From Edaphobacter aggregans DSM 19364 (GTDB lineage Bacteria > Acidobacteriota > Terriglobia > Terriglobales > Acidobacteriaceae): a DNA stretch of 64,000 nucleotides. Position numbers and translations under genes: made by a program. The stretch covers positions 434,087 through 498,086 of the forward strand of contig NZ_JQKI01000001.1 of NCBI RefSeq assembly GCF_000745965.1. Reading direction: 5' to 3'. The notes beneath the pieces are model-generated. The model searched no databases. It worked only from the letters and a program-made list of their open reading frames with translations, and was not told the origin of the DNA. Positions 1-64,000 of this stretch are shown one piece after another. Numbering within the stretch: position 1 is the stretch's first letter; every line of letters starts with the position of its first letter.

Positions 1-404
1 TCGAGCATCTCATCTGTATTCCCGCTGCGAGCCGTGACTTTGACCTTAGGGTTTGTCCTCCGAAATCCAGCTACGAACGTTGGCAGGAGGTATTGACCGA
101 TGGTCTGGGAGGCTCCCAGAGCGAGTTCGCCCGCATGTTGTCCAAATGCCTCGGCCACCGCGGCAAACGCTTCGTCAGAGAGTTCCTTCATTCTCTCTGC
201 AAAGGGCAGCAGCGTCTTTCCGCAGGCTGTCAGCGTGATATGTCCACCGCCGCGATCGAATAGAGGTACGCCGAACTCATCCTCAAGCGCCTTGATCTGC
301 TGGGTGATTGCGGGTTGCGTGAGCAACAGTTCTTCTGCGGCCCGGCTGAAGTTCAGATGCTGTGCGACCGCCCTGAATACTCGAATGCGGAAATTCTCTA
401 TCAT
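1..404 (-). CDS. LysR-family transcriptional regulator (N-terminal part, runs off the window)
   Basis: The reverse strand starts with ATG at 404 and reads MIENFRIRVFRAVAQHLNFS, then RAAEELLLTQPAITQQIKAL, the typical LysR winged helix-turn-helix (residues about 1-60). It continues into the effector-binding domain (GELALGASQTIGQYLLP) and leaves the window at base 1 after about 134 residues; family members are normally near 300. It lies 85 bp downstream of the ClC gene on the same strand, so it may share a transcript with the FAD protein and the channel. The inducer cannot be read from the sequence. Family call is secure; target is unknown. Confidence 0.9.
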   Translation of the reverse strand, partial: MIENFRIRVFRAVAQHLNFSRAAEELLLTQPAITQQIKALEDEFGVPLFDRGGGHITLTACGKTLLPFAERMKELSDEAFAAVAEAFGQHAGELALGASQTIGQYLLPTFVAGFRRTNPKVKVTARSGNTDEML

Positions 405-489
405 GACCTATCCGTCTCCTGTCTCCCTTGAAAGTCCAAAGGTTCACGCCTGTTTGATGATCACAGTTTTGTATGTCGCGACCTATCTT

Positions 490-1773
490 TCATTGCGCTG
501 GCTCCGGACTGGCAATGGCGTATAGGGACTCACGCGAGATCGTACGAGCAATCAACGAGGCGAGCAGATTGCAGGGCAGAATGATCGGCAGGAGATGCCA
601 TTGCCCGGTAAGTTCTACCGCCATCAGAGCTGCCATTAATGGAGCGTGCGTCACAGCAGCCATCAGTAGTCCCATGCCGCAGATAGCCAATATCGACGGC
701 TCCGGAGTGTGCAGTAAGTGACCTGTCGCGAGACCGAGGGCAGCACCGGCGAACAGTGTAGGCGTGAAAACTCCTCCCACCGTGCCTGTTCCCACGCAGA
801 AGGTTGTAGCGACCAGGCGAAAGGTAAACACACTGAAGATTCCAAGGAGCATCGTTTTGTTCTGCAGAATTCTCAGGAGAGCGGCGTCGCCGTTTCCCCA
901 GACCTTAGGCTCGATCAGAGCGAGAACACCCACTGCGAGGCCACTCCACAGAAGTGCGAAGGGCAGACGTTTCGCTGCTGCGGAGAAATGAAGAAGCTTC
1001 TGATAGGCCGGGCCAACGGCGCCCAGAACAAGAGCCAGTGGGAGAACCCAAAGCAGATCGTGCGTCATCAGCAGTGATCCCCTTACCGGGAAGAGAGGGC
1101 CAGCACCCAGTACGAAGCGGCTAATGAGCCAACCAGTGCTTGAGGCCAAGAGCAGTTGAGGAATGTCGCACCAGGCCCACTCACCCAGGAGGATCTCTGT
1201 GACGAAGAATATTCCGGCGATCGGTGCTTGATAGGCTGCCGCTACCGCGGCTGCAGCGCCATAGGCTACCTGCCGCGACAACGACAGATTCCGTAGGGGA
1301 GATCGCTCTCCCACCCATGAGGAGATTGCAGCAGCGAATTGGATCATCGATCCTTCTCGCCCGATCGCCGCGCCGGTGGCTACGGAAAAGGCAGAGGCGG
1401 CAGTCCGCCAAAGTGTCGAAAGAAGAGGAATTCGGCCATTTCTGAGACGAACGGCTTCCACATATTCTTCAAAGTGCAAGTCCGGTGCCCACTTCCGCAT
1501 CATCCAGACCACAAGGGTTGCTAACGCCGCTCCGATGATCGGGGTCAAGATACGACGCGCGGGCGGCAGCGTTGCTGCCGCGATCGGTAACATTCCCGTC
1601 TGCTGAACAAAGACCCACTGAAGAAGGCGAAAGAAGAGCCTTATTGCAACACAGGCCGAGCCGCTAGCTGCTCCAAGAACAATAGCCCAACCAGTGGATG
1701 CCAGCCACGGTGTCACCGCCCGCTCAGTGCCTCTGACGTTGGTGACCGTTGCGGTGGTCATGCTGTTACCCAC
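490..1773 (-). CDS. ClC-type chloride channel/antiporter, membrane protein
   Basis: A 427-residue polytopic membrane protein. It carries the ClC selectivity motif GREGS near residues 138-142, with the gating glutamate at 140, and a second pore motif GTVGGVFTP near residue 320. The usual GSGIP motif is replaced by a divergent LRNGRIP segment near 110-116, as in the ClcB-like branch. No C-terminal CBS domains follow, so it is the short bacterial form. The family moves chloride, in many bacteria in exchange for protons. The first codon overlaps the end of the upstream FAD-protein gene by 16 bp, suggesting translational coupling; an internal ATG four codons later is an alternative start. Confidence 0.9.
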   Translation of the reverse strand: MGNSMTTATVTNVRGTERAVTPWLASTGWAIVLGAASGSACVAIRLFFRLLQWVFVQQTGMLPIAAATLPPARRILTPIIGAALATLVVWMMRKWAPDLHFEEYVEAVRLRNGRIPLLSTLWRTAASAFSVATGAAIGREGSMIQFAAAISSWVGERSPLRNLSLSRQVAYGAAAAVAAAYQAPIAGIFFVTEILLGEWAWCDIPQLLLASSTGWLISRFVLGAGPLFPVRGSLLMTHDLLWVLPLALVLGAVGPAYQKLLHFSAAAKRLPFALLWSGLAVGVLALIEPKVWGNGDAALLRILQNKTMLLGIFSVFTFRLVATTFCVGTGTVGGVFTPTLFAGAALGLATGHLLHTPEPSILAICGMGLLMAAVTHAPLMAALMAVELTGQWHLLPIILPCNLLASLIARTISRESLYAIASPEPAQ

Positions 1774-3179
1774 TCTCCGGTTAACTCCGGTGTTGCAGAT
1801 CCTGTCGCCGTCTTTTCAGGGAGTACGTATTGCGACCTCATGCGATCAACGAGTGTCGAGGCAAGCTCAACGGCCTGCTGACGGATTTCAGGAACCGCGA
1901 TGCACTCAATAAGGTCGCCTTGCCGGCCAGGGCCGAGATTGAAGATGATTTCTGAAGCGTGACCACCAGCGTCGATGACCGCTCCGTCATGCGAGCAATG
2001 GAATCCAGTACCTAAAGGACCGGAGGTTACGAGTCCTCTCTTGAACAGATTTTGGAGAAGAGTGGAAGGGACGCGGCGGTAGTTCATGCTCGGTCCAGTG
2101 CAGTTGATGACTCGATCTGCATAGAAGCTCTCACTGTCATCATGTGCGCGAAGAGTTATGTGCGCGCCTCGAGGGGAGGCATCGACGGTCTTCAGATGGC
2201 CTTCGCGGATCTCGAGAGTGCCGTTCCGAAGCTCGGACTCAATGATGTCGGCAATCGGCGGCGCCATGCGGTGGCGTACCACATCCCATCTGCGCTGCAG
2301 GTGGCGACGAAAGCGCTTCCTTTCCCCGATCGGGAGACGGAGCCACAGTTCGTTGGTCGTTTCACGGAGGCTATCGATAGCGGCTCTCCACTCCGCACCT
2401 CGACGAATTGCAGTGTGAAGAGCGCGGAGGTACGCGACGCAGGTGGCGGGTGTATCCGATGGGATTGCACTTGAACTCAGGAGTGTGTAGTCGTCATGCC
2501 GATTCGGAAAGATGCCGTGACGAGACACGGCAATGATCCTTCCACGATGTCCGAGTTCACGCAGTCTCAGCACGACATCGACCCCGGTCAGACCTGTTCC
2601 GATAAGAGCAACAGGCGCGTCGGGATCCAATCCCTCGTAAGTTTCCGCCGCCCATGCATTGTGGCGATACAAACCCGAATCGGACGCGGCCTTCGTGATT
2701 TCCGGAAGAGGAGCTGGATCGAAGTTTCCAGTTGCCAGAACGATGAGGTCGGCCCGTAGCTCGCATCCGTTATCCAACGTAAGCACGGCCCCGGAGTCTT
2801 GCTGACGGACATCAACGACTGTTGCGATCTCCTGTTCGAGCTGGCTCGCCGATTTCAGGAGAGATTGGATGTACTGTCCAAATACCGCTCGTGGAGCGAA
2901 GGTTTTCTCCGTTGCAGCCGGGTCATGATTCCTGCGAAGCCAATTGAGGAAGTGGTCTGGTTGATCGGGCAGTGCGCTGATCTTCCCCGCGGGAACATTC
3001 AGCAGGTGGCGGAGGCTCGGAGTTGAATACGCCAGGCCAAGCCCGAAGTCAGGTCGCTGGTCGATGAGAATTACACGTGCCGGCGTTCCCTGCCGAACCA
3101 GGTGAAAAGCCGTGAGGGTTCCACTTACCCCTCCACCGATGATTGCGATTGTCGTGATTGGTTCTTTCCGTGTAGCCAT
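1758..3179 (-). CDS. FAD/NAD(P)-binding protein (PF13454-like)
   Basis: A 473-residue soluble protein with an N-terminal dinucleotide-binding fold: GGGVSG at residues 15-20, then an acidic end of the second strand (ILIDQRPDFGLGLAYS). The HLLNVPAGKISALPDQP block is typical of the FAD-NAD(P)-binding family of PF13454 that includes YdhS-like proteins. A second Rossmann motif, VALIGTGLTGVDVVL, lies near residue 190. Substrate is unknown. Its end overlaps the ClC start. It is transcribed divergently from the secreted protein beginning at 3352, and an inverted repeat sits next to its start codon. Confidence 0.85.
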   Translation of the reverse strand: MATRKEPITTIAIIGGGVSGTLTAFHLVRQGTPARVILIDQRPDFGLGLAYSTPSLRHLLNVPAGKISALPDQPDHFLNWLRRNHDPAATEKTFAPRAVFGQYIQSLLKSASQLEQEIATVVDVRQQDSGAVLTLDNGCELRADLIVLATGNFDPAPLPEITKAASDSGLYRHNAWAAETYEGLDPDAPVALIGTGLTGVDVVLRLRELGHRGRIIAVSRHGIFPNRHDDYTLLSSSAIPSDTPATCVAYLRALHTAIRRGAEWRAAIDSLRETTNELWLRLPIGERKRFRRHLQRRWDVVRHRMAPPIADIIESELRNGTLEIREGHLKTVDASPRGAHITLRAHDDSESFYADRVINCTGPSMNYRRVPSTLLQNLFKRGLVTSGPLGTGFHCSHDGAVIDAGGHASEIIFNLGPGRQGDLIECIAVPEIRQQAVELASTLVDRMRSQYVLPEKTATGSATPELTGEWVTA

Positions 3180-3255
3180 GTTTCGACATTAGGACGAAAC
3201 TTGCGCCAACGGAATTCGCAAATCCTTATGCCATATAAGCAGGGTTTCGACATCG
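3180..3255. promoter_or_regulatory. Candidate operator between divergent genes
   Basis: GTTTCG at 3180-3185 and CGAAAC at 3195-3200 form an inverted repeat directly upstream of the FAD-protein start codon. The ten bases GTTTCGACAT recur at about 3246-3255, nearer the divergent secreted-protein gene. Placement of a repeated half-site between divergent genes suggests a regulator site, possibly for the LysR protein at 1-404. The link to that protein is inference. Confidence 0.35.
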
Positions 3256-3351
3256 ATTCCGAAGAATCCCACGCTTATACCGCATCACTTTTACTACTTG
3301 GACATGACGGCCTCAGCGGAGCAAAACTGGATTTCGAAAAGGAGAAACACA

Positions 3352-4053
3352 ATGAACCCCATCATCAAATCCACACTTGCGCTTGGCTTAGTTGCCGCAG
3401 CAGCAGTCCTAACATCAACAGCAGAGGCAGAGATCCACTCGAGGTCGAAGGAACTGGTAGTCATGGAGGCCCGTGATCTACCGGAGCAGGCGCAGGCACC
3501 GGGCAACTCACTCTTTCTTCACTCCGACAATGCAGGAAGCACGTATCTTTATGTCGAGCAGCAGCAAGGCGCTCGCCTATCCGTCTTCGATGTTACGGAT
3601 CCGGCTCGCATCAAGCTGGTAGTAAGCACGCCTTTGGCAGCAGAGGGCGCTTTTGATTTCGTTCGTCCTCTCGGCAACAATGCTGAACTCGTGTATTTTC
3701 GTGACGGTCAGAAGGAAGCCGTGCTCGATCTACGGAAGGCCAAGAGGCCGGTGTTTCGGGTGATCTCGACGGTGACAGATCTCGGCCCGGCTGAGACCTT
3801 GGGAGAGAGCGGTCTTCTCGTCACGAGCCAACCCTACAAGTACGTCTCTGCAGTTGGGCGTGACTACCAGGTGATCGATATCGCCGCTTCTGCTCCGACT
3901 CAACTCGCCACAGTCAAGGACGTGAGACATCGGGCGACGAACAATGAAACAGGCACCACGTTTCTACTTGGCCGCAACGGGCTTACGGTTATAAGACGCC
4001 TCAGTGTCGAGAACGACTACAAGGTGCATCAGATGCAGATGCAGGGAAACTGA
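3352..4053 (+). CDS. Secreted protein of unknown function, beta-propeller-like
   Basis: A 233-residue protein starting MNPIIKSTLALGLVAAAAVL, a clear signal peptide ending near AEA. The start is chosen at 3352 because AAGGAG lies just upstream; an in-frame ATG at 3298 would add 18 residues without a ribosome site. The mature part has repeats such as YLYVEQQQGARLSVFDVTDP and YQVIDIAASAPTQLATVKDV, resembling LVIVD-type blades in which a value is updated and displayed. The length allows only part of a propeller. It stands alone, divergent from the FAD protein. No enzymatic motif is visible. Confidence 0.75.
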   Translation: MNPIIKSTLALGLVAAAAVLTSTAEAEIHSRSKELVVMEARDLPEQAQAPGNSLFLHSDNAGSTYLYVEQQQGARLSVFDVTDPARIKLVVSTPLAAEGAFDFVRPLGNNAELVYFRDGQKEAVLDLRKAKRPVFRVISTVTDLGPAETLGESGLLVTSQPYKYVSAVGRDYQVIDIAASAPTQLATVKDVRHRATNNETGTTFLLGRNGLTVIRRLSVENDYKVHQMQMQGN

Positions 4054-4425
4054 GTCCATGGCAAAGCGATTCCCAATTAAGGAGAGAGGCCGTACTGCCG
4101 ATCATGGCGTGCGGCCTTCGTGGTTGTTGGATGGTAATCTGCGAAGGGCCGCTGCTGCGCGCAGCGATGATGGCTCTGCGATTGAGTGCGGCGGTGCGGC
4201 CGGATGCGTGATGAGTTGTGAATCCGAGCGGTGTTGTAGCTGCAAGGACAAAATGCAGGTCCTTCGACTCCGCTTCGCTCCTCAGGATGACACTTTTGTA
4301 GGAGAAATGAAGGGCGCGACGAAAGCCGCGCCTCTTCAAAGCGGCGAGTTTTCAGCAGGCTCTGAAGCCGTGCTCTCGACAGGCTCTGAAGCCATGCCCT
4401 TAAGCAGGATGGACTTCAGCAACCT
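4054..4425. repeat. Gene-free gap with dispersed short repeats
   Basis: No credible gene. From about 4255 the gap holds two repeat modules that recur in later gaps: a module ending TCGCTCCTCAGGATGACAC (about 4265-4292), and a GCTCTGAAGCCGTGC / GCCATGCCCTTAAGCAGG module (about 4350-4408). Related modules occur near 51960, 52080, 53700, 62770 and 63900. Confidence 0.6.
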
Positions 4426-5784
4426 TTACTGTCTGGTCCGGCCGTATGCCGGTGAGTTGATCTGTGCGACCGTTCCTGTGGCGGGCGTTGTCGACATCAG
4501 GCTGGCGAGGGTCTGCATCTTGAGCGCGTTGGCGGGCGCTTCGTAGCCGGCGTCGAGCAGGCCGTTGTTGTCCTCGCCGTTGAGCGCCCACGACGTCCAG
4601 CTGATCTCGGGATTGCGGCCGAGGAAGGCGACCAGAGACTGGAACCACTGGGCCTGCGATCCGGGAGCGGCGCCGGTAATGTCGTCGATGCGGTTGCCGG
4701 TTCCGAACTCCCCGACCCAGATGGGAGCGATGCCGCGCTGGCTGATGAAGGCCCAGTGGCGCGTCCACACGGCCTCGAGGCTGGCAGGGGTGGTCGATGC
4801 GTTGAACCAGCGCTGGCGGTACTCGTTGGGCCCGTAGGTGTGGGGCGAGTAGACGAGCTGATTGGGGACGGAGAGGCGCACGGGCGAACGGCTCACTCCC
4901 TCGAGGTTTCCGCCCCACCAGTAGAAGTCGCCATCGACGGCGTCGACGCCTTCGACGAAGATCAGCAGGCGGGGGTTGATGGCGAGGACGGCGTCGCCGG
5001 CGCGCTGGGCGGCGAGATGCCAGTCGCGGTCGCCACCGCAGTCCCAGCATGCGCCGCCGCCGGCTGCGTTGTGGGGCTCGTTGCGGAGGTCGAAGCCGAT
5101 GACGGTGGTGTTGTTGGCGTAGCGATGGGCGAGGCGCTGCCAGTCGGCGATCCACATCGTCTCGGGAAAGTCGGGGGTGTACCAGAGGCCGCTCTGCTCG
5201 GCGGAGTTGCCGGCCTCGGAGCGGTGGTTGTCGAGGATCACCTTCAGGCCGAGCGAACCGGCGTGTTCGATGATGCGGTCGAGGATCTCGAGGGAGTTCA
5301 GTCCGCGCAGGGGCTCGTTGATGGGGCCGCGCTCGTTGATGAAGCCGATGCTGGAGGGGACGATGGGCTGCTCGAGCATCTGGTTGGAGAGCGGGATGCG
5401 GACAGTGTTGAAGCCGCTGCGGCGGATGGTGTCGAGGATGGTGCGGTAGTCCTGCAGGGTGAGGCCGCCGGGGATCTCGCGGACGGTCTCAAAGCCGTAC
5501 CAGTTGATGCCCTGGATCCGCACGGTGAGGCCGCGGCTGTTCAGGATCTGGCTGCCGCTCGTGTGCCAGTAGCCGGTGTCAGAGGCTCGCACGGAGGCAT
5601 CGACGACGTTGGACTGGTCGTCGCTCGGGAGCGACTGTTGATATCGAACCTGGGTGGTCAGGACTCGAACCGCGGGGGAATGATGGTTCGGGGGAACGGC
5701 AGGATGGATCGTTGCCCAAGTAAGTGCGAGGAAATGCAGGATGGCGAGGAAGAAGGCGGAGATGCTGCTCATCGGGTTCTCCAT
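4426..5784 (-). CDS. Secreted glycoside hydrolase family 5 (cellulase-type) enzyme
   Basis: 452 residues. The N-terminus (MSSISAFFLAILHFLALTWA) is a signal peptide. The (beta/alpha)8 barrel follows: RIQGINWYGFE near 90, FNTVRIPLSNQM near 126, LKVILDNHRSE near 181. The acid/base glutamate is in FDLRNEPHN (E236) and the nucleophile in IWVGEFGTG (E360), the two hallmarks of GH5. WTSWALNG is the usual aromatic cleft strand. GH5 enzymes act on beta-1,4-glucans and related polymers; the exact substrate cannot be told. No carbohydrate-binding module is present. It is a single gene with a good candidate promoter at 5902-5930 and a leader of roughly 110 bases. Confidence 0.9.
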   Translation of the reverse strand: MENPMSSISAFFLAILHFLALTWATIHPAVPPNHHSPAVRVLTTQVRYQQSLPSDDQSNVVDASVRASDTGYWHTSGSQILNSRGLTVRIQGINWYGFETVREIPGGLTLQDYRTILDTIRRSGFNTVRIPLSNQMLEQPIVPSSIGFINERGPINEPLRGLNSLEILDRIIEHAGSLGLKVILDNHRSEAGNSAEQSGLWYTPDFPETMWIADWQRLAHRYANNTTVIGFDLRNEPHNAAGGGACWDCGGDRDWHLAAQRAGDAVLAINPRLLIFVEGVDAVDGDFYWWGGNLEGVSRSPVRLSVPNQLVYSPHTYGPNEYRQRWFNASTTPASLEAVWTRHWAFISQRGIAPIWVGEFGTGNRIDDITGAAPGSQAQWFQSLVAFLGRNPEISWTSWALNGEDNNGLLDAGYEAPANALKMQTLASLMSTTPATGTVAQINSPAYGRTRQ

Positions 5785-5901
5785 TTCGTGCGAGCCGCGA
5801 AGTGCGAACCTATGTCCGATAACGCTTGCCTTGCCCAGCTCGGTAGTAAGGATCCCCGGGAGAAAAGTGATCCGAGGCTGCTAAGTTATGCAGTACCGCG
5901 A

Positions 5902-5930
5902 GTTATATGGTAACCATGGTGATAAAGCAA
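5902..5930 (-). promoter_or_regulatory. Candidate sigma-70 promoter of the GH5 gene
   Basis: On the minus strand TTGCTT (5930-5925) and TATAAC (5907-5902) are separated by exactly 17 bases, in an AT-rich patch of an otherwise GC-rich gap. The spacer contains ACCATGGT, a palindrome that could be an operator half. The rest of the 5785-6103 gap shows nothing recognisable. Confidence 0.45.
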
Positions 5931-6103
5931 TAGTAATCATGTAAGAAGGTACCCAAATTGGGAAAGGAATGCCCGGCGAGGGGAGTTTCTGATCCTTCCA
6001 CCCGCTCGTTCACGCTTCCGTGCAGGTAGGAGTGCAACTACCTGGCCATCGAGATGACCTGAAATGTGCAGATATTAAGGATTGTGGGGAGGATCGTGGG
6101 CGG

Positions 6104-6706
6104 CTAGCGGATGGCTGCCATTGCGGCGCGGAAGAGGGTCTCGAAGTCTCCGGCTGCGGAGGGGTTCTTGTCGATCGCGGTCTCGATGGCCTTCTGGGCG
6201 ACGGGGCGGGGGTAGCCGAGGTTGACGAGTGCGGAGAGGGCGTCGTCGGCGGCGGGGCCGTGATGTCGCCCGCCGGCTGCGCCGGCGAGTTCCGGGACGG
6301 CCATATCGTCGAGCTTGTCCTTGAGCTCGAGGACGACGCGCTCGGCGGTCTTCTTGCCGATGCCGGGGATTCTGGTGAGGGTGGCGTGGTCGCCACCGCG
6401 AATGGCGGCGACGAGGCGGTCGGACGAGATGCCGCTGAGGACGGTGATGGCAAGCTTGGGGCCGATGCCGGAGATGGTGAGGAGGCGCTCGAAGAGGCGC
6501 TTCTCCTGGGGGGCGGCGAAGCCGAAGAGGGCGATCTGGTCCTCGCGGACGTGGGTGTGGATGTGGAGCGTGGCTTCGGCGTTCTCGGCGGGGAGTTCGG
6601 AGAAGGTGGCGACGGAGATGGCCACGTCGTAGCCGACGCCGCTGCATTCGACGATGGCCTGGTTGGGGGACTTCGAGAGGAGGCGGCCGCGCAGGTGAGC
6701 GATCAT
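6104..6706 (-). CDS. ruvA: Holliday junction branch migration protein RuvA
   Basis: 200 residues, the usual length. MIAHLRGRL begins the N-terminal OB fold. Two helix-hairpin-helix motifs follow, LLTISGIGPKLAITVL near 71-86 and LTRIPGIGKKTAERVVLEL near 105-123. A flexible Gly/Ala-rich linker leads to the C-terminal three-helix domain (ALSALVNLGYPRPVAQKAIE) that contacts RuvB. RuvA tetramers bind four-way junctions and load the RuvB motor. Neither ruvB nor ruvC is adjacent, so the gene is separated from its usual partners here. Confidence 0.97.
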   Translation of the reverse strand: MIAHLRGRLLSKSPNQAIVECSGVGYDVAISVATFSELPAENAEATLHIHTHVREDQIALFGFAAPQEKRLFERLLTISGIGPKLAITVLSGISSDRLVAAIRGGDHATLTRIPGIGKKTAERVVLELKDKLDDMAVPELAGAAGGRHHGPAADDALSALVNLGYPRPVAQKAIETAIDKNPSAAGDFETLFRAAMAAIR

Positions 6707-6850
6707 GCTCTGGCGATTGTAAATCGCGATGCGATCAGCGGAGTGGAGGCGAAGAGGGAGTCATCGTGGAGGAAGGCCGTTTATTGCATTTCAGCATTGG
6801 AGGCGGGCGATGCGGGAGTAAACTGCGACGCATCGCCCGGCTACCAATGC

Positions 6851-8266
6851 TTAAGCCGTCCTGCTCGGAGGCGGCGGAGGCACTGCGGGTTGCGGTGAGG
6901 TGCTCGCTCCAGGAAGAGCGCTGTACCAGTCGATTGCGCGGGTGAAGTACATGACGGCTGCGAGTGCCAGGAAGCTTGCGACCGCCCCGACGAGCAGCGC
7001 GTTGTCCTCGAGCCGCAACAACATATAGATGAGCCCGTAGAGTAGAGTGAAGACGAAGAAGGCGCGTAAGCCCTGCAGCCGGCTGGAGAAGACCCATGCG
7101 GCATTGGTCGAGAGCAGAGTGACCGTGGCCGCGCCTGCGAGGAGGAAGCCGAGGCCGAACCCGATTCTCTCCACCAGGGAGAGAAGGAGCAGATAGAAGA
7201 TGATCTGCGCGATTCCCACGAGGATGTACTGTGCAGGGTGAACACGCTTGCCGGTCGTGGCCTCGAAGACGAAGTAAGTGAGGAAGACGAGGCCGAGGAA
7301 GAGGAGTACGTATTTGAGCGAGCGGCTGACGGACTGATAGGGGTCAGCGACCTCGATGAAGGAGACTCCGAGCGCAGTTGTGTTGAGCCCGGCAAAGGAG
7401 TCGGCAGGACCTTCGGCTCGGATACCGCGGGCGATAAAGGGCACGGTCCAATCTGCGCTGTAACCGTTGTTGTAGATGGTGCGGCTGGTGGGGAGGATTC
7501 CGCCTCCGAAGCCCGGACTGCGCCAGTCGCCCCGTGCAGTGAGACGCGTTGTCTTGCCGTAGGCGAGCACGGCGATGCGCTCCGCTCCGGAGAACCGGAG
7601 TGTGGATGTAGCGTGGAAGGCCGCATCCGGTCTGGCGATGTCGCCGACCTTCGCTCCGAACAGGACCAGCTTCTCCTGATGGTTCTCGTCTCCACCGATG
7701 ACGAGGTTCTGGGCCAACTGAGCCGGTACGAGGGTCGAGGTCCTGTTGTCCGTCGCCAGTGTGGCGTCGGACAATGCACCGCGCGGATCGCTTACGCCAA
7801 CGACGATCTCTGCCTGGCCCCAGTCAAGTTCCGCACCAAGTGGTGCTGCAGCAGGCACTCCCTTGAGGTCGAAGGCGGCATCGAGTTTCAGATCGGCCTG
7901 GAATACCGGTACGCGAAAGAGCGAGCGGCGACGTTCTTCGGTCGTGGTCTTCACAACAGCGGAGGCCTGTGCGGGCGAGACCAGATAGATGCCTCGCCTC
8001 GCGAACTCGGAGGGCGTGCGTGGTGGAACGGTGTAAGGGATGGCGAGAGTCGGACCGAGGAACGTCTGCGGGCCGCCGACGTGGCTGCTTATCTCTTTGG
8101 TGACCTCGGCGGCGCTATGGGTTCTGTCGCTTACAAGTTCGGTGACGAAGAACGACGGGATAACCATGAACATGGCCAGCACGCAGACGACGATAAGCTT
8201 GACGCCCATGGACCTCGGCTTAATTTGTTCCTGCAGGTTCGATGGCAGTATCGATGAGTGATTCAC
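6851..8266 (-). CDS. creD: CreD-family inner membrane protein
   Basis: 471 residues with one N-terminal membrane segment (VKLIVVCVLAMFMVIPSFFV, about 23-43), a long extracytoplasmic domain, and a cluster of membrane segments from about 310 to 450. The PQTFLGPTLAIPYTVPP block, the SADWTVPFIARGI region and the VLLFLGLVFLTYFVFE helix are typical of CreD. Start is GTG at 8266 with AAGGAAAG upstream. CreD in Enterobacteriaceae belongs to the CreBC regulon and its biochemical role is poorly defined. Here it is the last gene of a unit with a winged-helix regulator and a small membrane protein, and a palindrome at 8293-8309 lies just upstream of its ribosome site. No CreBC genes are seen. Confidence 0.88.
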   Translation of the reverse strand: MNHSSILPSNLQEQIKPRSMGVKLIVVCVLAMFMVIPSFFVTELVSDRTHSAAEVTKEISSHVGGPQTFLGPTLAIPYTVPPRTPSEFARRGIYLVSPAQASAVVKTTTEERRRSLFRVPVFQADLKLDAAFDLKGVPAAAPLGAELDWGQAEIVVGVSDPRGALSDATLATDNRTSTLVPAQLAQNLVIGGDENHQEKLVLFGAKVGDIARPDAAFHATSTLRFSGAERIAVLAYGKTTRLTARGDWRSPGFGGGILPTSRTIYNNGYSADWTVPFIARGIRAEGPADSFAGLNTTALGVSFIEVADPYQSVSRSLKYVLLFLGLVFLTYFVFEATTGKRVHPAQYILVGIAQIIFYLLLLSLVERIGFGLGFLLAGAATVTLLSTNAAWVFSSRLQGLRAFFVFTLLYGLIYMLLRLEDNALLVGAVASFLALAAVMYFTRAIDWYSALPGASTSPQPAVPPPPPSRTA

Positions 8267-8292
8267 CAGGCTTTCCTTTCGTGAAGCAGATT

Positions 8293-8309
8293 ACTTTGCA
8301 TTGCAAAGT
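8293..8309. promoter_or_regulatory. 17-bp palindrome, candidate operator upstream of creD
   Basis: ACTTTGCA-T-TGCAAAGT is a perfect 8+8 inverted repeat around one central base, in the 61-bp gap between the regulator stop codon and the creD start. Read in the other orientation it matches the site at 9337-9353 at 16 of 17 positions. It is likely the binding site of the regulator encoded between the two sites. Confidence 0.7.
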
Positions 8310-8327
8310 TAGTGGCCAAAAAAATAT

Positions 8328-8723
8328 TCATACCCTCGAAGGTGTGAGGCGGCGAGTGAGTGGTGATGCGGGTTCGTCTTCCACCTGCTTCGCGGCATCG
8401 CGGATTACCTGTTCGAGCGTAGAGAGGTACTCGAGGTAGCGTTTGCGCCCTGAGGATGTGATTCGGCAGACCGTCTGCGGACGGTTGCGGTCGTGTCCTT
8501 TCACGATTTCGACGAGCGTTCCTTTTTCGAGGACGTCGAGATGCCGGCTCAGGTTGCCGTCGGTGAGTGCGCATAGCTGCTTGAGGTCGTTGAAGGTCAG
8601 TCCCCTGGGATTGGTGACCAGAGAGGTTAGGATGCTGAGGCGCGCGCGTTCATGAATGACGCGGTCGAGCCCCTCGTAGGCAAAGCGGCCTTCAGTGGAT
8701 GAGGGCTTAGGCTTAGGCTTCAT
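8328..8723 (-). CDS. Winged-helix transcriptional regulator of the CreD unit
   Basis: 131 residues. After a short basic tail (MKPKPKP) comes a compact winged helix: LDRVIHERARLSILTSLVTN, LTFNDLKQLCALTDGNLSRH (recognition region) and LDVLEKGTLVEIVKG with the wing near NRPQTVCRITSSGRKRYLEY. This fits the MarR/ArsR-like one-domain regulators that often pair with small membrane proteins. The start at 8723 overlaps the end of the preceding membrane-protein gene by 11 bp, a coupled arrangement; the longer upstream reading is out of character and only mirrors that gene. Autoregulation through the palindromes at 8293 and 9337 is inferred. Confidence 0.85.
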   Translation of the reverse strand: MKPKPKPSSTEGRFAYEGLDRVIHERARLSILTSLVTNPRGLTFNDLKQLCALTDGNLSRHLDVLEKGTLVEIVKGHDRNRPQTVCRITSSGRKRYLEYLSTLEQVIRDAAKQVEDEPASPLTRRLTPSRV

Positions 8724-9327
8724 CGGGTGCCTCCAGCGTAGAGAAGAGCAGGATCGCAGCGACGAGCAGCTGGCCCACTCCATAGGGAACCCCCATGGCC
8801 CAGGGAGAGAGAGCACGCGGTCCGCCGATCGCGATGCAGGCGAGGCCGGTGAGCAGATACCAGGTGCCGGCCGCAATCATGGGCCGGGGTAAGAAGCGGC
8901 ACGACGAGAAGATTCCCAGGCTGAAGACGATCTGCCACATTCCGGGAAGCATCCACGCGCTGTGAGGAACGTAGTGCGTGAGTACGAGGGTAAGGAGCAG
9001 TCCGGCGCCGAGCGATGGCAGGAACTGCTCGACGGCCATGCGGATCATCTCATCGGAGAGGGCTGAGTGAATACGCCGCGAGCGTGTGAACATCTGCGCG
9101 CCAGTCAAGGCGCAGCACAAGGCTGCGGTCGAGATCCAGATGACGAGATATGCGGAACGATGACTGGCCGCGTCCGACACAAAGCGCTGCTGAACGAACG
9201 CGGCGAGAACGGCGAAGGCACTCGTGGTGGCGAGGGTTGCGGGGCCGTAGCCGCGGAACTCCGTGGCGCTTGCCATCTGCTTGCGAATGCAGTTGATGTC
9301 GCCGAGCGCTCTGTAGAGTTCGTTCAT
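8713..9327 (-). CDS. Small integral membrane protein, unknown function
   Basis: 204 residues with about six predicted membrane segments, for example ATLATTSAFAVLAAFV, LVIWISTAALCCALTGA, GLLLTLVLTHYV, WQIVFSLGIFSSC, YLLTGLACIAIGG and GQLLVAAILLFS. No enzymatic motif is seen. It is the first gene of a three-gene unit with the winged-helix regulator (11-bp overlap) and creD. The palindrome at 9337-9353 lies 9 bp before its start codon, where it could cover the promoter or the ribosome site. No clear Shine-Dalgarno sequence is present, so the palindrome may itself shape translation. Similar membrane protein/regulator pairs act as local stress or envelope sensors, which is only a suggestion here. 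Confidence 0.8.
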   Translation of the reverse strand: MNELYRALGDINCIRKQMASATEFRGYGPATLATTSAFAVLAAFVQQRFVSDAASHRSAYLVIWISTAALCCALTGAQMFTRSRRIHSALSDEMIRMAVEQFLPSLGAGLLLTLVLTHYVPHSAWMLPGMWQIVFSLGIFSSCRFLPRPMIAAGTWYLLTGLACIAIGGPRALSPWAMGVPYGVGQLLVAAILLFSTLEAPDEA

Positions 9328-9336
9328 GGACGAGTC

Positions 9337-9353
9337 ACTTTACAATGCAAAGT
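9337..9353. promoter_or_regulatory. 17-bp palindrome, candidate operator of the regulator unit
   Basis: ACTTTACA-A-TGCAAAGT is an inverted repeat with one mismatched pair. It equals the reverse complement of the 8293-8309 site except at one base. Its place immediately upstream of the first gene of the unit fits autorepression. Confidence 0.7.
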
Positions 9354-9582
9354 ATAGGGAGAGGGGGCGCTTGTCAACAGCGAAAAGGCGCTCTGTTTCT
9401 ATTGGACTCCGCGCGGCTCGGTGGGTCGGCTTTACTTATTTTTGACAAAGAGGCTGTGACCTTTCGTTACGCCGCGGCCTCAAACGGCTGGGCGAACTCG
9501 ATGACCGTCGACGATGACCCACCGGTCCTTTGGACGCGGCCGCCCCTTCGTGCGACTCTGCACCTCCCTAAGGAGTAGCTCT

Positions 9583-10749
9583 ATGAAGAACCGATTTAGA
9601 CGTCCTCTGATCCTCTCGATGGCTGTTCTGGGAATCAGTGCCTTCACGCCGAACAACTCCTCTGCGCAGTCTGCCGATCTGACATCTGGCCAGTCGGCAA
9701 ATCGCAGCAGCGGAGCTGTCTTCATCATGACGAACGACGCGGACAAGAATGAGGTGATCGCCTTCGACCGCGCCGCGAACGGATCTCTCACCGAAGCCAA
9801 TCGTTATAATACCGGCGGCCGCGGCAGCGGAGGCACGACCGATCCGCTGGAGTCGCAGGGCTCGTTGACGTTCAGCCAGGACCACTCGCTCTTGTTTGTG
9901 GCCAATGCGGGCAGCGGAACGGTCTCGGTCTTCAAGGTGCTGCGCTCGAATCTTGCTCTGATTGAGAAGGCTCCTTCGGGCGGAAGCCAGCCGGTTGCGG
10001 TGGCGCAGTTCAATAATCTCGTCTACGTGCTGAACTCGGGCGGATCGGGAAGCCTGGTCGGATTTCATCTCGGCTTCGGCGGACAGCTTCAGCAGATCAA
10101 GAACTCGACGGCTTTCTTGTCGGGCAACGCGACCGGCGGAGCTTCGCTTGCGTTCAGCCCGGACGGGCAGTTTCTGCTCGTGACGGAGCGGGTCGCTAAC
10201 ACGATCGATGCCTTTCGGGTTCAGCCGGATGGGACGCTGGGGCCGATCGTATTGAACGCCAACCCGGCGCCGGGGACCTTCTCGCTGGCGTTTGCTCCGA
10301 ACGGGAAGGCCGTCGTGTCGGAGACTGGCCCTGCGGGCGGCTCGAACGCTTCGGCGACCTCTTCTTACAGCGTCGGTGCGGATGGCAAGCTGACGGCGGT
10401 GAGCCAGAGCGTTCCGGCGTTTGGGAACGGCAACTGCTGGAATGCGATTACGCCGGACGGTACGCGGGTGTACACGTCGAACTCGGCCAGCAGTTCGATC
10501 TCGGGATACAACATCGCGAAGGATGGAACGCTGACTCCGATCGGCGCGACAGTGGTGGGCAACAATCCTCCTGGCAGCATCAATCTGGACATCGCGGTCA
10601 CGGCGGACGGCAGATACCTCTACTCGATTGACTCGGGGAGTGGAAACGTGGGCATCTTCCGCATCGAGCAGGATGGAACGCTGACCAACCTCGGCCAGGC
10701 GGGCGATCTTCCGAAGTCGGTCGGGTTCAACGGCATCGCTGCGATCTAG
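9583..10749 (+). CDS. Secreted seven-bladed beta-propeller, lactonase family
   Basis: 388 residues. Start chosen at 9583 because AAGGAG lies 9 bases upstream; the peptide begins with a basic stretch and a hydrophobic core (RPLILSMAVLGISAFTP) ending near SSAQS. The mature part has repeated blades with the pattern SLTFSQDHSLLFVANAGSGT, SLAFSPDGQFLLVTERVANT and NAITPDGTRVYTSNSASSSI, typical of the lactonase/6-phosphogluconolactonase-like propeller (PF10282). Being secreted, it is unlikely to serve the pentose phosphate pathway; substrate unknown. A strong terminator follows at 10780-10819. Confidence 0.85.
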   Translation: MKNRFRRPLILSMAVLGISAFTPNNSSAQSADLTSGQSANRSSGAVFIMTNDADKNEVIAFDRAANGSLTEANRYNTGGRGSGGTTDPLESQGSLTFSQDHSLLFVANAGSGTVSVFKVLRSNLALIEKAPSGGSQPVAVAQFNNLVYVLNSGGSGSLVGFHLGFGGQLQQIKNSTAFLSGNATGGASLAFSPDGQFLLVTERVANTIDAFRVQPDGTLGPIVLNANPAPGTFSLAFAPNGKAVVSETGPAGGSNASATSSYSVGADGKLTAVSQSVPAFGNGNCWNAITPDGTRVYTSNSASSSISGYNIAKDGTLTPIGATVVGNNPPGSINLDIAVTADGRYLYSIDSGSGNVGIFRIEQDGTLTNLGQAGDLPKSVGFNGIAAI

Positions 10750-10779
10750 TTTCTTGCGGCTGCATGGATTCTTGCCGCT

Positions 10780-10819
10780 GCGCCCGTCTCTCCCCTCCGA
10801 GACGGGCGCGCTTTTTTTT
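10780..10819 (+). terminator. Rho-independent terminator
   Basis: GCGCCCGTCTC (10780-10790) pairs perfectly with GAGACGGGCGC (10799-10809) around an 8-base loop, followed by GC and eight T residues at 10812-10819. It closes the propeller gene and separates it from the convergent RidA-like gene. Confidence 0.93.
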
Positions 10820-10834
10820 CGTATGCGACGGGCG

Positions 10835-11314
10835 CTAGACGTAGGCGATGCAGTCGATGGCGAGGCCGTAGTCGCCGGCGGGGAGGGCGGCGGGTTGGGT
10901 GGTGTTGCGCGCGGGGAAGATTGCGCCCCACTTGCGTGATTTGTAGACGGCGTTCATACGGTCGAATTGCTTGATGTCTTCCATGAAGATGTTGACCTTG
11001 AGGACCTTTTCGAGCGAGGAGCCGGCGGCGGTGAGGTTCTTTTCGAGCTCGTCGAGGACCCACTTGGTGTTCTCTTCGATGGTGCCGGGCACGCGGCAGC
11101 CGATTCCGGAGACGAAGAGGAGGTTGCCGTAGGAGACGACGGAGGTGAAGGGGAACTGCGTCTGGGACTTTCCGGTGGCGTCCTTTTTTGCGAGCTTTGC
11201 GGAGGTCTGGGCGGAGGCGGTCTGGATGCTGCTTTGGGTGGCGAGGACTCCGCCGGCTGCTACGGCTGCTTTGGCGGCGTTTTTGAGGATGCCTCTGCGG
11301 GTGGGGTTCTGCAT
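10835..11314 (-). CDS. Exported RidA/YjgF-family protein with Tat signal
   Basis: 159 residues. The N-terminus NPTRRGILKNAAKAAVAAGG has the twin-arginine pattern and a weak hydrophobic stretch, pointing to Tat export. The mature domain is a RidA fold: FTSVVSYGNLLFVSGIG, then NTKWVLDELEKNLTAAGSSLEKVLKVNIFM and MNAVYKSRKWGAIFPARNTT. The arginine of PARNTTQ matches the conserved substrate-binding Arg (the family usually has PAR.). Cytoplasmic RidA deaminates reactive enamines and imines; an exported member must have another task. AGGAG precedes the start. Confidence 0.88.
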   Translation of the reverse strand: MQNPTRRGILKNAAKAAVAAGGVLATQSSIQTASAQTSAKLAKKDATGKSQTQFPFTSVVSYGNLLFVSGIGCRVPGTIEENTKWVLDELEKNLTAAGSSLEKVLKVNIFMEDIKQFDRMNAVYKSRKWGAIFPARNTTQPAALPAGDYGLAIDCIAYV

Positions 11315-11434
11315 GGTGCGTGCTCCTGGCGATGGGGATCAGTGACGCGGAACATGGTACAGAGCTTTGCCTGACGCGCGCATGAGACATCGGACCTAGC
11401 GTTGTTGACGCTTGGCGCGGGGGCGGTTTGTGTC

Positions 11435-12685
11435 TTATGCGGTGGCCGGGTGCGGTTTGTGCTTTGGGGCTTCGATGTTGGGGAGGAAGCCGGTGAGCAG
11501 GCCGATGGCGGGGAGCCAGGCGCAGACGTGGTAGACGGTGATGATGCTGGTGGCATCGGCGAGCTTGCCGAGGACGGCGGCTCCGATGCCTCCCATGCCG
11601 AAGGCGACTCCGAAGAAGAGGCCGGAGATCATGCCGACGCGGCCGGGGAGGAGCTCCTGCGCGTAGACGAGGATGGCGGAGAAGGCGGAGGCGATGATGA
11701 AGCCGATGACGACGGAGAGGACGCCGGTCCAGAAGAGGTTCGCGTAGGGGAGCGCGAGGGTGAAGGGGAGGACTCCGAGGATGGAGATCCAGATGACGAG
11801 CTTGCGTCCGTAGCGGTCTCCAGCGGAGCCGCCGATGAGGGTTCCGGCGGCGACGGCGGCGAGGAAGACGAAGAGCATGATCTGCGAGAGCTGGACGGTG
11901 GTGTGGAAGCGCTGGATCAGATAGAAGGTGTAGTAGCTGGAGAGGCTGGCGAGGTAGAAGTACTTCGAGAAGATGAGCGCGACGAGGATTGCGATAGAGC
12001 CGGCGACACGGGCCCGGGAGAGGTGATGGGTCTGGTGGCGCTCGGGCCGCTTGCTGGCTTCGGCGTGGCGGGCCTTGTACCAGCGGCCGACGCGGAGGAG
12101 GATGGCGATTCCGACGATGGCGGGGAGGGCGAACCAGGCCATTCCTTTTTGTCCCAGAGGGAGGACGATGAAGGCGGCGAGGAGGGGGCCGATGGCGGAG
12201 CCGGAGTTTCCTCCGACCTGGAAGAAGGACTGGGCGAAGCCATGCTTGCCCCCGGAGGCCATGCGGGCGATGCGGGAGCTTTCGGGGTGGAAGATCGCGG
12301 AGCCGATGCCGATGAGGCAGGAGGCGAAGAGCAGCCAATGGAACGTTGGGGCGACGGCGAGCAGGAGCAGGCCGATGAGGGTGAAGGTCATCCCGGTGGC
12401 GAGGGCGTAGGGCTTGGGGTAGTTGTCGGTGTACTGGCCGATGACGGGTTGCAGGAGCGAGGCGACGACCTGGTAGGTGAGGGTGAGGAGGCCGAGATGG
12501 GTGAAGTCGAGGTGGAACTCGGTTTTGAGGATGGGATAGATGGCCGGGAGCAGCGACTGCACCATATCGTTGAGGAGGTGGCAGAAGCTGATGGCGGCGA
12601 GGACGCGGAAGAGGGTCTTCGAGGCCGCTTTGAGGGGCTCGGGCGTGATGACGGGCCCGGCGGTTTCGAGTGCTGTCTGGCTCAT
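11435..12685 (-). CDS. fsr: MFS exporter of the fosmidomycin-resistance (Fsr) type
   Basis: 416 residues with twelve predicted membrane helices. The sequence FCHLLNDMVQSLLPAIYPIL in helix 1, the IGQYTDNYPKPYALATGM loop and the helix-4/5 block IFHPESSRIARMASGGKHGF are characteristic of Fsr. It most likely exports small toxic compounds with proton exchange; fosmidomycin is the family's reference substrate, not a proven one here. The ribosome site GGGAGGAAG lies at the C-rich edge of the intergenic repeat that begins at 12688, so the repeat supplies part of the gene's 5' region. Confidence 0.9.
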   Translation of the reverse strand: MSQTALETAGPVITPEPLKAASKTLFRVLAAISFCHLLNDMVQSLLPAIYPILKTEFHLDFTHLGLLTLTYQVVASLLQPVIGQYTDNYPKPYALATGMTFTLIGLLLLAVAPTFHWLLFASCLIGIGSAIFHPESSRIARMASGGKHGFAQSFFQVGGNSGSAIGPLLAAFIVLPLGQKGMAWFALPAIVGIAILLRVGRWYKARHAEASKRPERHQTHHLSRARVAGSIAILVALIFSKYFYLASLSSYYTFYLIQRFHTTVQLSQIMLFVFLAAVAAGTLIGGSAGDRYGRKLVIWISILGVLPFTLALPYANLFWTGVLSVVIGFIIASAFSAILVYAQELLPGRVGMISGLFFGVAFGMGGIGAAVLGKLADATSIITVYHVCAWLPAIGLLTGFLPNIEAPKHKPHPATA

Positions 12686-12687
12686 CT

Positions 12688-12880
12688 TCCTCCCCCTCCC
12701 GGTATTTTGTGCAAGGTCTTCATCCGAGATACTTTAGGTTGGTACTTTGGGTGCAAAGTATTGAAAATACGGGGTATTTTCGGTGCAAAATCTTGATGGG
12801 GAAAGAGTTAGAGCCGGGTTTGGGGCCCGGCCCTTCTTTTTCCGATCTACTTCTATTGTAGCGAATTGAGGGAAATTGAA
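12688..12880. repeat. Composite intergenic repeat, copy A
   Basis: Starts with a C-rich edge (CTTCCTCCCCCTCCC), then GTGCAAGGTCTTCATC, GATACTTTAGGTTGGTACTT, GGGTGCAAAGTATTGAAAA and a second GGTGCAAAATCTTGATGG. A hairpin GCCGGG (12813-12818) / CCCGGC (12826-12831) with a T-rich tail follows, then TTCTATTGTAGCGAATTGAG. The same order of blocks occurs at 51151 (copy B) and 62452 (copy C). Confidence 0.8.
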
Positions 12881-13105
12881 ATGACAGTGTGGGTGGGTTT
12901 ATTTGTTGGGAAGTAAGGGGTTTGTTTTGTTTCGGTTGGGTGGGGTGGGGTCTTGAGGAGTTGAGGGGTTGACACGGTTTGGGCTTCCTCGGGATTTGGG
13001 GTCGCTGCGCCCTTCGGGCTTCGCTCCGGCCTACGGCAGTGCGGTTGCGCCTTCGGGGCGCGGCTGATAGATGCCCGGGCTAAAGCCCGGGCCTACCTCA
13101 GAAGC
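12881..13105. repeat. G-rich tract and perfect short hairpin
   Basis: No gene. After a G/T-rich stretch the segment GCCCGGGC-TAAA-GCCCGGGC (13073-13092) is a perfect eight-base hairpin with a four-base loop. It is related to the GGGGCTGAAGCCCC hairpins in gaps near 51390 and 63790. Confidence 0.6.
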
Positions 13106-13243
<138 letters not shown>

Positions 13244-13271
13244 GGGGGGTCTTCGCTTCGCTCAGAATGAC

Positions 13272-13370
13272 GGGCAAGGGCAAGGGCAAGGGCAAGGGCA
13301 AGGGCAAGGGCAAGGGCAAGGGCAAGGGCAAAGGCAAAGGCAAAAGCAAAAGCAAGGGCAAAGGGCAACG
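13272..13370 (+). repeat. Hexanucleotide array of GGGCAA, G-quadruplex motif
   Basis: Ten GGG tracts start every six bases from 13272 to 13326, each separated by CAA, then the array decays into GGCAAA, AGCAAA and GGGCAAA units to about 13370. Four or more G3 tracts with three-base loops are a textbook quadruplex pattern on the plus strand. Confidence 0.88.
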
Positions 13371-13420
13371 GCAAGCCAACGCAACGGCAGAAATACAGGG
13401 TTCTCTCCACTGCGCGCTTC

Positions 13421-13477
13421 GCGCTTCGGTGGAGATGACGTTTTCTTTGGCGTGTGGCGCTTCGGTGGAGATGACGT
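13421..13477. repeat. 21-bp direct repeat pair
   Basis: The 21 bases from 13421 to 13441 (GCGCTTCGGT followed by GGAGATGACGT) recur exactly at 13457-13477. It is a variant of the dispersed module that ends in CAGAATGAC or GGATGACA elsewhere in the window. Confidence 0.6.
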
Positions 13478-13506
13478 ATTCCAGGGAAGGCCTGGGATTG
13501 CGGGGG

Positions 13507-14253
13507 TCAGGAGAGCTGGGCTAGTTTTTCTGGGGCGAGGATGGTGATGGAGGTTCCGTGGATGTGGATGAGGTTTTCGCGCTGGAGGCGGCTGAGGACG
13601 CGGGTGACGGTCTCGCGGGAGGTTCCGGCGAGGCTGGCGAGCTCTTCGTGGGTGAGGGCCATGGTGAACTTGATCTCCGGTTTGCCGCAGCAGGCGCTGC
13701 GGCCCCACTGGAGAAGGACGGAGGCGAGGCGTCCGGCGGCTGAGGGGGAGAGGGCGAGGCGGCGGGCTTCGTCGAAGGCGGCTTTGTACTCGTCGGAGAG
13801 AGAGCGAGTGGCGTGCATGCTGGCTTCGCCGTGGCGCTCGAGGAAGGCGATGAAGTCGTCACGGCGGATGTTTTTGACGAGGGTGGGCTGGATGGCCTCG
13901 GCGGTGACCTCGTAGGGGCTTCCGGCGATGGCGGCTCCGAGGCCGAGGACGTCGCCTGGGCCGGCGATCTTGAGGATGAGGGTCTTGCCCTCGGCGGAGG
14001 TGCAGGAGAGCTTGACCTGGCCGTCGCAGAGGACGGCGACGTGGTCGCTGGGGTCCTCTTCCTGAAAGAAGATGGCACCTTTGGGGAGGCGCCATTGCAC
14101 ACCGATGGAGTCAAGGTCGTAGAGCTGCTCGGGTGAGAGGTTGCAGAACATCCGCAGGGAGCGGTACTCACAGCTGGCGCAGCTGGAGGAGGCGCGGCGC
14201 GGTTGGCGTTCGAGACCCATGGCAACTCCGGCTAAACCGGCGGTGCCAACCAT
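13507..14253 (-). CDS. Crp/Fnr-family regulator with an N-terminal cysteine cluster
   Basis: 248 residues; start at 14253 chosen because CAGGAGATA lies just upstream. An N-terminal cluster SSCASCEYRSLRMFC (C25, C28, C37) resembles the Fnr iron-sulfur ligands, then a cyclic-nucleotide-type beta roll (LPKGAIFFQEEDPSDHVAVL, GPGDVLGLGAAI) and a C-terminal winged helix with MALTHEELASLAGTSRETVT and RVLSRLQRENLIHIHG. Fnr's fourth ligand near residue 122 has no counterpart; other cysteines occur at 76, 84 and in SACCGKP. It may be an oxygen or redox sensor. The tandem universal stress protein lies immediately upstream on the same strand (56-bp gap), a common pairing in oxygen-limitation responses. 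Confidence 0.9.
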   Translation of the reverse strand: MVGTAGLAGVAMGLERQPRRASSSCASCEYRSLRMFCNLSPEQLYDLDSIGVQWRLPKGAIFFQEEDPSDHVAVLCDGQVKLSCTSAEGKTLILKIAGPGDVLGLGAAIAGSPYEVTAEAIQPTLVKNIRRDDFIAFLERHGEASMHATRSLSDEYKAAFDEARRLALSPSAAGRLASVLLQWGRSACCGKPEIKFTMALTHEELASLAGTSRETVTRVLSRLQRENLIHIHGTSITILAPEKLAQLS

Positions 14254-14309
14254 TATCTCCTGTTGGGGCGTGTTAGGGGGAGCTTCCGGGCCTCCTCGAC
14301 CAATAGTTG

Positions 14310-15200
14310 CTAACCGGTGCAGATGGTGAGGACGGGGCAGGGCGCCTGGCGGATGACGTCTTCGACGACGCCGTCCCAGAATCGGCTGAGGAATGGGGAG
14401 TTGCGATGCGCGCCGAGGACGATGAGGTCGGTCTGGTTGGCTCTGGCGAGGCGGAGGATCTCGCGGTCGACGTTGCCGAAGAGGGCGGAGGACTTGGGGG
14501 AGCACCAGGTGTAGCTGGCTTCGGGGATGAGGCGCGCGAGGGCGTACTCGGCGCGCGCGTGCTGTCGGAAGGCGTCGGCGAAGAACTCGGCGTGGTCTTC
14601 GATGACGTGGCAGATGCGGACGTTGGCGATGGTCTTTTTGGCAAAGGCGAGGGCGACGGAGGCTTTTTCGACGGCGTCGTGCTTGAGGTCTGTGGCGAAG
14701 ACGATGGAGCGGAAGGCGAGGTCGACGGGGTCGGGGTCGGCGTTGGGGCCGATGGTGAGGACGGGGCACCTGGCGCTGTGAATGATGCCTTTGGAGCAGG
14801 AGCCGAGGATGAGCTTGCTGAGGCCGTGGCGCGCGTGGGTTCCGACGATGATGAGGTCGGCGTCGAGTTTGTGCGAGAGATCGACGATGGCGCTGGTGGG
14901 GTTGTGGGCTTCGAGGGTCTTGCCCTGCGCGGTGACGCCTTCCATGCCGAGATCGAAGAGGGTGCGCTTTATGTTCTCGGCGCTGTCGTGGCGCAGCTTG
15001 TCGAGAGGGAGTCCGACGATGGCGTCGGGGAGCGGTGTTGCGGCGGAGAGGTCGATGACGTGGGCGAGGGTGATTCTGGTGGCGAACTGGTGGGCGAGTG
15101 CGCGGGCGTAGGAGAGGGCCTTCTCGGATTCGGGGGTGAAGTCGGTGGCGACGACGATGTTGTCGAGGGTGAGGGCGACTTCGGTCTGGATGACTGGCAT
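14310..15200 (-). CDS. Tandem universal stress protein (two UspA domains)
   Basis: 296 residues from the start at 15200, preceded by GAGAGGAG. Domain 1 (about 8-150) contains LDNIVVATDFTPESEKALSY and ends with the nucleotide-binding pattern IIVGTHARHGLSKLILGSCS. Domain 2 (about 160-295) begins RSIVFATDLKHDAVEKASVA and ends VLGAHRNSPFLSRF. The first domain keeps the G-2X-G-9X-G-S/T ATP-binding motif; the second is degenerate (GAHRNSPFLSRFWDGVVEDV), so ATP binding may be one-sided. It lies upstream of the Fnr-like regulator, suggesting expression under low oxygen or energy stress. Confidence 0.92.
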   Translation of the reverse strand: MPVIQTEVALTLDNIVVATDFTPESEKALSYARALAHQFATRITLAHVIDLSAATPLPDAIVGLPLDKLRHDSAENIKRTLFDLGMEGVTAQGKTLEAHNPTSAIVDLSHKLDADLIIVGTHARHGLSKLILGSCSKGIIHSARCPVLTIGPNADPDPVDLAFRSIVFATDLKHDAVEKASVALAFAKKTIANVRICHVIEDHAEFFADAFRQHARAEYALARLIPEASYTWCSPKSSALFGNVDREILRLARANQTDLIVLGAHRNSPFLSRFWDGVVEDVIRQAPCPVLTICTG

Positions 15201-15405
15201 GGCGGTACTCCTCTCGCTGGTTCGCGATGCCATTGAGGATAGGACAGCGGTGGGGGATTGGATGTCGGGGCGGTCACGGGTGATTGTGATGGCGGTCACA
15301 AGGAGGGGAGCAGGGTCACGGCAGATGCGGCCTGCGGTGAGGATGTTGTACGGGCGTCATCCGGGAAGGGTGACGGATCGAGCCGGGGAGAGGAGCGGGG
15401 TGCGG

Positions 15406-15461
15406 GAGCTTCGCTGGAAGGTCCCACTCATGCGGTGACACTGCATGGGTGGGACATCCGG
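15406..15461. repeat. Variant of the dispersed double-hairpin repeat
   Basis: GAGCTTCGCTGGAAGG is followed by TCCCACTCATGC (15422-15433) and GCATGGGTGGGA (15443-15454), which pair at 11 of 12 positions around a nine-base loop. The rest of the 15201-15492 gap shows nothing recognisable. Confidence 0.6.
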
Positions 15462-15492
15462 CGATGGGCTCGATGAGACACCGAGCGACGGT

Positions 15493-16263
15493 TCAGGAGT
15501 TTTCGAAGGGTGAGTTCTGGATCTGATCGTAGAAGTTGCTGCGTTTGTAGTTGCGGAGAAAGTGCGAGCAGATGTCTTCGTTGCAGGTTGCTTCGGCGGT
15601 TTGGGTCTTGTGCTCGAATCCACCGAGAAATGCTTTTGCGATGCCCTGCTTGAAGTCGGTGCGCGGGTACTGGGCGACGATTCTGGTGCGGAGGTCTTGT
15701 GGGAAGTCGTGATATCCGATGCCGAGGACATCGAGTCCGACCCCGTTATAGAGAAGCTCAACCTCAAGCGGTTTGTAGGGTGCGATGCCGGGAGTGGTAT
15801 GCAGTGCGATTGCGTCCCATGCGGTCTGAATGCGGGTGCTGGGGACGTTGTGGTGCTCGAGGAACTGGCGAACGGCGTTGGCGCCGTCGACCTCGAAACG
15901 ATCTGCTTCGCTGCTGAACCTCTTCAAAAGACCGAGATCGTGAAAGGCCGCGCAGATGAAGAGGAGCTCAGAGTCGTAGCTCTGTCCCGACCGGCGTCCC
16001 ATCTCATCGGCCCAGAAGAAGACGCGATGGGAGTGGTTGAAGAGAAGAGGTGTGCTGAACTCGCGGAGAAGGCCGGTGGCTTCGCGTGTCAGTTTGCTGT
16101 CGGGTACTCTTGCCTGGACCTTCTGGTACTGCACCTGGGATGAGGGGAGATGAATTGATACTTTGGGGCGGCGAAACGTAACCGGAGCGTCGGAGCCGAC
16201 CTCGTTGTTGCACGTGTTGCAGGTCTCGTCGATGAGACTGGATTTCGATGTTTCGTTAGCCAT
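15493..16263 (-). CDS. HD-domain hydrolase (cyanamide hydratase-like)
   Basis: 256 residues from the ATG at 16263, which has AAGGGAAC upstream; longer readings extend across the divergent regulator's 5' region. The HD metal motif is clear: LLFNHSHRVFFWA (H77/H79) and FICAAFHDLGLL (H108-D109). Middle parts AWDAIALHTTPGIAPYKPLE and FPQDLRTRIVAQYPRTDFKQ resemble the cyanamide hydratase/HD family. A CNTC pair (C15, C18) near the N-terminus is unusual. Family members hydrate nitriles such as cyanamide or cleave small substrates; the true substrate is unknown. It is divergent from a GlxA-type regulator that probably controls it. Confidence 0.82.
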   Translation of the reverse strand: MANETSKSSLIDETCNTCNNEVGSDAPVTFRRPKVSIHLPSSQVQYQKVQARVPDSKLTREATGLLREFSTPLLFNHSHRVFFWADEMGRRSGQSYDSELLFICAAFHDLGLLKRFSSEADRFEVDGANAVRQFLEHHNVPSTRIQTAWDAIALHTTPGIAPYKPLEVELLYNGVGLDVLGIGYHDFPQDLRTRIVAQYPRTDFKQGIAKAFLGGFEHKTQTAEATCNEDICSHFLRNYKRSNFYDQIQNSPFENS

Positions 16264-16399
16264 TTTGAGTTCCCTTCCGATACGGTGAAATTCTTGTACC
16301 GCATTCCTGAATTGAAGGTAGGGCGATGCGGGAGGGAACGCCACGACGCGGATGCCACAAATCAGGACATCGTGAAGTCTGATCTTGTAGCCTTTTTCC

Positions 16400-17353
16400 A
16401 TGCGCAAGGTTGTCATTACTGGCCCTCCTCCCGTGCAGGTGCTCGATGTGGCTGGACCGCTTGAGGTGTTTGCGAGCGTTGCGGGCTACGAGGTGGTGGT
16501 GGGTTCGTGGGACGGCAGCAGATCGCTTGCGACCAGCCGCAACGTGGCGTTTACGAATGCTGTTCCGCTGAAGGAGCTGAAGGGACCGATCGACACGCTG
16601 GTGGTGGCGGGAGGACCGGGAGCGGAGAGCGGAATCTATGACAGCTCTTACCTCGCGTGGATTGCGGAGGCGGCGGGCTGTTCGCGGCGCGTTGCGGCGA
16701 TCTGTACGGGTGCGTTTCAACTCGCCGCGGCGGGGCTTCTGGATGCGAAGGAGGCAGTGACGCATTGGGATTTTTGCGACCGGCTGGCGCGCGAGTTTCC
16801 GAAGGTGATCGTGAAGCCGGATCCGATCTATCTGCGGGACGGCGCGATTTATACGTCGGCGGGAATTACTGCGGGTATTGATCTATCGATTGCGCTGGTG
16901 GAAGAGGACCACGGTCACAAGGTGGCGCTGGAGGTTGCGCGCAAGCTTGTGATGTTTCTGGTTCGTCCGGGAGGGCAGGCGCAGTACAGCCATATGTTGT
17001 CGCACCAGGCGTTGAACTCGCAGCCGCTGAGGGAGCTGCATGTGTGGATGCTCGAGCATCTGCGGGAAAATCTTACGGTGGAGAGGCTGGCGGAGCAGAT
17101 TGGGATGAGTGCTCGCCACTTCACGAGAGTGTGTCTGCGTGAGACAAAGATGAATCCGGGGCAGTTCGTGGATCGAATGCGCGTGGAGGCGGCGCAGCAG
17201 ATGATCGACAGCTCTTCGATGGGACTGAAGCAGGTTGCGGATGCGTGCGGCTTTCAGTCGGCGGAGTCGATGCGGCGAACGTTTCTTCGCGTGATTGGGA
17301 TCACTGCCGGGGAGTATACGAGGCGATTCAAGCGAGGCGTTGAGGCTGGCTGA
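16400..17353 (+). CDS. GlxA-family transcriptional regulator (DJ-1/PfpI plus AraC)
   Basis: 317 residues in two domains. Residues 1-185 form a DJ-1/PfpI class I glutamine amidotransferase-like fold with a nucleophile-elbow cysteine in AAICTGAFQLAAAGLLD (C102) and TLVVAGGPGAES near 67. Residues 215-310 are an AraC DNA-binding domain: LTVERLAEQIGMSARHFTRV, then FVDRMRVEAAQQMIDSSSMG and VADACGFQSAESMRRTFLRV. This architecture is GlxA-like. The 136-bp divergent gap to the HD hydrolase contains an imperfect inverted repeat ATCAGGAC (16361) / GTCTGAT (16377) that could be its operator. Confidence 0.9.
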   Translation: MRKVVITGPPPVQVLDVAGPLEVFASVAGYEVVVGSWDGSRSLATSRNVAFTNAVPLKELKGPIDTLVVAGGPGAESGIYDSSYLAWIAEAAGCSRRVAAICTGAFQLAAAGLLDAKEAVTHWDFCDRLAREFPKVIVKPDPIYLRDGAIYTSAGITAGIDLSIALVEEDHGHKVALEVARKLVMFLVRPGGQAQYSHMLSHQALNSQPLRELHVWMLEHLRENLTVERLAEQIGMSARHFTRVCLRETKMNPGQFVDRMRVEAAQQMIDSSSMGLKQVADACGFQSAESMRRTFLRVIGITAGEYTRRFKRGVEAG

Positions 17354-17409
17354 GGCGGTCCTCAATAGGAGGTTTGTGTTGTGCAGCTGGTTTGTGAGAG
17401 TGCATCCGG

Positions 17410-19752
17410 CTATGGCTGCTTGTCGGACATGGAGGGGGGTGGGGCTCCGGTGTCCCAGTGGGTGGGTTGGCTGGTCATGGTGAGGTGGAGTTCGCCGCCG
17501 GCCATGAGTTGGTCGTGGGTGAACCAGGAGCGTGTGTAGGGTTTGCCGTTCCAGGTGGCGCTGGCGATGTAGAGGTTGGTGGGTGAGGTGTTCTCGGCGA
17601 CTACGGAGAAGGTCTTGCCGTTGGCGAGGGTGAGGGTGGAGCGGGGGAAAGTAGGGGAGCCGATGAGGTAGACGTTCTGCGCGGCTACGGGGAAGAAGCC
17701 CATCTGGTTGAAGACGAGGAAGGAGCCCATGGCTCCGGAGTCGTCGTTGCCGGGGAGGCCGGCGAGGCCGGTGTGGTAGCTCTTGGGCAATATGGTGCGG
17801 ATGGTTTTGGCGGTGCTCGATTGTTCGCCGATCCAGTTGTAGAGGTAAGGCGAGAGGAAGCCGGGCTCGTTGCCTACGTCGTAGCGGTAGCGGCTGTGCT
17901 GGCTGTTGGGATCGAAGACGGGAGCGAAGAAGAGGTCGAGGCGCTTTTTGAAGAGGTCCTTGCCGCCGATCTGCGCGATAAGGGAGCGGATGTCCTGGGG
18001 GACGTAGAGGGAGTAGGTCCAGGTTCCGGCCTCGTAGAAGTTGTCTTGATACCACGTGCCGACGAGGTGGGGGTTGAAGGGCTCTTTCCAGGAGCCGTCG
18101 TCGTGCTTCATCCAGATGAAGCCGGTGATGTCGCCGTCTTCGGTGTGGTCGACGGCGTCGGCGCGCCAGAGTTTTTTCCAGTTGCTGGCGCGGTCGGAGA
18201 AGAGTTTTGCGTCGGCGGTGTGGCCGAGGCCGCGGGCCATGACGGCGACGGCGTAGTCGTTGGCGTAGTACTCCATGGAGCGGGAGCCGGGACGGTCGGG
18301 GCCGCCGATGGGGTCGCTGTTCTCGATGGAGAGGTAGCCGAGGGATTTGTAGTCAGCCATGTCGCCGCGGCCGAAGCGCATGGGCTCGGGGGAGTCGGCG
18401 CCGGCGTCGTAGCGGAGGGCTTTGTAGACGCGCTCCCAGTCGAGGCCGGGGAGGTGCTTGACGTAGGCGTCGGCGAACATCATCTCGGCGTCGGAGCCGC
18501 CCTGGGTTCGGCCGGAGTAGTTTCCGGCGCGGCCGTCGGGGAAGAAGCCGTCGTGGTCCTGGATGTCCATGAGCGCCTGAAGGATTTCAGTCACGCGCTG
18601 CGGGGCTACGAGGGTGAGGAGCGGGGTGGAGGAGCGGAAGGTGTCCCAGATGCAGTAGAAGTCGTCGTAGGTGGGGGCGGTGGATTGCCAGAGGGGGTTT
18701 TCGCCGGTGCGATCGACGGGCATCAACATCGAGTGATAGAGGCCGGTGGAGAACTGCTGGCGTTCGTCGGGCGTGCCTCCGGTGATCTTGATGGTGGAGA
18801 GCTCTTTGTTCCATGCGGCGACTGCGGCTTTGCGGGTGGCGTCGAAGTCGAAGCCGGGGACTTCGGTGAGGGCGTTTTGTTTGGCTTGTTCGATGGAGAT
18901 GAAGGAGAGGCCGATCTTAAAGGTGACGGGCTTTGCGCCGGGGGCGAAGGTGAGGTAGGCCCCGGTGCTCACGAAAGGCGCGGGGTGCGGCATGGTGACG
19001 AGCGTGTAGGGCATGGAGTAGCGGGCGCGCTTGCTGCCGGGGACAGGGGCTTTGCCGTCCTCCCATGTGCCGCTGGAGATGGCGGGGGTGTCGGCGATGA
19101 GGTAGAAGAAGACGCGCATGGGGACGGTCTGGATGTTCCAGCCCATGACGGAGGACTGGACGCCGGCGATCTCGGTGGGGGAGAGGATGTGTACGTCGGT
19201 CGAGTAGAGGACCTGGCCCTCGTTGTAGCGATGAGGTGAGTCGTGGATCTTCATCAGCATGTGGCCGACGTCGAGGAGGAGGGTGCGGTCTTTGCCTTCG
19301 GGATATGTGAAGCGGTAGACGGGCGTGCGGCGGGCGGTGGTTAGTTCAGCCTTGATGCCGGACGCGGCGAGCTTCACGGAGTAATAGCCGACCTCGGCGT
19401 GCTCGTCGGCGCGGGGCGAGGAGGCGTGGGTGGGGTCGGCGGGGCCGAGTTGGGGCTGGACGAGAATGTTGCCGTACTTGGGGCCGCCGCCGGTTCCGGA
19501 GACGTGGAGTTGGGAGAAGCCGTGGAGGTCGCCGTGGGCCTCCCATCCGGCGTTGCTCTCGTTGGTGCCGTAGTCGGGGCCGGGCTTGGCCATGCCGAAG
19601 GGGAGGGTGGGGCCGACGAAGACGTTTCCGCCCTTGTCGGCGCCGAGCATGGGGTCGATGTCGGAGGCGGTCTGGGCGTAAAGGGGGGCGTGGAGGAACG
19701 GGGCCGTGGCGAGCGTGAGGAGGGATGCAGCGCGCAGGAAGAGATTTGGCAT
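17410..19752 (-). CDS. Secreted glycoside hydrolase family 92 (alpha-mannosidase type)
   Basis: 780 residues with a signal peptide (LRAASLLTLATAPFLHAPLY AQ). The N-terminal beta-sandwich begins DIDPMLGADKGGNVFVGPTL; the (alpha/alpha)6 barrel includes FYCIWDTFRSSTPLL, FFPDGRAGNYSGRTQGGSDA and LAGLPGNDDSGAMGSFLVFN, all diagnostic for GH92. Family enzymes are calcium-dependent exo-acting alpha-mannosidases, most often alpha-1,2, that trim mannans and N-glycans. Length is normal for the family. The next gene upstream on the same strand is a pseudo-receiver/ATPase protein; no glycan-import system is adjacent, so it probably acts alone in the periplasm or outside. Confidence 0.94.
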   Translation of the reverse strand: MPNLFLRAASLLTLATAPFLHAPLYAQTASDIDPMLGADKGGNVFVGPTLPFGMAKPGPDYGTNESNAGWEAHGDLHGFSQLHVSGTGGGPKYGNILVQPQLGPADPTHASSPRADEHAEVGYYSVKLAASGIKAELTTARRTPVYRFTYPEGKDRTLLLDVGHMLMKIHDSPHRYNEGQVLYSTDVHILSPTEIAGVQSSVMGWNIQTVPMRVFFYLIADTPAISSGTWEDGKAPVPGSKRARYSMPYTLVTMPHPAPFVSTGAYLTFAPGAKPVTFKIGLSFISIEQAKQNALTEVPGFDFDATRKAAVAAWNKELSTIKITGGTPDERQQFSTGLYHSMLMPVDRTGENPLWQSTAPTYDDFYCIWDTFRSSTPLLTLVAPQRVTEILQALMDIQDHDGFFPDGRAGNYSGRTQGGSDAEMMFADAYVKHLPGLDWERVYKALRYDAGADSPEPMRFGRGDMADYKSLGYLSIENSDPIGGPDRPGSRSMEYYANDYAVAVMARGLGHTADAKLFSDRASNWKKLWRADAVDHTEDGDITGFIWMKHDDGSWKEPFNPHLVGTWYQDNFYEAGTWTYSLYVPQDIRSLIAQIGGKDLFKKRLDLFFAPVFDPNSQHSRYRYDVGNEPGFLSPYLYNWIGEQSSTAKTIRTILPKSYHTGLAGLPGNDDSGAMGSFLVFNQMGFFPVAAQNVYLIGSPTFPRSTLTLANGKTFSVVAENTSPTNLYIASATWNGKPYTRSWFTHDQLMAGGELHLTMTSQPTHWDTGAPPPSMSDKQP

Positions 19753-19818
19753 ACGCTTGCCAATCTAAATCTTTCTTCAGCGCTAACGTGTGAATGATTT
19801 TTAGGACGGCTGTCGGTT

Positions 19819-20733
19819 TTAGTGCACCTGGGCCTGACCTTGAGCTTCGTGGCCTTGCGATTTGGTACTTTGCGCTTCGGTGATTTGCACTTCGGGAGTG
19901 CGGTCGAGGTGTTTGATGAGCAGGACTTCGTTGCCGATCTCGTTGTAGAGGAGTTCGTCGACGGTCCCTTTGGCGAGGAGGAGTCCGAAGCCGCCGGGGC
20001 GGAGGCCCTCCTCTTCGCGTTTTTGGATGTGTTCGATGGGATCGGAGCCGGGTTGGGCGATGATGTTGGGGCTGAGGGATTCCTGACGGAAACCGGAGCC
20101 TGGGTCGCGGACGTAGAAGACGAAGGCGCGGCTGGTGCGGATGGCGGTGACGTCGATCCTCTGCTGGGAGTTGAACGCGGCGCCGTGCTCGATGGCGTTG
20201 AGGAGTATCTCGCGGAGTCCGTGGAGGAGCTCCTGGCGCATGTCTTCCTCCATCTGGGTGCTGAGCTCGCGGGCGAAGGTCATGAGGCGCTCGGCGGTGA
20301 GGATCTGGCAGTTGGCGCGGACGGAGACCCAGCCGGGGCGGGCGGAGAGGACCTGAATGTCGTCCTCCCGGGGGTCGCTGGAGGCGGCGTCGCGGGCGAT
20401 GGCGGCGATGGATTCGGGGTCGAAGGGGGCGGTGAAGCAGGCGAAGACGTGGGCGCGGAGTGCGGCGATGACCTCGTCGGGCGTGCTGCTGGGGGCGAGG
20501 GAGATGCACTTGATGGCGGGCCGGATGTGGCGCATCTCGTCGAGCAGGGCGAGGTCTTCTTCGAGGGTGGTGCCGGGGCTGGTGATGGCGATGGCGAAGG
20601 ACTGCATGCGCATGCGCTGCAGAGCGCCGACGGGACCGGCTGCATATTCGATGGGGAGACCGGAGGCGGCGAGGATGTCTCCGATGGAGTGGGTGACGGG
20701 GTTGTCGCTACCGATGACGAGGATACGGCTCAT
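19819..20733 (-). CDS. Pseudo-receiver fused to an RsbW-type ATPase domain
   Basis: 304 residues. Residues 1-115 look like a response-regulator receiver (ILVIGSDNPVTHSIGDILAA ... FACFTAPFDPESIAAIARDA), but the acidic pocket, the phosphoacceptor Asp (the strand reads FAIAITSPGTT) and the conserved Lys (TAPF instead of KPF) are all missing. Residues about 150-270 are a GHKL ATPase of the RsbW/SpoIIAB class: ELLHGLREILLNAIEHGA (N box) and YVRDPGSGFR, then GGFGLLLAKGTVDELLYNEI (G box). Such modules usually act as anti-sigma kinases or phosphate-responsive switches. The tail is a low-complexity TEAQSTKSQGHEAQGQAQVH. AGGAG precedes the start. Confidence 0.82.
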   Translation of the reverse strand: MSRILVIGSDNPVTHSIGDILAASGLPIEYAAGPVGALQRMRMQSFAIAITSPGTTLEEDLALLDEMRHIRPAIKCISLAPSSTPDEVIAALRAHVFACFTAPFDPESIAAIARDAASSDPREDDIQVLSARPGWVSVRANCQILTAERLMTFARELSTQMEEDMRQELLHGLREILLNAIEHGAAFNSQQRIDVTAIRTSRAFVFYVRDPGSGFRQESLSPNIIAQPGSDPIEHIQKREEEGLRPGGFGLLLAKGTVDELLYNEIGNEVLLIKHLDRTPEVQITEAQSTKSQGHEAQGQAQVH

Positions 20734-20860
20734 TGGTGAGGCTCCTGGCGCGTGAAGTGGGTGGTCCTGTTTCCGTGCTGGAGAAGGCCTGGGGAAGATG
20801 ATAGCCGATGGCGGCGGGTAATAGGTCGAATGACTGCGGCGGGTTTGCGGGGAGGAGGGT

Positions 20861-22045
20861 ATGGTGGGGGGACTGCCAGTATTTTTGCGAGGTCGGGTGT
20901 TGAGGATGCGTGCTGTTGTGGCTGTTGTGGTGTTGTGTTCGATGCCTTTGTTGGCGCAGAGCCGGAGTGCTCAGAGCAGGACCGAACAGGACAAGGTGGT
21001 TCATCTGAACCAGATTCAGGTGGTGGGGACGCACAACAGCTACAACATGGGGTTTGCTCCGAGCGAGGGGAAGTACTTTGAGGAGCACTACGCGAAGGCG
21101 TATCACGGGCTGGAGTATCACCACCAGACGCTGACCGAGCAGTTGAACGCGGGCGTGCGGCAGCTGGAGCTGGACATCGTGCAGGACCCCGCGGGCGGGA
21201 GGTTTGCGCACCCGAAGATCGTGGAGCTGACGAAGGAGGCGGGGCTGCCGGCGGATACGGAGTTCGATCCGAAGCACGAATGGATGAAGCCGGGGTTCAA
21301 GACGCTGCACCTGGGGGATCTGAATCAGCGGAGCAGCTGCGTTCTGTTTACGGAGTGCCTGAAGGAGGTGCGCGCGTGGTCGAAGGCGCACAAGGGGCAT
21401 GTTCCGGTGTTCTTTCTGATCGAGGACAAGCAGGGGAGGGTGAGCCAGCTTCCGGGAGCGGTGACGGCGGAGCCGTGGACGGCTCCGACGTGGGATGCGA
21501 TGGACGCGGAGATACGGTCGGTGTTCCGGGAGAGCGAGATTGTTACTCCGGATAAGGTGCGCGGGGGCGCGGCGACGCTGGAGGAGGCGGTGCTGGCGGG
21601 GAGGTGGCCGACGCTGGCCGACGCTCGGGGCAAGGTGGTGTTTCTGCTGTACAACAGGAAGTCGGCTCCGGGGTATCTGGAGGGCCACGCGATGATGAAG
21701 GGGCGCGTGCTGTTTGTGAACGGGCGGCCGGGTGGGCCGGAGGCTGGGTTTGTTGAACAGGATCAGGGTAAGGCGGATGAGATTGCTGCGCTGGTGAAGA
21801 AGGGCTACCTGGTACGGACGCGCGCGGACTTCAACACGGATCAGGGACGGACGAACGATACGGCTCGGAGGGACGAGACGCTGAAGAGCGGGGCGCAGAT
21901 GGTGAGCACGGATTTTCCCGTGAGCGAGCCTGCGAAGTGGACGGGGTATATAGTGGGGTTGCCGGGTGGGGTGGCGGCGCGGTGCAATCCGGTGAATGCT
22001 CCGACGGGTTGTGTGGATGGGCTGGTGGAGGGGAAGGGAAAGTAG
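20861..22045 (+). CDS. Secreted Ca2+-dependent phosphoinositide phospholipase C-like protein
   Basis: 394 residues. Start at 20861 has a very strong GGAGGAGG site; ATG at 20906 is an alternative giving a shorter signal peptide (MRAVVAVVVLCSMPLLAQ). The catalytic barrel begins IQVVGTHNSYNMGF with the first histidine of the PLC fold (H58), followed by LNAGVRQLELDIVQDP and GFKTLHLGDLNQRSSC, matching the PI-PLC-C1 family (PF16670). These cut phosphoinositide or similar phosphodiesters outside the cell; the substrate in a bacterium is unknown. A radical SAM gene follows 99 bp downstream on the same strand. Confidence 0.85.
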   Translation: MVGGLPVFLRGRVLRMRAVVAVVVLCSMPLLAQSRSAQSRTEQDKVVHLNQIQVVGTHNSYNMGFAPSEGKYFEEHYAKAYHGLEYHHQTLTEQLNAGVRQLELDIVQDPAGGRFAHPKIVELTKEAGLPADTEFDPKHEWMKPGFKTLHLGDLNQRSSCVLFTECLKEVRAWSKAHKGHVPVFFLIEDKQGRVSQLPGAVTAEPWTAPTWDAMDAEIRSVFRESEIVTPDKVRGGAATLEEAVLAGRWPTLADARGKVVFLLYNRKSAPGYLEGHAMMKGRVLFVNGRPGGPEAGFVEQDQGKADEIAALVKKGYLVRTRADFNTDQGRTNDTARRDETLKSGAQMVSTDFPVSEPAKWTGYIVGLPGGVAARCNPVNAPTGCVDGLVEGKGK

Positions 22046-22144
22046 CGCAAAGCTTGCTGCACTTCTTTTAATTACTCCATTTGGGGAGTTTGAGGGCTTT
22101 AGAGTCTGTCGATTGCATCTAACAGGATGTGAAGGCGAGGTGGG

Positions 22145-23176
22145 ATGAATACAGGTGAGGTAGTGCGAGCATGGGGGAGGATTCTCTCCGGCTATAAGCC
22201 CTCGCTTTCGATTGAGATCACAAAGGAGTGTCCGCTGCGTTGCCCTGGGTGCTATGCGTTTGACGCGGCGCACCTGGGCGGCGAGGGGAGTCTACGCGAG
22301 CTCTCGGACTTCAAGGGCGATGAGCTGGTGGGAAAGATTCTGGCGATCGTGGATGCGGAGAAGCCGCTGCACGTGTCGCTGGTGGGAGGCGATCCGCTGG
22401 TGCGGTATCGCGAGGTGGAGCGGCTGCTGCCGGAGCTGGAAGCACGCGGCGTGCATACGCAGGTGGTGACCAGCGCGTTTCGTACGATTCCGGCGGAGTG
22501 GAGCAGGTTTAAGCGGCTGAATGTCGTGGTGTCGATCGATGGCTTGCAGCCGGAGCATGACGAGCGGCGAAAGCCGGCGACGTATGAGCGGATTCTGAAG
22601 AGCATCGCGGGGGCGAAGGTGACGATTCACTCGACGATTACGGGGCAGATTGCGGCGCGCCCTGGATACATCGAGGAGTTTGTGCGTTTCTGGAGCGAGA
22701 GGCCGGAGATCAATAAGATTTGGTTCAGCCTGTTTACTCCGCAGGTGGGAGCGACGGGCGAGGAGCTGCTGACGGCGGAGCAGAGGCGCTTTGTGGTGGA
22801 GGACCTGCGGCGGCTGCGGCTGCTGTATCCGATTCTGGATATGCATGAGTCGCTGATCAACGAGATGCTGACTCCACCGCGGAGCCCGGAGGCGTGCGTC
22901 TTTGCGCGGACGACGCATACGATCTCGGCGGATCTGAAGACGAAGATTACGCCGTGCCAATTCGGGGGTGAGCCGGACTGCTCGCAGTGCGGGTGCATCG
23001 CGTCGATGGGGCTGGCGGCGGTGGGGAACCATCGCGTGCTGGGGCCGCTGACGGCGGGGCAAATCTTCTTTGCGTCGGACCGGGTGGGGGAGATGTGGCG
23101 AAGGATGAAGAAGCCGTTCGCGGGGACGAGCGAGAAGCAGGAAGAGGCGGCGGTGTTTACGATTCTCGAGGGATGA
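22145..23176 (+). CDS. Radical SAM protein with a C-terminal cysteine cluster
   Basis: 343 residues. The [4Fe-4S]-SAM motif CPLRCPGC (C29, C33, C36, spacing CX3CX2C) is followed by LHVSLVGGDPLVRYREVERL, the GGxP-like SAM-contact strand, and NVVVSIDGLQPEHDERRKP. The C-terminal part has KITPCQFGGEPDCSQCGCIA, a cysteine cluster like a SPASM or twitch-type auxiliary cluster. Substrate is unknown; no peptide precursor or tailoring partner is visible nearby. It follows the PLC-like gene with a 99-bp gap, so co-transcription is possible but not shown. Confidence 0.88.
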   Translation: MNTGEVVRAWGRILSGYKPSLSIEITKECPLRCPGCYAFDAAHLGGEGSLRELSDFKGDELVGKILAIVDAEKPLHVSLVGGDPLVRYREVERLLPELEARGVHTQVVTSAFRTIPAEWSRFKRLNVVVSIDGLQPEHDERRKPATYERILKSIAGAKVTIHSTITGQIAARPGYIEEFVRFWSERPEINKIWFSLFTPQVGATGEELLTAEQRRFVVEDLRRLRLLYPILDMHESLINEMLTPPRSPEACVFARTTHTISADLKTKITPCQFGGEPDCSQCGCIASMGLAAVGNHRVLGPLTAGQIFFASDRVGEMWRRMKKPFAGTSEKQEEAAVFTILEG

Positions 23177-23238
23177 GTCTGGACCGTTCCAATTGATTTT
23201 CTCGAGCGTGAGGACGAGGATTCCTTCAACAGAATGGT

Positions 23239-23303
23239 TGGAGCTTCGCTCGAATGATCCCACTCATGCCGCGATGATCCGCGTCCTGAATGGGGCACCC
23301 GTC
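23239..23303. repeat. Dispersed double-hairpin repeat copy
   Basis: GGAGCTTCGCTCGAATGATC is followed by CCACTCATGCCGCGATGATC and CGCGTCCTGAATGGGGCACC. GAGC-TTC-GCTC is a small hairpin; the second part is the CATG-type variant also seen at 51458 and 51991. Confidence 0.6.
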
Positions 23304-23330
23304 GATGGATGTTGAGGGGTGGGTGAGGGA

Positions 23331-24980
23331 TTAGAGCGTGGCGATGCTGAGTTTTGTGTCGGCGTGCTTCCAGGCTTCTTTGAAGCTGGCTTCTGACTTT
23401 GCGGCTTCGGCGGTCTTCTTCTGTGCGAGCTGAGCCTGCCATAGGCCGTAGAGGGCGCGGCCGCTGCCTGGGTCGATTTCGAGCTCGCGGGCGAAGACGG
23501 CCTCGGCTTCGGCGGGCTGATGGTTGCGGAGATAGGCTCCGCCGAGAGATTCGCGGACGGGGTAGTACCAGTCGGCGGGCTCGTTATAGGTGAAGGAGTC
23601 GTTGAGGGCGACGGCCTTCTGCCAGACGGCGATGGCCTGGGGGAGCTTGCCCTGCGCTTCGAGGATGCGGGCGTCGAGCACGTCGAGAGCTAGCTGGAAG
23701 GCAGACTTTGCGGGATTGAGAAAGTCGGGGATGGCGTCGGCGGGGAGCGTGTTGAGGTGCTGGGCGAGTAAGTCGCGCTCTTTTTTGGCTTCGTCGAGCT
23801 TGTGTTGCGCGGCGAAGGCGTTGCCGCGGGCGTAGTGCCAGAAGGCGGTGAGGGTCTTGAGGCGCGGCTCGGGCATGGGCGAGGCGAGGATGGTGGACCA
23901 CTGGTGGAAGCGGACGAGCATCCAGGGTTGGGTTGGGGTGAACCACTCGGTCTCGGGGTGCTCTTTGGTTGCGGGAAGAACCTTTGCGACGAGTTCTGCC
24001 GAGGCCTTCTGGGTGCAGGCGTTGTCGCCTTCCATGGCGCAGGCAGCGGCGAGGAAGTGGATGTTGTGAACGTAGTACATGTTGTAGTACATGTTCGTGA
24101 CCTGCTCGATGTGCTGCGACTGGAAGTAGGCCTGGTCAGCGGCGACGGCGCGCTTGTTGGCGAGCTCGGAGCCCTTGAAGTTGCCGGTGCGCTGATAGGT
24201 GTGCGCGGGCATGTGGACGAGATGGCCGGCTGCGGGCGTGGCGTCTTCGAGGAACTTTGCTGAGGCGAGCGCGATCTCCGGGTTGGGCGAGGACTCGGTG
24301 GCGTGGATGAAGAGATGGTTGGCGCCGACGTGGCTCGGGTCCTTCTTCAGGACGGCCCGGAGCGTGGAGAGGATCTCGTTGGTGTGCGGAGCGGGGGAGC
24401 CGTCGGGATTCCAGAGCTTCCACGGGTTGAGGTCCATGAGCGCCTCGGCGTAGAGGGTCGCGGCGTCGAGGTCGTTGGGGTACTTTGCGGCGAGGGACTT
24501 CATCGCTTCGGCGTACTCGGGGCCGCGGACGACGATTTTGTCGCCGGTGCCGGTGTAGCGCGTGGAGAGAGCGGCGATGTAGTCACGCTCGACGGGTGTT
24601 TTGGCGAGTGGCTTCGCTTTGGACAGAGCGTCGATGGCCTGCTGGGCGCGCTGATGGCCGATGTCGATGTCGTTGTAGTTGGGGCCGACGGCGAGGGCGA
24701 CTCCCCAGAGCGGCATGGCGGCGGCGGGGTCGAGGGTAGCAGCTCGCTGGAAGGAGCGGCGGGCTTCGTCGTGGTTGAAGGCCCAGATGTAGTCGAGCCC
24801 TTGGTTGAAGTATTTCTGCGCCTCGGGGCCTGAGGTGCGTATGGTGTGGCTGGAGTTGCCGAGTCCTTGGATGAGGGGGACGGGACGATGGTCGTCGTGC
24901 GACATCTGCATGGTGCTCTGGGCAAGCAGGGATGAGGAGAGGAGAAGTGCGGCGAGCGGGAGGGAGACGGGGGCCTTCAT
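23331..24980 (-). CDS. Secreted tetratricopeptide-repeat protein
   Basis: 549 residues from the ATG at 24980, with GAGGAC upstream. The N-terminus MKAPVSLPLAALLLSSSLLA is a signal peptide ending at AQS. TPR-type helices run through the protein: QKYFNQGLDYIWAFNHDEAR with RSFQRAATLDPAAAMPLWGV, DLDAATLYAEALMDLNPWKL, and at the end ESLGGAYLRNHQPAEAEAVF. It lacks catalytic motifs and is probably a protein-interaction scaffold in the periplasm. It is divergent from the arylsulfatase gene. Confidence 0.88.
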   Translation of the reverse strand: MKAPVSLPLAALLLSSSLLAQSTMQMSHDDHRPVPLIQGLGNSSHTIRTSGPEAQKYFNQGLDYIWAFNHDEARRSFQRAATLDPAAAMPLWGVALAVGPNYNDIDIGHQRAQQAIDALSKAKPLAKTPVERDYIAALSTRYTGTGDKIVVRGPEYAEAMKSLAAKYPNDLDAATLYAEALMDLNPWKLWNPDGSPAPHTNEILSTLRAVLKKDPSHVGANHLFIHATESSPNPEIALASAKFLEDATPAAGHLVHMPAHTYQRTGNFKGSELANKRAVAADQAYFQSQHIEQVTNMYYNMYYVHNIHFLAAACAMEGDNACTQKASAELVAKVLPATKEHPETEWFTPTQPWMLVRFHQWSTILASPMPEPRLKTLTAFWHYARGNAFAAQHKLDEAKKERDLLAQHLNTLPADAIPDFLNPAKSAFQLALDVLDARILEAQGKLPQAIAVWQKAVALNDSFTYNEPADWYYPVRESLGGAYLRNHQPAEAEAVFARELEIDPGSGRALYGLWQAQLAQKKTAEAAKSEASFKEAWKHADTKLSIATL

Positions 24981-25302
24981 GAGCGTCCTCAAGGACTTCG
25001 GCGGCTTGCAGCAGTTCCATTGTGCAGCAAAAAAATGGGCAACGGGTGGAAGTAGAGTGCTGAAAAAGTGCCGGGCTGGCGGCTCTGAATGGGCTGCAAA
25101 ACTAGTGGTTTCCCCAGTTGTGGTGAATTTGCGGGTAGTGGAGACTGAGGGGACGCAAGAGCGAGAGTACGGGCACATCGGGTTGGGGTCTGACCGGAGA
25201 CGATGCAGGCAATGAAACGAGCTGGCTCGCTGGATCCGTCCATTGGATCGAAGTGTTTGCGGACTCGAGGGCCATCAACGCAAATCCAAGCGAGGTGTTT
25301 CG

Positions 25303-27771
25303 ATGAGCCGGTCAACCAGCTTCTTCGGTAGAACGTATTTGCGAGTCTTATGGCTTGGGCTGCAGCTGTTCGTCGTTGGGACGATGGTGTTGGCGCAGAC
25401 CAAAGCGGCTCCTCCTCCGGTGATGCATCCGACGGAGGCGGACCGGAAGACTCTGCCGATCAAGCAGCCTGTGCCGGCTACGATTACCACGCTCGATGCG
25501 CGGCAGGCGAAGCTTCCCGCACGATTTGATATCACCGCTCCGCAGGGTGCGCCGAATGTGCTGATCATCCTGATCGACGACATGGGGTTCGGGCAGTCGA
25601 GCGCGTTTGGCGGGCCGATTCATATGCCTACGATTGAGCAGCTGGCTGCGAATGGGCTTCGCTATAACAACTTTCATACGACGGCGCTGTGTTCGCCGAC
25701 TCGGGCCGCGTTGATGAGCGGGCGCAATTCTCACATGGTGAACATGGGCGCGATCGCGGAGATTGCGACATCGTTTCCGGGCAACACCGGCATGACGCCG
25801 GACTACGCGGCGCCGATTGCGAAGATGCTGCGGTATAACGGCTACTCGACGGCGCAGTTTGGCAAGAACCATGAGACGGCTACGTGGGAGATAAGTCCTT
25901 CGGGACCGACGGATCGGTGGCCTACGCGGCAGGGCTTCGACAAGTTTTATGGCTTTATGGGCGGCGAGACGAACCAGTGGGATCCGAGTGTTTATGAGGA
26001 CTTGACGAAGATTGAGGTCCCGCACACACCGGGCTATCACTTCATGAACGACATGACGAATCATGCGATCTCGTGGATCCAGTATGAGAAGTCGCTGACT
26101 CCGGACAAGCCGTTCTTTATCTACTTTGCCCCGGGCGCGACGCATGCTCCGCATCATGTGCCGAAGGAGTGGTCGGATAAGTACAAGGGAAAGTTTGACC
26201 AGGGGTGGGACAAGCTGCGCGAGGAGACGCTGGCGCGGCAGATTCAGCTGGGCGTGGTGCCTGCGGGGACGAAGCTCGCTCCGAAGCCTGAGTTCATCAA
26301 GGACTGGGACACGTTATCGCCGGATGAGAAGAAGCTGTTCGCTCGCGAGATGGAGATCTTCGCGGGCTTCGGAGAGTATACGGATCACGAGATTGGCCGC
26401 ATGATTGATGCGATCAAGGACATGGGCCAGCTGGACAATACGTTGATCTTCTACATCGTCGGGGATAACGGAGCGAGCGCGGAGGGCGGCGCGAACGGCC
26501 TGTTCAACGAGAACACGTACTTCAACGGCGTGAATGAGCAGGTTCCGGAGATTCTGAAGCATCTGGATGAGCTGGGTGGGCCGAAGTCGTATAACCACTA
26601 TGCTGCGGGGTGGGCGGTTGCGGGCGATACTCCGTTTACGTGGACCAAGCAGGTGGCGTCGAGCTTTGGCGGGACGCGGAATGGGATGGTGGTCTCGTGG
26701 CCTCAGGGGATTCAAGCGAAGAACGAGGTGAGGTCGCAGTTCGGGCATGTCATCGATGTTGTTCCTACGGTTCTCGAGGTGGTGAAGGTGCCGCAGCCGA
26801 GCGAGGTGGATGGAATCAAGCAGACTCCGATCGAAGGCGTGAGCATGGTGTATACCTTTGCGGATGCGAAGGCTCCGTCGCGGCACACGACGCAGTACTT
26901 TGAGATGGCGGGCAATCGCGCGATCTATCACGACGGCTGGCTTGCGGGGACGGTGCATAAGGCTCCGTGGGAGCCGAAGCCGCGCGCGACTCTGGAGAAC
27001 GACAAGTGGGAGCTGTACCAGGTGACGGATGACTTCAGCCTGACGAAGGATCTTGCGGCGTCGCAGCCGGCGAAGCTGAAGGAGATGCAGGCTCTCTTTA
27101 TCAAAGAGGCAGTTGCGAATCATGTGCTGCCGATCGACGACCGGACGATCGAGCGGTTCGATTCTGTGACGGCGGGACGGCCTGACCTGATGGGTGACCG
27201 GACTGCGCTGACGGTGTACGCAGGGATGAGCGGCATCTCGGAGAACGCCTTCATCAATACGAAGAACACGACGCACACGGTTACGGCGGAGATCGAGGTT
27301 CCGAACGGGACGGCGAACGGTGTCGTGATGGCGCAAGGCGGGCGCTTCAGCGGCTGGTCTCTCTACGTGAAGGATGGCAAGCCTGCGTACACGTACAACT
27401 GGGTTGGCTTGAAGGAGTTCACGGTCACAGCGACGAAGGCGCTGTCGCCGGGCAAGGCGACGCTGCGGATGGAGTTTGTGCGGGAGGGCGAGAAGCTGGG
27501 ATCGGGGGGAACGGCCCGCCTGTTTATCAATGGCGAACAAGTGGGTGAAGGAAAAATAGAGAGCACAAACGGAATGCTTGTCGCCCTCGACGAGGGCGCG
27601 GATGTCGGAACGGATCTGGGTACGCCGGTGAGCGCGGCGTATGAGAGCCCGTTTGCGTTCAATGGGACGGTGCGCTCGGTAAGGATCAATATCACGCCGT
27701 CGCACCTGAGCCCGGAGTCGCAGGCGGAGCTGGATGCGCAGCGGGCGAAGGCGTTGGAGTCGAAGCAGTAG
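25303..27771 (+). CDS. Secreted arylsulfatase (formylglycine-dependent)
   Basis: 822 residues from the ATG at 25303 (GCGAGG upstream); the start at 25243 would add 20 non-conserved residues. A signal peptide (LRVLWLGLQLFVVGTMVLAQ) precedes the sulfatase domain: NVLIILIDDMGFGQ gives the calcium aspartates, and TTALCSPTRAALMSGR contains the CxPxR signature with C130 as the formylglycine precursor. IVGDNGASAEGG is the second metal site. The last 250 residues (VTAEIEVPNGTANGVVMAQG, SGWSLYVKDGKPAYTYNW) form a C-terminal beta domain typical of large arylsulfatases. No formylglycine-generating enzyme is seen in the window. Confidence 0.93.
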   Translation: MSRSTSFFGRTYLRVLWLGLQLFVVGTMVLAQTKAAPPPVMHPTEADRKTLPIKQPVPATITTLDARQAKLPARFDITAPQGAPNVLIILIDDMGFGQSSAFGGPIHMPTIEQLAANGLRYNNFHTTALCSPTRAALMSGRNSHMVNMGAIAEIATSFPGNTGMTPDYAAPIAKMLRYNGYSTAQFGKNHETATWEISPSGPTDRWPTRQGFDKFYGFMGGETNQWDPSVYEDLTKIEVPHTPGYHFMNDMTNHAISWIQYEKSLTPDKPFFIYFAPGATHAPHHVPKEWSDKYKGKFDQGWDKLREETLARQIQLGVVPAGTKLAPKPEFIKDWDTLSPDEKKLFAREMEIFAGFGEYTDHEIGRMIDAIKDMGQLDNTLIFYIVGDNGASAEGGANGLFNENTYFNGVNEQVPEILKHLDELGGPKSYNHYAAGWAVAGDTPFTWTKQVASSFGGTRNGMVVSWPQGIQAKNEVRSQFGHVIDVVPTVLEVVKVPQPSEVDGIKQTPIEGVSMVYTFADAKAPSRHTTQYFEMAGNRAIYHDGWLAGTVHKAPWEPKPRATLENDKWELYQVTDDFSLTKDLAASQPAKLKEMQALFIKEAVANHVLPIDDRTIERFDSVTAGRPDLMGDRTALTVYAGMSGISENAFINTKNTTHTVTAEIEVPNGTANGVVMAQGGRFSGWSLYVKDGKPAYTYNWVGLKEFTVTATKALSPGKATLRMEFVREGEKLGSGGTARLFINGEQVGEGKIESTNGMLVALDEGADVGTDLGTPVSAAYESPFAFNGTVRSVRINITPSHLSPESQAELDAQRAKALESKQ

Positions 27772-27865
27772 GCTGCGCGCGCCGGACGAGCGCGAAGTAT
27801 CGATAAAGAAACAGGTTTCTCCACCCCGTTCGAAATGATGCCTCTGCGATTACCCACCGGAAAGC

Positions 27866-27940
27866 GTTCGAGCTCGAATGATCCCACATCTCAGAATCGA
27901 GACCCGTTCGACTTCGCTCAGGGCAGGTTGTGGGGCACCC
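27866..27940. repeat. Dispersed double-hairpin repeat copy (degenerate)
   Basis: GTTCGAGCTCGAATGATCCC, then ACATCTCAGAATCGAG, then an inserted TTCGACTTCGCTCAGGGCAG before TTGTGGGGCACCC. The second hairpin is thus interrupted by another repeat module. Confidence 0.6.
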
Positions 27941-27950
27941 GATTTCTGGA

Positions 27951-29258
27951 CTAGACAGGGATAGCCTTCGCGGGCTTCGGCTCCATCCAGAGCTTGCCTG
28001 CGGCGGCGAGGAGGAGGACGAGGGCGGCGCAGAGGGCGAAGACCTGGCGGACTCCGATGTAATGGGTGAGGAGGCCGGAGAGGATAAGGCCGGCGATCTG
28101 GGCGGCGAAGACGATGGACATGAAGGTGGAGCCGACGCGGCCCATCAGCTCGGGCGGGGTGGCCTGCTGGAAGAGGGTCTGCGAGGGCACGATGATTCCG
28201 GCGACCGAGAAGCCGATGATGAGATTGCCAAGGACGGTGGACCAGATCTGGGTGAGCGCGGTGAGAAGGATGAGGCCGGCGGCGATTCCGCAGAGGCCGG
28301 AGTAGACCTGCAGGGTGTTGGAGAGGCGCTTGCCGAAGGTGTTAAGGCCGTTGATGCCGATGAGCATGCCGAGGCCGATCATGGCGGCGACGACGCCAAA
28401 GGCTCGGGTGGAGGCGTGGAGCGAGTCGCGCACGTAGACGGCGATGAGCGGGCCGAAGCAGCCGATGACGAACATTCCCGCGGCCATCGCGAGGATGACG
28501 AAGAGCAGAGCCGCGTGATGGAGGATGAAGTCGACGCCCTGCTTCATGTCGAGCCAGATCTGGCCGAGAGTGGAGGTGTTCTGCGGAGCGGCGGCTTGAT
28601 CGGGAGATTGCGCGGTTGCGGGTCGTGTAGTGGCGACGAAGGTGAGCGAGGCGATGAGCAGAGCGGAGCCGACGAAGCTGGCGGAGTCGAGGAGGTAGCA
28701 GCTGGTGGGGCCGAAGGAGGCGACCATGAAGGACGCGATAGCCGGGCCGACGATGCGCATTCCAAACATAACCTGCTGCATGAGAGCGTTGGCGGAGCGG
28801 AGGCCGTGGAGTGGGACGGCGGAGCGGATGGCGACTCCCTGGGCGGGCGAGAAGAAGCTGGAGACGACGGAGATGGCGGCGAGGATGGCATAGAAGTGCC
28901 AGGGCTGGCGCGCGACGATGAGCAGGAGAACGAGCGCGGCGCGGATGGAGTCGCTTGCAACCATGGTGGGCTTGAGCGGCCAGCGGTCGACGAAGACTCC
29001 GGCGAGGATGCCGAGGACGGCGATGGGGAGCATGTAGGCGATCTGCACGCCGGTGACCTGCTGGGCGGTGGCGTGGAGCGAGAAGGTGAGGACTCCGATG
29101 ACGGCGAAGAGGGCGAGGAAGTCGCCGAAGACGGAGACGATCTGGGCGTACCAGAGACGGCGCAGCATGGGGTAGCCGAGGACGTCGCGCATGGAGAGCG
29201 GCGCTGGGAGTTCGGGGTCGATCGGCGGGGCTGCGGGTTGGGCGGTGGTTGTGCTCAT
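27951..29258 (-). CDS. Major facilitator superfamily transporter (EntS-like)
   Basis: 435 residues with about twelve membrane helices. The start at 29258 gives MSTTTAQPAAPPIDPELPAP before helix 1 (RRLWYAQIVSVFGDFLALFA). GVFVDRWPLKPTMVASDSIR is the loop 2-3 motif of the MFS_3 branch, and QGVAIRSAVPLHGLRSANAL, GPAIASFMVASFGPTSCYLL and ELMGRVGSTFMSIVFAAQIA are typical for it. The family exports siderophores, macrolides and other small molecules; substrate here unknown. A separate convergent repeat lies just after its stop codon. Upstream on the same strand is an unknown membrane protein. Confidence 0.88.
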   Translation of the reverse strand: MSTTTAQPAAPPIDPELPAPLSMRDVLGYPMLRRLWYAQIVSVFGDFLALFAVIGVLTFSLHATAQQVTGVQIAYMLPIAVLGILAGVFVDRWPLKPTMVASDSIRAALVLLLIVARQPWHFYAILAAISVVSSFFSPAQGVAIRSAVPLHGLRSANALMQQVMFGMRIVGPAIASFMVASFGPTSCYLLDSASFVGSALLIASLTFVATTRPATAQSPDQAAAPQNTSTLGQIWLDMKQGVDFILHHAALLFVILAMAAGMFVIGCFGPLIAVYVRDSLHASTRAFGVVAAMIGLGMLIGINGLNTFGKRLSNTLQVYSGLCGIAAGLILLTALTQIWSTVLGNLIIGFSVAGIIVPSQTLFQQATPPELMGRVGSTFMSIVFAAQIAGLILSGLLTHYIGVRQVFALCAALVLLLAAAGKLWMEPKPAKAIPV

Positions 29259-29419
29259 CTTATGTAGACGTGTAAAGAGTTGTTGATATTGGATGGTGAG
29301 GGCGAGTTTGGGATGCGAATATTCACGGCAGGTGCACTGACTAACAGACGCAAAGATATCCGACGCCCGTCGGCCATTGGGGCCCGCGAATGCGGGAGTC
29401 GAGTGCAATTCTTTGTCCC

Positions 29420-30118
29420 TTATGCGGAGGCTTTGACCAGCCTGCGTCGCGGCAATGCGAAGCCGGCGGCGATCATCCAGAGGTATCCGGGGAAGCGGGT
29501 GAGCGGGATGAGGGGGAGGAGCTTGATGTTGATCATTTGGAACCAGCTGAGTTCGCCGATGATGGCGAGGACGAGCCCCGCGACGACGAGCCACTTCGGC
29601 AGCAGGCGGTGGAAGGCCGCGGTGACGGAGACTCCTGCGAGCAGGATGCCGAAGGGGACCGAGAAACCGGGGCCTCCGAGGCCGAAGGAGATGCGGTAGA
29701 GCGCCTGGGTGAGCGCGGGGTCGTCCGCGACGCCGGGGTAGGTCATCGCCCAGAGGATGGAGGAGGTGATCATGATGTTGGTCGCGGTGAGGAAGCCTCC
29801 GAAGAGGGCGATGTGCGTGCCGGCGGCGCGGACGCCGAGGAAGCGGAGCTGGCTGACGACGGTCGCGGTGAAGATGCCGAGCGGGATGGCGGAGCCGAAC
29901 TGGAGGAAGGCGCAGAGAAGGACTCCGGACTGGCGGCGGGAGAAGAAGTCGACCATCTGGGCGATGGTGGCGGCGGGGCCGGGGAAGTACGGGGTTCCTC
30001 CGAATGCGGTGACAGGAAAGAGTGCAGCGACGAAGAGCGCGACGAAGGCAAGGGCGACGAGTCCGAGGTGGGGGCCGCGGAATCGGAGTGTGGGAGTCTG
30101 CTCGAGGGTCGAGGTCAT
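29420..30118 (-). CDS. Integral membrane protein divergent from a MarR regulator
   Basis: 232 residues from the ATG at 30118, which has a strong AAGGAGG upstream. About six membrane segments are seen, such as LGLVALAFVALFVAALFPVT, GVLLCAFLQFGSAIPLGIFT, HIALFGGFLTATNIMITSSI, FGILLAGVSVTAAFHRLL, and WLVVAGLVLAIIGELSWFQM. No motif identifies a function. Divergent arrangement with the MarR gene at 30201 across an AT-rich region with repeated sites suggests it is the regulator's target, as with many MarR-controlled membrane proteins. Confidence 0.8.
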   Translation of the reverse strand: MTSTLEQTPTLRFRGPHLGLVALAFVALFVAALFPVTAFGGTPYFPGPAATIAQMVDFFSRRQSGVLLCAFLQFGSAIPLGIFTATVVSQLRFLGVRAAGTHIALFGGFLTATNIMITSSILWAMTYPGVADDPALTQALYRISFGLGGPGFSVPFGILLAGVSVTAAFHRLLPKWLVVAGLVLAIIGELSWFQMINIKLLPLIPLTRFPGYLWMIAAGFALPRRRLVKASA

Positions 30119-30140
30119 TGGAGTTTCCTCCTTGGGTCGA

Positions 30141-30176
30141 TAATTACAATTGTTAATGATTATGCTTGTCAATGAT
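30141..30176. promoter_or_regulatory. Candidate MarR operator region
   Basis: TAATTACAATTGTTAATGAT is an AT-rich near-palindrome centred on AATT, standing out in a GC-rich region. TTGTTAATGAT (30150-30160) and TTGTCAATGAT (30166-30176) form a direct repeat with a 16-bp period. The site lies between the divergent membrane-protein and MarR genes. Confidence 0.55.
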
Positions 30177-30200
30177 TGGATTCATGAAAGAATTGACATC

Positions 30201-30701
30201 ATGCGGAAGCAGGGCGGTCCTAGGGGTGATTCGGCGGGGTTCCTGATCGCGCAGGTGGGGGCGCATGCGGCTTCGCGGTTTGGCGAGGCGTTGAAGCCAC
30301 ATGGGCTTACGCCGCACGATGCGGGTATTCTGCGGCTGCTGTCCCATTCGCCGGGGCTCTCGCAGCAGGAGTTGGCGAAGCGGCTGAGGATGCATGCGAG
30401 CCGTCTGGTGGGGGTCCTGGACGATCTGGAGGAGCGGAAGCTGATTGAGAGGCGGCCTTCTGAGACGGACCGGCGTTTCTATGCGCTTCATCTTACGAAG
30501 AACGGCGAGTCGGCTTTGGGGGTGATCGGGCAGGTGGCGCGTGAGCATCATCGCTCGCTGCTTGTGAGTTTGAGTGAAGAGGAGCGCGCGAGCCTGGCGG
30601 CGATGCTGTCGCGCATTGCGGAGCAGCAGGGACTGACGCCGGGGGTGCATCCGGGGTACAGCAGGGGCGGCGACGCAGCGAACGACACGAAGGTTCCTTA
30701 G
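30201..30701 (+). CDS. MarR-family transcriptional regulator
   Basis: 166 residues from the ATG at 30201; in-frame ATGs at 30156 and 30162 would put the start inside the candidate operator. The winged helix is clear: LTPHDAGILRLLSHSPGLSQ, QELAKRLRMHASRLVGVLDD (recognition helix), LEERKLIERRPSETDRRFYA with the DRR wing motif. MarR proteins repress neighbouring, often divergent, genes and release DNA on binding small phenolic or oxidising ligands. The probable targets are itself and the membrane protein at 29420-30118. A Nif3-like gene follows 26 bp downstream and may be co-transcribed. Confidence 0.88.
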   Translation: MRKQGGPRGDSAGFLIAQVGAHAASRFGEALKPHGLTPHDAGILRLLSHSPGLSQQELAKRLRMHASRLVGVLDDLEERKLIERRPSETDRRFYALHLTKNGESALGVIGQVAREHHRSLLVSLSEEERASLAAMLSRIAEQQGLTPGVHPGYSRGGDAANDTKVP

Positions 30702-30727
30702 ACCTGCATGCTGCTTCCTTTGGCAGA

Positions 30728-31621
30728 ATGGTGTGCATGTCGATGACGCGTCGTTCGCTGGTGGTGGGAGGGGCTGCGCTGACTGCGGCCTCGCGAGTGC
30801 ATGGTTTCGCTCAGGCTGGGGGCGCTTTGACTGCCGGTGAGGTAGTGGAGCGCATCAAGGGCAAGGTGGGGATTCCGTGGATGACGGAGACGGTGGACCG
30901 GATTGTTGCCGGGTCGCCGGAGGTGCGGGTGAAGGGGATCGCGACGACGATGATGGCGACGCAGGAGGTGATGCAACGTGCAGTCGCGGCGGGGAGAAAC
31001 ATGATCGTGACGCACGAGCCGACGTTCTGGTCGCACATGGACACGACGAAGGAGTTGGAGGGCGATCCAACGTATGAGTTCAAGCGGAGGTTTATCGCGG
31101 AGCATGATGTCGCAGTCTTTCGCTTTCACGACCACTGGCACAGGATGACGCCGGATGGCATCAACGCCGGGATGATGCGGGAGCTGGGGTGGGAGAAGAA
31201 TGCGGTGAGCGAGGGCTCGCACGAGTTTGTGTTCGATGCGACGACGCTGGGCGGGCTGGTAGAGACGATGGTGAAGCGGCTGAATGCGCACTCGATGCGC
31301 GTGGTGGGCGATGCGAAGATGCCGGTGAGGCGCGTGGTGGCGAACTGGGGCTATGCGAGCCTGATGCCGAATGTGATCAAGGTGGCGGCGCGGCCGGATG
31401 TGGACGTGGTGATCTGTGGCGAGACCCGCGAGTGGGAGCTGGTGGAGTATGTGCAGGACCAGGTGGCGTCAGGACTGAAGAAGGCGCTCATCGTCGTCAA
31501 TCATGTGGCTTCGGAGCAGGCGGGGATGAAGTACTGCGCGGACCGGCTGAGGCCGATGGTGCCGGATGTTCCGGTGGAGTTTGTGGCGAGCGCGGAGCCG
31601 TTCTGGGTGGTGCGGGCTTAG
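30728..31621 (+). CDS. Exported Nif3-like dinuclear metal-center protein
   Basis: 297 residues. The N-terminus MTRRSLVVGGAALTAAS is a Tat-type signal with an RR pair; ATGs at 30728, 30737 and 30743 all precede it, and none has an obvious ribosome site. The body matches the Nif3 family: NMIVTHEPTFWSHMD near 97 (metal-binding His/Glu cluster), FRFHDHWHRMTPDGINAGMM near 135, and VVICGETREWELVEYVQD near 225. Nif3 proteins are usually cytoplasmic, bind two metals and have no settled function. A Tat-exported variant is unusual. It follows the MarR gene closely. Confidence 0.82.
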   Translation: MVCMSMTRRSLVVGGAALTAASRVHGFAQAGGALTAGEVVERIKGKVGIPWMTETVDRIVAGSPEVRVKGIATTMMATQEVMQRAVAAGRNMIVTHEPTFWSHMDTTKELEGDPTYEFKRRFIAEHDVAVFRFHDHWHRMTPDGINAGMMRELGWEKNAVSEGSHEFVFDATTLGGLVETMVKRLNAHSMRVVGDAKMPVRRVVANWGYASLMPNVIKVAARPDVDVVICGETREWELVEYVQDQVASGLKKALIVVNHVASEQAGMKYCADRLRPMVPDVPVEFVASAEPFWVVRA

Positions 31622-31687
31622 TTGGGGAGCCTCTTCGCTTGGCGCATCGGGCTACGCTATCCAATAAATTTGAATTCTCTTTTAGTT

Positions 31688-33544
31688 CTATTGAATGGTT
31701 ATCGGGGCCGATAACAATTGAGCATTTGCGATGGGAAGCGAGGAGCGATGCGGGCTTGTTTCCATGTTGGCCTTTCCATCAACCAGTGACGTAATGACAA
31801 ATAAGTAAGTCTGACCGGACCGCAGCAGATCGGGCGGTATTGTCATCGAGGTCTTTGCCGTGCCCAACGTTGTTAAGGGAAAATACGCGACTGTGCCAAC
31901 TGTGCCAATTGTGCCAACTGTGCCAATCGGCAATGTGCCAGTCGGCGATGTGCCAATCGGCAATGTGCTCGGCGGTGTGCCAATCGGCAACGGCGATGTC
32001 GTGCTCATGATGGCCACGGTATAGCCGAACGGGGTGCCAATCGCGGGCGGCTCCCAACTGAGTGTGACTGCTGTGCCGTTGATTGTGCCGGCAGTGAAGA
32101 GGTCGGCGCCGTTGATCTTCGGGTTCTGCACCGGTGAGATCAGCGGTTTGACTGTTGCGGTTGGCAGCGATGTGGTCTGACTATTGGTCAAAGTGACGCT
32201 CTGGGTTGTGCCTCCGGGCGCCGGAACAGCCACCGAAGCGCTCTGGCAGACGCGGAAGATACGTCTCCAGGTGGTGGGGAATGGATCGCTGTATTGCACG
32301 GTCCCGGCTTCCACATCGGTTGTCAAAGGCAGACTCGTAAAGAAAGGCGGAAGCGTGGAGCAGGAGGGTGAGCTGAAGATGCTGAAGATAGAGATACTGC
32401 TGTTCGCCTTGGTCCAGATGAGATCGATCGGGTTTGAGAGCGACACGTTTGGGCCGTCGGCGGAGATATAGGGTAGTACGGAGAGGTAGAAGCCGCCTCC
32501 CACAGCGGTCGGCGCCGTTGGTGCAATGTGATCGAACAGGGGCGGCCACGCGGAACCTTTGAGGCTGAGATTAATCGATGCTGGAACCGTGGGATTCAGT
32601 GCTCCGCTGATCGTATTGTGTCCGCCGGTGGTTAAGGACAGATTCGACAGCGTAAGCGCAGGACCCAATACGTATCCGTTGATGGATCCAAACGCAGCCG
32701 GTTCGTACTGCCTCACGAACCCATTCTTTATCACGGAAAAATCAAGGTTGCTGCCAATCCCAAATCCTCCGAAGAATGTGGTGGAACCTGGATTCGTCGA
32801 AGCCGAATAGAACGGCACTCTCGTTCCGAACGCATCGATTTGCAACAAACCGGGTGCAGCCGTCGCCTCCAAGGACGTGAAGTTGAAATTGATGTACGTG
32901 GTGGAGGTGGTCGGACTAGTGGCACCGGAGACTGGAACAAAGATGTCGCTGCCCATGTCGAAGGTGCTGCTGCTCGTCCAGTACGTGTCGCGAGGTCCAA
33001 GCTTCAACCAGTAGTATCCAGCGGGGACATTGGGAATCTCGAAGGTTCCATTCGTTCCGCCGGTTCCGGAGAAGGCCTTGAAGGAGCCATCCGGTTGCGG
33101 CACGAGAGCTGCAACGAAAGAGTTCAGGCGACTCAAGTCGAAGGGAGCATTTGTTGAGCCGCTTTGATTCCACAAGGTGTCGATGCGGCTGATGCGGATG
33201 GTACCGGATGGCGTCACCGCCCAGGACTGTGTCGCCGATGCTGCGCCTGAGGCGGTCGCAGTCACGGTGAAGCTGTTCGAAACCCGGGATTGTTGCGCAG
33301 TGGGTGTCCACGAGATCGTATTTCCGCTGAACGTCGCGCCGGTTGGTGCGCTGGTCAAAGAGAAGGTAACCGCAGTGCCGGTTGCCGCGACCTGGTAGGT
33401 GTAAGGCGATGCCTCAACAGCCTGCGTAACTGGCGCGCTGGTAAATACAGGCGCAGCCGGGGTCGGGGTTGTTTGATTTCCGCTACTGCAGGCCGTTAGC
33501 AGAAAGACGATCAGTGTGGCAGGTAAGACTTGGTATCGCAGCAA
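31688..33544 (-). CDS. Large lipoprotein with an Ig-like domain and short repeats
   Basis: 618 residues. The N-terminus YQVLPATLIVFLLTACSSGN is a lipoprotein signal with the lipobox cysteine at C19. Residues about 30-110 resemble a putative-Ig domain (APVTQAVEASPYTYQVAATG and TFSLTSAPTGATFSGNTISW). The central region TFEIPNVPAGYYWLKLGPRD looks like a carboxypeptidase-regulatory-type beta fold. Near residue 540 the chain becomes PLPIGTPPSTLPIGTSPTGT and GTVGTIGTVGTV, encoded by 9-bp and 15-bp DNA repeats. Function unknown; probably cell-surface. The gene lies downstream of rnpB on the same strand, separated by a terminator. Confidence 0.78.
   Translation of the reverse strand: MLRYQVLPATLIVFLLTACSSGNQTTPTPAAPVFTSAPVTQAVEASPYTYQVAATGTAVTFSLTSAPTGATFSGNTISWTPTAQQSRVSNSFTVTATASGAASATQSWAVTPSGTIRISRIDTLWNQSGSTNAPFDLSRLNSFVAALVPQPDGSFKAFSGTGGTNGTFEIPNVPAGYYWLKLGPRDTYWTSSSTFDMGSDIFVPVSGATSPTTSTTYINFNFTSLEATAAPGLLQIDAFGTRVPFYSASTNPGSTTFFGGFGIGSNLDFSVIKNGFVRQYEPAAFGSINGYVLGPALTLSNLSLTTGGHNTISGALNPTVPASINLSLKGSAWPPLFDHIAPTAPTAVGGGFYLSVLPYISADGPNVSLSNPIDLIWTKANSSISIFSIFSSPSCSTLPPFFTSLPLTTDVEAGTVQYSDPFPTTWRRIFRVCQSASVAVPAPGGTTQSVTLTNSQTTSLPTATVKPLISPVQNPKINGADLFTAGTINGTAVTLSWEPPAIGTPFGYTVAIMSTTSPLPIGTPPSTLPIGTSPTGTLPIGTVGTIGTVGTVAYFPLTTLGTAKTSMTIPPDLLRSGQTYLFVITSLVDGKANMETSPHRSSLPIANAQLLSAPITIQ
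31891..31990. repeat. In-frame 9-bp and 15-bp repeats inside the lipoprotein gene
   Basis: On the plus strand four units of TGTGCCAAC or TGTGCCAAT run head to tail, followed by 15-bp units such as GTGCCAATCGGCAAT with variants. Both periods are multiples of three, so unit gain or loss would change protein length without a frameshift. Confidence 0.75.
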
Positions 33545-33659
33545 GATGCATTCCCCAGGCAGGTCGGCTCTTCGCTCGATGTAGGCATAAGGGCACCTGT
33601 TTCGTTAGGTTCGTGGTGGCAGTTGGATCATTTTCAGGGCGTCGTTGTCGAATTTCAAG

Positions 33660-33706
33660 AAAAAACTTTGATGGCCCCGGAAATCGTGTTTGCGATTCCC
33701 GGGGCC
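33660..33706 (-). terminator. Rho-independent terminator of rnpB
   Basis: On the minus strand GGCCCCGGGAATCG (33706-33693) pairs with CGATTTCCGGGGCC (33686-33673) around a six-base loop, followed within a few bases by TTTTTT. It sits 15 bp beyond the 3' end of the RNase P RNA. Confidence 0.88.
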
Positions 33707-33720
33707 ATTGTCATTTCCTT

Positions 33721-34166
33721 GCAGACGGCCCGTAAGCCGAATTCTGTTTTAGATGATCATTCCTCTACGCGACGCATTACTGCGGCGCTTTAGCAACCTA
33801 CCCGCAGGTTTCGGCTTCCTTCGAGCTTTCGCTCTCCGGACTCTCCGCCTGGGCGCATCGGGCCGATACGCCTCGGCCGCCTGGAGAGTGGCGGCTGAAT
33901 CCCTGCCTATTTGGTCTTGCTCCGTGTGGGGTTTACCATGCCGCGCCTGTTACCAGTCGCGCGGTGCGCTCTTACCGCACCTTTTCACCCTTACCCCTCC
34001 TCGCTTGCGCTCGGTGAGGCGGTATGTTTTCTGTTGCACTGGCCGTCCGGATGCCTTGAAGCATCCGTCCCGGACGTTATCCGGCACACTGCCCTGCGGA
34101 GTTCGGACTTTCCTCCCCCGCTCGACCGCTTGCGCGGCGAGCGGCAGCGATCATCCGGCCGCCTGC
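33721..34166 (-). ncRNA. rnpB: RNase P RNA (bacterial type A)
   Basis: On the minus strand the conserved core elements appear in order: GAGGAAAGTCCGAACTCC, GCAGGGCAGTGTGCCGGATA, the GGTAAGGGTGAAAAGGTG / GTAAGAGCGCACCG block, GGCATGGTAAACCCC, and AGAATTCGGCTTACGGGCC near the 3' end. Helix P1 sets the limits: GCAGGCGGCC (34166-34157) pairs with GGCCGTCTGC (33730-33721) with one G-U pair, giving about 446 nt. RNase P RNA is the catalytic subunit that trims tRNA 5' leaders. A plausible -10 box TACACT lies at 34179-34174. A strong terminator follows. Open frames over this segment are accidental. Confidence 0.97.
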
Positions 34167-34401
34167 AGGTTTAAGTGTAGCGCAGCGAGTGGATGGCGGA
34201 AAAACGTCGAGGGTAGGATGCCGTTGCCGCCGGGGAACAGAAACTTGAAGCTGGCCCAGCCGCCCAGCGGTCTGCGATGCGTCCCTCCTCAGGAAGAACT
34301 GCCATTTCTGGGGCCTGGAAACGTATTTGTCCGGAGCCGGTGGCGTCCAGACGGGACAGCGGGGATTTCTGTCACGACATCATATCGCGAAGACGAGATT
34401 T

Positions 34402-34698
34402 GTGCCCTCCGCCGCAATCAAAATCGCTACAGTGGTGTGCGCGGACGAGCGTCAGGCGGTCGGCACGGCGACGACGAGACTGCAGGGCGCGAAGACTCAG
34501 CTGACGAATCTGCAAACGGAGTATGCGCAGGCTTCAGCGTCGCAGAAGCCTGAGCTGTTGCAGGAGATCAATGAACAGGAGCAGGTGGTTGCAAGTGCCC
34601 AGACACAGCTGGACCAGGCGAAACAGGCTTTGGCGGCATGCCTGGCGAGGAACCATCCTCCGGTCCGGAGGCCGCCGGTTGTCGGGCAGGATCGTTGA
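34402..34698 (+). CDS. Small coiled-coil protein, unknown function
   Basis: About 98 residues if started at GTG 34402; a TTG at 34327 would add 25 residues and neither start has a good ribosome site. The body ERQAVGTATTRLQGAKTQLT, NLQTEYAQASASQKPELLQE, INEQEQVVASAQTQLDQAKQ has regular heptads and should form a long coiled coil, followed by PPVRRPPVV. A short hydrophobic start (IKIATVVCA) could be a degenerate signal peptide. It lies between rnpB and a small secreted protein on the plus strand. The helix pattern suggests a real product, but confidence is modest. Confidence 0.45.
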   Translation: MPSAAIKIATVVCADERQAVGTATTRLQGAKTQLTNLQTEYAQASASQKPELLQEINEQEQVVASAQTQLDQAKQALAACLARNHPPVRRPPVVGQDR

Positions 34699-34740
34699 AG
34701 GTTTGAGATGATTTGTGCTGGCTGTTGAGGAGCCGGCGGA

Positions 34741-35358
34741 ATGAACGTTATTGCGCTCTTACTTTCCCTGGTGATGTGGACCGGCGCTGCAGATCGCTTC
34801 GCCGGTCACTATGTTTTGGAGAATGCGCGTGAGATGGGATCGGAGCTGGTGTTGAAGCCCGGCGGCACCTTCGAGTACATGCTGGCTTATGGTGCGGCGG
34901 ACTATACGGCCACGGGCAAGTGGCGTGTGGCGGGCGACAAGGTCGTGCTGGATACGAAGGTGCCTGAGGGGCCTCCGCTGAAGGTGCTGGAGACTACGAT
35001 GGAGCGGACGCCGGATGTGCGGATTTGGGTCATGGGAAGGAACGGGCGGCCGGTGCCGAATCTTGACGTTCGACTGACGGCCTCGAACGGCGAGGCGACG
35101 GCGCGAACGGACTCCGATGGCATGGCGATCTTTCCCAACACGACGAATCCGAGGTCGGCGGTGGTGCACATTGTGGTGTATCACTTTGATTCGCCGCCGC
35201 TGGCGCTGAATTCGGCGCACAACACATTCACGCTGGAGATCAACGGCGACGTGATTACGACGGTTCCGTTCAAGGGCGAGGCGCTGAGGGTGAAGGGCGA
35301 CACGCTGGAGATGACGTACTGGGACAAGACGAAACCGATGGTGTACCGGAGGCAGTAG
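34741..35358 (+). CDS. Small secreted beta-rich protein, unknown function
   Basis: 205 residues with GAGGAG upstream of the ATG. MNVIALLLSLVMWTGAADRF is a probable signal peptide. The mature chain starts AGHYVLENAREMGSELVLKP and GGTFEYMLAYGAADYTATGK, a lipocalin-like beta pattern, then RNGRPVPNLDVRLTASNGEA and TARTDSDGMAIFPNTTNPR, similar to a carboxypeptidase-regulatory-like domain. No catalytic motif. It precedes the two permease genes by 135 bp on the same strand. Confidence 0.72.
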   Translation: MNVIALLLSLVMWTGAADRFAGHYVLENAREMGSELVLKPGGTFEYMLAYGAADYTATGKWRVAGDKVVLDTKVPEGPPLKVLETTMERTPDVRIWVMGRNGRPVPNLDVRLTASNGEATARTDSDGMAIFPNTTNPRSAVVHIVVYHFDSPPLALNSAHNTFTLEINGDVITTVPFKGEALRVKGDTLEMTYWDKTKPMVYRRQ

Positions 35359-35493
35359 GCGGTTTCGCGGTTCGGGAACGGTTCGGCGGCGAAATGCGTA
35401 TGGGATGGGACGGATAGTCTCGCTTTGGATGGGGGAGGCTGGTAGTCTCATGCCATCCACTGATCAGAGTTGTGTGTAAGTTGCTGGAACGAT

Positions 35494-36720
35494 ATGGAAT
35501 TCAAGGAAGCTCTCAAGATCGCGCTTCAGTCGCTTTGGGCGAACAAGCTGCGTACGATCCTGACGCTGCTGGGCGTCGTGATCGGCGTGGCGAGCGTGAT
35601 TGCGGTCGTGACGCTGGTGAACGGCGCGAACGTGTATGTGGCCAGCAAGGTGAACAAGTACGGCGCCGATGTGTTCACGATGAGCAAGCAGCCCCAGATC
35701 ATTACCAGCTACGAGCAGTATCGGGCGTTTCAGAAGCGCAAGAACATACTGCTCGCTGACTACAACTACGTCGCGGAGCACTGCCGGCGCTGCGAGCAGA
35801 TTGGGGCGCAGCAGACGCAGACGGGCAAGATCGTGTATGGGACGCAGTCCTCGAAGGACACGATGATTCGCGGGCAGACGTGGGCGATGCCGGAGATGCA
35901 GAACCTGAATATCGTGCAGGGGCGCGGGTTTACTCCGACCGACGATGAGCACGCGTCGCGCGTGGCGCTGGTGGGGTCGGACATTCAGGAGAACCTGCTG
36001 AAGGGCGAGGACCCGATCGGCAAGGAGATCCGCGTGGACGGAGTGCCGTATACGATCATCGGCCTGGGCGAGAAGCAGGGCAAGACGCTGGGGCAGAGCC
36101 AGGATAACTGGGTTGCGGTTCCGCTGTCGGCGTTTCAGAAGACGTATGGGACGGCGAAGAGCCTGACCATTTATGCGAAGGCGGGGACGGGCGCAGAGGC
36201 GTTGGAGACGGCGAGCGATGAGGGGCGAGTGCTGCTGCGGTCGCAGCGGCACGACGCTCCGGGGGCTCCGGACAGCTTTACGCTCGAGACCAGCGACACG
36301 TTTGTGGGGCTGTGGAAGAGCATCAGCTCGGGTTTTGAGGCGGTCGCGGTGGCGATTGCGGGGATATCGCTGGTGGTGGGCGGCATCGTGATCATGAACA
36401 TCATGCTGGTGAGCGTGACGGAGCGGACGCGAGAGATTGGCGTGCGCAAGGCGCTGGGGGCGCGGCGCGGCGATATTCTGCTGCAGTTTCTGATCGAGTC
36501 GGGCATGATGGCGCTGGTGGGCGGAGCGATTGGCGTGATTGGAGGCATGGGCGTGGCGCAGATCGTCACGGTACTGCTGGGCTTCCCTTCGTCGATTGCG
36601 ATCTGGAGCATTTTTGCGGGGCTGGTGGTCGCGGCGAGCGTGGGGATCTTCTTTGGGGTGTATCCGGCGCGGAAGGCTGCGGATCTGGATCCGATTGTGG
36701 CTTTGCGGTCTGAGTTGTAG
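35494..36720 (+). CDS. MacB/FtsX-type ABC transporter permease (first of pair)
   Basis: 408 residues. The start at 35494 gives MEFKEALKIALQSLWANKLR directly before TM1 (TILTLLGVVIGVASVIAVVT), as usual for MacB. A periplasmic MacB_PCD domain of about 230 residues follows (VALVGSDIQENLLKGEDPIG is typical). Three C-terminal helices include AGISLVVGGIVIMNIMLVSV, then TERTREIGVRKALGARRGDI, the FtsX signature, and ADLDPIVALRSEL at the end. These permeases transmit ATPase motion to periplasmic partners. No ATP-binding subunit gene is adjacent. The next permease starts 56 bp downstream. Confidence 0.92.
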   Translation: MEFKEALKIALQSLWANKLRTILTLLGVVIGVASVIAVVTLVNGANVYVASKVNKYGADVFTMSKQPQIITSYEQYRAFQKRKNILLADYNYVAEHCRRCEQIGAQQTQTGKIVYGTQSSKDTMIRGQTWAMPEMQNLNIVQGRGFTPTDDEHASRVALVGSDIQENLLKGEDPIGKEIRVDGVPYTIIGLGEKQGKTLGQSQDNWVAVPLSAFQKTYGTAKSLTIYAKAGTGAEALETASDEGRVLLRSQRHDAPGAPDSFTLETSDTFVGLWKSISSGFEAVAVAIAGISLVVGGIVIMNIMLVSVTERTREIGVRKALGARRGDILLQFLIESGMMALVGGAIGVIGGMGVAQIVTVLLGFPSSIAIWSIFAGLVVAASVGIFFGVYPARKAADLDPIVALRSEL

Positions 36721-36776
36721 AGGCAGGGAGTAGGGAATAGGGAGTCGGGAGTAGAAAGCGAAAGAGCGAGAGAGCG

Positions 36777-38024
36777 ATGACGGTTGGCGATCAGAGAGAA
36801 GCGGTGAAGATGGCGTTCGATCAGCTGCGCGCCAACAAGCTGCGCTCGGGGTTGACGATTCTGGGTATCGTGATCGGTGTGATTACGGTGATTGCGATCT
36901 CGTCGGTGATCAACGGGCTGAACTCGCAGGTCTCGGGCATGGTGGAGGCGATGGGGACCAACGTGCTTTGGGTGTTTCGGTTTCCGGTGATCGGGGTTCG
37001 GCCGACGACGGAGATGCTGACGCGCAAGCAGCTGACGATGGAGGACGCCGAGGCGATGGCGAAGCTTCCGCACGTGGTGGCGGTGTCGCCCTCGCTGCGG
37101 TATCAGAACTTTCAGTTCAACGCGGGGTCGGTGACGGCGAAGTACGGCAAACACAAGGTGGAGAGCGTGTCGCTGGAGGGCGACACGACGTCGTCGAAGG
37201 ACGTGTACGACTGGGACATCCACGAGGGGCGCTACTTCACGGAGCAGGACCAGGAGCGCACGGCGAACGTGGTGGTGCTGGGGCATGACACGGCCGAGGA
37301 CCTCTTCGGGTCGGAGAGCCCGATCGGGAAAGAGGTGCAGATCGAGGGGTTGACGTTCACGGTGGTGGGCACGCTGGAGAAGCAGAAGGCGGCGTTTGGC
37401 GGAGGGAAGAATCCTGAGGACAACTTTGCGTACTTCCCGATTACGACTTTTCACAAGCTGCATCCGGAGGTGTTGGACTACTGGATCAGCGTGAAGTTCG
37501 ACGATCAGAAGAACAAGAACGCGGTGATCGATTCGATTACGGACCTGCTGCGGCGGCGCAGGAAGGTTCGGAACGAGGCGGAGGACAACTTTGCGATCTT
37601 TGGGGCGGACTCGATTACGCGGCTGTGGCAGCAGATTACGGGCTCGCTGTTTCTGCTGATGTTCGGGCTGTCGGCGGTGGGACTGATGGTGGGCGGGGTG
37701 GGCGTGATGAACATCATGCTGGTGAGTGTGACGGAGCGAACGCGGGAGATCGGCGTGAGGAAGGCGATCGGGGCGACGAAGAAGGTGATCCTGATGCAGT
37801 TCACGCTGGAGGCGATTACCCTGTGTGCGCTGGGAGGCGTGATCGGGATTCTGCTGGGCAGCGGACTGGCGATGGGGCTCCGCTACGTGCTGTCGTCGGA
37901 GGTCTCGGCGCTGTGGGTGTTTGCGGCATTCCTTTGCTCGTGCGGGATCGGGCTGGTGTTTGGAATCTATCCGGCTTGGAAGGCGGCGAATCTGAATCCG
38001 ATAGATGCGCTGCGGTATGAGTAG
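36777..38024 (+). CDS. MacB/FtsX-type ABC transporter permease (second of pair)
   Basis: 415 residues. MAFDQLRANKLRSGLTILGI leads into TM1, then a MacB_PCD domain (VVLGHDTAEDLFGSESPIGK, EVQIEGLTFTVVGTLEKQKA) and the C-terminal helices GLMVGGVGVMNIMLVSVTER, TREIGVRKAIGATKKVILMQ and NLNPIDALRYE. It is clearly related to the preceding gene but not a recent duplicate; the periplasmic parts differ. The pair may form a heterodimeric permease. The ATPase and any membrane-fusion protein must be encoded elsewhere. These are separate chains of about 410 residues, unlike the roughly 800-residue acidobacterial duplicated orphan permeases. Confidence 0.92.
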   Translation: MTVGDQREAVKMAFDQLRANKLRSGLTILGIVIGVITVIAISSVINGLNSQVSGMVEAMGTNVLWVFRFPVIGVRPTTEMLTRKQLTMEDAEAMAKLPHVVAVSPSLRYQNFQFNAGSVTAKYGKHKVESVSLEGDTTSSKDVYDWDIHEGRYFTEQDQERTANVVVLGHDTAEDLFGSESPIGKEVQIEGLTFTVVGTLEKQKAAFGGGKNPEDNFAYFPITTFHKLHPEVLDYWISVKFDDQKNKNAVIDSITDLLRRRRKVRNEAEDNFAIFGADSITRLWQQITGSLFLLMFGLSAVGLMVGGVGVMNIMLVSVTERTREIGVRKAIGATKKVILMQFTLEAITLCALGGVIGILLGSGLAMGLRYVLSSEVSALWVFAAFLCSCGIGLVFGIYPAWKAANLNPIDALRYE

Positions 38025-38173
38025 GTCGGGCCTTTGGCCCTCCAGCTCTTTGGTTTATTCGGTTCCTGGAGCGTTGCCCCGGGCTGGTATCGAACAGGTC
38101 TTCGGCCCGTGGTTTCCTGTCTGCGAGGCAGACCGTCGGACCTGGTTTCCGTCTGCCACGTTAGACTAAAGAG

Positions 38174-39376
38174 GTGCTGGCAATCTGGATTGAGGGGATA
38201 ACGGCGCTGCTGGCGCTGGCTGGGATCGCATACATGGTCCTTGCGCTTTGGGGGGCGCGAGATTTCAGTCATACGTGGCGCGGGCGTGGGGGGCACGGCG
38301 AGTTCGCTCCGGATGTCTCGATCCTGAAGCCGGTGAAGGGCGTGGACCAGAGGATGCACGCAGGGCTGGTGAGCCATTGCACACAGAAGTATGCGGGGCG
38401 GTTCGAGATCGTCTTTGGGGTCTCGAGCATGGATGATCCGGCGGTGGCGGAGATCGAGCGGCTGAAGGCAGAGTTTCCTGACTGCCCGATGCGGCTGGTG
38501 GAGTGCCGCGAACGGCTGGGGACCAGCGGCAAGGTGAGCAATCTGGTGCAGATGCTGCCTGAGGCGCGGTACGAGCACGTGCTGATCAACGACAGCGATA
38601 TCCTGGTCTCGCCGCATTATCTGACGCGCATCATGAGCTGCTTTGGTGGTGCTCCCGACGCGAAGGGGAGGCATGTGGGGCTGGTGACGGCTCCGTACAT
38701 TGGAAGGACGCCGGCGGAGCGGCCGGGGGTGTGGTCACGGCTGGAGGCGCTGGGCATCTCGACGGACTTCTTTGCGGGGGTGGTGACGGCGCGAAAGCTC
38801 GAGGGCGGGATACGGTTCGGGCTGGGCTCGACGCTGGCGACGACGAAGACGGTGCTCGCGAGTGCCGGTGGGTTGGAGCCACTGGTGGAGTATCTGGCGG
38901 ACGACTACGAGATGGGGGCGCGGATCGCGCGGGCGGGCTACCGTGTGGAGCTTGCTGACGAGGTGGTGGAGACGGCGGTTCCGGCGTATGACTTTCGTGG
39001 ATTTGCGGAGCACCAGCTGAGGTGGGCGCGCTCGACGCGCGACTCGCGGCGGCTAGGGTATATGGGGCTGGGCATCACGTTCTGCCTGCCGTGGGCGATC
39101 CTTACCTGCGTGGCGAGCGGCTTTGCGCTGTGGAGCTTTACGCTGCTGAGCCTTGCGGCGCTGGCGCGCGTGGCCGTTGCGCTGTCGGTTGGGGTTGGCG
39201 TGCTGCGGGACGGGCAGGTGCTGCGGGACCTGTGGCTGCTGCCGCTGCGCGATCTCTTCGCGCTGGGCTTCTGGGCGTGGAGCTTCGCCGACGATACGGT
39301 GGTGTGGCGCGGCGAGCGGTTCCATCTGCACGACGGGCGGCTGAGGAAGGCCGTCCGCATGGCCGACGTTGGGTAG
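38174..39376 (+). CDS. hpnI: Hopanoid glycosyltransferase, HpnI-like (GT2)
   Basis: 400 residues, GTG start at 38174 behind AAAGAGG. TM1 (ITALLALAGIAYMVLALWGA) is followed by the GT2 domain: PDVSILKPVKGVDQRMHAGL, FEIVFGVSSMDDPAVAEIER, then VLINDSDILVSPHYL (DXD site), ADDYEMGARIARAGY and HQLRWARSTRDSRR, the Q/RXXRW motif shared by ceramide glucosyltransferases and HpnI. C-terminal helices follow. HpnI transfers N-acetylglucosamine to bacteriohopanetetrol. HpnJ, HpnK and other hopanoid genes are not in the window, so a different lipid acceptor remains possible. Confidence 0.78.
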   Translation: MLAIWIEGITALLALAGIAYMVLALWGARDFSHTWRGRGGHGEFAPDVSILKPVKGVDQRMHAGLVSHCTQKYAGRFEIVFGVSSMDDPAVAEIERLKAEFPDCPMRLVECRERLGTSGKVSNLVQMLPEARYEHVLINDSDILVSPHYLTRIMSCFGGAPDAKGRHVGLVTAPYIGRTPAERPGVWSRLEALGISTDFFAGVVTARKLEGGIRFGLGSTLATTKTVLASAGGLEPLVEYLADDYEMGARIARAGYRVELADEVVETAVPAYDFRGFAEHQLRWARSTRDSRRLGYMGLGITFCLPWAILTCVASGFALWSFTLLSLAALARVAVALSVGVGVLRDGQVLRDLWLLPLRDLFALGFWAWSFADDTVVWRGERFHLHDGRLRKAVRMADVG

Positions 39377-39505
39377 GCGCGTCAGCACCGGCGAAGAGTG
39401 ATTTGCCGTTCACCACTGCCCGGTGGTGGTTCGTCACATAAGGGGAACCCGAAGCGAGCGGGAGCGTAGTCCAAGCCAGTGATGCTCACCTTTGTGAGGT
39501 GATCC

Positions 39506-40492
39506 ATGGCATGCTCTTCCGTCTTACGCTCCTGCGGACGAAGGCAGCCCCGGGCCTGGGCCTATGTTCCTGCCTTCGCAGTGCTTCTTCTCGCTATCTG
39601 CTATCCTCCGGCTCCTCTGAAGGCACAGCAGGGCGAGGAGGCGATGTCCCCGGCCGCGCACATTGCGCGTAATCGCGCGCTGATCGCGGATGCAGCCCGG
39701 CTGAAGCTGACGCCGGTGCAGATGGGAGGACTGTGGGCGCAGATGGGGTCGGACTACCAGGACCTGGGCGAGTTCGCGGACGCGGAGGCGGCGTATACGC
39801 GGGCGCTTAGCCTGCTGGAGCCGGTGACGGCAGGGCGGAAGGCCTATGGGATCACCTTGGGCAACCTGGGGTTGTTGTATGCGCTGACCCAACGCTACGA
39901 TGTAGCTGAGAACTGCAACAAGCGCTCGTTGGCGGTTATGGAAGAGCTCGGCGATCCGCTGCTGATTGCGCGCGCGCAGGGCTATCTGGCCGATGTGTAT
40001 CTTGCGATGGGCAGAAACAAGCAGGCGTTGCGGCACTCGTCGCTTGCCGTGAAGGCGTTTGAGACGCTTGGCAGCGCAAACAGTAATGAAAAGGGATCCA
40101 TCCTGATCAGCTACGCCTATGCGAGCTGCCTGACCTCGCACTGCGAGGACGGTTTGAAGGCGGCGCGTGAGGCGATGAAGATCGTTCGCGCGTCGTTTGC
40201 TCCGGAGTCATTTCCTGCCGGACAGGCGCACGTGGCGCTAGGCTTCATAGAAGGAAAGACCGGCGAAGGCGAGGCGGCCGACGAGGATCTTCGCGAGGGA
40301 ATACGGATCCTGCGGCTGCAGCTTCCTCCCTCGCATCCGTTGATGCTGCATGCACTGGAGACCTATCGCGACTTCCTTTCCGACCAGCATCGCGACGTCG
40401 AGGCGAAGCGGATCGCTGACGAGCAAAAGGCTGCTACGGATAGAACCTGCACCCAGTGCACGGTGAGCGTGCACGGCCTTCGTGTGCAGTAG
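39506..40492 (+). CDS. Secreted TPR protein
   Basis: 328 residues with GAGGTGAT before the ATG. A basic N-terminus and a hydrophobic stretch (VPAFAVLLLAICYPPAPLKA) form a signal peptide. TPR repeats occupy about residues 72-230: LWAQMGSDYQDLGEFADAEA, AYGITLGNLGLLYALTQRYD, ARAQGYLADVYLAMGRNKQA, and QAHVALGFIEGKTGEGEAAD. It ends with a CTQC pair. Function unknown; probably a periplasmic scaffold. It lies between the HpnI-like gene and the epimerase. Confidence 0.83.
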   Translation: MACSSVLRSCGRRQPRAWAYVPAFAVLLLAICYPPAPLKAQQGEEAMSPAAHIARNRALIADAARLKLTPVQMGGLWAQMGSDYQDLGEFADAEAAYTRALSLLEPVTAGRKAYGITLGNLGLLYALTQRYDVAENCNKRSLAVMEELGDPLLIARAQGYLADVYLAMGRNKQALRHSSLAVKAFETLGSANSNEKGSILISYAYASCLTSHCEDGLKAAREAMKIVRASFAPESFPAGQAHVALGFIEGKTGEGEAADEDLREGIRILRLQLPPSHPLMLHALETYRDFLSDQHRDVEAKRIADEQKAATDRTCTQCTVSVHGLRVQ

Positions 40493-40624
40493 GGCTGTGC
40501 CGGAGCGGCCCCCGATGCGGTAGGGGTGGTCGTTGAGGGCCGCTGATCTTTCTGCGCCTTTCGCTGGCTCGCGAGCGTAAAATAATTAGCGACAAGAACA
40601 CCTAAGAGGACCTGTACCAACATT

Positions 40625-41605
40625 TTGGCGAACTACCTTATTACTGGAGGAGCGGGATTTATCGGCTCGCATCTGGCCCATGCGCTGGTGGCTCGCGGCG
40701 ACCAGGTTCGTGTGCTCGATAACTTCGAGACGGGCCTGAGGAGGAATCTGGCCGGGATTCTGGACCGTGTGGACCTCTACGAGGTGGACCTGACCGATGC
40801 GGACGCTGTGCGGCAGGCCTGCGAGGGGATGGACTACGTGCTGCACCAGGGAGCGCTGCCCAGCGTACCGCGCAGCGTGAAGGAGCCTAGGCCGAGCCAC
40901 GAGACGAACATCGGCGGCACATTCAACGTTCTGGAAGGAGCAAGGCTGGCGGGGGTGAAGCGCGTGGTGTATGCGGCTTCATCGTCGGCGTATGGGAATC
41001 AACCTGGGTTCCCGCGTGTGGAGACGATGGCTCCGCAGCCGCTGTCGCCGTATGCGGTGCAGAAGCTGACGGGCGAGTTGTACATGCAGGCGTACTGGAG
41101 GGTGTATGGCCTGGAGACGGTGTGCCTGCGGTACTTCAACATCTTCGGGGCGCGGCAGGTTCCGGACTCGCCTTACTCGGGGGTGATGGCCCGGTTCATC
41201 CTGATGATGATGCGCGGTAATCGACCAACAATCTTCGGCGACGGCGAGCAGGGCCGGGACTTCACACATGTGGACAATGTGGTGAGCGCAAACCTGCTTG
41301 CCATCGAGGCTCCCGCAACTTCTGTCGCGGGTCGCGTGTTCAATATCGCGTGCGGTGAACGACATACGCTCAACAAAACCTACGGGCTGCTCGCAACTTT
41401 ACTCGGTTTTGCGCATCCACCTATATACGGGCCCGAACGGGAAGGGGACGTCCGCGACTCCCTGGCTGATATTCAAGCAGCCACCGAAGCGCTGGGGTAT
41501 GTGCCGCGGATTGGCTTCGACGAAGGTTTGCGCCGCACCGTCGCATGGAATCGCGACGAATTTGCTGGTCAGGAAGAGAAGAGTGACGTCGACAAAATTC
41601 GTTGA
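40625..41605 (+). CDS. NAD-dependent nucleotide-sugar epimerase (extended SDR)
   Basis: 326 residues with a TTG start at 40625 and a weak AGAGG site. YLITGGAGFIGSHLAHALVA is the NAD-binding GXXGXXG; the catalytic set is YAASSSAYGNQPGF (Ser) and SPYAVQKLTGELYM (YxxxK). CLRYFNIFGARQVPDSPYSG and IFGDGEQGRDFTHVDNVVSA are typical of UDP-hexose 4-epimerases such as the WbpP/UDP-GlcNAc type. It likely supplies a nucleotide sugar for surface polysaccharide. It overlaps the dehydrogenase gene by 23 bp, so the two are translationally coupled. Confidence 0.9.
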   Translation: MANYLITGGAGFIGSHLAHALVARGDQVRVLDNFETGLRRNLAGILDRVDLYEVDLTDADAVRQACEGMDYVLHQGALPSVPRSVKEPRPSHETNIGGTFNVLEGARLAGVKRVVYAASSSAYGNQPGFPRVETMAPQPLSPYAVQKLTGELYMQAYWRVYGLETVCLRYFNIFGARQVPDSPYSGVMARFILMMMRGNRPTIFGDGEQGRDFTHVDNVVSANLLAIEAPATSVAGRVFNIACGERHTLNKTYGLLATLLGFAHPPIYGPEREGDVRDSLADIQAATEALGYVPRIGFDEGLRRTVAWNRDEFAGQEEKSDVDKIR

Positions 41606-42977
41606 ATCGCCGCAGGTTGCAAGTGGATTTGAACTGGGGCAGTGGATGCAGGCAGTGGAGCGCCGTACGGCGCGAGTGGGGATCATTGGCCTGGGATATG
41701 TTGGGCTGCCGCTGACGCTGTTGTTTAGCGAGGAGCGCTTCCGAGTGACGGGCTTCGACATCGACCTGAACAAGGTAGAGAGCCTCAACCGCGGCGCGTC
41801 GTACATTCATCGCATCGAGACCGAGCATATTCGCGCGGCGCAGCGCAGCGGCTTCCGCGCGACTGCGGATTTTTCCGAGATTGCGGGCATGGACGCGGTG
41901 CTGATCTGCGTACCCACGCCGCTGAATCCGGACCATACGCCCGATATGAGCTACGTGGTCTCGACGATCGAGGCGATCGCGCCGCATCTGCGCGCGGGCC
42001 AGCTGGTGGTGCTCGAGAGCACGACGTATCCGGGGACGACCGAGGAGATCATCGTCGAGACGATCAATCGCCATGGACGGGCGAAGGGCGTCCAAGCGCT
42101 GCGCGGAGAGGCATCGGATGCCTCGCGGGATCTGGACGGCGTGATGGTGGCCTTCTCGCCGGAGCGCGAGGATCCGGGCAACCTGATTACGCCGCGGCGC
42201 GATATTCCGAAGGTGATCGGCGGGGTGGATGCGCGCGCTACGGCGGCGGCCTCGGCTCTCTACGGAAGCGTGTTTCGCAAGACGGTGTCGGTGTCTTCGC
42301 CGGCGGCGGCGGAGATGACGAAGCTGCTCGAGAACATCTACCGCTCGGTGAATATCGCGCTGGTCAACGAGCTGAAGCAAATCTGCCTGAAGATGGGCAT
42401 CGACATCTGGGAGGTGATCGAGGCGGCAGGCACCAAGCCCTTTGGTTTCCAGGCGTTCTATCCGGGGCCAGGCGTGGGCGGTCACTGCATCCCGGTCGAT
42501 CCGTTTTACCTGAACTGGAAGGCGCAGCAGTTCGGCATTCAGGCGAAGTTCATCGAACTGGCCGGCGAGGTGAATGAGGACATGCCGCGCTACGTCGTGC
42601 AGTCCACCCAGCGCGCGCTCGAGCGCCAGGGAGCCGGGCTGCGCGGGGCGAACGTACTGGTGCTGGGCGTGGCCTACAAGCGCGATGTGGACGACCTGCG
42701 CGAATCGCCGTCGCTGACGATCATCGATCTGCTGGAGCGCGAGGGAGCGACCGTGGAGTACAACGATCCCTTCTTCCCCGAGGTGGGGCGCGGACGCCAC
42801 TACGACCTGCGCCGGCGCTCGACGCCGCTTGAGAATCTCGGGCGGTTCGACTGCGTGCTGATCGCTACGGACCACTCGCTGTACAACTTCGGCGAGATCG
42901 TCGAGCAGTCGCGGCTGGTGATCGATACGAGGAATGCAACGCGGTCGATCGATTCGCCGAAGATCATGCGCTGCTGA
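41583..42977 (+). CDS. Nucleotide-sugar dehydrogenase (UDP-glucose/GDP-mannose type)
   Basis: 464 residues from GTG 41583, preceded by AGGAAGAGA and overlapping the epimerase; ATG 41646 is an alternative. VGIIGLGYVGLPLTLLFSEE near 32 is the NAD-binding motif. The middle domain includes LLENIYRSVNIALVNELKQI, and the catalytic cysteine is in PGVGGHCIPVDPFYL (C302). LGVAYKRDVDDLRESPSLTI and VLIATDHSLYNF belong to the C-terminal UDP-binding domain. It oxidises a UDP-sugar to the uronic acid; with the epimerase next to it a WbpA/WbpP-like route to an amino-uronic acid is plausible. Confidence 0.92.
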   Translation: MTSTKFVESPQVASGFELGQWMQAVERRTARVGIIGLGYVGLPLTLLFSEERFRVTGFDIDLNKVESLNRGASYIHRIETEHIRAAQRSGFRATADFSEIAGMDAVLICVPTPLNPDHTPDMSYVVSTIEAIAPHLRAGQLVVLESTTYPGTTEEIIVETINRHGRAKGVQALRGEASDASRDLDGVMVAFSPEREDPGNLITPRRDIPKVIGGVDARATAAASALYGSVFRKTVSVSSPAAAEMTKLLENIYRSVNIALVNELKQICLKMGIDIWEVIEAAGTKPFGFQAFYPGPGVGGHCIPVDPFYLNWKAQQFGIQAKFIELAGEVNEDMPRYVVQSTQRALERQGAGLRGANVLVLGVAYKRDVDDLRESPSLTIIDLLEREGATVEYNDPFFPEVGRGRHYDLRRRSTPLENLGRFDCVLIATDHSLYNFGEIVEQSRLVIDTRNATRSIDSPKIMRC

Positions 42978-43152
42978 TTCAGGTTCACGCTGCTGATCTG
43001 GCTCTTGCTGCGGAGAGCCCTCAAACTATAAGAAAACTCTCATCCTGATCTGATTATTTCTCGGGGTTCTCCCCTTCTGCGGCATTGACTTCGCGCCCAC
43101 CTGCTTGCAGCATCGAGAGCAGGTGTCTGCAAGTAGAGCAGTCGGCGCGCCT

Positions 43153-46100
43153 ATGGGGCCAGGGGAATCCTTACAACTCGATCAGCGGTGGTACGGCGTT
43201 CGCGGGCTTGCGGGCACATTGGTGCTCGGCTTCCTGTTGTGGCCGGCGTCGCTGATGGTCGCGAAGGCGCAGGTTCGGCCGGCGCTTCCTGCTGAGTCGA
43301 CGGACGCTTCGGCGAGCGGTGCTTCGGCTTCGCCTGAGCTTCGGGCGCGGCGGTTTCTTGCGGGCCGCTCGGCAGACGGCAGTGGGGGCGGCGCGCAGGC
43401 GATGGAGGCGGCGTGGGGGCAGCATGCGGCGCTTGCCTCGCAGCAGACGGTTGCTCAGGGTATCGGGCAACGCATCGCGCAGGCTCGCGGTGTCTTCTCG
43501 CCGCAGGCTTTGTCGCCCCGGCTTACGAGTCTCGATACGGCGTGGCAGCCGTTGGGCCCGGCGCAGGTGCTGAGCGCGGCCTACGGCAAGGTGACGGGGC
43601 GCGTGACCGCGATCGCGATCGACTCGACGGACGCGAGCGGCAACACGGTGTACCTGGGAACGACGGGTGGGGGCGTGTGGAAGTCGACCAACGCGGCGGG
43701 TCCGGCGGCGGCGGTGAGCTTTGCGCCGCTGACCGATACGCTGCCAGTCTTCAGCGCGAATGCGGGCACGGCGGCGATCCCGTCGCTGAGCATCGGCGCC
43801 GTAAGCGTCGAGGGCAGCGTGGTGCTGGCGGGCACGGGCGACCCGAACGATGCGACCGACTCCTTCTACGGCGAGGGGCTGCTGCGGTCGGCCGATGGAG
43901 GGCTGACGTGGACGCTGATCCGCAACTCGCAGGACGGCGCGAACGGCAATCATCGTTTTACGGGGCTGAGCTTTGCAGGCTTTGCATGGAGCACGGCGTC
44001 GCCAGGAACGGTGGTGGCGGCTGTCTCGCACTCGGCCGAGGGCGCGGTGGTGGGAGCGGCGGATACGCAGGCGAGCGTGATGGGGCTGTACTACTCGACT
44101 GACGCGGGCGTGACGTGGCAGATGAGCACGGTGATGGACGGCGCGCAGATCGTGCAGCGTCCGCTGCTGTCGGGCGGTCAGGGCGGCAACGCGGCGACGG
44201 CGGTGGTGTGGAATCCCGTGCGCAAGCGCTTCCACGCGGCGCTACGGTTTCACGGCTACTACGAGTCGGCCGACGGCATCACGTGGACGCGGCTGGCGCA
44301 GCAGCCGGGAACGGGGCTGACGACGAGCGCGTGCCCGGCGAACACGGACACCGTCGGCAACAGCGGCTGCCCGATCTCTCGCGGGGCGCTCGCGGTGGAG
44401 CCGGCGAGCGGTGACATGTTTGCCTTGACCGTCGATAGCAGCAACAGGGATCAGGGGCTGTGGCGCGATGCGTGCGCGAACACAGGCAGCGGCTGCGCGG
44501 GCGGCGTTCAGTTTGCGCAGCGGCTTGGTGGAACGTCGCTCGAGGTGGGCGCGGGAAGCACGACGATTGCGCAGGGCGACTACAACCTTGCGCTAGCGGC
44601 GGTCGCCTCCTGGGGCGACACGCTGGTGTTTGCGGGGACGGTGGATCTCTATCGGTGCGCGCTCTCGGGCGGCTGCGCGACGCTGCGCAACACGACCAAT
44701 GCTTTGAACGGTTGCGGCGCTCCGGCGAAGGTGGCTCCCGCGCAGCATGCTCTGGCGGCGCTGGCCACGACGGGGCAGCCACTTCTCTTCGTGGGCAACG
44801 ACGGCGGTGTGTGGCGCTCGAGCGACGGCGTGAACCAGCAGGCGACGCCATGCTCGGCCGACAACGCTGCGCACTTCGACAATTTGAACGGCGGCCTGCC
44901 TGGGCTCGCTGGCTGAGGTAGTGAGTATCGCGCAGCATCCCAGCGATGCGGCGACGCTGGTGGTGGGGATGGGAGCGAACGGGACCGCTGCGACAACGAC
45001 GGCCACGAGCGCGACCGCAGCGTGGCCGCAGCTTTCGGCGGGTGAGGGCGGCGGCGTGGCGATCGATCCAGCGAATCCGGCGCTGTGGTACATCACGACG
45101 GCGGCGGGGGTGAGCATACGTCGCTGCGCGAACGGTGGCGCGTGCACGGCCGCCGACTTTGCCGGTGCGCCGACGATCGGGCCTGCCGAGACCTCGCGCG
45201 ATCTCTCGCTGATCGACACGCCGTGGCTGCTCGATCCTGCGCGGTCTTCGAATGTGATGGTGGGGACGTGCCGTATGTGGCGCGGGCCGGGCGCGAGCGG
45301 AGCGCTGTGGTCCGGGGCGAACGCGATCAGCCAGATGCTTGGAGGATCGCAGAGTCCGGCGTGCGCGACGACGAATCCCGTAATTCGCTCGCTGGCGGCG
45401 GGCGGACCTGCTTCAAATGCGACCAGCGCGCAGAACGCCGGTGCGCAGGTGATCTACGCGGGGATGGCGGGGGCGCTGGACGGCGGCGGCAGCGCGGGCG
45501 GTCACCTGTTCGTCACGCAGGCCGCGGGCACGGTGACGAGCGCGAGCGCGTGGAGCGATATGACTGCCTCGCCGGTGACGACGAACGGCCTGACGAGCAC
45601 GTTCAATCCGAACGGCTACGATCTTTCGTCGATTGCGGTGGACCCGCACGATGGGACGGGCCGCACCGTGTACGTGACGGTGATGGGGATTTAACAGCGC
45701 GCATGTGTATCGCTCGGTGGATGCGGGAGCGCACTGGACGAACATCACGCGGAACCTTCCGCCGGCACCGGCGAACAGCGTCGTGATCGATCCGAACGAT
45801 GCGAACACGGTGTATGTCGCGATGGATACGGGCGTCTACGTGACGACGCAGGTGACGACATGCGAGACGGCGAACTGCTGGAGCGTGTACGGCACGGGCT
45901 TCCGAACGCTCCGGTGACGCAGCTGGTTGTGGGTTCGGCGCTGCCTACCGGCGACGGGCGCGCGGGCGAGCTGCGCGCAGCGACGTACGGGCGCGGCGTG
46001 TGGCAGATTCCGCTGCTGACGGCTGCGACACCGGCGCAGCCTGCGATCTCGCTGTCTCCTTCGGTGCTTACATTTGCGAGCCAGGCGGTGGCGACGGCGA

Positions 46101-47814
46101 GCGCGCCGCAGCCGGTGACGGTTACAAATACAGGGAGTGCTGCGCTCACGATCAGCCAGATTGCGATCAGCCAGGCATCGACGCCGCTCGGGCCCGAGAG
46201 CGAGTTTGCGGAGACCGACAACTGCGTCGGCGCGCCGATTGCCGTGGGCCAGAGCTGCATGGTGCAGGTGACCTTCGCTCCGGTCGCGACGGGGAACCGC
46301 AGCGCGACGATGACCATCTCCGGCAACGTTGCGGGCGGGCAGGGGACGGTTGCGTTGAGCGGCACGGCGACGGCTGCGGGCGCGGTGGTGCTGACGCCAG
46401 TGGTGCTCAGCTTTCCGTCGACGGCGGTGAACGCGACGAGCGCCGCGCAGAACATTACGGTCTCGAACACGGGCGGCGCGTCGCTGAGCCTTGGTGCCGC
46501 TGCGGTGACGGGAGACTTCAGGATCTCGGCCAACACCTGCGGCGCGACGCTTGCGGCGAACACCGGCTGCACTGTTGCGATCGTCTTTGCGCCAACGGCT
46601 TCGGGCACGCGTACGGGAAGCTTCACGATCGCGGCCGGCGCCGATACGCTGACGGCTCAGCTGAACAGCACTGCGGTGCTTCCGGCGACGGATACGCTTG
46701 CGCCCGCGAGCCTCAGCTTTGCGGCGCAGCAGCTTGGTACGTCGAGCGCGGCCCAGCAGGTGACCCTGACCAATGCGGGCGACGTTGCGCTGACGCTGAT
46801 CTCGGCGCAGATTGCGAGCGGCGATTTTGTGGCGGTGAACTCTTGCGGCAACTCGCTGGCTGCGCATGCGAGCTGCGGGATCAGCGTGGTCTTTCAGCCG
46901 AAGAGTGTGGGACCGCCGCCGGGCGTGTTGACGGTTGCGGACGAGTTCCGCTCGCAGAGCGTCGCGCTGAGCGGGACGGGGGTGGCGCCGCCGGGCGTAT
47001 CGCTGTCGCCGCTGTTTGGGTTGAGCTTTCCGGCGACGGGCGTGGGGCTGAGCTCGGCCACGCAGACCGTGACCCTGACGAACAACGGCGGCCTTCCTCT
47101 GGCGATCGCGACGGTAGCGGTGAGCGGCGACTTCGCGGTAGTTCCGGGCAGCAGCACGTGCGGCGACAGACTCGCGATCAGCGATGCCTGCACGATGCAG
47201 ATCGCCTTCCGTCCCGTGGTTGGGGGTTCGCGCTCGGGCGCGCTGACGATTGCGGACAACGCGAACAACTCTCCGCAGGCGCTGTCGCTGAGCGGGTCGG
47301 GGTGGACTATTCGCTGGCCCCCAACGGACCGTCGGCGGTGACGGTGACGAGCGGCCAGAGCGCGGTCTTTCCTCTGCTGCTGCGCTCCGGGCCTGCGGTT
47401 GCGGGAACTACGGTGAGCTTGGCGTGCACGGGGGCTCCGGCAAATTCGACATGCAAGGTTGCGCCGTCGAGCGTGGCGGTGGACGGTAACTCGACGACGG
47501 TCTCGGTGACGGTGCTGACCGGGGTTGCGGGCTCGGCTTCTTTGGCGCCGTGGCACGGGCGAATCATGTGGGCCGCGCTGCTGGCGCCCTTCGGGCTGAT
47601 TACTGTGCGGCGCAGGCGGATGGCGGCAGTTGCGGTGCTTTGTGTGCTGCTGGTTGCAGGCGGATGCGGCTCGGGGCGGCTGATTCCCTCCTCCGGCAGC
47701 CCGGGCTCGGGAGGTTCGGGTACGCCGACGCCTGCGGGGAGCTACAACATCGTTGTGACTGCGACAGCCGCGGGGCTTACACGGACGGTGAATCTGACGC
47801 TGGTAGTGCAGTAG
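43153..47814 (+). pseudogene. Frameshifted surface protein: beta-propeller plus choice-of-anchor-D domains
   Basis: One original gene now split into five frame segments (43153-44911, 44915-45690, 45690-45905, 45905-47300, 47300-47814). Joining them gives about 1550 residues: signal peptide (TLVLGFLLWPASLMVAKAQ), a BNR/sialidase-like propeller (NTVYLGTTGGGVWKSTNAAG, GLLRSADGGLTWTLIRNSQD), four ASPM/SPD-2/Hydin-type repeats (ISLSPSVLTFASQAVATASA and later copies) and a tail RRRRMAAVAVLCVLLVAGGC. Lesions: a tandem duplication of GCTG at 44908-44915, one extra G in 45685-45688, a lost base at 45896-45903, and a lost G at 47299-47302. Apart from these the frames are clean, so the damage is recent or is a sequencing artefact. 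An upstream TTG at 43105 is an alternative start. Confidence 0.85.
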
Positions 47815-47876
47815 TGCGGTTGGCGTTCGTGGTTGAGAAGCAGGTCCCTCCGCTACGCGCTGCGCGCTCCGGTCGG

Positions 47877-47970
47877 GATGACAATTTCATGGGCCTGGTT
47901 AGGATGACAATTTCATGGGCCTGGTTAGGATGACAACTCATGGGCCGGTCGGGCTGACAACTTATGGGCG
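47877..47970. repeat. 26-bp tandem repeat
   Basis: GATGACAATTTCATGGGCCT plus GGTTAG occurs twice exactly (47877-47902, 47903-47928), then as two decayed copies at 47929 and 47954. The GATGACA start matches the end of the dispersed TCGGGATGACA module, so the array seems to have grown from one of those repeats. Confidence 0.8.
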
Positions 47971-47982
47971 AGACAGCGAACG

Positions 47983-49164
47983 TTAGACGGCGCGGCCGGC
48001 GCTGGCTCCTGAGGCCCAGGCCCACTGGAAGTTGTAGCCGCCGAGCCAGCCGGTCACGTCGACGACCTCGCCGATGAAGTGGAGGCCGGGCACCCGGCGG
48101 CTCTCCATGGTCTTCGCGTCCAGCTCGCCGGTGTCGACGCCTCCGGCAGTGACCTCGGCCTTGGCGTAGCCTTCGGTGCCGGCGGGGGGGATGTGCCAGG
48201 CGTGCAGGTCGCACTCGAAGCGGGTGAGCGAGGCGTTGGTCCAGTCGGCGGGCGGCGTGAGCGCGAGCCAGCGCTCGGCCATGCGTGTGGGCAGGGCGGC
48301 GCGTAGGGCGTTGAGCGCAGACGCTGGATCGCGTCTCGCATTGCGGGCGAGCAGCGGGGCGATGATCTCGGAGCCTGGTGCGAGGTCGAGCTCGACGGTG
48401 CCTCCAGGCTGCCAGTAGGAGGAGGCCTGCAGGATCGCTGGGCCGCTGAGGCCGCGGTGCGTGATGAGCATCTTCTCGCGGAAGCGTGTGGGGTGCTTCC
48501 CGTCGGTTGCCGCGATCACTTCGGTCGAGACGCCGGTGAGGTCGCACCAGCGTTGGCTATCTTCATTATTGAAGAGGAGGGGGACCAAGGCGGGGCGGCA
48601 GGGGATGATGTTGAGGCCGAACTGGCTGGCGATGCGGTAGCCGAGATCGGTCGCGCCCATCTTGGGGATGGAGAGGCCGCCGGTGGCGACGACGACGGAG
48701 TTGGTGCGGAACGTGCCAGCGGTGGTCTCGACGAGGAAGCGAGCGGCGGCGCCGGAGTTCGTGACGGAGTGGATGGTGGTGGCGGAGAGGATGCGGACGC
48801 CGGCGTCGCGGCACTCGCGCTCGAGCATGGTGACGATCTGCTGGGCGGAGTGGTCGCAGAAGAGCTGGCCGAGGGTCTTCTCGTGGTAGGGGATGCCGTG
48901 CTTTTCGACCAGGGCGATGATGTCGGCGGGGGTGAAGCGGGCGAGGGCTGATTTGGCGAAGTGGGGGTTCGCGGAGAGGAAGTTCTCGGCGCGCGCATTC
49001 ACGTTGGTGAAGTTGCAGCGGCCTCCGCCGGAGATGAGGATCTTTTTGCCGATGCGGTCGGCGTGGTCGAGGACGACGGCGCGTCGGCCGCGGCGGCCCG
49101 CCTCGATGGCGCACATCAGCCCGGCGGCGCCTGCTCCCAGAACTACGACGTCAGCGGTGTGCAC
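47983..49164 (-). CDS. YhiN/HI0933-family flavoprotein
   Basis: 393 residues, GTG start at 49164 behind GAGGAT. DVVVLGAGAAGLMCAIEAGR is the FAD-binding GXGXXG, followed by the family hallmark IGKKILISGGGRCNFTNVNA. The second hallmark is SVVVATGGLSIPKMGATDLG, and the C-terminus GLHFIGEVVDVTGWLGGYNF, QWAWASGASAG closes the FAD site. HI0933-like proteins are flavin-dependent and mostly uncharacterised; some may act on RNA or small substrates. The gene is convergent with the broken surface-protein gene, separated only by the 26-bp tandem repeat. Confidence 0.92.
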   Translation of the reverse strand: MHTADVVVLGAGAAGLMCAIEAGRRGRRAVVLDHADRIGKKILISGGGRCNFTNVNARAENFLSANPHFAKSALARFTPADIIALVEKHGIPYHEKTLGQLFCDHSAQQIVTMLERECRDAGVRILSATTIHSVTNSGAAARFLVETTAGTFRTNSVVVATGGLSIPKMGATDLGYRIASQFGLNIIPCRPALVPLLFNNEDSQRWCDLTGVSTEVIAATDGKHPTRFREKMLITHRGLSGPAILQASSYWQPGGTVELDLAPGSEIIAPLLARNARRDPASALNALRAALPTRMAERWLALTPPADWTNASLTRFECDLHAWHIPPAGTEGYAKAEVTAGGVDTGELDAKTMESRRVPGLHFIGEVVDVTGWLGGYNFQWAWASGASAGRAV

Positions 49165-49268
49165 GCAATCCTCAGTCCTGAGGATATCAACCGTGTTGCA
49201 ACTTTAGGGTCATTGTTGCCGAAACGGAAGCAACTTCAAATCGTGGTTGCAGCAGTGTGAGGAGAGCT

Positions 49269-51146
49269 ATGTCTATGTTTTTGCGAGATCAACATCAAGG
49301 TCTGCGGTCTGCGGTGCTTGCGGCCGCAGCGGCAGTCTGTGTTCTGGGAACGACCGGCTGCGGGATGGGGAAGATCTCGTCGCCGTCGGCTTTGAGCGGC
49401 CAGGAGTTCAACGGGGTGATCATGGGCGGGGGCCAGCCGGTCTCGGGGGCGAACATCCAACTCTACACGCCGAGCACGAGCGGGTATGCGGCGACAGCGG
49501 CTACGCTCTTCAACCGGACTGTGACCTCGGATGCGAACGGGCACTTCAACTTTACCGGCGCGTATACGTGTCCTTCGGCGTCGACGCCGGTTTATCTGGT
49601 GATTACGGGTGGCAATCCGGGGCTGCCGGCGGGGACGAATAACTCGGCGCTGGCGCTGATGGGGCTGCTGGGCAACTGCGGCGACATGACGGCCTCGAGC
49701 TCCTTTGTGATTAATGAGCTGACGACGGTGGCGGCGGTGTGGGCGCTGGCGCCGTTCATGACGGACTACGCGCACATCGGCACCAGCCCGGCGAACGCGC
49801 AGGGGCTGGCGAATGCGTTCACGACGGCGCAGGCGCTGGTGGACATCCACACGGGGAAGACTCCGGGGGTGGCGGCGAACATCGCTACAGTTCCATCGGC
49901 GGAGATCGGGACGCTGGGGGCGATCCTTGCGTCGTGCGTGAACTCGAACGGCAGCACGGCGGCGTCGGCGGGCTGCGGGCGGCTGTTTACGGCGGCGACT
50001 CCTTCGGGAGGAAGCACTCCGACGAACACGATTACGGCGGCGTTGGATATCGCGCGCAATCCGGGACACAACGTCGGGACGCTGTTCAGCGCGTTTTCGC
50101 CGACGGGAACCTATCAGCCGCTGCTGACGATTGCACCGCCGGACTGGACGCTTGCGATCAACTACGTCTCGCCGGCGTTCACGCTGCCGAGCGACCTGGC
50201 GATCGATTCGCAGGGCAACGCGTGGGTGCTGAGCATGGGGAGCGGCGATGCCAACTCGAGCACGGTGAGCATTCTGAACACGGGCGGTCTGCTGGCGACG
50301 TTCCCGCAGCAGGGGGTGACGTACAACCGCATGGCGCTCGATCCGTATGACGAGCCGTGGGTGACGAGCACACTCTACTCGAACGTCTCGGAGCTGAGCA
50401 GCTCGGGCACGCGGGTGGGCAATCCGTTTACGGGCGGCGGAGTGCAGGGGCCGGGGCCGATGGCGTTCGACGGCTACGGCAACCTGTGGACGCTGAACAA
50501 CGGGCCGACGGCGAGCAAGCTGAGCGCGAACGGCGCGGCGCTTTCGCCGGGCGCGGGGTTCAGCCTGGGCGATTCGTCGGCGGCGACGGCCCTGGCGCTG
50601 GACACCTCGGGCAACGCGTGGATTGCGGACAGCAACAGCAACACGGTGATCGTGCTCGACAACAACGGGGCGCAGATTCCCGGCTCGCCGTACAGTGGGG
50701 CGGGGATTACGGATCCGTTTGCGGTTGCGGTGGACTCGACGGGCGGCGCGTGGGTGGCGAACCGCACGGGCCACAGTTTGAGCCGGTTGACCAGCAACGG
50801 CACGGCGGTGTTTGGCAGCCCTTACTTCGGTGCGGGGCTGAGCTCGCCGATCGACCTGGCGGTGGACGGACTGGGCAGCGTGTGGCTGGTGAACTCGGGC
50901 ACGAGCAGCGTGTCGGAGTTTCTGTCGACTGGCAGGGCGCAGTCGGGCGGCAGCGGCTACGGGAGCGCGGCGATGGCAAACCCGGTGCGCGTGGCGATCG
51001 ACAAGTCGGGCAACGTCTGGGTCGCGAACCTGGGGACCTCGACGGCCGGGACCGGGATGATCACGGAGATTGTGGGCGCGGCGGCTCCGGTGGTGACGCC
51101 GGCTTCGGTGGCAATCCAGAACAATGCTCTGAACCAGCGGCCCTGA
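49269..51146 (+). CDS. Lipoprotein with NHL/beta-propeller repeats
   Basis: 625 residues from ATG 49269 (GAGGAG upstream). AVLAAAAAVCVLGTTGCGMG is a lipoprotein signal with a cysteine after TTG. An Ig-like or carboxypeptidase-regulatory-like domain follows: FNGVIMGGGQPVSGANIQLY and TSDANGHFNFTGAYTC. A helical region (SSFVINELTTVAAVWALAPF) leads into a C-terminal propeller with repeated LAIDSQGNAWVLSMGSGDAN, MAFDGYGNLWTLNNGPTASK and LALDTSGNAWIADSNSNTVI motifs. It resembles virginiamycin B lyase-like/NHL surface proteins. A terminator at 51222 closes it. A disrupted relative occupies 60496-62340. Confidence 0.85.
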   Translation: MSMFLRDQHQGLRSAVLAAAAAVCVLGTTGCGMGKISSPSALSGQEFNGVIMGGGQPVSGANIQLYTPSTSGYAATAATLFNRTVTSDANGHFNFTGAYTCPSASTPVYLVITGGNPGLPAGTNNSALALMGLLGNCGDMTASSSFVINELTTVAAVWALAPFMTDYAHIGTSPANAQGLANAFTTAQALVDIHTGKTPGVAANIATVPSAEIGTLGAILASCVNSNGSTAASAGCGRLFTAATPSGGSTPTNTITAALDIARNPGHNVGTLFSAFSPTGTYQPLLTIAPPDWTLAINYVSPAFTLPSDLAIDSQGNAWVLSMGSGDANSSTVSILNTGGLLATFPQQGVTYNRMALDPYDEPWVTSTLYSNVSELSSSGTRVGNPFTGGGVQGPGPMAFDGYGNLWTLNNGPTASKLSANGAALSPGAGFSLGDSSAATALALDTSGNAWIADSNSNTVIVLDNNGAQIPGSPYSGAGITDPFAVAVDSTGGAWVANRTGHSLSRLTSNGTAVFGSPYFGAGLSSPIDLAVDGLGSVWLVNSGTSSVSEFLSTGRAQSGGSGYGSAAMANPVRVAIDKSGNVWVANLGTSTAGTGMITEIVGAAAPVVTPASVAIQNNALNQRP

Positions 51147-51150
51147 GGGT

Positions 51151-51300
51151 CCCCCCCCCCGTACTTTTTGTGCAAAGTTTTAGAAACAGATACTTTAGCC
51201 TGGTACTTCCTCGCAACATGCAAGCCCCGGAGAATCTCCCGGGGCTTTCTTTTTTGCCACTACTTATATTGTAGGGAACTGGAGGTAATTGATCGGCGCA
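51151..51300. repeat. Composite intergenic repeat, copy B
   Basis: Begins with ten consecutive C residues (51151-51160), then GTACTTTTTGTGCAAAGTTT, AGATACTTTAGCCTGGTACT, the hairpin described at 51222-51256, and TATATTGTAGGGAACTGGAG. The order matches copies A (12688) and C (62452). Confidence 0.8.
51222..51256 (+). terminator. Rho-independent terminator inside repeat copy B
   Basis: AAGCCCCGG (51222-51230) pairs with CCGGGGCTT (51239-51247), followed by TTCTTTTTTG. It would end transcription of the NHL lipoprotein gene and appears to belong to the repeat itself. Confidence 0.85.
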
Positions 51301-51384
51301 TTTTTTGGAATTACTTTTTAGTGTAAGCTGTTTGTTTTGTGCATTTTGTGAGTCGTTGGCTGGAGAGAGGGGGTTGACACGGCA

Positions 51385-51525
51385 CCCCAGGGGCTGAAGC
51401 CCCTTTTCAGGATGGCCAGAGAGAGAGCCAAGCCTGAAGGCTTGGCGTACCTAGAGGCGGTTCGAGCTTCCGCTCCGCAGGGACGCACTCATGCCGCGAT
51501 GAGGCTGCGTCATGAATGGGCGTTT
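51385..51525. repeat. Block of dispersed hairpin repeats
   Basis: CCCCAGGGGCTGAAGCCCCT, then CCAAGCCTGAAGGCTTGGCG (a hairpin CCAAGCC/GGCTTGG), then TTCGAGCTTCCGCTCC and the CATG-type double hairpin. No gene between 51147 and 51539. Confidence 0.65.
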
Positions 51526-51539
51526 CGGCGACAGTTCGC

Positions 51540-51902
51540 TCACTTCTTAGCAGCGCACGGATAGGCGTCGCGTAAGGCGGCAAGGACACCAATGGCTTTG
51601 TGTTGATCGAGAAATTTGGTGTTGTTGCCCATGTAGGCAACGTAGGTTTTGATCATGGTTCCGATGCTCACTCCAGTAGCGCATATCGAGTGCGACATAA
51701 GCGCTGCATCTACGAAACCACCGAAGTATATATCGCAGGTTCCGGCAAAGTAGTGGTCGTCAGTCGTTGCTGCAGCAGCAGGATGCTCGTGGACTCGAAT
51801 GGCGGTCTGACACGCGTGGTAAAGAGCCGCGCCTTTAGACATATCAAGTTGGCCGAACTGCTGAAACGAGCCAGAGGATACCAAGAGAATCGGAGCAAGC
51901 AT
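51540..51902 (-). CDS. Small Rap1a/Tai-like protein
   Basis: 120 residues from ATG 51902; a TTG at 51932 would add ten residues and neither start has a clear ribosome site. MLAPILLVSSGS may be a short signal peptide. The body matches the Rap1a/Tai pattern: GAALYHACQTAI, AGTCDIYFGGFVDAA, SICATGVSIGTMIKTYVAYM, and VLAALRDAYPCAAKK, with paired cysteines likely in disulfides. Rap1a proteins are immunity proteins to type VI secreted amidases in enteric bacteria; homologues without effectors are common. No effector is recognisable next to it, so an immunity role is unproven. Confidence 0.6.
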   Translation of the reverse strand: MLAPILLVSSGSFQQFGQLDMSKGAALYHACQTAIRVHEHPAAAATTDDHYFAGTCDIYFGGFVDAALMSHSICATGVSIGTMIKTYVAYMGNNTKFLDQHKAIGVLAALRDAYPCAAKK

Positions 51903-51954
51903 GGTTTCGACGATATCAAAATCGCGCCCCAACTAAACCAAGCACAGGAAGACG

Positions 51955-52300
51955 TACCTCAGCGGCTGAAGCCGTGCCCTTAAGCTAGACGGTTCGAGCT
52001 TTGCTCGAATGAACCCACTCATGCCGCGATAAGGCCGCGTCATGAATGGGGCACCTGCACCCGGCGAACCGCAGATCCTTCGACTGCGCGCTACGCGCTT
52101 CGCTCAGGATGACACTTCATGAGTGGTGGCATTGGCGAAGATCGGTTCGAGCTTCGCTCGAATGAACCCACATCTCAGAATCGAGATGTGGGGCACCCGG
52201 CGGTTCGAGGTTCGCTCGAATGGCGGCTCTCAGAGGGGTAGTGGTGCTCCAGGAGAAATGCGGGGGTTCTTCGCCTTCGGCTCAGAATGACGGTTCGGGG
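51955..52300. repeat. Block of dispersed hairpin repeats
   Basis: In order: CTCAGCGGCTGAAGCCGTGC (51957), a CATG-type double hairpin (51991-52062), CTTCGCTCAGGATGACAC (about 52095-52112), the full double hairpin TTCGAGC-TTC-GCTCGAA (52146-52162) with CCCACATCTC / GAGATGTGGG (52167-52176 and 52183-52192), another half copy (52201), and a CTCAGAATGACGG module (about 52280). No gene here. Confidence 0.75.
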
Positions 52301-52323
52301 AGGAATGCCCGTAACATGGAGAG

Positions 52324-53619
52324 ATGGCGCGAGAACAGAGAGAACGAACTCCGCGGGTGAGTGCGGGGCAGGCGCATGGGCCGGCGGTGGTGATTGCGCG
52401 GCGGGCGGCGGAGCGGCTGCGGGCGGGGCATCTCTGGGTGTACCGGTCGGATGCGGAGGAGCTGGTGCCGGGCGAGGGGGAGACGGAGATCGCCGCCGGG
52501 GCGCTGGTGACGGTGGTGGATTGGCGGGGGATTCCGCTGGGGTCGGGGCTGTATAGTTCGGCGTCGCAGATTGTAGTGCGGATGGTGGGGAGTGAGGCTC
52601 GGCTGGGGCGTGAGGCTTATCTGGCCGAGGTGGCCGAGCGGCTGCGCGCGGCGCTGGCGTTGCGGGAGGAGCTGGCTCCGTGGTCGAAGGAGAATGATTC
52701 GTGCCGGCTGGTCTTTGCGGAGGCGGATGGGCTTCCGGGGATTATTGCGGACCGGTACAACGATCTTGTGATCGTGCAGTTGTTGGCGCAGGGGACCGCG
52801 CAGGATGATCTGCGCGCGGTACTGGCGGGGGTGATCGGCGCGAGGTTGGGCGATGGGGTGAGGACGATTCTGGAGCGGCCGGATCCGAAGATCCGGGAGC
52901 TGGAGGAGCTGGCGGCTCCTTCGGCGGAGCCTTTGTATGTGCGGCGGGGGGAGGCGTCGGCGGTGACGACTGTGTTCACCATCAATGGAGTGCGGTTTCA
53001 CTTCGACGCGGGGTCGGGGCAGAAGACGGGGGCGTTTCTGGATCAGCGGCTGAACTATGCTGCGGCGGCCAGGCATGCTCGGGGTGTGGCTCTGGATGTT
53101 TGCACGTACCAGGGCGGGTTTGCGCTGCATCTGGCGCAGACGTGTGAGCGGGCGACGGGTGTGGATGTGAGCCGGGCGGCGCTAGAGGTGGCGGATCGGA
53201 ATCTGGAGCTGAATCAGATCGCGAATGGGGGGCTGCGGGCGGACGTGGACTGGATCGAGGCGGACGCGTTTGAGCTGCTGCGCGAGTATGAGGCGACGGG
53301 GCAGAGGTTCGACACGATCGTGCTGGACCCGCCGGCGTTTGCGAAGTCGAAGCGCGCGGTGGAGGGGGCGCTGCGCGGGTATAAGGAGATGAATCTGCGG
53401 GCGATGAAGATGCTGAATCCGGGCGGCACGCTGGTGACCTGCTCGTGCTCGCACCATGTGGGGCGGGAGGAGTTTACGGGGGTTGTGGGGTCGGCTGCGG
53501 CGGATGCTCGGCGAAGGGTGCAGGTGCTGGAGGTAAGGGGCGCGGCTCCGGATCATCCGGAGGTGCTTACGCTGCCGGAGACGAGTTATCTGAAGTGTCT
53601 GGTTTGCCGAGTGGGGTAG
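52324..53619 (+). CDS. RlmI-like class I SAM rRNA methyltransferase
   Basis: 431 residues. Residues about 20-95 form a PUA RNA-binding domain (VVIARRAAERLRAGHLWVYR, VTVVDWRGIPLGSGLYSSAS). A middle domain (RLVFAEADGLPGIIADRYND) leads to the Rossmann methyltransferase: GAFLDQRLNY, LDVCTYQGGFALHLA (SAM motif, 257-271), and LDPPAFAKSK (335-343) as motif IV. GGTLVTCSCSHHV is a typical late motif. RlmI methylates C5 of a cytosine in 23S rRNA. The exact target base is inferred from the family. Confidence 0.9.
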   Translation: MAREQRERTPRVSAGQAHGPAVVIARRAAERLRAGHLWVYRSDAEELVPGEGETEIAAGALVTVVDWRGIPLGSGLYSSASQIVVRMVGSEARLGREAYLAEVAERLRAALALREELAPWSKENDSCRLVFAEADGLPGIIADRYNDLVIVQLLAQGTAQDDLRAVLAGVIGARLGDGVRTILERPDPKIRELEELAAPSAEPLYVRRGEASAVTTVFTINGVRFHFDAGSGQKTGAFLDQRLNYAAAARHARGVALDVCTYQGGFALHLAQTCERATGVDVSRAALEVADRNLELNQIANGGLRADVDWIEADAFELLREYEATGQRFDTIVLDPPAFAKSKRAVEGALRGYKEMNLRAMKMLNPGGTLVTCSCSHHVGREEFTGVVGSAAADARRRVQVLEVRGAAPDHPEVLTLPETSYLKCLVCRVG

Positions 53620-53667
53620 AAGGACAATGGGCTTGGGCCGGTGCTGGAGGGGCTCGCGAAGAGAAAG

Positions 53668-53960
53668 CGGTACCTCAGCGGCTGAAGCCGCATTCCTGAC
53701 AGGAACGTTTACGGCACTCAGGGCAGGCTCTGAAGCCGTGCCCTTAAGCAAGGCGGGTTCGAGCTTCGCTCGAATGAACCCACATCTCAGAGTCGAGATG
53801 TGGGGCACCCGGCACCCGGCTTCGGCTGCTTTGGATGTTTGGGGTGGGTGGTGCTCGTCGGAATACAGGGGTTTCTCCACTGCGCAGGACGGTGAAGCTA
53901 TCCTGCTCGGGTCGGAATGACGTTTCGGTGGGGTGCGTGCGTCCTGCTCCGCTCGGAATG
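53668..53960. repeat. Block of dispersed hairpin repeats
   Basis: CTCAGCGGCTGAAGCCGCAT and GGCTCTGAAGCCGTGCCCTT modules (53673-53750), then the full double hairpin (53757-53820; the inner loop carries AGAGTC), then three decayed TCGGAATGAC modules (53880-53960). The 485-bp gap holds no gene. Confidence 0.7.
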
Positions 53961-54104
53961 ACTTGTTTGTTAACGCACGAGTGAAATTGGCACGTCGTTT
54001 GCATGTGGGAAATGAAGGTGCGCTTTGGTGCAACATATCGCATTTCAATGAATTAGCAGATTTTTTACCGTGAGATTTCTCCGAACTCCGGTAGTATCGC
54101 TCCC

Positions 54105-57100
54105 ATGTCCCTTTACAACTTTCGTCGTACGCTCTCGGCCTTTGTGTCTGCGGTTGCGGCCCTTGCCCTGTTTTCTGCGCCTGCGGTGGCGCAGACCTCA
54201 AATCATGTTGTGATCTCGCAAGTGTATGGCGGCGGCGGCAACTCGGGCGCGACGCTGACGAACGACTTCATTGAGCTGTTCAATCCGACGCCGACACCGT
54301 TGAGCGTTGCCGGGTACAGCGTGCAGTATGCGAGCTCGGCGGGGACTTCGTGGCAGGTGACGAATCTTCCCGGCATTACGCTTGCGCCGGGTCAGTTTCT
54401 GCTGGTTCAGGAGTCGCAGGGTTCGGCCGGCACGACTCCGCTGCCGACGCCGGATGCGACGGGCACGATTGCGATGAGCGCGACGGCGGGCAAGGTGGCG
54501 CTGGTGAGTGCGACGACGGCGCTGAGCGGCGCGTGCCCGACGACGGGCGTGGTGGATTTTGTGGGATTCGGTGCGGCGAACTGCTCGGAGACTGCTCCGA
54601 CGGCGACGCTGTCGAACACGACGGCGGCGCTGCGCACGAATCTCTGCATCGACAACAACAACAACTCGACGGATTTTTCGACGGGCGCGCCGAATCCGCG
54701 CAACACCACGAGCCAGCTTCAGGCGTGCAACCAGATTGGTCCGGGGCCGCTGACAGCGGCAGGTCTGGCGACGCCTGCGACGGTAAACCTGGGCAACTCG
54801 ACGCTGCTGACGGTGACGGTGACGCCGGGGACGAATCCTTCGAGCACGGGCGTTACGGTGATGGCGGACCTGAGCGCGATCGGCGGGTCTTCGACGCAGC
54901 CGCTGGTGGATGACGGAAACAACGGCGACGTGACGGCTGGCGACAACATTTATTCGACCATGGTGACGCCTTCGACGAGTGGCGCGTTCTCGCTGCCGGC
55001 GGTGGCGATGGACTCGCAGGCGAGGACGGCGGCGACGACGATCTCGCTGGCGGTGGTGGTGCCTCCTCCAACGGAGACGATCCAGGCGATCCAGGCGACG
55101 AAGCCTTCGGCGTTCGTGGGCAAGGTAGTGACCACGAGCGGCATCGTGATCGGGGTGAAGTCGAACGGCTTCTATATCGAGGCGAAGGACGCGACGACGA
55201 ACCCGGCGACTCCGCAAGGCATTCTGGTGTTCACGAGCTCGACGGCGAAGCCTTCGTTTATCGCCCTGGGCAACGAGGTGCAGGTGACGGGTACGGTGGG
55301 CACGTTCCCGGCGACCGGGCTTACTCCGGGGACGGAGCTGGACGGGCCGCTGACGTATACGCTGCTGTCGACGGGCAATGCGCTGCCGGCGCCGGTGACG
55401 ATTACGACGGCGATGGACTCGCCCTCGGGCGGCATCTTCCAGTTCTCGCGGCTTGAGGGCACGCGTGTGGCGATCGATTCGCTGACGACGACGAGCGGAA
55501 CGGATGCTTCGCTGAGCGAGGCTGCAGAGATCAACACATCGAATGGGCGCTTCTACGGCGTGGTGACGGGAGTGGCGCGGCCGTTCCGCGAGCCCGGCGT
55601 TGCGGTGACGGATACGACGTTCGGGCAGATTCCGGCGGGCGTTACGGTGTGGGACTCGAACCCCGAGCTGCTGCAGATCGACTCGAAGACGTTTAGCGGC
55701 ACGCCGATCAACCTGACGAGCAACACGACGGTGACGGGGCTTGCGGGCGTGATGGACTTCTCGTTCGGCGGCCCGGAGATCATCCTGGACGCTGCGAACC
55801 ATCCGACGGTGACGGGCGGGATGACGGTGCAGGCGGCTCCGATGGAGGCGGGCAATGAGTTCACGATCGCCAGCTTCAACATGGAGCGGTTCTACAACGA
55901 CAAGTCGGACCAGGATAATCCGGGCAGCTCGGCGGTGACGGTGACGACGGCGGCGTATCAGCGCAGGCTGACGAAGGCTTCGCTGGCGATCCGCAATGTG
56001 CTGAACATGCCGGACATCATCGGTACGCAGGAGATCGAGAACCTGGCGGTGCTGACGGATCTGGCGAATAAGATCAGCGCGGATGCGGTGGTGGCGGGAC
56101 AGGCGGATCCGCTGTATGTGCCGTATCTCTTCCTGGCAAACGACGGCACGGCGATCAACACGGGCTTCCTGGTGAAGTCGACGCGCGTGAACACGGTGAA
56201 GGTGGAGCAGCTTGGGCTGACGACGACGTTCACGAACTCGGTGGGCAACCAGGCGACTCTGAACGACCGCACGCCGCTGGTGCTGCATGCTGGGATCAAG
56301 CGCGGGGGCACGGCTCCGGACTATCCGGTGACGGTGATCTCGGTGCATCAGCGGTCGCTGATCAACGTGGATGATCCGACGAGCACGGGCGCGACGGTGC
56401 GGCTGAAGCGCGAGGCGCAGGCCGAGTACCTGGCGAACCTGATCCAGGGTTATCAGGCGGCGGGCGAGCACGTGGTGACGGTGGGCGACTACAACGGCTT
56501 CGAGTTCTCGGATGGCTTTGTCGATGTCCTTGGGGTGACGAAGGGCACTCCGGTTCCGGCATCGCAGGTGGTGACGCCTCCGGTGGCGGGGCTTGCGAAT
56601 CCTCCGCTGGTCGATCTGGTGACGCTGCTTCCGGCGGATCAGCGCCAGAGCTACGTGGAAGTCGGCAACGCGCAGGTTCTGGATCACGTGATCGTGACGC
56701 AGGACCTGCTTCCGAGGAACACGCGGCTGGTGTACGCGCACATCGACTCGGACTGGCCGCTGGTGAACCTGAACGATGCGACGAGTCCGACGCGGATCAG
56801 CGATCACGATCCCGCGGTGGCGTACTTCACGGTTCCTCCGGTTACAGGAACGGTGCAGCTGGCGCTGTCGTCGGCCTTGACTGGGGTCGCTGGCGGCTAT
56901 CAGGCGACGGTGACGGTGAAGAACAACGGCACGGGCACGGCGCAGAATGTAACTATTACGGGAGCAATTATCGGCAGCACCAGCGGTTCGCCGCTGCCTG
57001 CGGCGTTGGGAGATATTCAACCGGGAGCATCGGCTTCGGTTGTGGTTGTCTTCCCGGCGTCGGCGGGGGCTCTCGGTTCTGCAGCGGTGGAACGGATTAC

Positions 57101-57164
57101 GGGCACCTACACAGGCGGCACGTTCAGCAGCAACATCCGCACAGTGATTCCGAGCGGCAAATAG
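54105..57164 (+). CDS. Large secreted nuclease with lamin-tail domain
   Basis: 1019 residues. Signal peptide: LSAFVSAVAALALFSAPAVA. A lamin-tail domain starts at HVVISQVYGGGGNSGATLTN, DFIELFNPTPTPLSVAGYSV. A middle OB-like domain (AFVGKVVTTSGIVIGVKSNG, FYIEAKD) leads to an endonuclease/exonuclease/phosphatase domain: FTIASFNMERFYNDKSDQDN near 585, then HVVTVGDYNGFEFSDGFVDV (catalytic Asp/Asn) and TRISDHDPAVAYFTVP (catalytic SDH). The C-terminus is a CARDB-like beta domain (YQATVTVKNNGTGTAQNVTI). This is the ExeM/NucH type of extracellular DNase. A PEP-CTERM protein follows 42 bp downstream and may be co-transcribed. Confidence 0.92.
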   Translation: MSLYNFRRTLSAFVSAVAALALFSAPAVAQTSNHVVISQVYGGGGNSGATLTNDFIELFNPTPTPLSVAGYSVQYASSAGTSWQVTNLPGITLAPGQFLLVQESQGSAGTTPLPTPDATGTIAMSATAGKVALVSATTALSGACPTTGVVDFVGFGAANCSETAPTATLSNTTAALRTNLCIDNNNNSTDFSTGAPNPRNTTSQLQACNQIGPGPLTAAGLATPATVNLGNSTLLTVTVTPGTNPSSTGVTVMADLSAIGGSSTQPLVDDGNNGDVTAGDNIYSTMVTPSTSGAFSLPAVAMDSQARTAATTISLAVVVPPPTETIQAIQATKPSAFVGKVVTTSGIVIGVKSNGFYIEAKDATTNPATPQGILVFTSSTAKPSFIALGNEVQVTGTVGTFPATGLTPGTELDGPLTYTLLSTGNALPAPVTITTAMDSPSGGIFQFSRLEGTRVAIDSLTTTSGTDASLSEAAEINTSNGRFYGVVTGVARPFREPGVAVTDTTFGQIPAGVTVWDSNPELLQIDSKTFSGTPINLTSNTTVTGLAGVMDFSFGGPEIILDAANHPTVTGGMTVQAAPMEAGNEFTIASFNMERFYNDKSDQDNPGSSAVTVTTAAYQRRLTKASLAIRNVLNMPDIIGTQEIENLAVLTDLANKISADAVVAGQADPLYVPYLFLANDGTAINTGFLVKSTRVNTVKVEQLGLTTTFTNSVGNQATLNDRTPLVLHAGIKRGGTAPDYPVTVISVHQRSLINVDDPTSTGATVRLKREAQAEYLANLIQGYQAAGEHVVTVGDYNGFEFSDGFVDVLGVTKGTPVPASQVVTPPVAGLANPPLVDLVTLLPADQRQSYVEVGNAQVLDHVIVTQDLLPRNTRLVYAHIDSDWPLVNLNDATSPTRISDHDPAVAYFTVPPVTGTVQLALSSALTGVAGGYQATVTVKNNGTGTAQNVTITGAIIGSTSGSPLPAALGDIQPGASASVVVVFPASAGALGSAAVERITGTYTGGTFSSNIRTVIPSGK

Positions 57165-57206
57165 AAATTTTGTGAAAACGACTATTTACCTGGAAACGAG
57201 GAAACA

Positions 57207-57761
57207 ATGAAGAAATCGGCCCTTTCTCTCTTTACTCTTCTGCTGGCAGCGGTGGTTGCGCTGCCGGTGGCGGCCCACGCAGATACCATCAACTTTGCCC
57301 TGACCAGCCCGGTGCAGACGGGTTCGGGGGGATCGACGCTGACGTTTGAGGCTACGGTTTCGGTGTTGGCGAGCAATAGCGGAGCGGTGTCGCTGATCAG
57401 CGATACCTTCACCATCCCGGGCACCAGCCCGTTCACTGTTCTCAATATCGACGACAGCTCCTTCTTCAACAACTTCCCCCTGGCGCTGAATCCGGGTGAG
57501 AGCTTTACGGGCACGCTGTTTACTCTGACGCTGCCCGGGGTTATCGCCCCCGGTGTCTACGGCGGCAACTTCGTTGCGCTAGATCTGTTCGACGAGGCCG
57601 GGCTTGAGACGTTCGCCACGCAGGAGTTCATCGTCAGCGTTCCGGGCTCGAGCCCTGTTCCGGAGCCGGGGACGTGGGTGCTGCTGGTCACGGGTGCGGG
57701 TGCGTTGGCGGGTGTGGTCTACAGCCGCCGCCGCACGATGGCATCCGGCATAGCCGCTTAG
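57207..57761 (+). CDS. PEP-CTERM sorting-domain protein
   Basis: 184 residues with GAGGAAAC before the ATG. Signal peptide MKKSALSLFTLLLAAVVALP and cleavage near AHA. The middle is a beta-rich region (FEATVSVLASNSGAVSLISD). The C-terminus has the full tripartite signal: VPEPGTWVLL, a hydrophobic stretch (LVTGAGALAGVVY) and the basic SRRR. PEP-CTERM proteins are processed by exosortase and linked to extracellular polysaccharide; no exosortase is in the window. It follows the nuclease closely and ends at a terminator. Confidence 0.9.
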   Translation: MKKSALSLFTLLLAAVVALPVAAHADTINFALTSPVQTGSGGSTLTFEATVSVLASNSGAVSLISDTFTIPGTSPFTVLNIDDSSFFNNFPLALNPGESFTGTLFTLTLPGVIAPGVYGGNFVALDLFDEAGLETFATQEFIVSVPGSSPVPEPGTWVLLVTGAGALAGVVYSRRRTMASGIAA

Positions 57762-57784
57762 TCACTTCGAAGATGTAATTCGGA

Positions 57785-57816
57785 CGGGGACCCTTCGGGG
57801 TCCCCGTTCTGTTTTT
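57785..57816 (+). terminator. Rho-independent terminator with UUCG loop
   Basis: CGGGGACCC (57785-57793), tetraloop TTCG, GGGTCCCCG (57798-57806), then TTCTGTTTTT. It closes the nuclease/PEP-CTERM pair. Confidence 0.93.
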
Positions 57817-57828
57817 GGAGGGAGAATC

Positions 57829-58965
57829 TTATAACTTGCGGATGACCTCGGCCATGCGGTCGACGACCGACGGCCAGGTGTAGCGGGAGAGGACGAGTTC
57901 GCGTCCTCGCTGGCCCATCGCGGCGAGGCGGTCGGGGCTGGAGAGCAGCTGGGTGAGTTTGGTCGCGAGGTCTTCGACGGAGCCCTTCTCGACGAGGTCG
58001 CCGTTGACGCCGGGGGTGACGAACTCGCGGAGCGCCCAGGCGTTGGTGACGACGGCGGGGAGCTGGTAGAGCATGGCCTCGAGCGGCTCGATGCCGAAGG
58101 GCTCGTAGAGCGAGGGCAGGGCGAAGAGGGTGGCGTCGCGGAAGAGCGACTCGAGGCGGAGGCGCTGCGCCGGGTCGTTCTTCGTGAGATGGCCGTGGGC
58201 GAAGGCTCCGGGGGGGAGGTCGCTCAGCTGACTGCTGTTCTGGGCGGGGCCGACGATGTGCAGCTCGGCGGAGGGGATGGACTGGCGGACGATGCGGAAG
58301 GCCTGGAGGAGCTGCGGGCCGCCCTTGCGTGTGAACTCGGAGCCGATGAAGAGGATGCGGCTGCCGCGGTAGTCCTTGTTGTGCGCGGGCTCGGGGAGAT
58401 CGGTGAGGTTGATGCCGCCGCCGATGTTGTGGACGCGCTCAGGGGCGATGCTGTAGTTGCGGATGAAGGAGTGGCGGAGGTACTCGCTGAAGGTGAAGAT
58501 GGCGGTCATCTTCTGCGCAACGTCGATCTCGCATTCGAGCGCCTGGTCGATGCGGCGGCGCGAGACGCCTTCGGTTCCGAAGCCGCTGGCGACGAGCTCG
58601 GCGAGATTGCCGTCGAGGTAGGAGACGCACCTGCGGCCGGGGAAGGCGGTGGGCAGTGAGAACATGTGGTCGATCTGCAGGAGCACGGGACTGGTTGCGG
58701 GGACGGCCTTTGCCGCGTTGGTCAGGGCCTTGCGGTAGGCGCGGTCGAAGTAGAAGTGCTTGCGCCAGACGGCGCGGTTGCGGGTGAAGTTTTTCGCGAG
58801 CAGAGCGTAGTTTTGGAGCTTGGGCAGGCGGATACCGACGGCCTTGTCGAGCAGGTCCGCGTTCTTCATGGCGTTGAGCAGAAACGCCGATGAGCCTGAC
58901 CATGTTCCGGGAGAGTAGGGGTCGGAGCCGACGGATCCGCCGACGAAGACAGTGACCTCACGCAT
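57829..58965 (-). CDS. Glycosyltransferase family 4
   Basis: 378 residues. The N-terminal Rossmann domain is divergent (VFVGGSVGSDPYSPGTWSGS). The C-terminal domain is typical GT4: RILFIGSEFTRKGGPQLLQA, AELHIVGPAQNSSQLSDLPP, and ATLFALPSLYEPFGIEPLEA (the E-x7-E motif), followed by LYQLPAVVTNAWALREFV. GT-B enzymes of this family transfer sugars from nucleotide donors. Together with the nearby PEP-CTERM protein it could take part in surface polysaccharide or glycoprotein synthesis; that link is inference. It is convergent to the PEP-CTERM gene. Confidence 0.88.
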   Translation of the reverse strand: MREVTVFVGGSVGSDPYSPGTWSGSSAFLLNAMKNADLLDKAVGIRLPKLQNYALLAKNFTRNRAVWRKHFYFDRAYRKALTNAAKAVPATSPVLLQIDHMFSLPTAFPGRRCVSYLDGNLAELVASGFGTEGVSRRRIDQALECEIDVAQKMTAIFTFSEYLRHSFIRNYSIAPERVHNIGGGINLTDLPEPAHNKDYRGSRILFIGSEFTRKGGPQLLQAFRIVRQSIPSAELHIVGPAQNSSQLSDLPPGAFAHGHLTKNDPAQRLRLESLFRDATLFALPSLYEPFGIEPLEAMLYQLPAVVTNAWALREFVTPGVNGDLVEKGSVEDLATKLTQLLSSPDRLAAMGQRGRELVLSRYTWPSVVDRMAEVIRKL

Positions 58966-59099
58966 GGGGTCAGGCTAGCACGGGGGTCGACAGACAAATC
59001 GCGAGGACTCGCCGAAATCGTTGAGCTTCTGTAGGAATGCCTAACGCACTATTGGGTCAAGCCGGGAGCACACTCACTGTCCTTGGTGTCTAACTCAAG

Positions 59100-60323
59100 A
59101 TGATGTTTCGAAAGTGGGCTGTACGCTTTGTCCTCTTTGCAGGTGGGGTGGTCCTGTCTCTGGTGCTCCTCACGTTTCTCGCGGTGCAGATACAACAGCG
59201 AATGCTGCGTTGGCGCGCTGAGCGGCTGTTGGCGGATATGCACCAGATTCGCCTCTACCAGAGCACATGGGCCGATGCGCAGCGGCTGATGCACCGCTGG
59301 GGTGCGTGGGGCCACTACGATGGAAGCTGCACTGCTGAAAGCTGCAAGTACGAGATCGAGATGGACAGCATCGCCCGTTACAACCCCGGGTTCCACGCCA
59401 TGCCTGGCTTGATTGGCTTCTCATGCACGACCGATTCAATCTCTATCAGTGGTTCGGCGGACGCGACTCAGCGGTTAGAGCCTCCTTCACGGTTCACGAC
59501 GGGACCATCTGGAGGGAAAGCGCTTCGATCGGCATCAGTGTCCCTAGCAGAAGGATGCGAAGGGAAAACGATTTCGACAGGAGTCTCTCTGTTGGTGCTG
59601 GAAGTTACCAGAGACTTCATCGGACACTAGAGAATTGGAGGGTTTTTATGGGCTCCGAGGAGGAACTCGCCCAACACCCGTACTACAAAGTGGGGAGGCC
59701 TGGGGGCTGCAAGCCCAACTGCCAGATAGGGTCTGTCTACTATTCCACTCATATATTCCACTCATACTCCACCGGCCGAGATCGAGCGTCTGACCTCGTA
59801 TGACTTTTCCTGCTTTACCCGGTTCAACCCATGTGCAGAGCTTGAAGATCTACTGCCTGCGGCCAAAGAGTGGCATCTCTACAAAGAAGACGAACTGAAG
59901 CAAAGCCCTTTGCCGGAAAAACCCTGCGACATTCCTGCGTGGGCGCAGGCGCGGGACACTCGCTATGTTCTGGCCGTCGAGGTACTTTCGACAAAGATCG
60001 TGAAGGTTCACGAGGACTATGGCGAGTTCCATCGCGAGGTGGCAAAGGTACGGGTTGTCAGTTCACTCAAGGAGTCCGCTCCCTGGCTGCCTGGCGCGAT
60101 CGTAAGTACCCTTAATTACTATGCTTCGTCGTCCAGCGAAGACGAACACCTGGTTCCCGGAAGACGATACATCGTGTTTGCCATCGGAAATGACTCAAGG
60201 GATCAATACGTAACCAAGGACTCGCCAGTCAGGTTTGAACGATGCGGTGTGCAGGAAGACACTCCCGAGATACGGCGCGAGCTTGAGAAGGGTTTTGCGC
60301 AGAACGACACGCGGCGTCCTTAG
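59100..60323 (+). pseudogene. Disrupted membrane-anchored protein, unknown function
   Basis: Three frame segments read as one protein of about 400 residues. Segment 1 (59100-59387) has an N-terminal helix (FVLFAGGVVLSLVLLTFLAV) and the stretch CHYDG-like GSCTAESCKYEIEMDSIARY. A single C appears lost in the run at 59384-59387. Segment 2 (to about 59753) continues NLYQWFGGRDSAVRASFTVH and MGSEEELAQHPYYKVGRPGG. The 13-bp duplication at 59741-59766 shifts the frame again. Segment 3 runs DFSCFTRFNPCAELEDLLPA to RRYIVFAIGNDSRDQYVTKD. No family is recognised. Clean codon use between lesions suggests recent loss. Confidence 0.75.
59741..59766. repeat. 13-bp tandem duplication breaking a gene
   Basis: TATTCCACTCATA occurs twice in direct succession (59741-59753 and 59754-59766). 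Removing one copy joins the flanking frames to read YYSTHTPPAEIERL. Confidence 0.9.
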
Positions 60324-60492
60324 AGCAATCCCTTTGCCATCAACTTCAAGAGTTCGAACGGCCATGTGGTGGTGCGAGTGAAGGAGGTCGGCGAGAGATT
60401 TTCGTGTCTTCCTGACGACGAACGCGGATGAGTCAGGAAGGGTAGTGGGGAGCTTTGGACCTTACGTGAGCTCGGGCTCAGGGAGCTACTGA
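60324..60492 (+). pseudogene. Possible gene remnant (C-terminal fragment)
   Basis: Two adjoining frames give PFAINFKSSNGHVVVRVKEV then FRVFLTTNADESGRVVGSFG, PYVSSGSGSY and a stop at 60490. No start codon or upstream part exists. It may be the tail of a lost secreted protein. Evidence is weak. Confidence 0.3.
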
Positions 60493-60495
60493 GGC

Positions 60496-62340
60496 TCAGG
60501 GGCGCTGGCCGTGGTTGGTGGGGTTGATGGGCGTGGCGGCGGGGGTGGCGGCTCCGACGAACTCGGTGACGGAGTTGTAGGTGAAGTTGGCGACCCAGAC
60601 GTTGCCGGAGGCGTCAATGGCGATTCCGCGAGGGCCGCTGACGTTATCGGCGCGGTAGCCGGTGGAGGGGGAGAGCGGGGTTCGTCGCTCGCGAAGGCGG
60701 AGAGAGAGTTGCCGTCGCGATTGGCGACCCAGACGCGGTTGGCGCCGTCGATGGCGATCCCGGCGGGGCCGCTGAGGCCGCCTCCGGTGAAGCCGGTGGA
60801 GGGGGAGAGGAGCGCGCCGTTGGGGTCGAGCTTGCCGAGGACGCTGGAGCGGCTGCTGGCGAACCAGATGTTGTTCCCGGAGTCGATGGCGACGGGGGTG
60901 AGGTCGTTGCCGGCGGCGGTGGTAAGAGGCTGAGAGAGCTGCGTGGTCGCCGCGGGCAGTGTGAGTCGGTAGAGGGCGCGGCTGTGGCCGAGGGTCCAGG
61001 CGCGGTTGGAGGAGTCGAGCGCGAGGCCGGAGGTGTAGGCGTCGGTGGCGAAGGCGGCGGCCTTCGAGCCGTTGGAGGCGAGGACGGTAGTGCGGCTGGC
61101 GCTGGAGATCCAGAGGTTGCCGTTGGAGTCGAAGGCTGGGAAGAAGCAGGTGGCGGCGCAGGGGTAGGGCGTGGAGGTGATGGGGGTTCCGTCGTTGCGG
61201 AAGACGGAGACGGTGGAGGCTCCGCTGGGGGCGAAGTTGACGACCCAAGGATCGTCGCTGGCGTCGATTGCGACGGCGAAGGGCTGGTTGGGGCCACCGT
61301 AGGCTTCGGTGACCCTGCCGGTGGGGGAAAATCTGGTGAGGTTGTTGCTGGCGTAGCCGGGGACCTAGAGGTTGCCCTGCGAGTCGAAGGCGGGATAGTA
61401 GGGGCCGGGCATGTTGTCGGAGAAGAAGGTGATGGCGAGGGTCCAGTCGTTGGGGACGGAGGAGAGGGTGGGCTGGTAGGGCGGGGCGGCGGCGGTGAGG
61501 CCGAAGAGCTGGATGACGTTCTGTACGGGGTGCTGCGCGATTGCGAGGAGCGCGGCGACGGTGTTGGCTGGGGGCGGCGCGGTGGGGGAGGTTCGGGTGT
61601 TGGAGAAGAGGGTTTGGCAGGCGAAGCCGAGACTGCTCGAGTTGACGCAGGGAGCGAGCAGGTTGGCGAGGGCGTTGAGCTTGGCCTGCGCGGAGAAGCC
61701 GTTGCCGTCCTCGTTGCCGGGGAGCGCGGTTCCGGTGGTGAGATCGACGAGGTTGGTGACGGTCGAGAAGGCGTTGGCGAGGCCCTGCCGGGCGTTGGCG
61801 GAGGGGCCGGAGCTGACGTGCGTGGGGTCGGTCATGAAGCCGGCGAGGGAGTAGGCGGCGGCGACGGTGGTGACTTCATTGATGATGAAGCTGGAGAGGT
61901 GGCCGGCGAAGGTTCCGTCGGAGGGGCAGGCTCCGAGGACGGCGAGCATCCCGATGGCGGCGTTGGTGGCGGCAGGGATGCCGGGGTTGCCGCCGGAGGC
62001 GTAGATATAGACCTGCTGGCCGGGGGTGCACTGGTAGTGTCCGGTGAGGTTGAAGGTTCCGGAGCTGGAGGTGGTGACGTAGGTTCCGTTGGCGTCGATT
62101 TGGACTCCGGGGGGCGGAGGCGCGGAGGAGGGGGATGCTGGGGTCTCCCCAGGCGGTGGTGTTGGCGGCGAAGAGTTAGACGTGGGAGCCGGCGATGGGC
62201 TGGCGTCCGCCGTAGGTCGATCCGTCGGAGGCGGCGGTGGTGAGGGTTCCGGTGGTGGTGTTGGGGGCGGGAGTGGTGACCGGGGTTGTGGAGGTGGGGG
62301 TGGAGGTTCGGGTGGGCTGGACGGGGTCCGCACATCCGAG
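60496..62340 (-). pseudogene. Decayed NHL-type lipoprotein, relative of the 49269-51146 gene
   Basis: Fragments align in order with the intact relative: AAALGCADP (lipobox remnant), TLTTAASDGSTYGGRQPIAG, SHV-stop-LFAANTTAWGDPS, then GTFNLTGHYQCTPGQQVYIY, SSFIINEVTTVAAAYSLAGF and the propeller (YGGPNQPFAVAIDASDDPWV, GPRGIAIDASGNVWVANFTY). Lesions: a TAA at 62178-62176, an extra base in the G-run 62109-62114, a TAG at 61367-61365 (probably from TGG), a lost base near 60681-60686, and no intact signal-peptide frame (TAG just upstream of the lipobox). With two nonsense changes this gene is truly dead, unlike the cleaner break at 43153-47814. Confidence 0.85.
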
Positions 62341-62451
62341 GGCGGCGGCTCGGGCGGGGTCTCGCTATCTCCTGTTCTGGCTTGATTTACGTGCCGGAGA
62401 GATGAGCCTACCGCGGCGGGGCGGGGTGGCGGAATCCCTCAAACGGGTTAG

Positions 62452-62660
62452 CCTTCCCCTCCCCTGTAAATTGCGCAAAGTCTTCGATCCAGAAACCTTA
62501 GGTGGGTACTTCTGGCGCAAAGTATTGATTTGGTGGGAGAGCGTCCTGCAAGGTCTTGATTCTTCAGGATGTTCGTTGTTCTTCCAGATGATTTTTTAAG
62601 GATAGCAGGCGGGAGGGAATTAATCGGCAACCTGGTGGGTGGATGTATTTATTTGATGGG
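62452..62660. repeat. Composite intergenic repeat, copy C
   Basis: C-rich edge (CTTCCCCTCCCC), then TGCGCAAAGTCTTCGATCCA, ACCTTAGGTGGGTACTTCTG, GCGCAAAGTATTGATTTGG and GCAAGGTCTTGATTC. A weak hairpin CCTG/CAGG and the run ATTTTTTAAGG follow, then GGGAGGGAATTAATCGG. The terminator-like stem of copies A and B is degraded here. Confidence 0.75.
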
Positions 62661-62689
62661 GAACGATTTATGGGGAGTTTCGAGATTTT

Positions 62690-63065
62690 GGGGGCTTGGC
62701 AAAGCGAAGGCATACCCAAGGGCTGAAGAGAGGGTGCTGAAATAGTGCCTCGCGAGCGAAAAGCGTGACCTCAGCGGCTAAAGCAGCACTCATAATAGGG
62801 CAGTTACGGCGCGGCTGAAGCCGTGCCCCTAAGCAAAACAGGGTTTTCCAGCGCCTTCTGAAGCCCCTGATGTTGGAGCTTGGAGAGAGCCAGGCCTGAA
62901 GGCCTGGCGTACCCAGGCGGTTCGCGCCCTCGCGCGAATGAACCCACATCTCAGAATCGAGATGTGGGGCACCCGGCTGCGTCATGAATGGGGCACCCGG
63001 CACCCGGCAGAGATTGGCGCCTCGGAGGAACTACTGCGATTCTTCGCTGTGCTCAGAATGACGGG
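62690..63065. repeat. Block of dispersed hairpin repeats
   Basis: CTCAGCGGCTAAAGCAGC and GCGGCTGAAGCCGTGCCCCT modules (62770-62838), CAGGCCTGAAGGCCTGGCGT (62891), then the double hairpin with a mutated first stem TTCGCGC-CCT-CGCGCGAA and an intact CCCACATCTC / GAGATGTGGG, followed by TGCGTCATGAATGGGGCA and a CTCAGAATGACGG module. The 62341-63091 gap contains no gene. Confidence 0.7.
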
Positions 63066-63091
63066 CGTGATGCAGAAACCTTAGTTAGTTA

Positions 63092-63120
63092 TTGTCAGAT
63101 TATCTGCAACCTTTTATAAC
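63092..63120 (+). promoter_or_regulatory. Candidate sigma-70 promoter of the Hsp20 gene
   Basis: TTGTCA (63092-63097) and TATAAC (63115-63120) are separated by exactly 17 bp in an AT-rich stretch, about 70 bp before the Hsp20 start codon. No CIRCE element or obvious stem-loop thermometer was seen. Confidence 0.6.
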
Positions 63121-63191
63121 CTTCCTGCGTCTTATGAGTAGCTCGGTTGGATAGACCGGCGACAAATACCTGATTCTTGGAGGAAGTTGAT

Positions 63192-63701
63192 ATGGCTATC
63201 ACTCGATTTACTCCGTTCCGCAGCCCGTTGAGCGACATGGCGCTGCTGCAGAACCGGTTGAACACGATCTTTCAGGACTTCTCCTGGCCGTCGGGCCAGC
63301 GCGATGAGTCGCTTTCGGCTGGGAACTTCATTCCTGCGGTGGATGTGTACGAGGACCCGCACAAGGTCGTAATGAAGGTCGAGGTTCCGGGGATCAAGCA
63401 GGAGGATCTGGACGTCCGGGTGGAGAACAACACCCTGACGGTGAAAGGCGAGCGCAAGTTTGAGAGCGAGGAGAAGGAGGAGAACTTCCATCGGATCGAG
63501 CGCCGCTACGGCAGCTTTGTGCGCAGCTTTACGTTACCGCAGACGGTGGACCCGGAGTCGATCTCGGCGAACTATGACTCGGGCGTTCTGACGATCACGC
63601 TGAACAAGAAGGCCGAGGCGAAGCCGAAGCAGGTGAAGATCGGCATCGGTACGGGTGCGAAGGCGGAGGGCCAGAGGCCGAAGCAGATCGAGGCGGCGTA
63701 A
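63192..63701 (+). CDS. Hsp20/alpha-crystallin small heat-shock protein
   Basis: 169 residues; ATG at 63192 chosen for the GGAGGAAG just upstream. An N-terminal arm (FRSPLSDMALLQNRLNTIFQ) precedes the alpha-crystallin domain: AVDVYEDPHKVVMKVEVPGI, KQEDLDVRVENNTLTVKGER and YDSGVLTITLNKKAE, with the GVLTI core. A basic tail follows (KQVKIGIGTGAKAEGQRPKQ). It is an ATP-independent holdase that binds unfolding proteins. It stands alone behind its own promoter. Confidence 0.94.
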   Translation: MAITRFTPFRSPLSDMALLQNRLNTIFQDFSWPSGQRDESLSAGNFIPAVDVYEDPHKVVMKVEVPGIKQEDLDVRVENNTLTVKGERKFESEEKEENFHRIERRYGSFVRSFTLPQTVDPESISANYDSGVLTITLNKKAEAKPKQVKIGIGTGAKAEGQRPKQIEAA

Positions 63702-63779
63702 TGGGTTTTTTGCACCGCTGTTGTGCGGGGCGGGGGATGAACCAGTCTCCCGCTCTTTCTGTTTTGGCGGGTTTGAGAG

Positions 63780-63985
63780 ACATACCCCAGGGGCTGAAGC
63801 CCCTCTTTGTTGGGGGCTGGAGAGGGCCAAGCCTGAAGAGGGTGCTGAAAAAGTGGCTCGCGGGGGAAAACGCGACCTCAGCGGCTAAGCCGCATTCAGA
63901 CAGGGCAATTACGGCACGGCTGAAGCCGTGCCCTTAAGCAGGACGGGTTTTTCAGCACACTCTGAAGGCTTGGCGTACCTAGAAG
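63780..63985. repeat. Block of dispersed hairpin repeats at the window end
   Basis: CCCCAGGGGCTGAAGCCCCT (63785), CTCAGCGGCTAAGCCGCATT (63877), ACGGCTGAAGCCGTGCCCTT (63916) and TCTGAAGGCTTGGCGTACCT (63961). The same modules in similar order fill the gaps near 51400, 53700 and 62800. No gene is seen after 63701. Confidence 0.7.
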
Positions 63986-64000
63986 CGGTTCGAGTTTTGC

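Follow-up and report, generated by a model that had tools for sequence, protein, structure and literature searches.

The creD gene in the 64-kb window (the whole stretch of DNA analysed, 64,000 nucleotides) probably stands under an autoregulated one-component switch, in which a small regulator (REG) would repress creD, or elsewhere genes of polyprenyl carrier supply, through two matched palindromic operators, A and B, with a predicted membrane protein (MEM) as sensor. Comparison of related loci revealed the pair of sites and its link to REG, to MEM and to the target gene, the enzymes at the module being mostly second copies.

The unit lies on the minus strand in the order MEM, REG and a third gene, taken as the first gene after site B, which is here creD. 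MEM (8713..9327) encodes a predicted membrane protein of 204 aa, and REG (8328..8723) a winged-helix regulator of 131 aa, the start of which overlaps the end of MEM by 11 nt. A run of seven T on the same strand (8318..8324) directly follows the REG stop, ahead of site B. The proposed target, creD (6851..8266), encodes an inner membrane protein of 471 aa and belonged to the CreD family by both PF06123 (E 2.2e-109; 366.6 vs 23 bits) and NF008712 (374.1, cut-off 275). REG was a member of HTH_34 (PF13601, E 1.3e-19) with 70.5 bits against a gathering score of 27, and MEM had no match in Pfam or NCBIfam at E 0.01. The AlphaFold2 model of MEM (mean pLDDT 85.2) was all-helical, comprising six long helices besides one at the N-terminus, and had no clear PDB match in fold comparison; its hydrophobic helices suggest that it resides in the membrane. 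Open reading frames were predicted with simple scripts, and the window lies within one 613-kb contig of an 8.18-Mb assembly (345 contigs, 7.21% contamination).

The model of REG was a winged helix. At E 0.01, REG had a single sequence match in the PDB, 1ub9 (E 7.2e-8), which is PH1061 of Pyrococcus horikoshii. This entry also ranked first by fold, followed by PadR and MarR proteins; the likeness to the protein, whose deposition names it a hypothetical protein or a homologue of a regulator, is one of sequence and fold. The REG segment TDGNLSRHL was invariant in an alignment of 31 sequences (A4), as were Cys51 and Cys86, while Cys86 was missing from several REG orthologs of the family and Cys51 from a distant REG group. 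In ArsR/SmtB metalloregulators, the recognition helix carries a metal motif of the CXC type. Placement of REG in this class was rejected, with 26.1 bits for NCBIfam HTH_metalloreg against a cut-off of 55, no CXC in the recognition helix and, by eye, a single cysteine (Cys51) before TDGNLSRHL.

Site A, ACTTTACAATGCAAAGT, is located 9 nt upstream of the start codon of MEM (9337..9353) and site B, ACTTTGCATTGCAAAGT, between REG and creD (8293..8309). An earlier sequence-only reading had described a perfect 8+8 palindrome at B and a 16/17 match at A, and both proved to be real: with up to three mismatches, ACTTTGCANTGCAAAGT matched the window only at 8293-8309 (0 mismatches) and 9337-9353 (1 mismatch), against a chance expectation of 0.11, and none of 100 shuffles gave two matches. 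Across the whole 8.18-Mb assembly, A and B were the sole sites with at most one mismatch. At up to three mismatches, 20 sites were found genome-wide compared with 19 for a reversed-pattern control, indicating that the weaker matches are noise. Perfect 8+8 palindromes (spacer 0–1) numbered five in the window, compared with 2.55 on average over 20 Markov sequences; a lone palindrome of this kind is unremarkable, and the weight rests on the matched pair and its conservation. The original observation was therefore right but understated. It had also placed the regulator between the two sites, which is true of REG, but the MEM gene lies between A and B too.

Within the same family, 102 of the 300 genomes searched had REG relatives (E ≤ 1e-15), the window's own included, and the loci of 56 other orthologous copies and of 13 distant relatives were read. 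The 55 loci treated as orthologous had a REG >54% identical and a recognisable MEM, the window itself being excluded; site A was counted up to 120 nt upstream of MEM and B up to 120 nt after the REG stop, with at most three mismatches. Site A was kept in 55/55 loci and B in 53/55, with both present in 53. B was missing at this distance from L043 and L064, the latter having a two-mismatch site at 180 nt. Such a search for the palindromes beside orthologous regulators in related genomes had been proposed with the sequence-only reading, which had predicted an autoregulated system with one regulator for both sites; the retention of A and B together with REG and MEM across these loci supports both predictions. 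For 200 shuffled palindromes, the mean number of loci with a match was 0.34 (A) and 0.35 (B) out of 55, and the maximum of 55 (A) and 53 (B) evidently came from a shuffle that recreated the motif. A control region inside MEM had a site in none of the 55 loci, and information content was 1.6 bits per column within the sites vs 0.16–0.32 in the flanks. Some family loci had a further site about 36 bp past B. Among the 13 distant REG relatives, 12 had a site (≤3 mismatches) about 1.04–1.25 kb upstream of the regulator stop, the miss being L074; tblastn recognised MEM in two and gave no match in the other 11, and seven had no recognised target. The T-run between the REG stop and site B was conserved in the family, with a median longest run of 7 in acidobacterial loci vs 3 in other groups, and no significant hairpin was found ahead of it (n = 73, mean z –0.31).

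The exact pattern ACTTTGYANTRCAAAGT occurred at 57 places in 46 of the 300 family genomes, and its reversed form at none. Exact sites were found in 43/102 REG-positive vs 3/198 REG-negative genomes, kinship not being corrected for, and 59 of the 102 REG-positive genomes had no exact site. Most places (45/57) were within 1.5 kb of REG. The other 12 comprised seven upstream of a solo creD or mini-creD (G173, G161 and G286, and twice each in G242 and G158), one at a unit of MEM and UppS where REG is reduced to a fragment (G203), and four unassigned places in G096, G195, G232 (contig 137) and G298. G286, where a solo creD has the site, gave no REG match at E ≤ 1e-15. In G117, UppS is the gene at the unit, and two sites, of one and two mismatches, accompany a creD located some 250 kb from it; the first of them has TTGACA in the classical position. 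CreD itself was present in 39/50 REG-positive vs 1/30 REG-negative genomes of a hand-picked set, again uncorrected for kinship, and the one REG-negative genome with CreD (G098) had no operator site. These comparisons strongly support a link between REG, the operator and creD, and since unlinked creD genes carry the operator as well, they favour the earlier proposal of creD as a target. Where a genome with REG also has a solo creD at another locus, that gene would be repressed at its own promoter. Two solo creD genes with an upstream operator (L347 and L348) seem to be split over two open frames, through either decay or an error of assembly.

The regulon of the CreBC two-component system was considered for the creD unit and rejected. 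In a search for CreC, the best match in the window's own genome to NF008312 (PRK11100), which we take to be CreC, reached 165.7 bits, below the cut-off of 356 that 1/14 control genomes passed. The cre tag, given as TTCACN6TTCAC in PMC4689548, gave three one-mismatch matches in the 64 kb compared with 2.84 expected, none of them near creD. Without a CreC above cut-off in the genome or a cre tag near the gene, the unit appears to be independent of CreBC, as had been suggested from the sequence. Both systems would have creD as regulated output; they differ in that regulation is here proposed to act via REG at the palindromes. CreD has been used as an indicator that CreBC is active, with little published on its physiology (PMC4689548).

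Comparison also indicated that CreD is one of several interchangeable targets, which is invisible from a single genome. In the 57 family loci, the third gene belonged to the CreD family in 42 (CreD 21, divergent CreD of about 30% identity 7, mini-CreD 14) and was UppS in 15. In L052, UppS was followed by CreD with a perfect site between them. The mini-CreD proteins (L059, L060, L062-L072 and others, with solo copies in L192 and L197) were about 235–260 aa long and kept the C-terminal membrane region, most of the presumed periplasmic middle being gone; in the one scanned (L059), the best stretch covered just positions 284–428 of the CreD models, so that most of the middle part is missing. Outside the family, a scan of named-species genomes, of which the best 80 of 538 loci encoding a relative were taken, revealed relatives in Acidobacteriota, Methylobacterium/Methylorubrum, Bradyrhizobium, other alphaproteobacteria, planctomycetes and gammaproteobacterial MAGs. 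MEM and REG were adjacent in 62 of the 64 loci L122-L185 from these best 80 of 538 (exceptions L132 and L172), where the third gene was UppS (52), IspH (5), PAP2 (1), DUF4153 (1) or none (3). When these 62 were joined with loci from other searches into 73 distinct outside loci, sites with at most three mismatches to ACTTTGYANTRCAAAGT were found at A in 68, at B in 55 and at both in 54. Searches with MEM, scoring at most 7 and 12 candidates per genome, respectively, recovered it in at least 13/398 genomes of the phylum of a Bradyrhizobium and at least 44/246 of the phylum of Singulisphaera, the known positive centre being included in each. Twenty planctomycete loci (of 44) had as third gene IspH (6), UppS (3), an FAD oxidoreductase (3), a radical-SAM gene (1) or none (7), and their operators were weak (A in 13/20, B in 10/20, both in 9/20). 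Judged by these sequences, the switch occurs in several bacterial phyla.

Representative enzymes passed the cut-offs of their families (UppS of L090, NF011412 350.8 vs 334; IspH of L138, TIGR00216 219.1 vs 187.85). Genomes with UppS at the module had another UppS elsewhere in 13/14 cases, G576 having the module copy alone, and those with IspH at the module had another IspH in 7/7. The six CreD-only genomes examined, the window's own included, had one UppS each, away from the unit. Second copies in nearly all genomes examined mark the module enzymes as spares, with one exception.

The recognised enzymes share a theme, namely supply and recycling of the polyprenyl carrier. CreD can be tied to it by published observations: a CreD homologue of Burkholderia cenocepacia rose >30-fold in mutants with a presumed fouled undecaprenyl pool, the defect of which is eased by UppS overexpression (PMC12152626); colicin M, which cleaves lipid II, is a strong creD inducer in E. 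coli (PMC3599342); and deletion of creD in S. maltophilia led to envelope defects (PMC4689548). The targets would then be interchangeable answers to one need, be it CreD, as in the window, an additional copy of UppS or of IspH, or a PAP2 phosphatase. MEM adjoined REG in 56/57 family orthologs (exception L061), and this constancy beside a swapping third gene, together with the gene overlap, led us to suggest a sensor or antirepressor role for MEM: upon loss of usable polyprenyl-phosphate carrier, or a related envelope stress, MEM would take REG off the DNA and the target would be expressed. A more specific version, that the module is a dedicated polyprenyl-phosphate sensor-switch, a Gram-negative-type counterpart of SigM, and CreD itself a protein of carrier handling or recycling, is possible but on balance doubtful; if true, the same switch would sit on creD or on a second UppS, IspH or PAP2 because CreD handles the carrier.

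The binding of REG, the sign of the regulation, the role of MEM and the signal are what we infer from the arrangement of genes and sites. REG, presumably as a dimer, would bind ACTTTGCANTGCAAAGT. TTGACA was the consensus at –24 to –19 from site A in the 55 orthologous loci, and in the window a –35 hexamer TTGACA of the operon promoter (9372..9377, minus strand) is followed by a –10 region (9349..9356, minus strand) that was read by eye as TATACT (15-nt spacer) or TACTTT (17-nt spacer) and overlaps the site; a promoter scan of 6700-9700 returned no promoter-like site, both –10 readings at A being below its thresholds. REG at A would thus cover the –10 and, as this position implies, repress its own operon. 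At B it would impose a second block on the third gene. The sequence-only reading had regarded B as the operator of an independent internal creD promoter, in keeping with its position ahead of creD and with the separate ribosome site of that gene. In four cases (L192, L197, L305 and L313), a solo creD or mini-creD also has, by eye, the operator together with TTGACA, which indicates that creD can have its own REG-type promoter. Nevertheless, a TTGACA-like –35 (at least 4/6 matches at the right distance) was found at A in 67% of 55 loci and at B in 6% of 53, compared with 18% of 275 random places, and no conserved –35 column was detected upstream of B in either the orthologous family loci or the outside loci. 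An ATG inside B opened a frame of at least 60 codons in 48/73 outside loci (those from the best 80 of 538 included). The paucity of –35 elements and the open ATG speak against a standard promoter, making an internal creD promoter at B unlikely, and favour a block, in which B may halt RNA polymerase during elongation or keep ribosomes from loading. GGAG was the consensus just ahead of B in 43 outside loci, again including the best 80 of 538. In many of the loci L122-L185 (best 80 of 538), the UppS start codon apparently lies inside B, the protein beginning MQS, and one 17-bp sequence appears to act there as both operator and start region. The consensus of 60 loci outside the family (best 80 of 538) showed an extra half-site-like CTTTGC ahead of A, at –16 to –11.

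Other explanations differ from the proposed switch in the signal, the product or the regulator. Direct ligand binding is common among HTH_34 and MarR-like proteins, and REG might repress a general envelope-stress set in response to a ligand or redox cue bound by REG itself, with MEM as a further effector. The invariance of Cys51 and Cys86 in A4 and the lack of a known sensor domain of Pfam or NCBIfam in MEM would suit this. Nevertheless, Cys86 is gone from several family orthologs and Cys51 from the distant group, the recognised targets cluster in isoprenoid and lipid-carrier steps plus CreD, and MEM stays beside REG (56/57 in the family; 62/64 in L122-L185, best 80 of 538) despite the swapping third gene, which fits a partner better than an effector; this explanation therefore seems rather unlikely. 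Alternatively, the module might control a specialised isoprenoid, such as a modified polyprenol or a hopanoid-type lipid instead of the general cell-wall carrier, with the second UppS making the chain and a B12 radical-SAM protein modifying it. Such a product is conceivable because radical-SAM genes, HpnR/HpnJ-like, follow UppS in a number of loci or stand alone, and the FAD oxidoreductase in three planctomycete loci points the same way. It is made quite improbable by the family loci in which CreD comes first, since 25 of the 31 with 4 kb or more of downstream sequence had neither UppS nor a radical-SAM gene within 4.5 kb and the other six had UppS after CreD, and by PAP2 and CreD, which point to carrier recycling. 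That the palindromes belong to some other regulator, REG merely lying between them, is highly improbable, as the site tracks REG both among the family genomes (43/102 vs 3/198) and across phyla, and TDGNLSRHL is invariant in the 31 sequences of A4.

The proposed MEM-REG switch has precedents in Bacillus subtilis. SdpRI likewise combines a small autorepressor and a multi-helix membrane protein in one operon, and its membrane protein sequesters the repressor (PMC1626106), the model that we propose by analogy for MEM and REG. By sequence, the window shares with it a regulator and a multi-helix membrane gene in one unit with an operator at the promoter, the helices being modelled; it differs in the reversed order (MEM first), in the third gene with its own operator and in REG being HTH_34. 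SigM and its anti-sigma complex form a membrane-linked switch that responds to the level of the carrier lipid, and the authors of that work anticipate that similar pathways are widespread (PMC11081497); this provides a precedent for a carrier-level switch. SigM is a sigma factor acting on many genes, whereas REG would be a local repressor of one to a few operators, and the carrier-lipid signal, shown for SigM, would apply to MEM and REG by analogy. One operator, regulator and membrane partner placed on creD or on spare carrier enzymes offers a concrete hypothesis for the function of CreD, open to test in non-pathogenic laboratory strains, and names the uncharacterised MEM as candidate sensor. 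If true, this would be a new route by which bacteria guard a scarce carrier common to wall and glycan pathways.

Several loci departed from the common gene order or carried further genes. Distant REG relatives in L078, L081, L083 and L085 are followed by an undescribed membrane protein that carries a motif of the KYFCEIDCHLAYS type; the example from L083 was scanned and matched no Pfam or NCBIfam family. A B12-binding radical-SAM protein follows UppS in L050, L056, L086, L090-L093 and others, forming a cluster of 30 loci, and in the planctomycete L281 the radical-SAM protein is itself the third gene; the best NCBIfam matches of these proteins were HpnR and HpnJ, far below cut-off. The planctomycete FAD oxidoreductase matched FAD_binding_3 and Lycopene_cycl (first 330 aa of the one scanned). 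Diacylglycerol-kinase family enzymes can act on undecaprenol in some bacteria. On plasmid pAU20b of Aureimonas sp. AU20 (L335), which had no site A at up to three mismatches and a site B with one mismatch, MEM, REG, uppS, a gene for a protein of 643 aa and one of the diacylglycerol-kinase family stand in a row. In L246, a MEM with an operator-like site and no REG beside it is directly followed by PAP2, and the same genome holds a second MEM with REG (L247).
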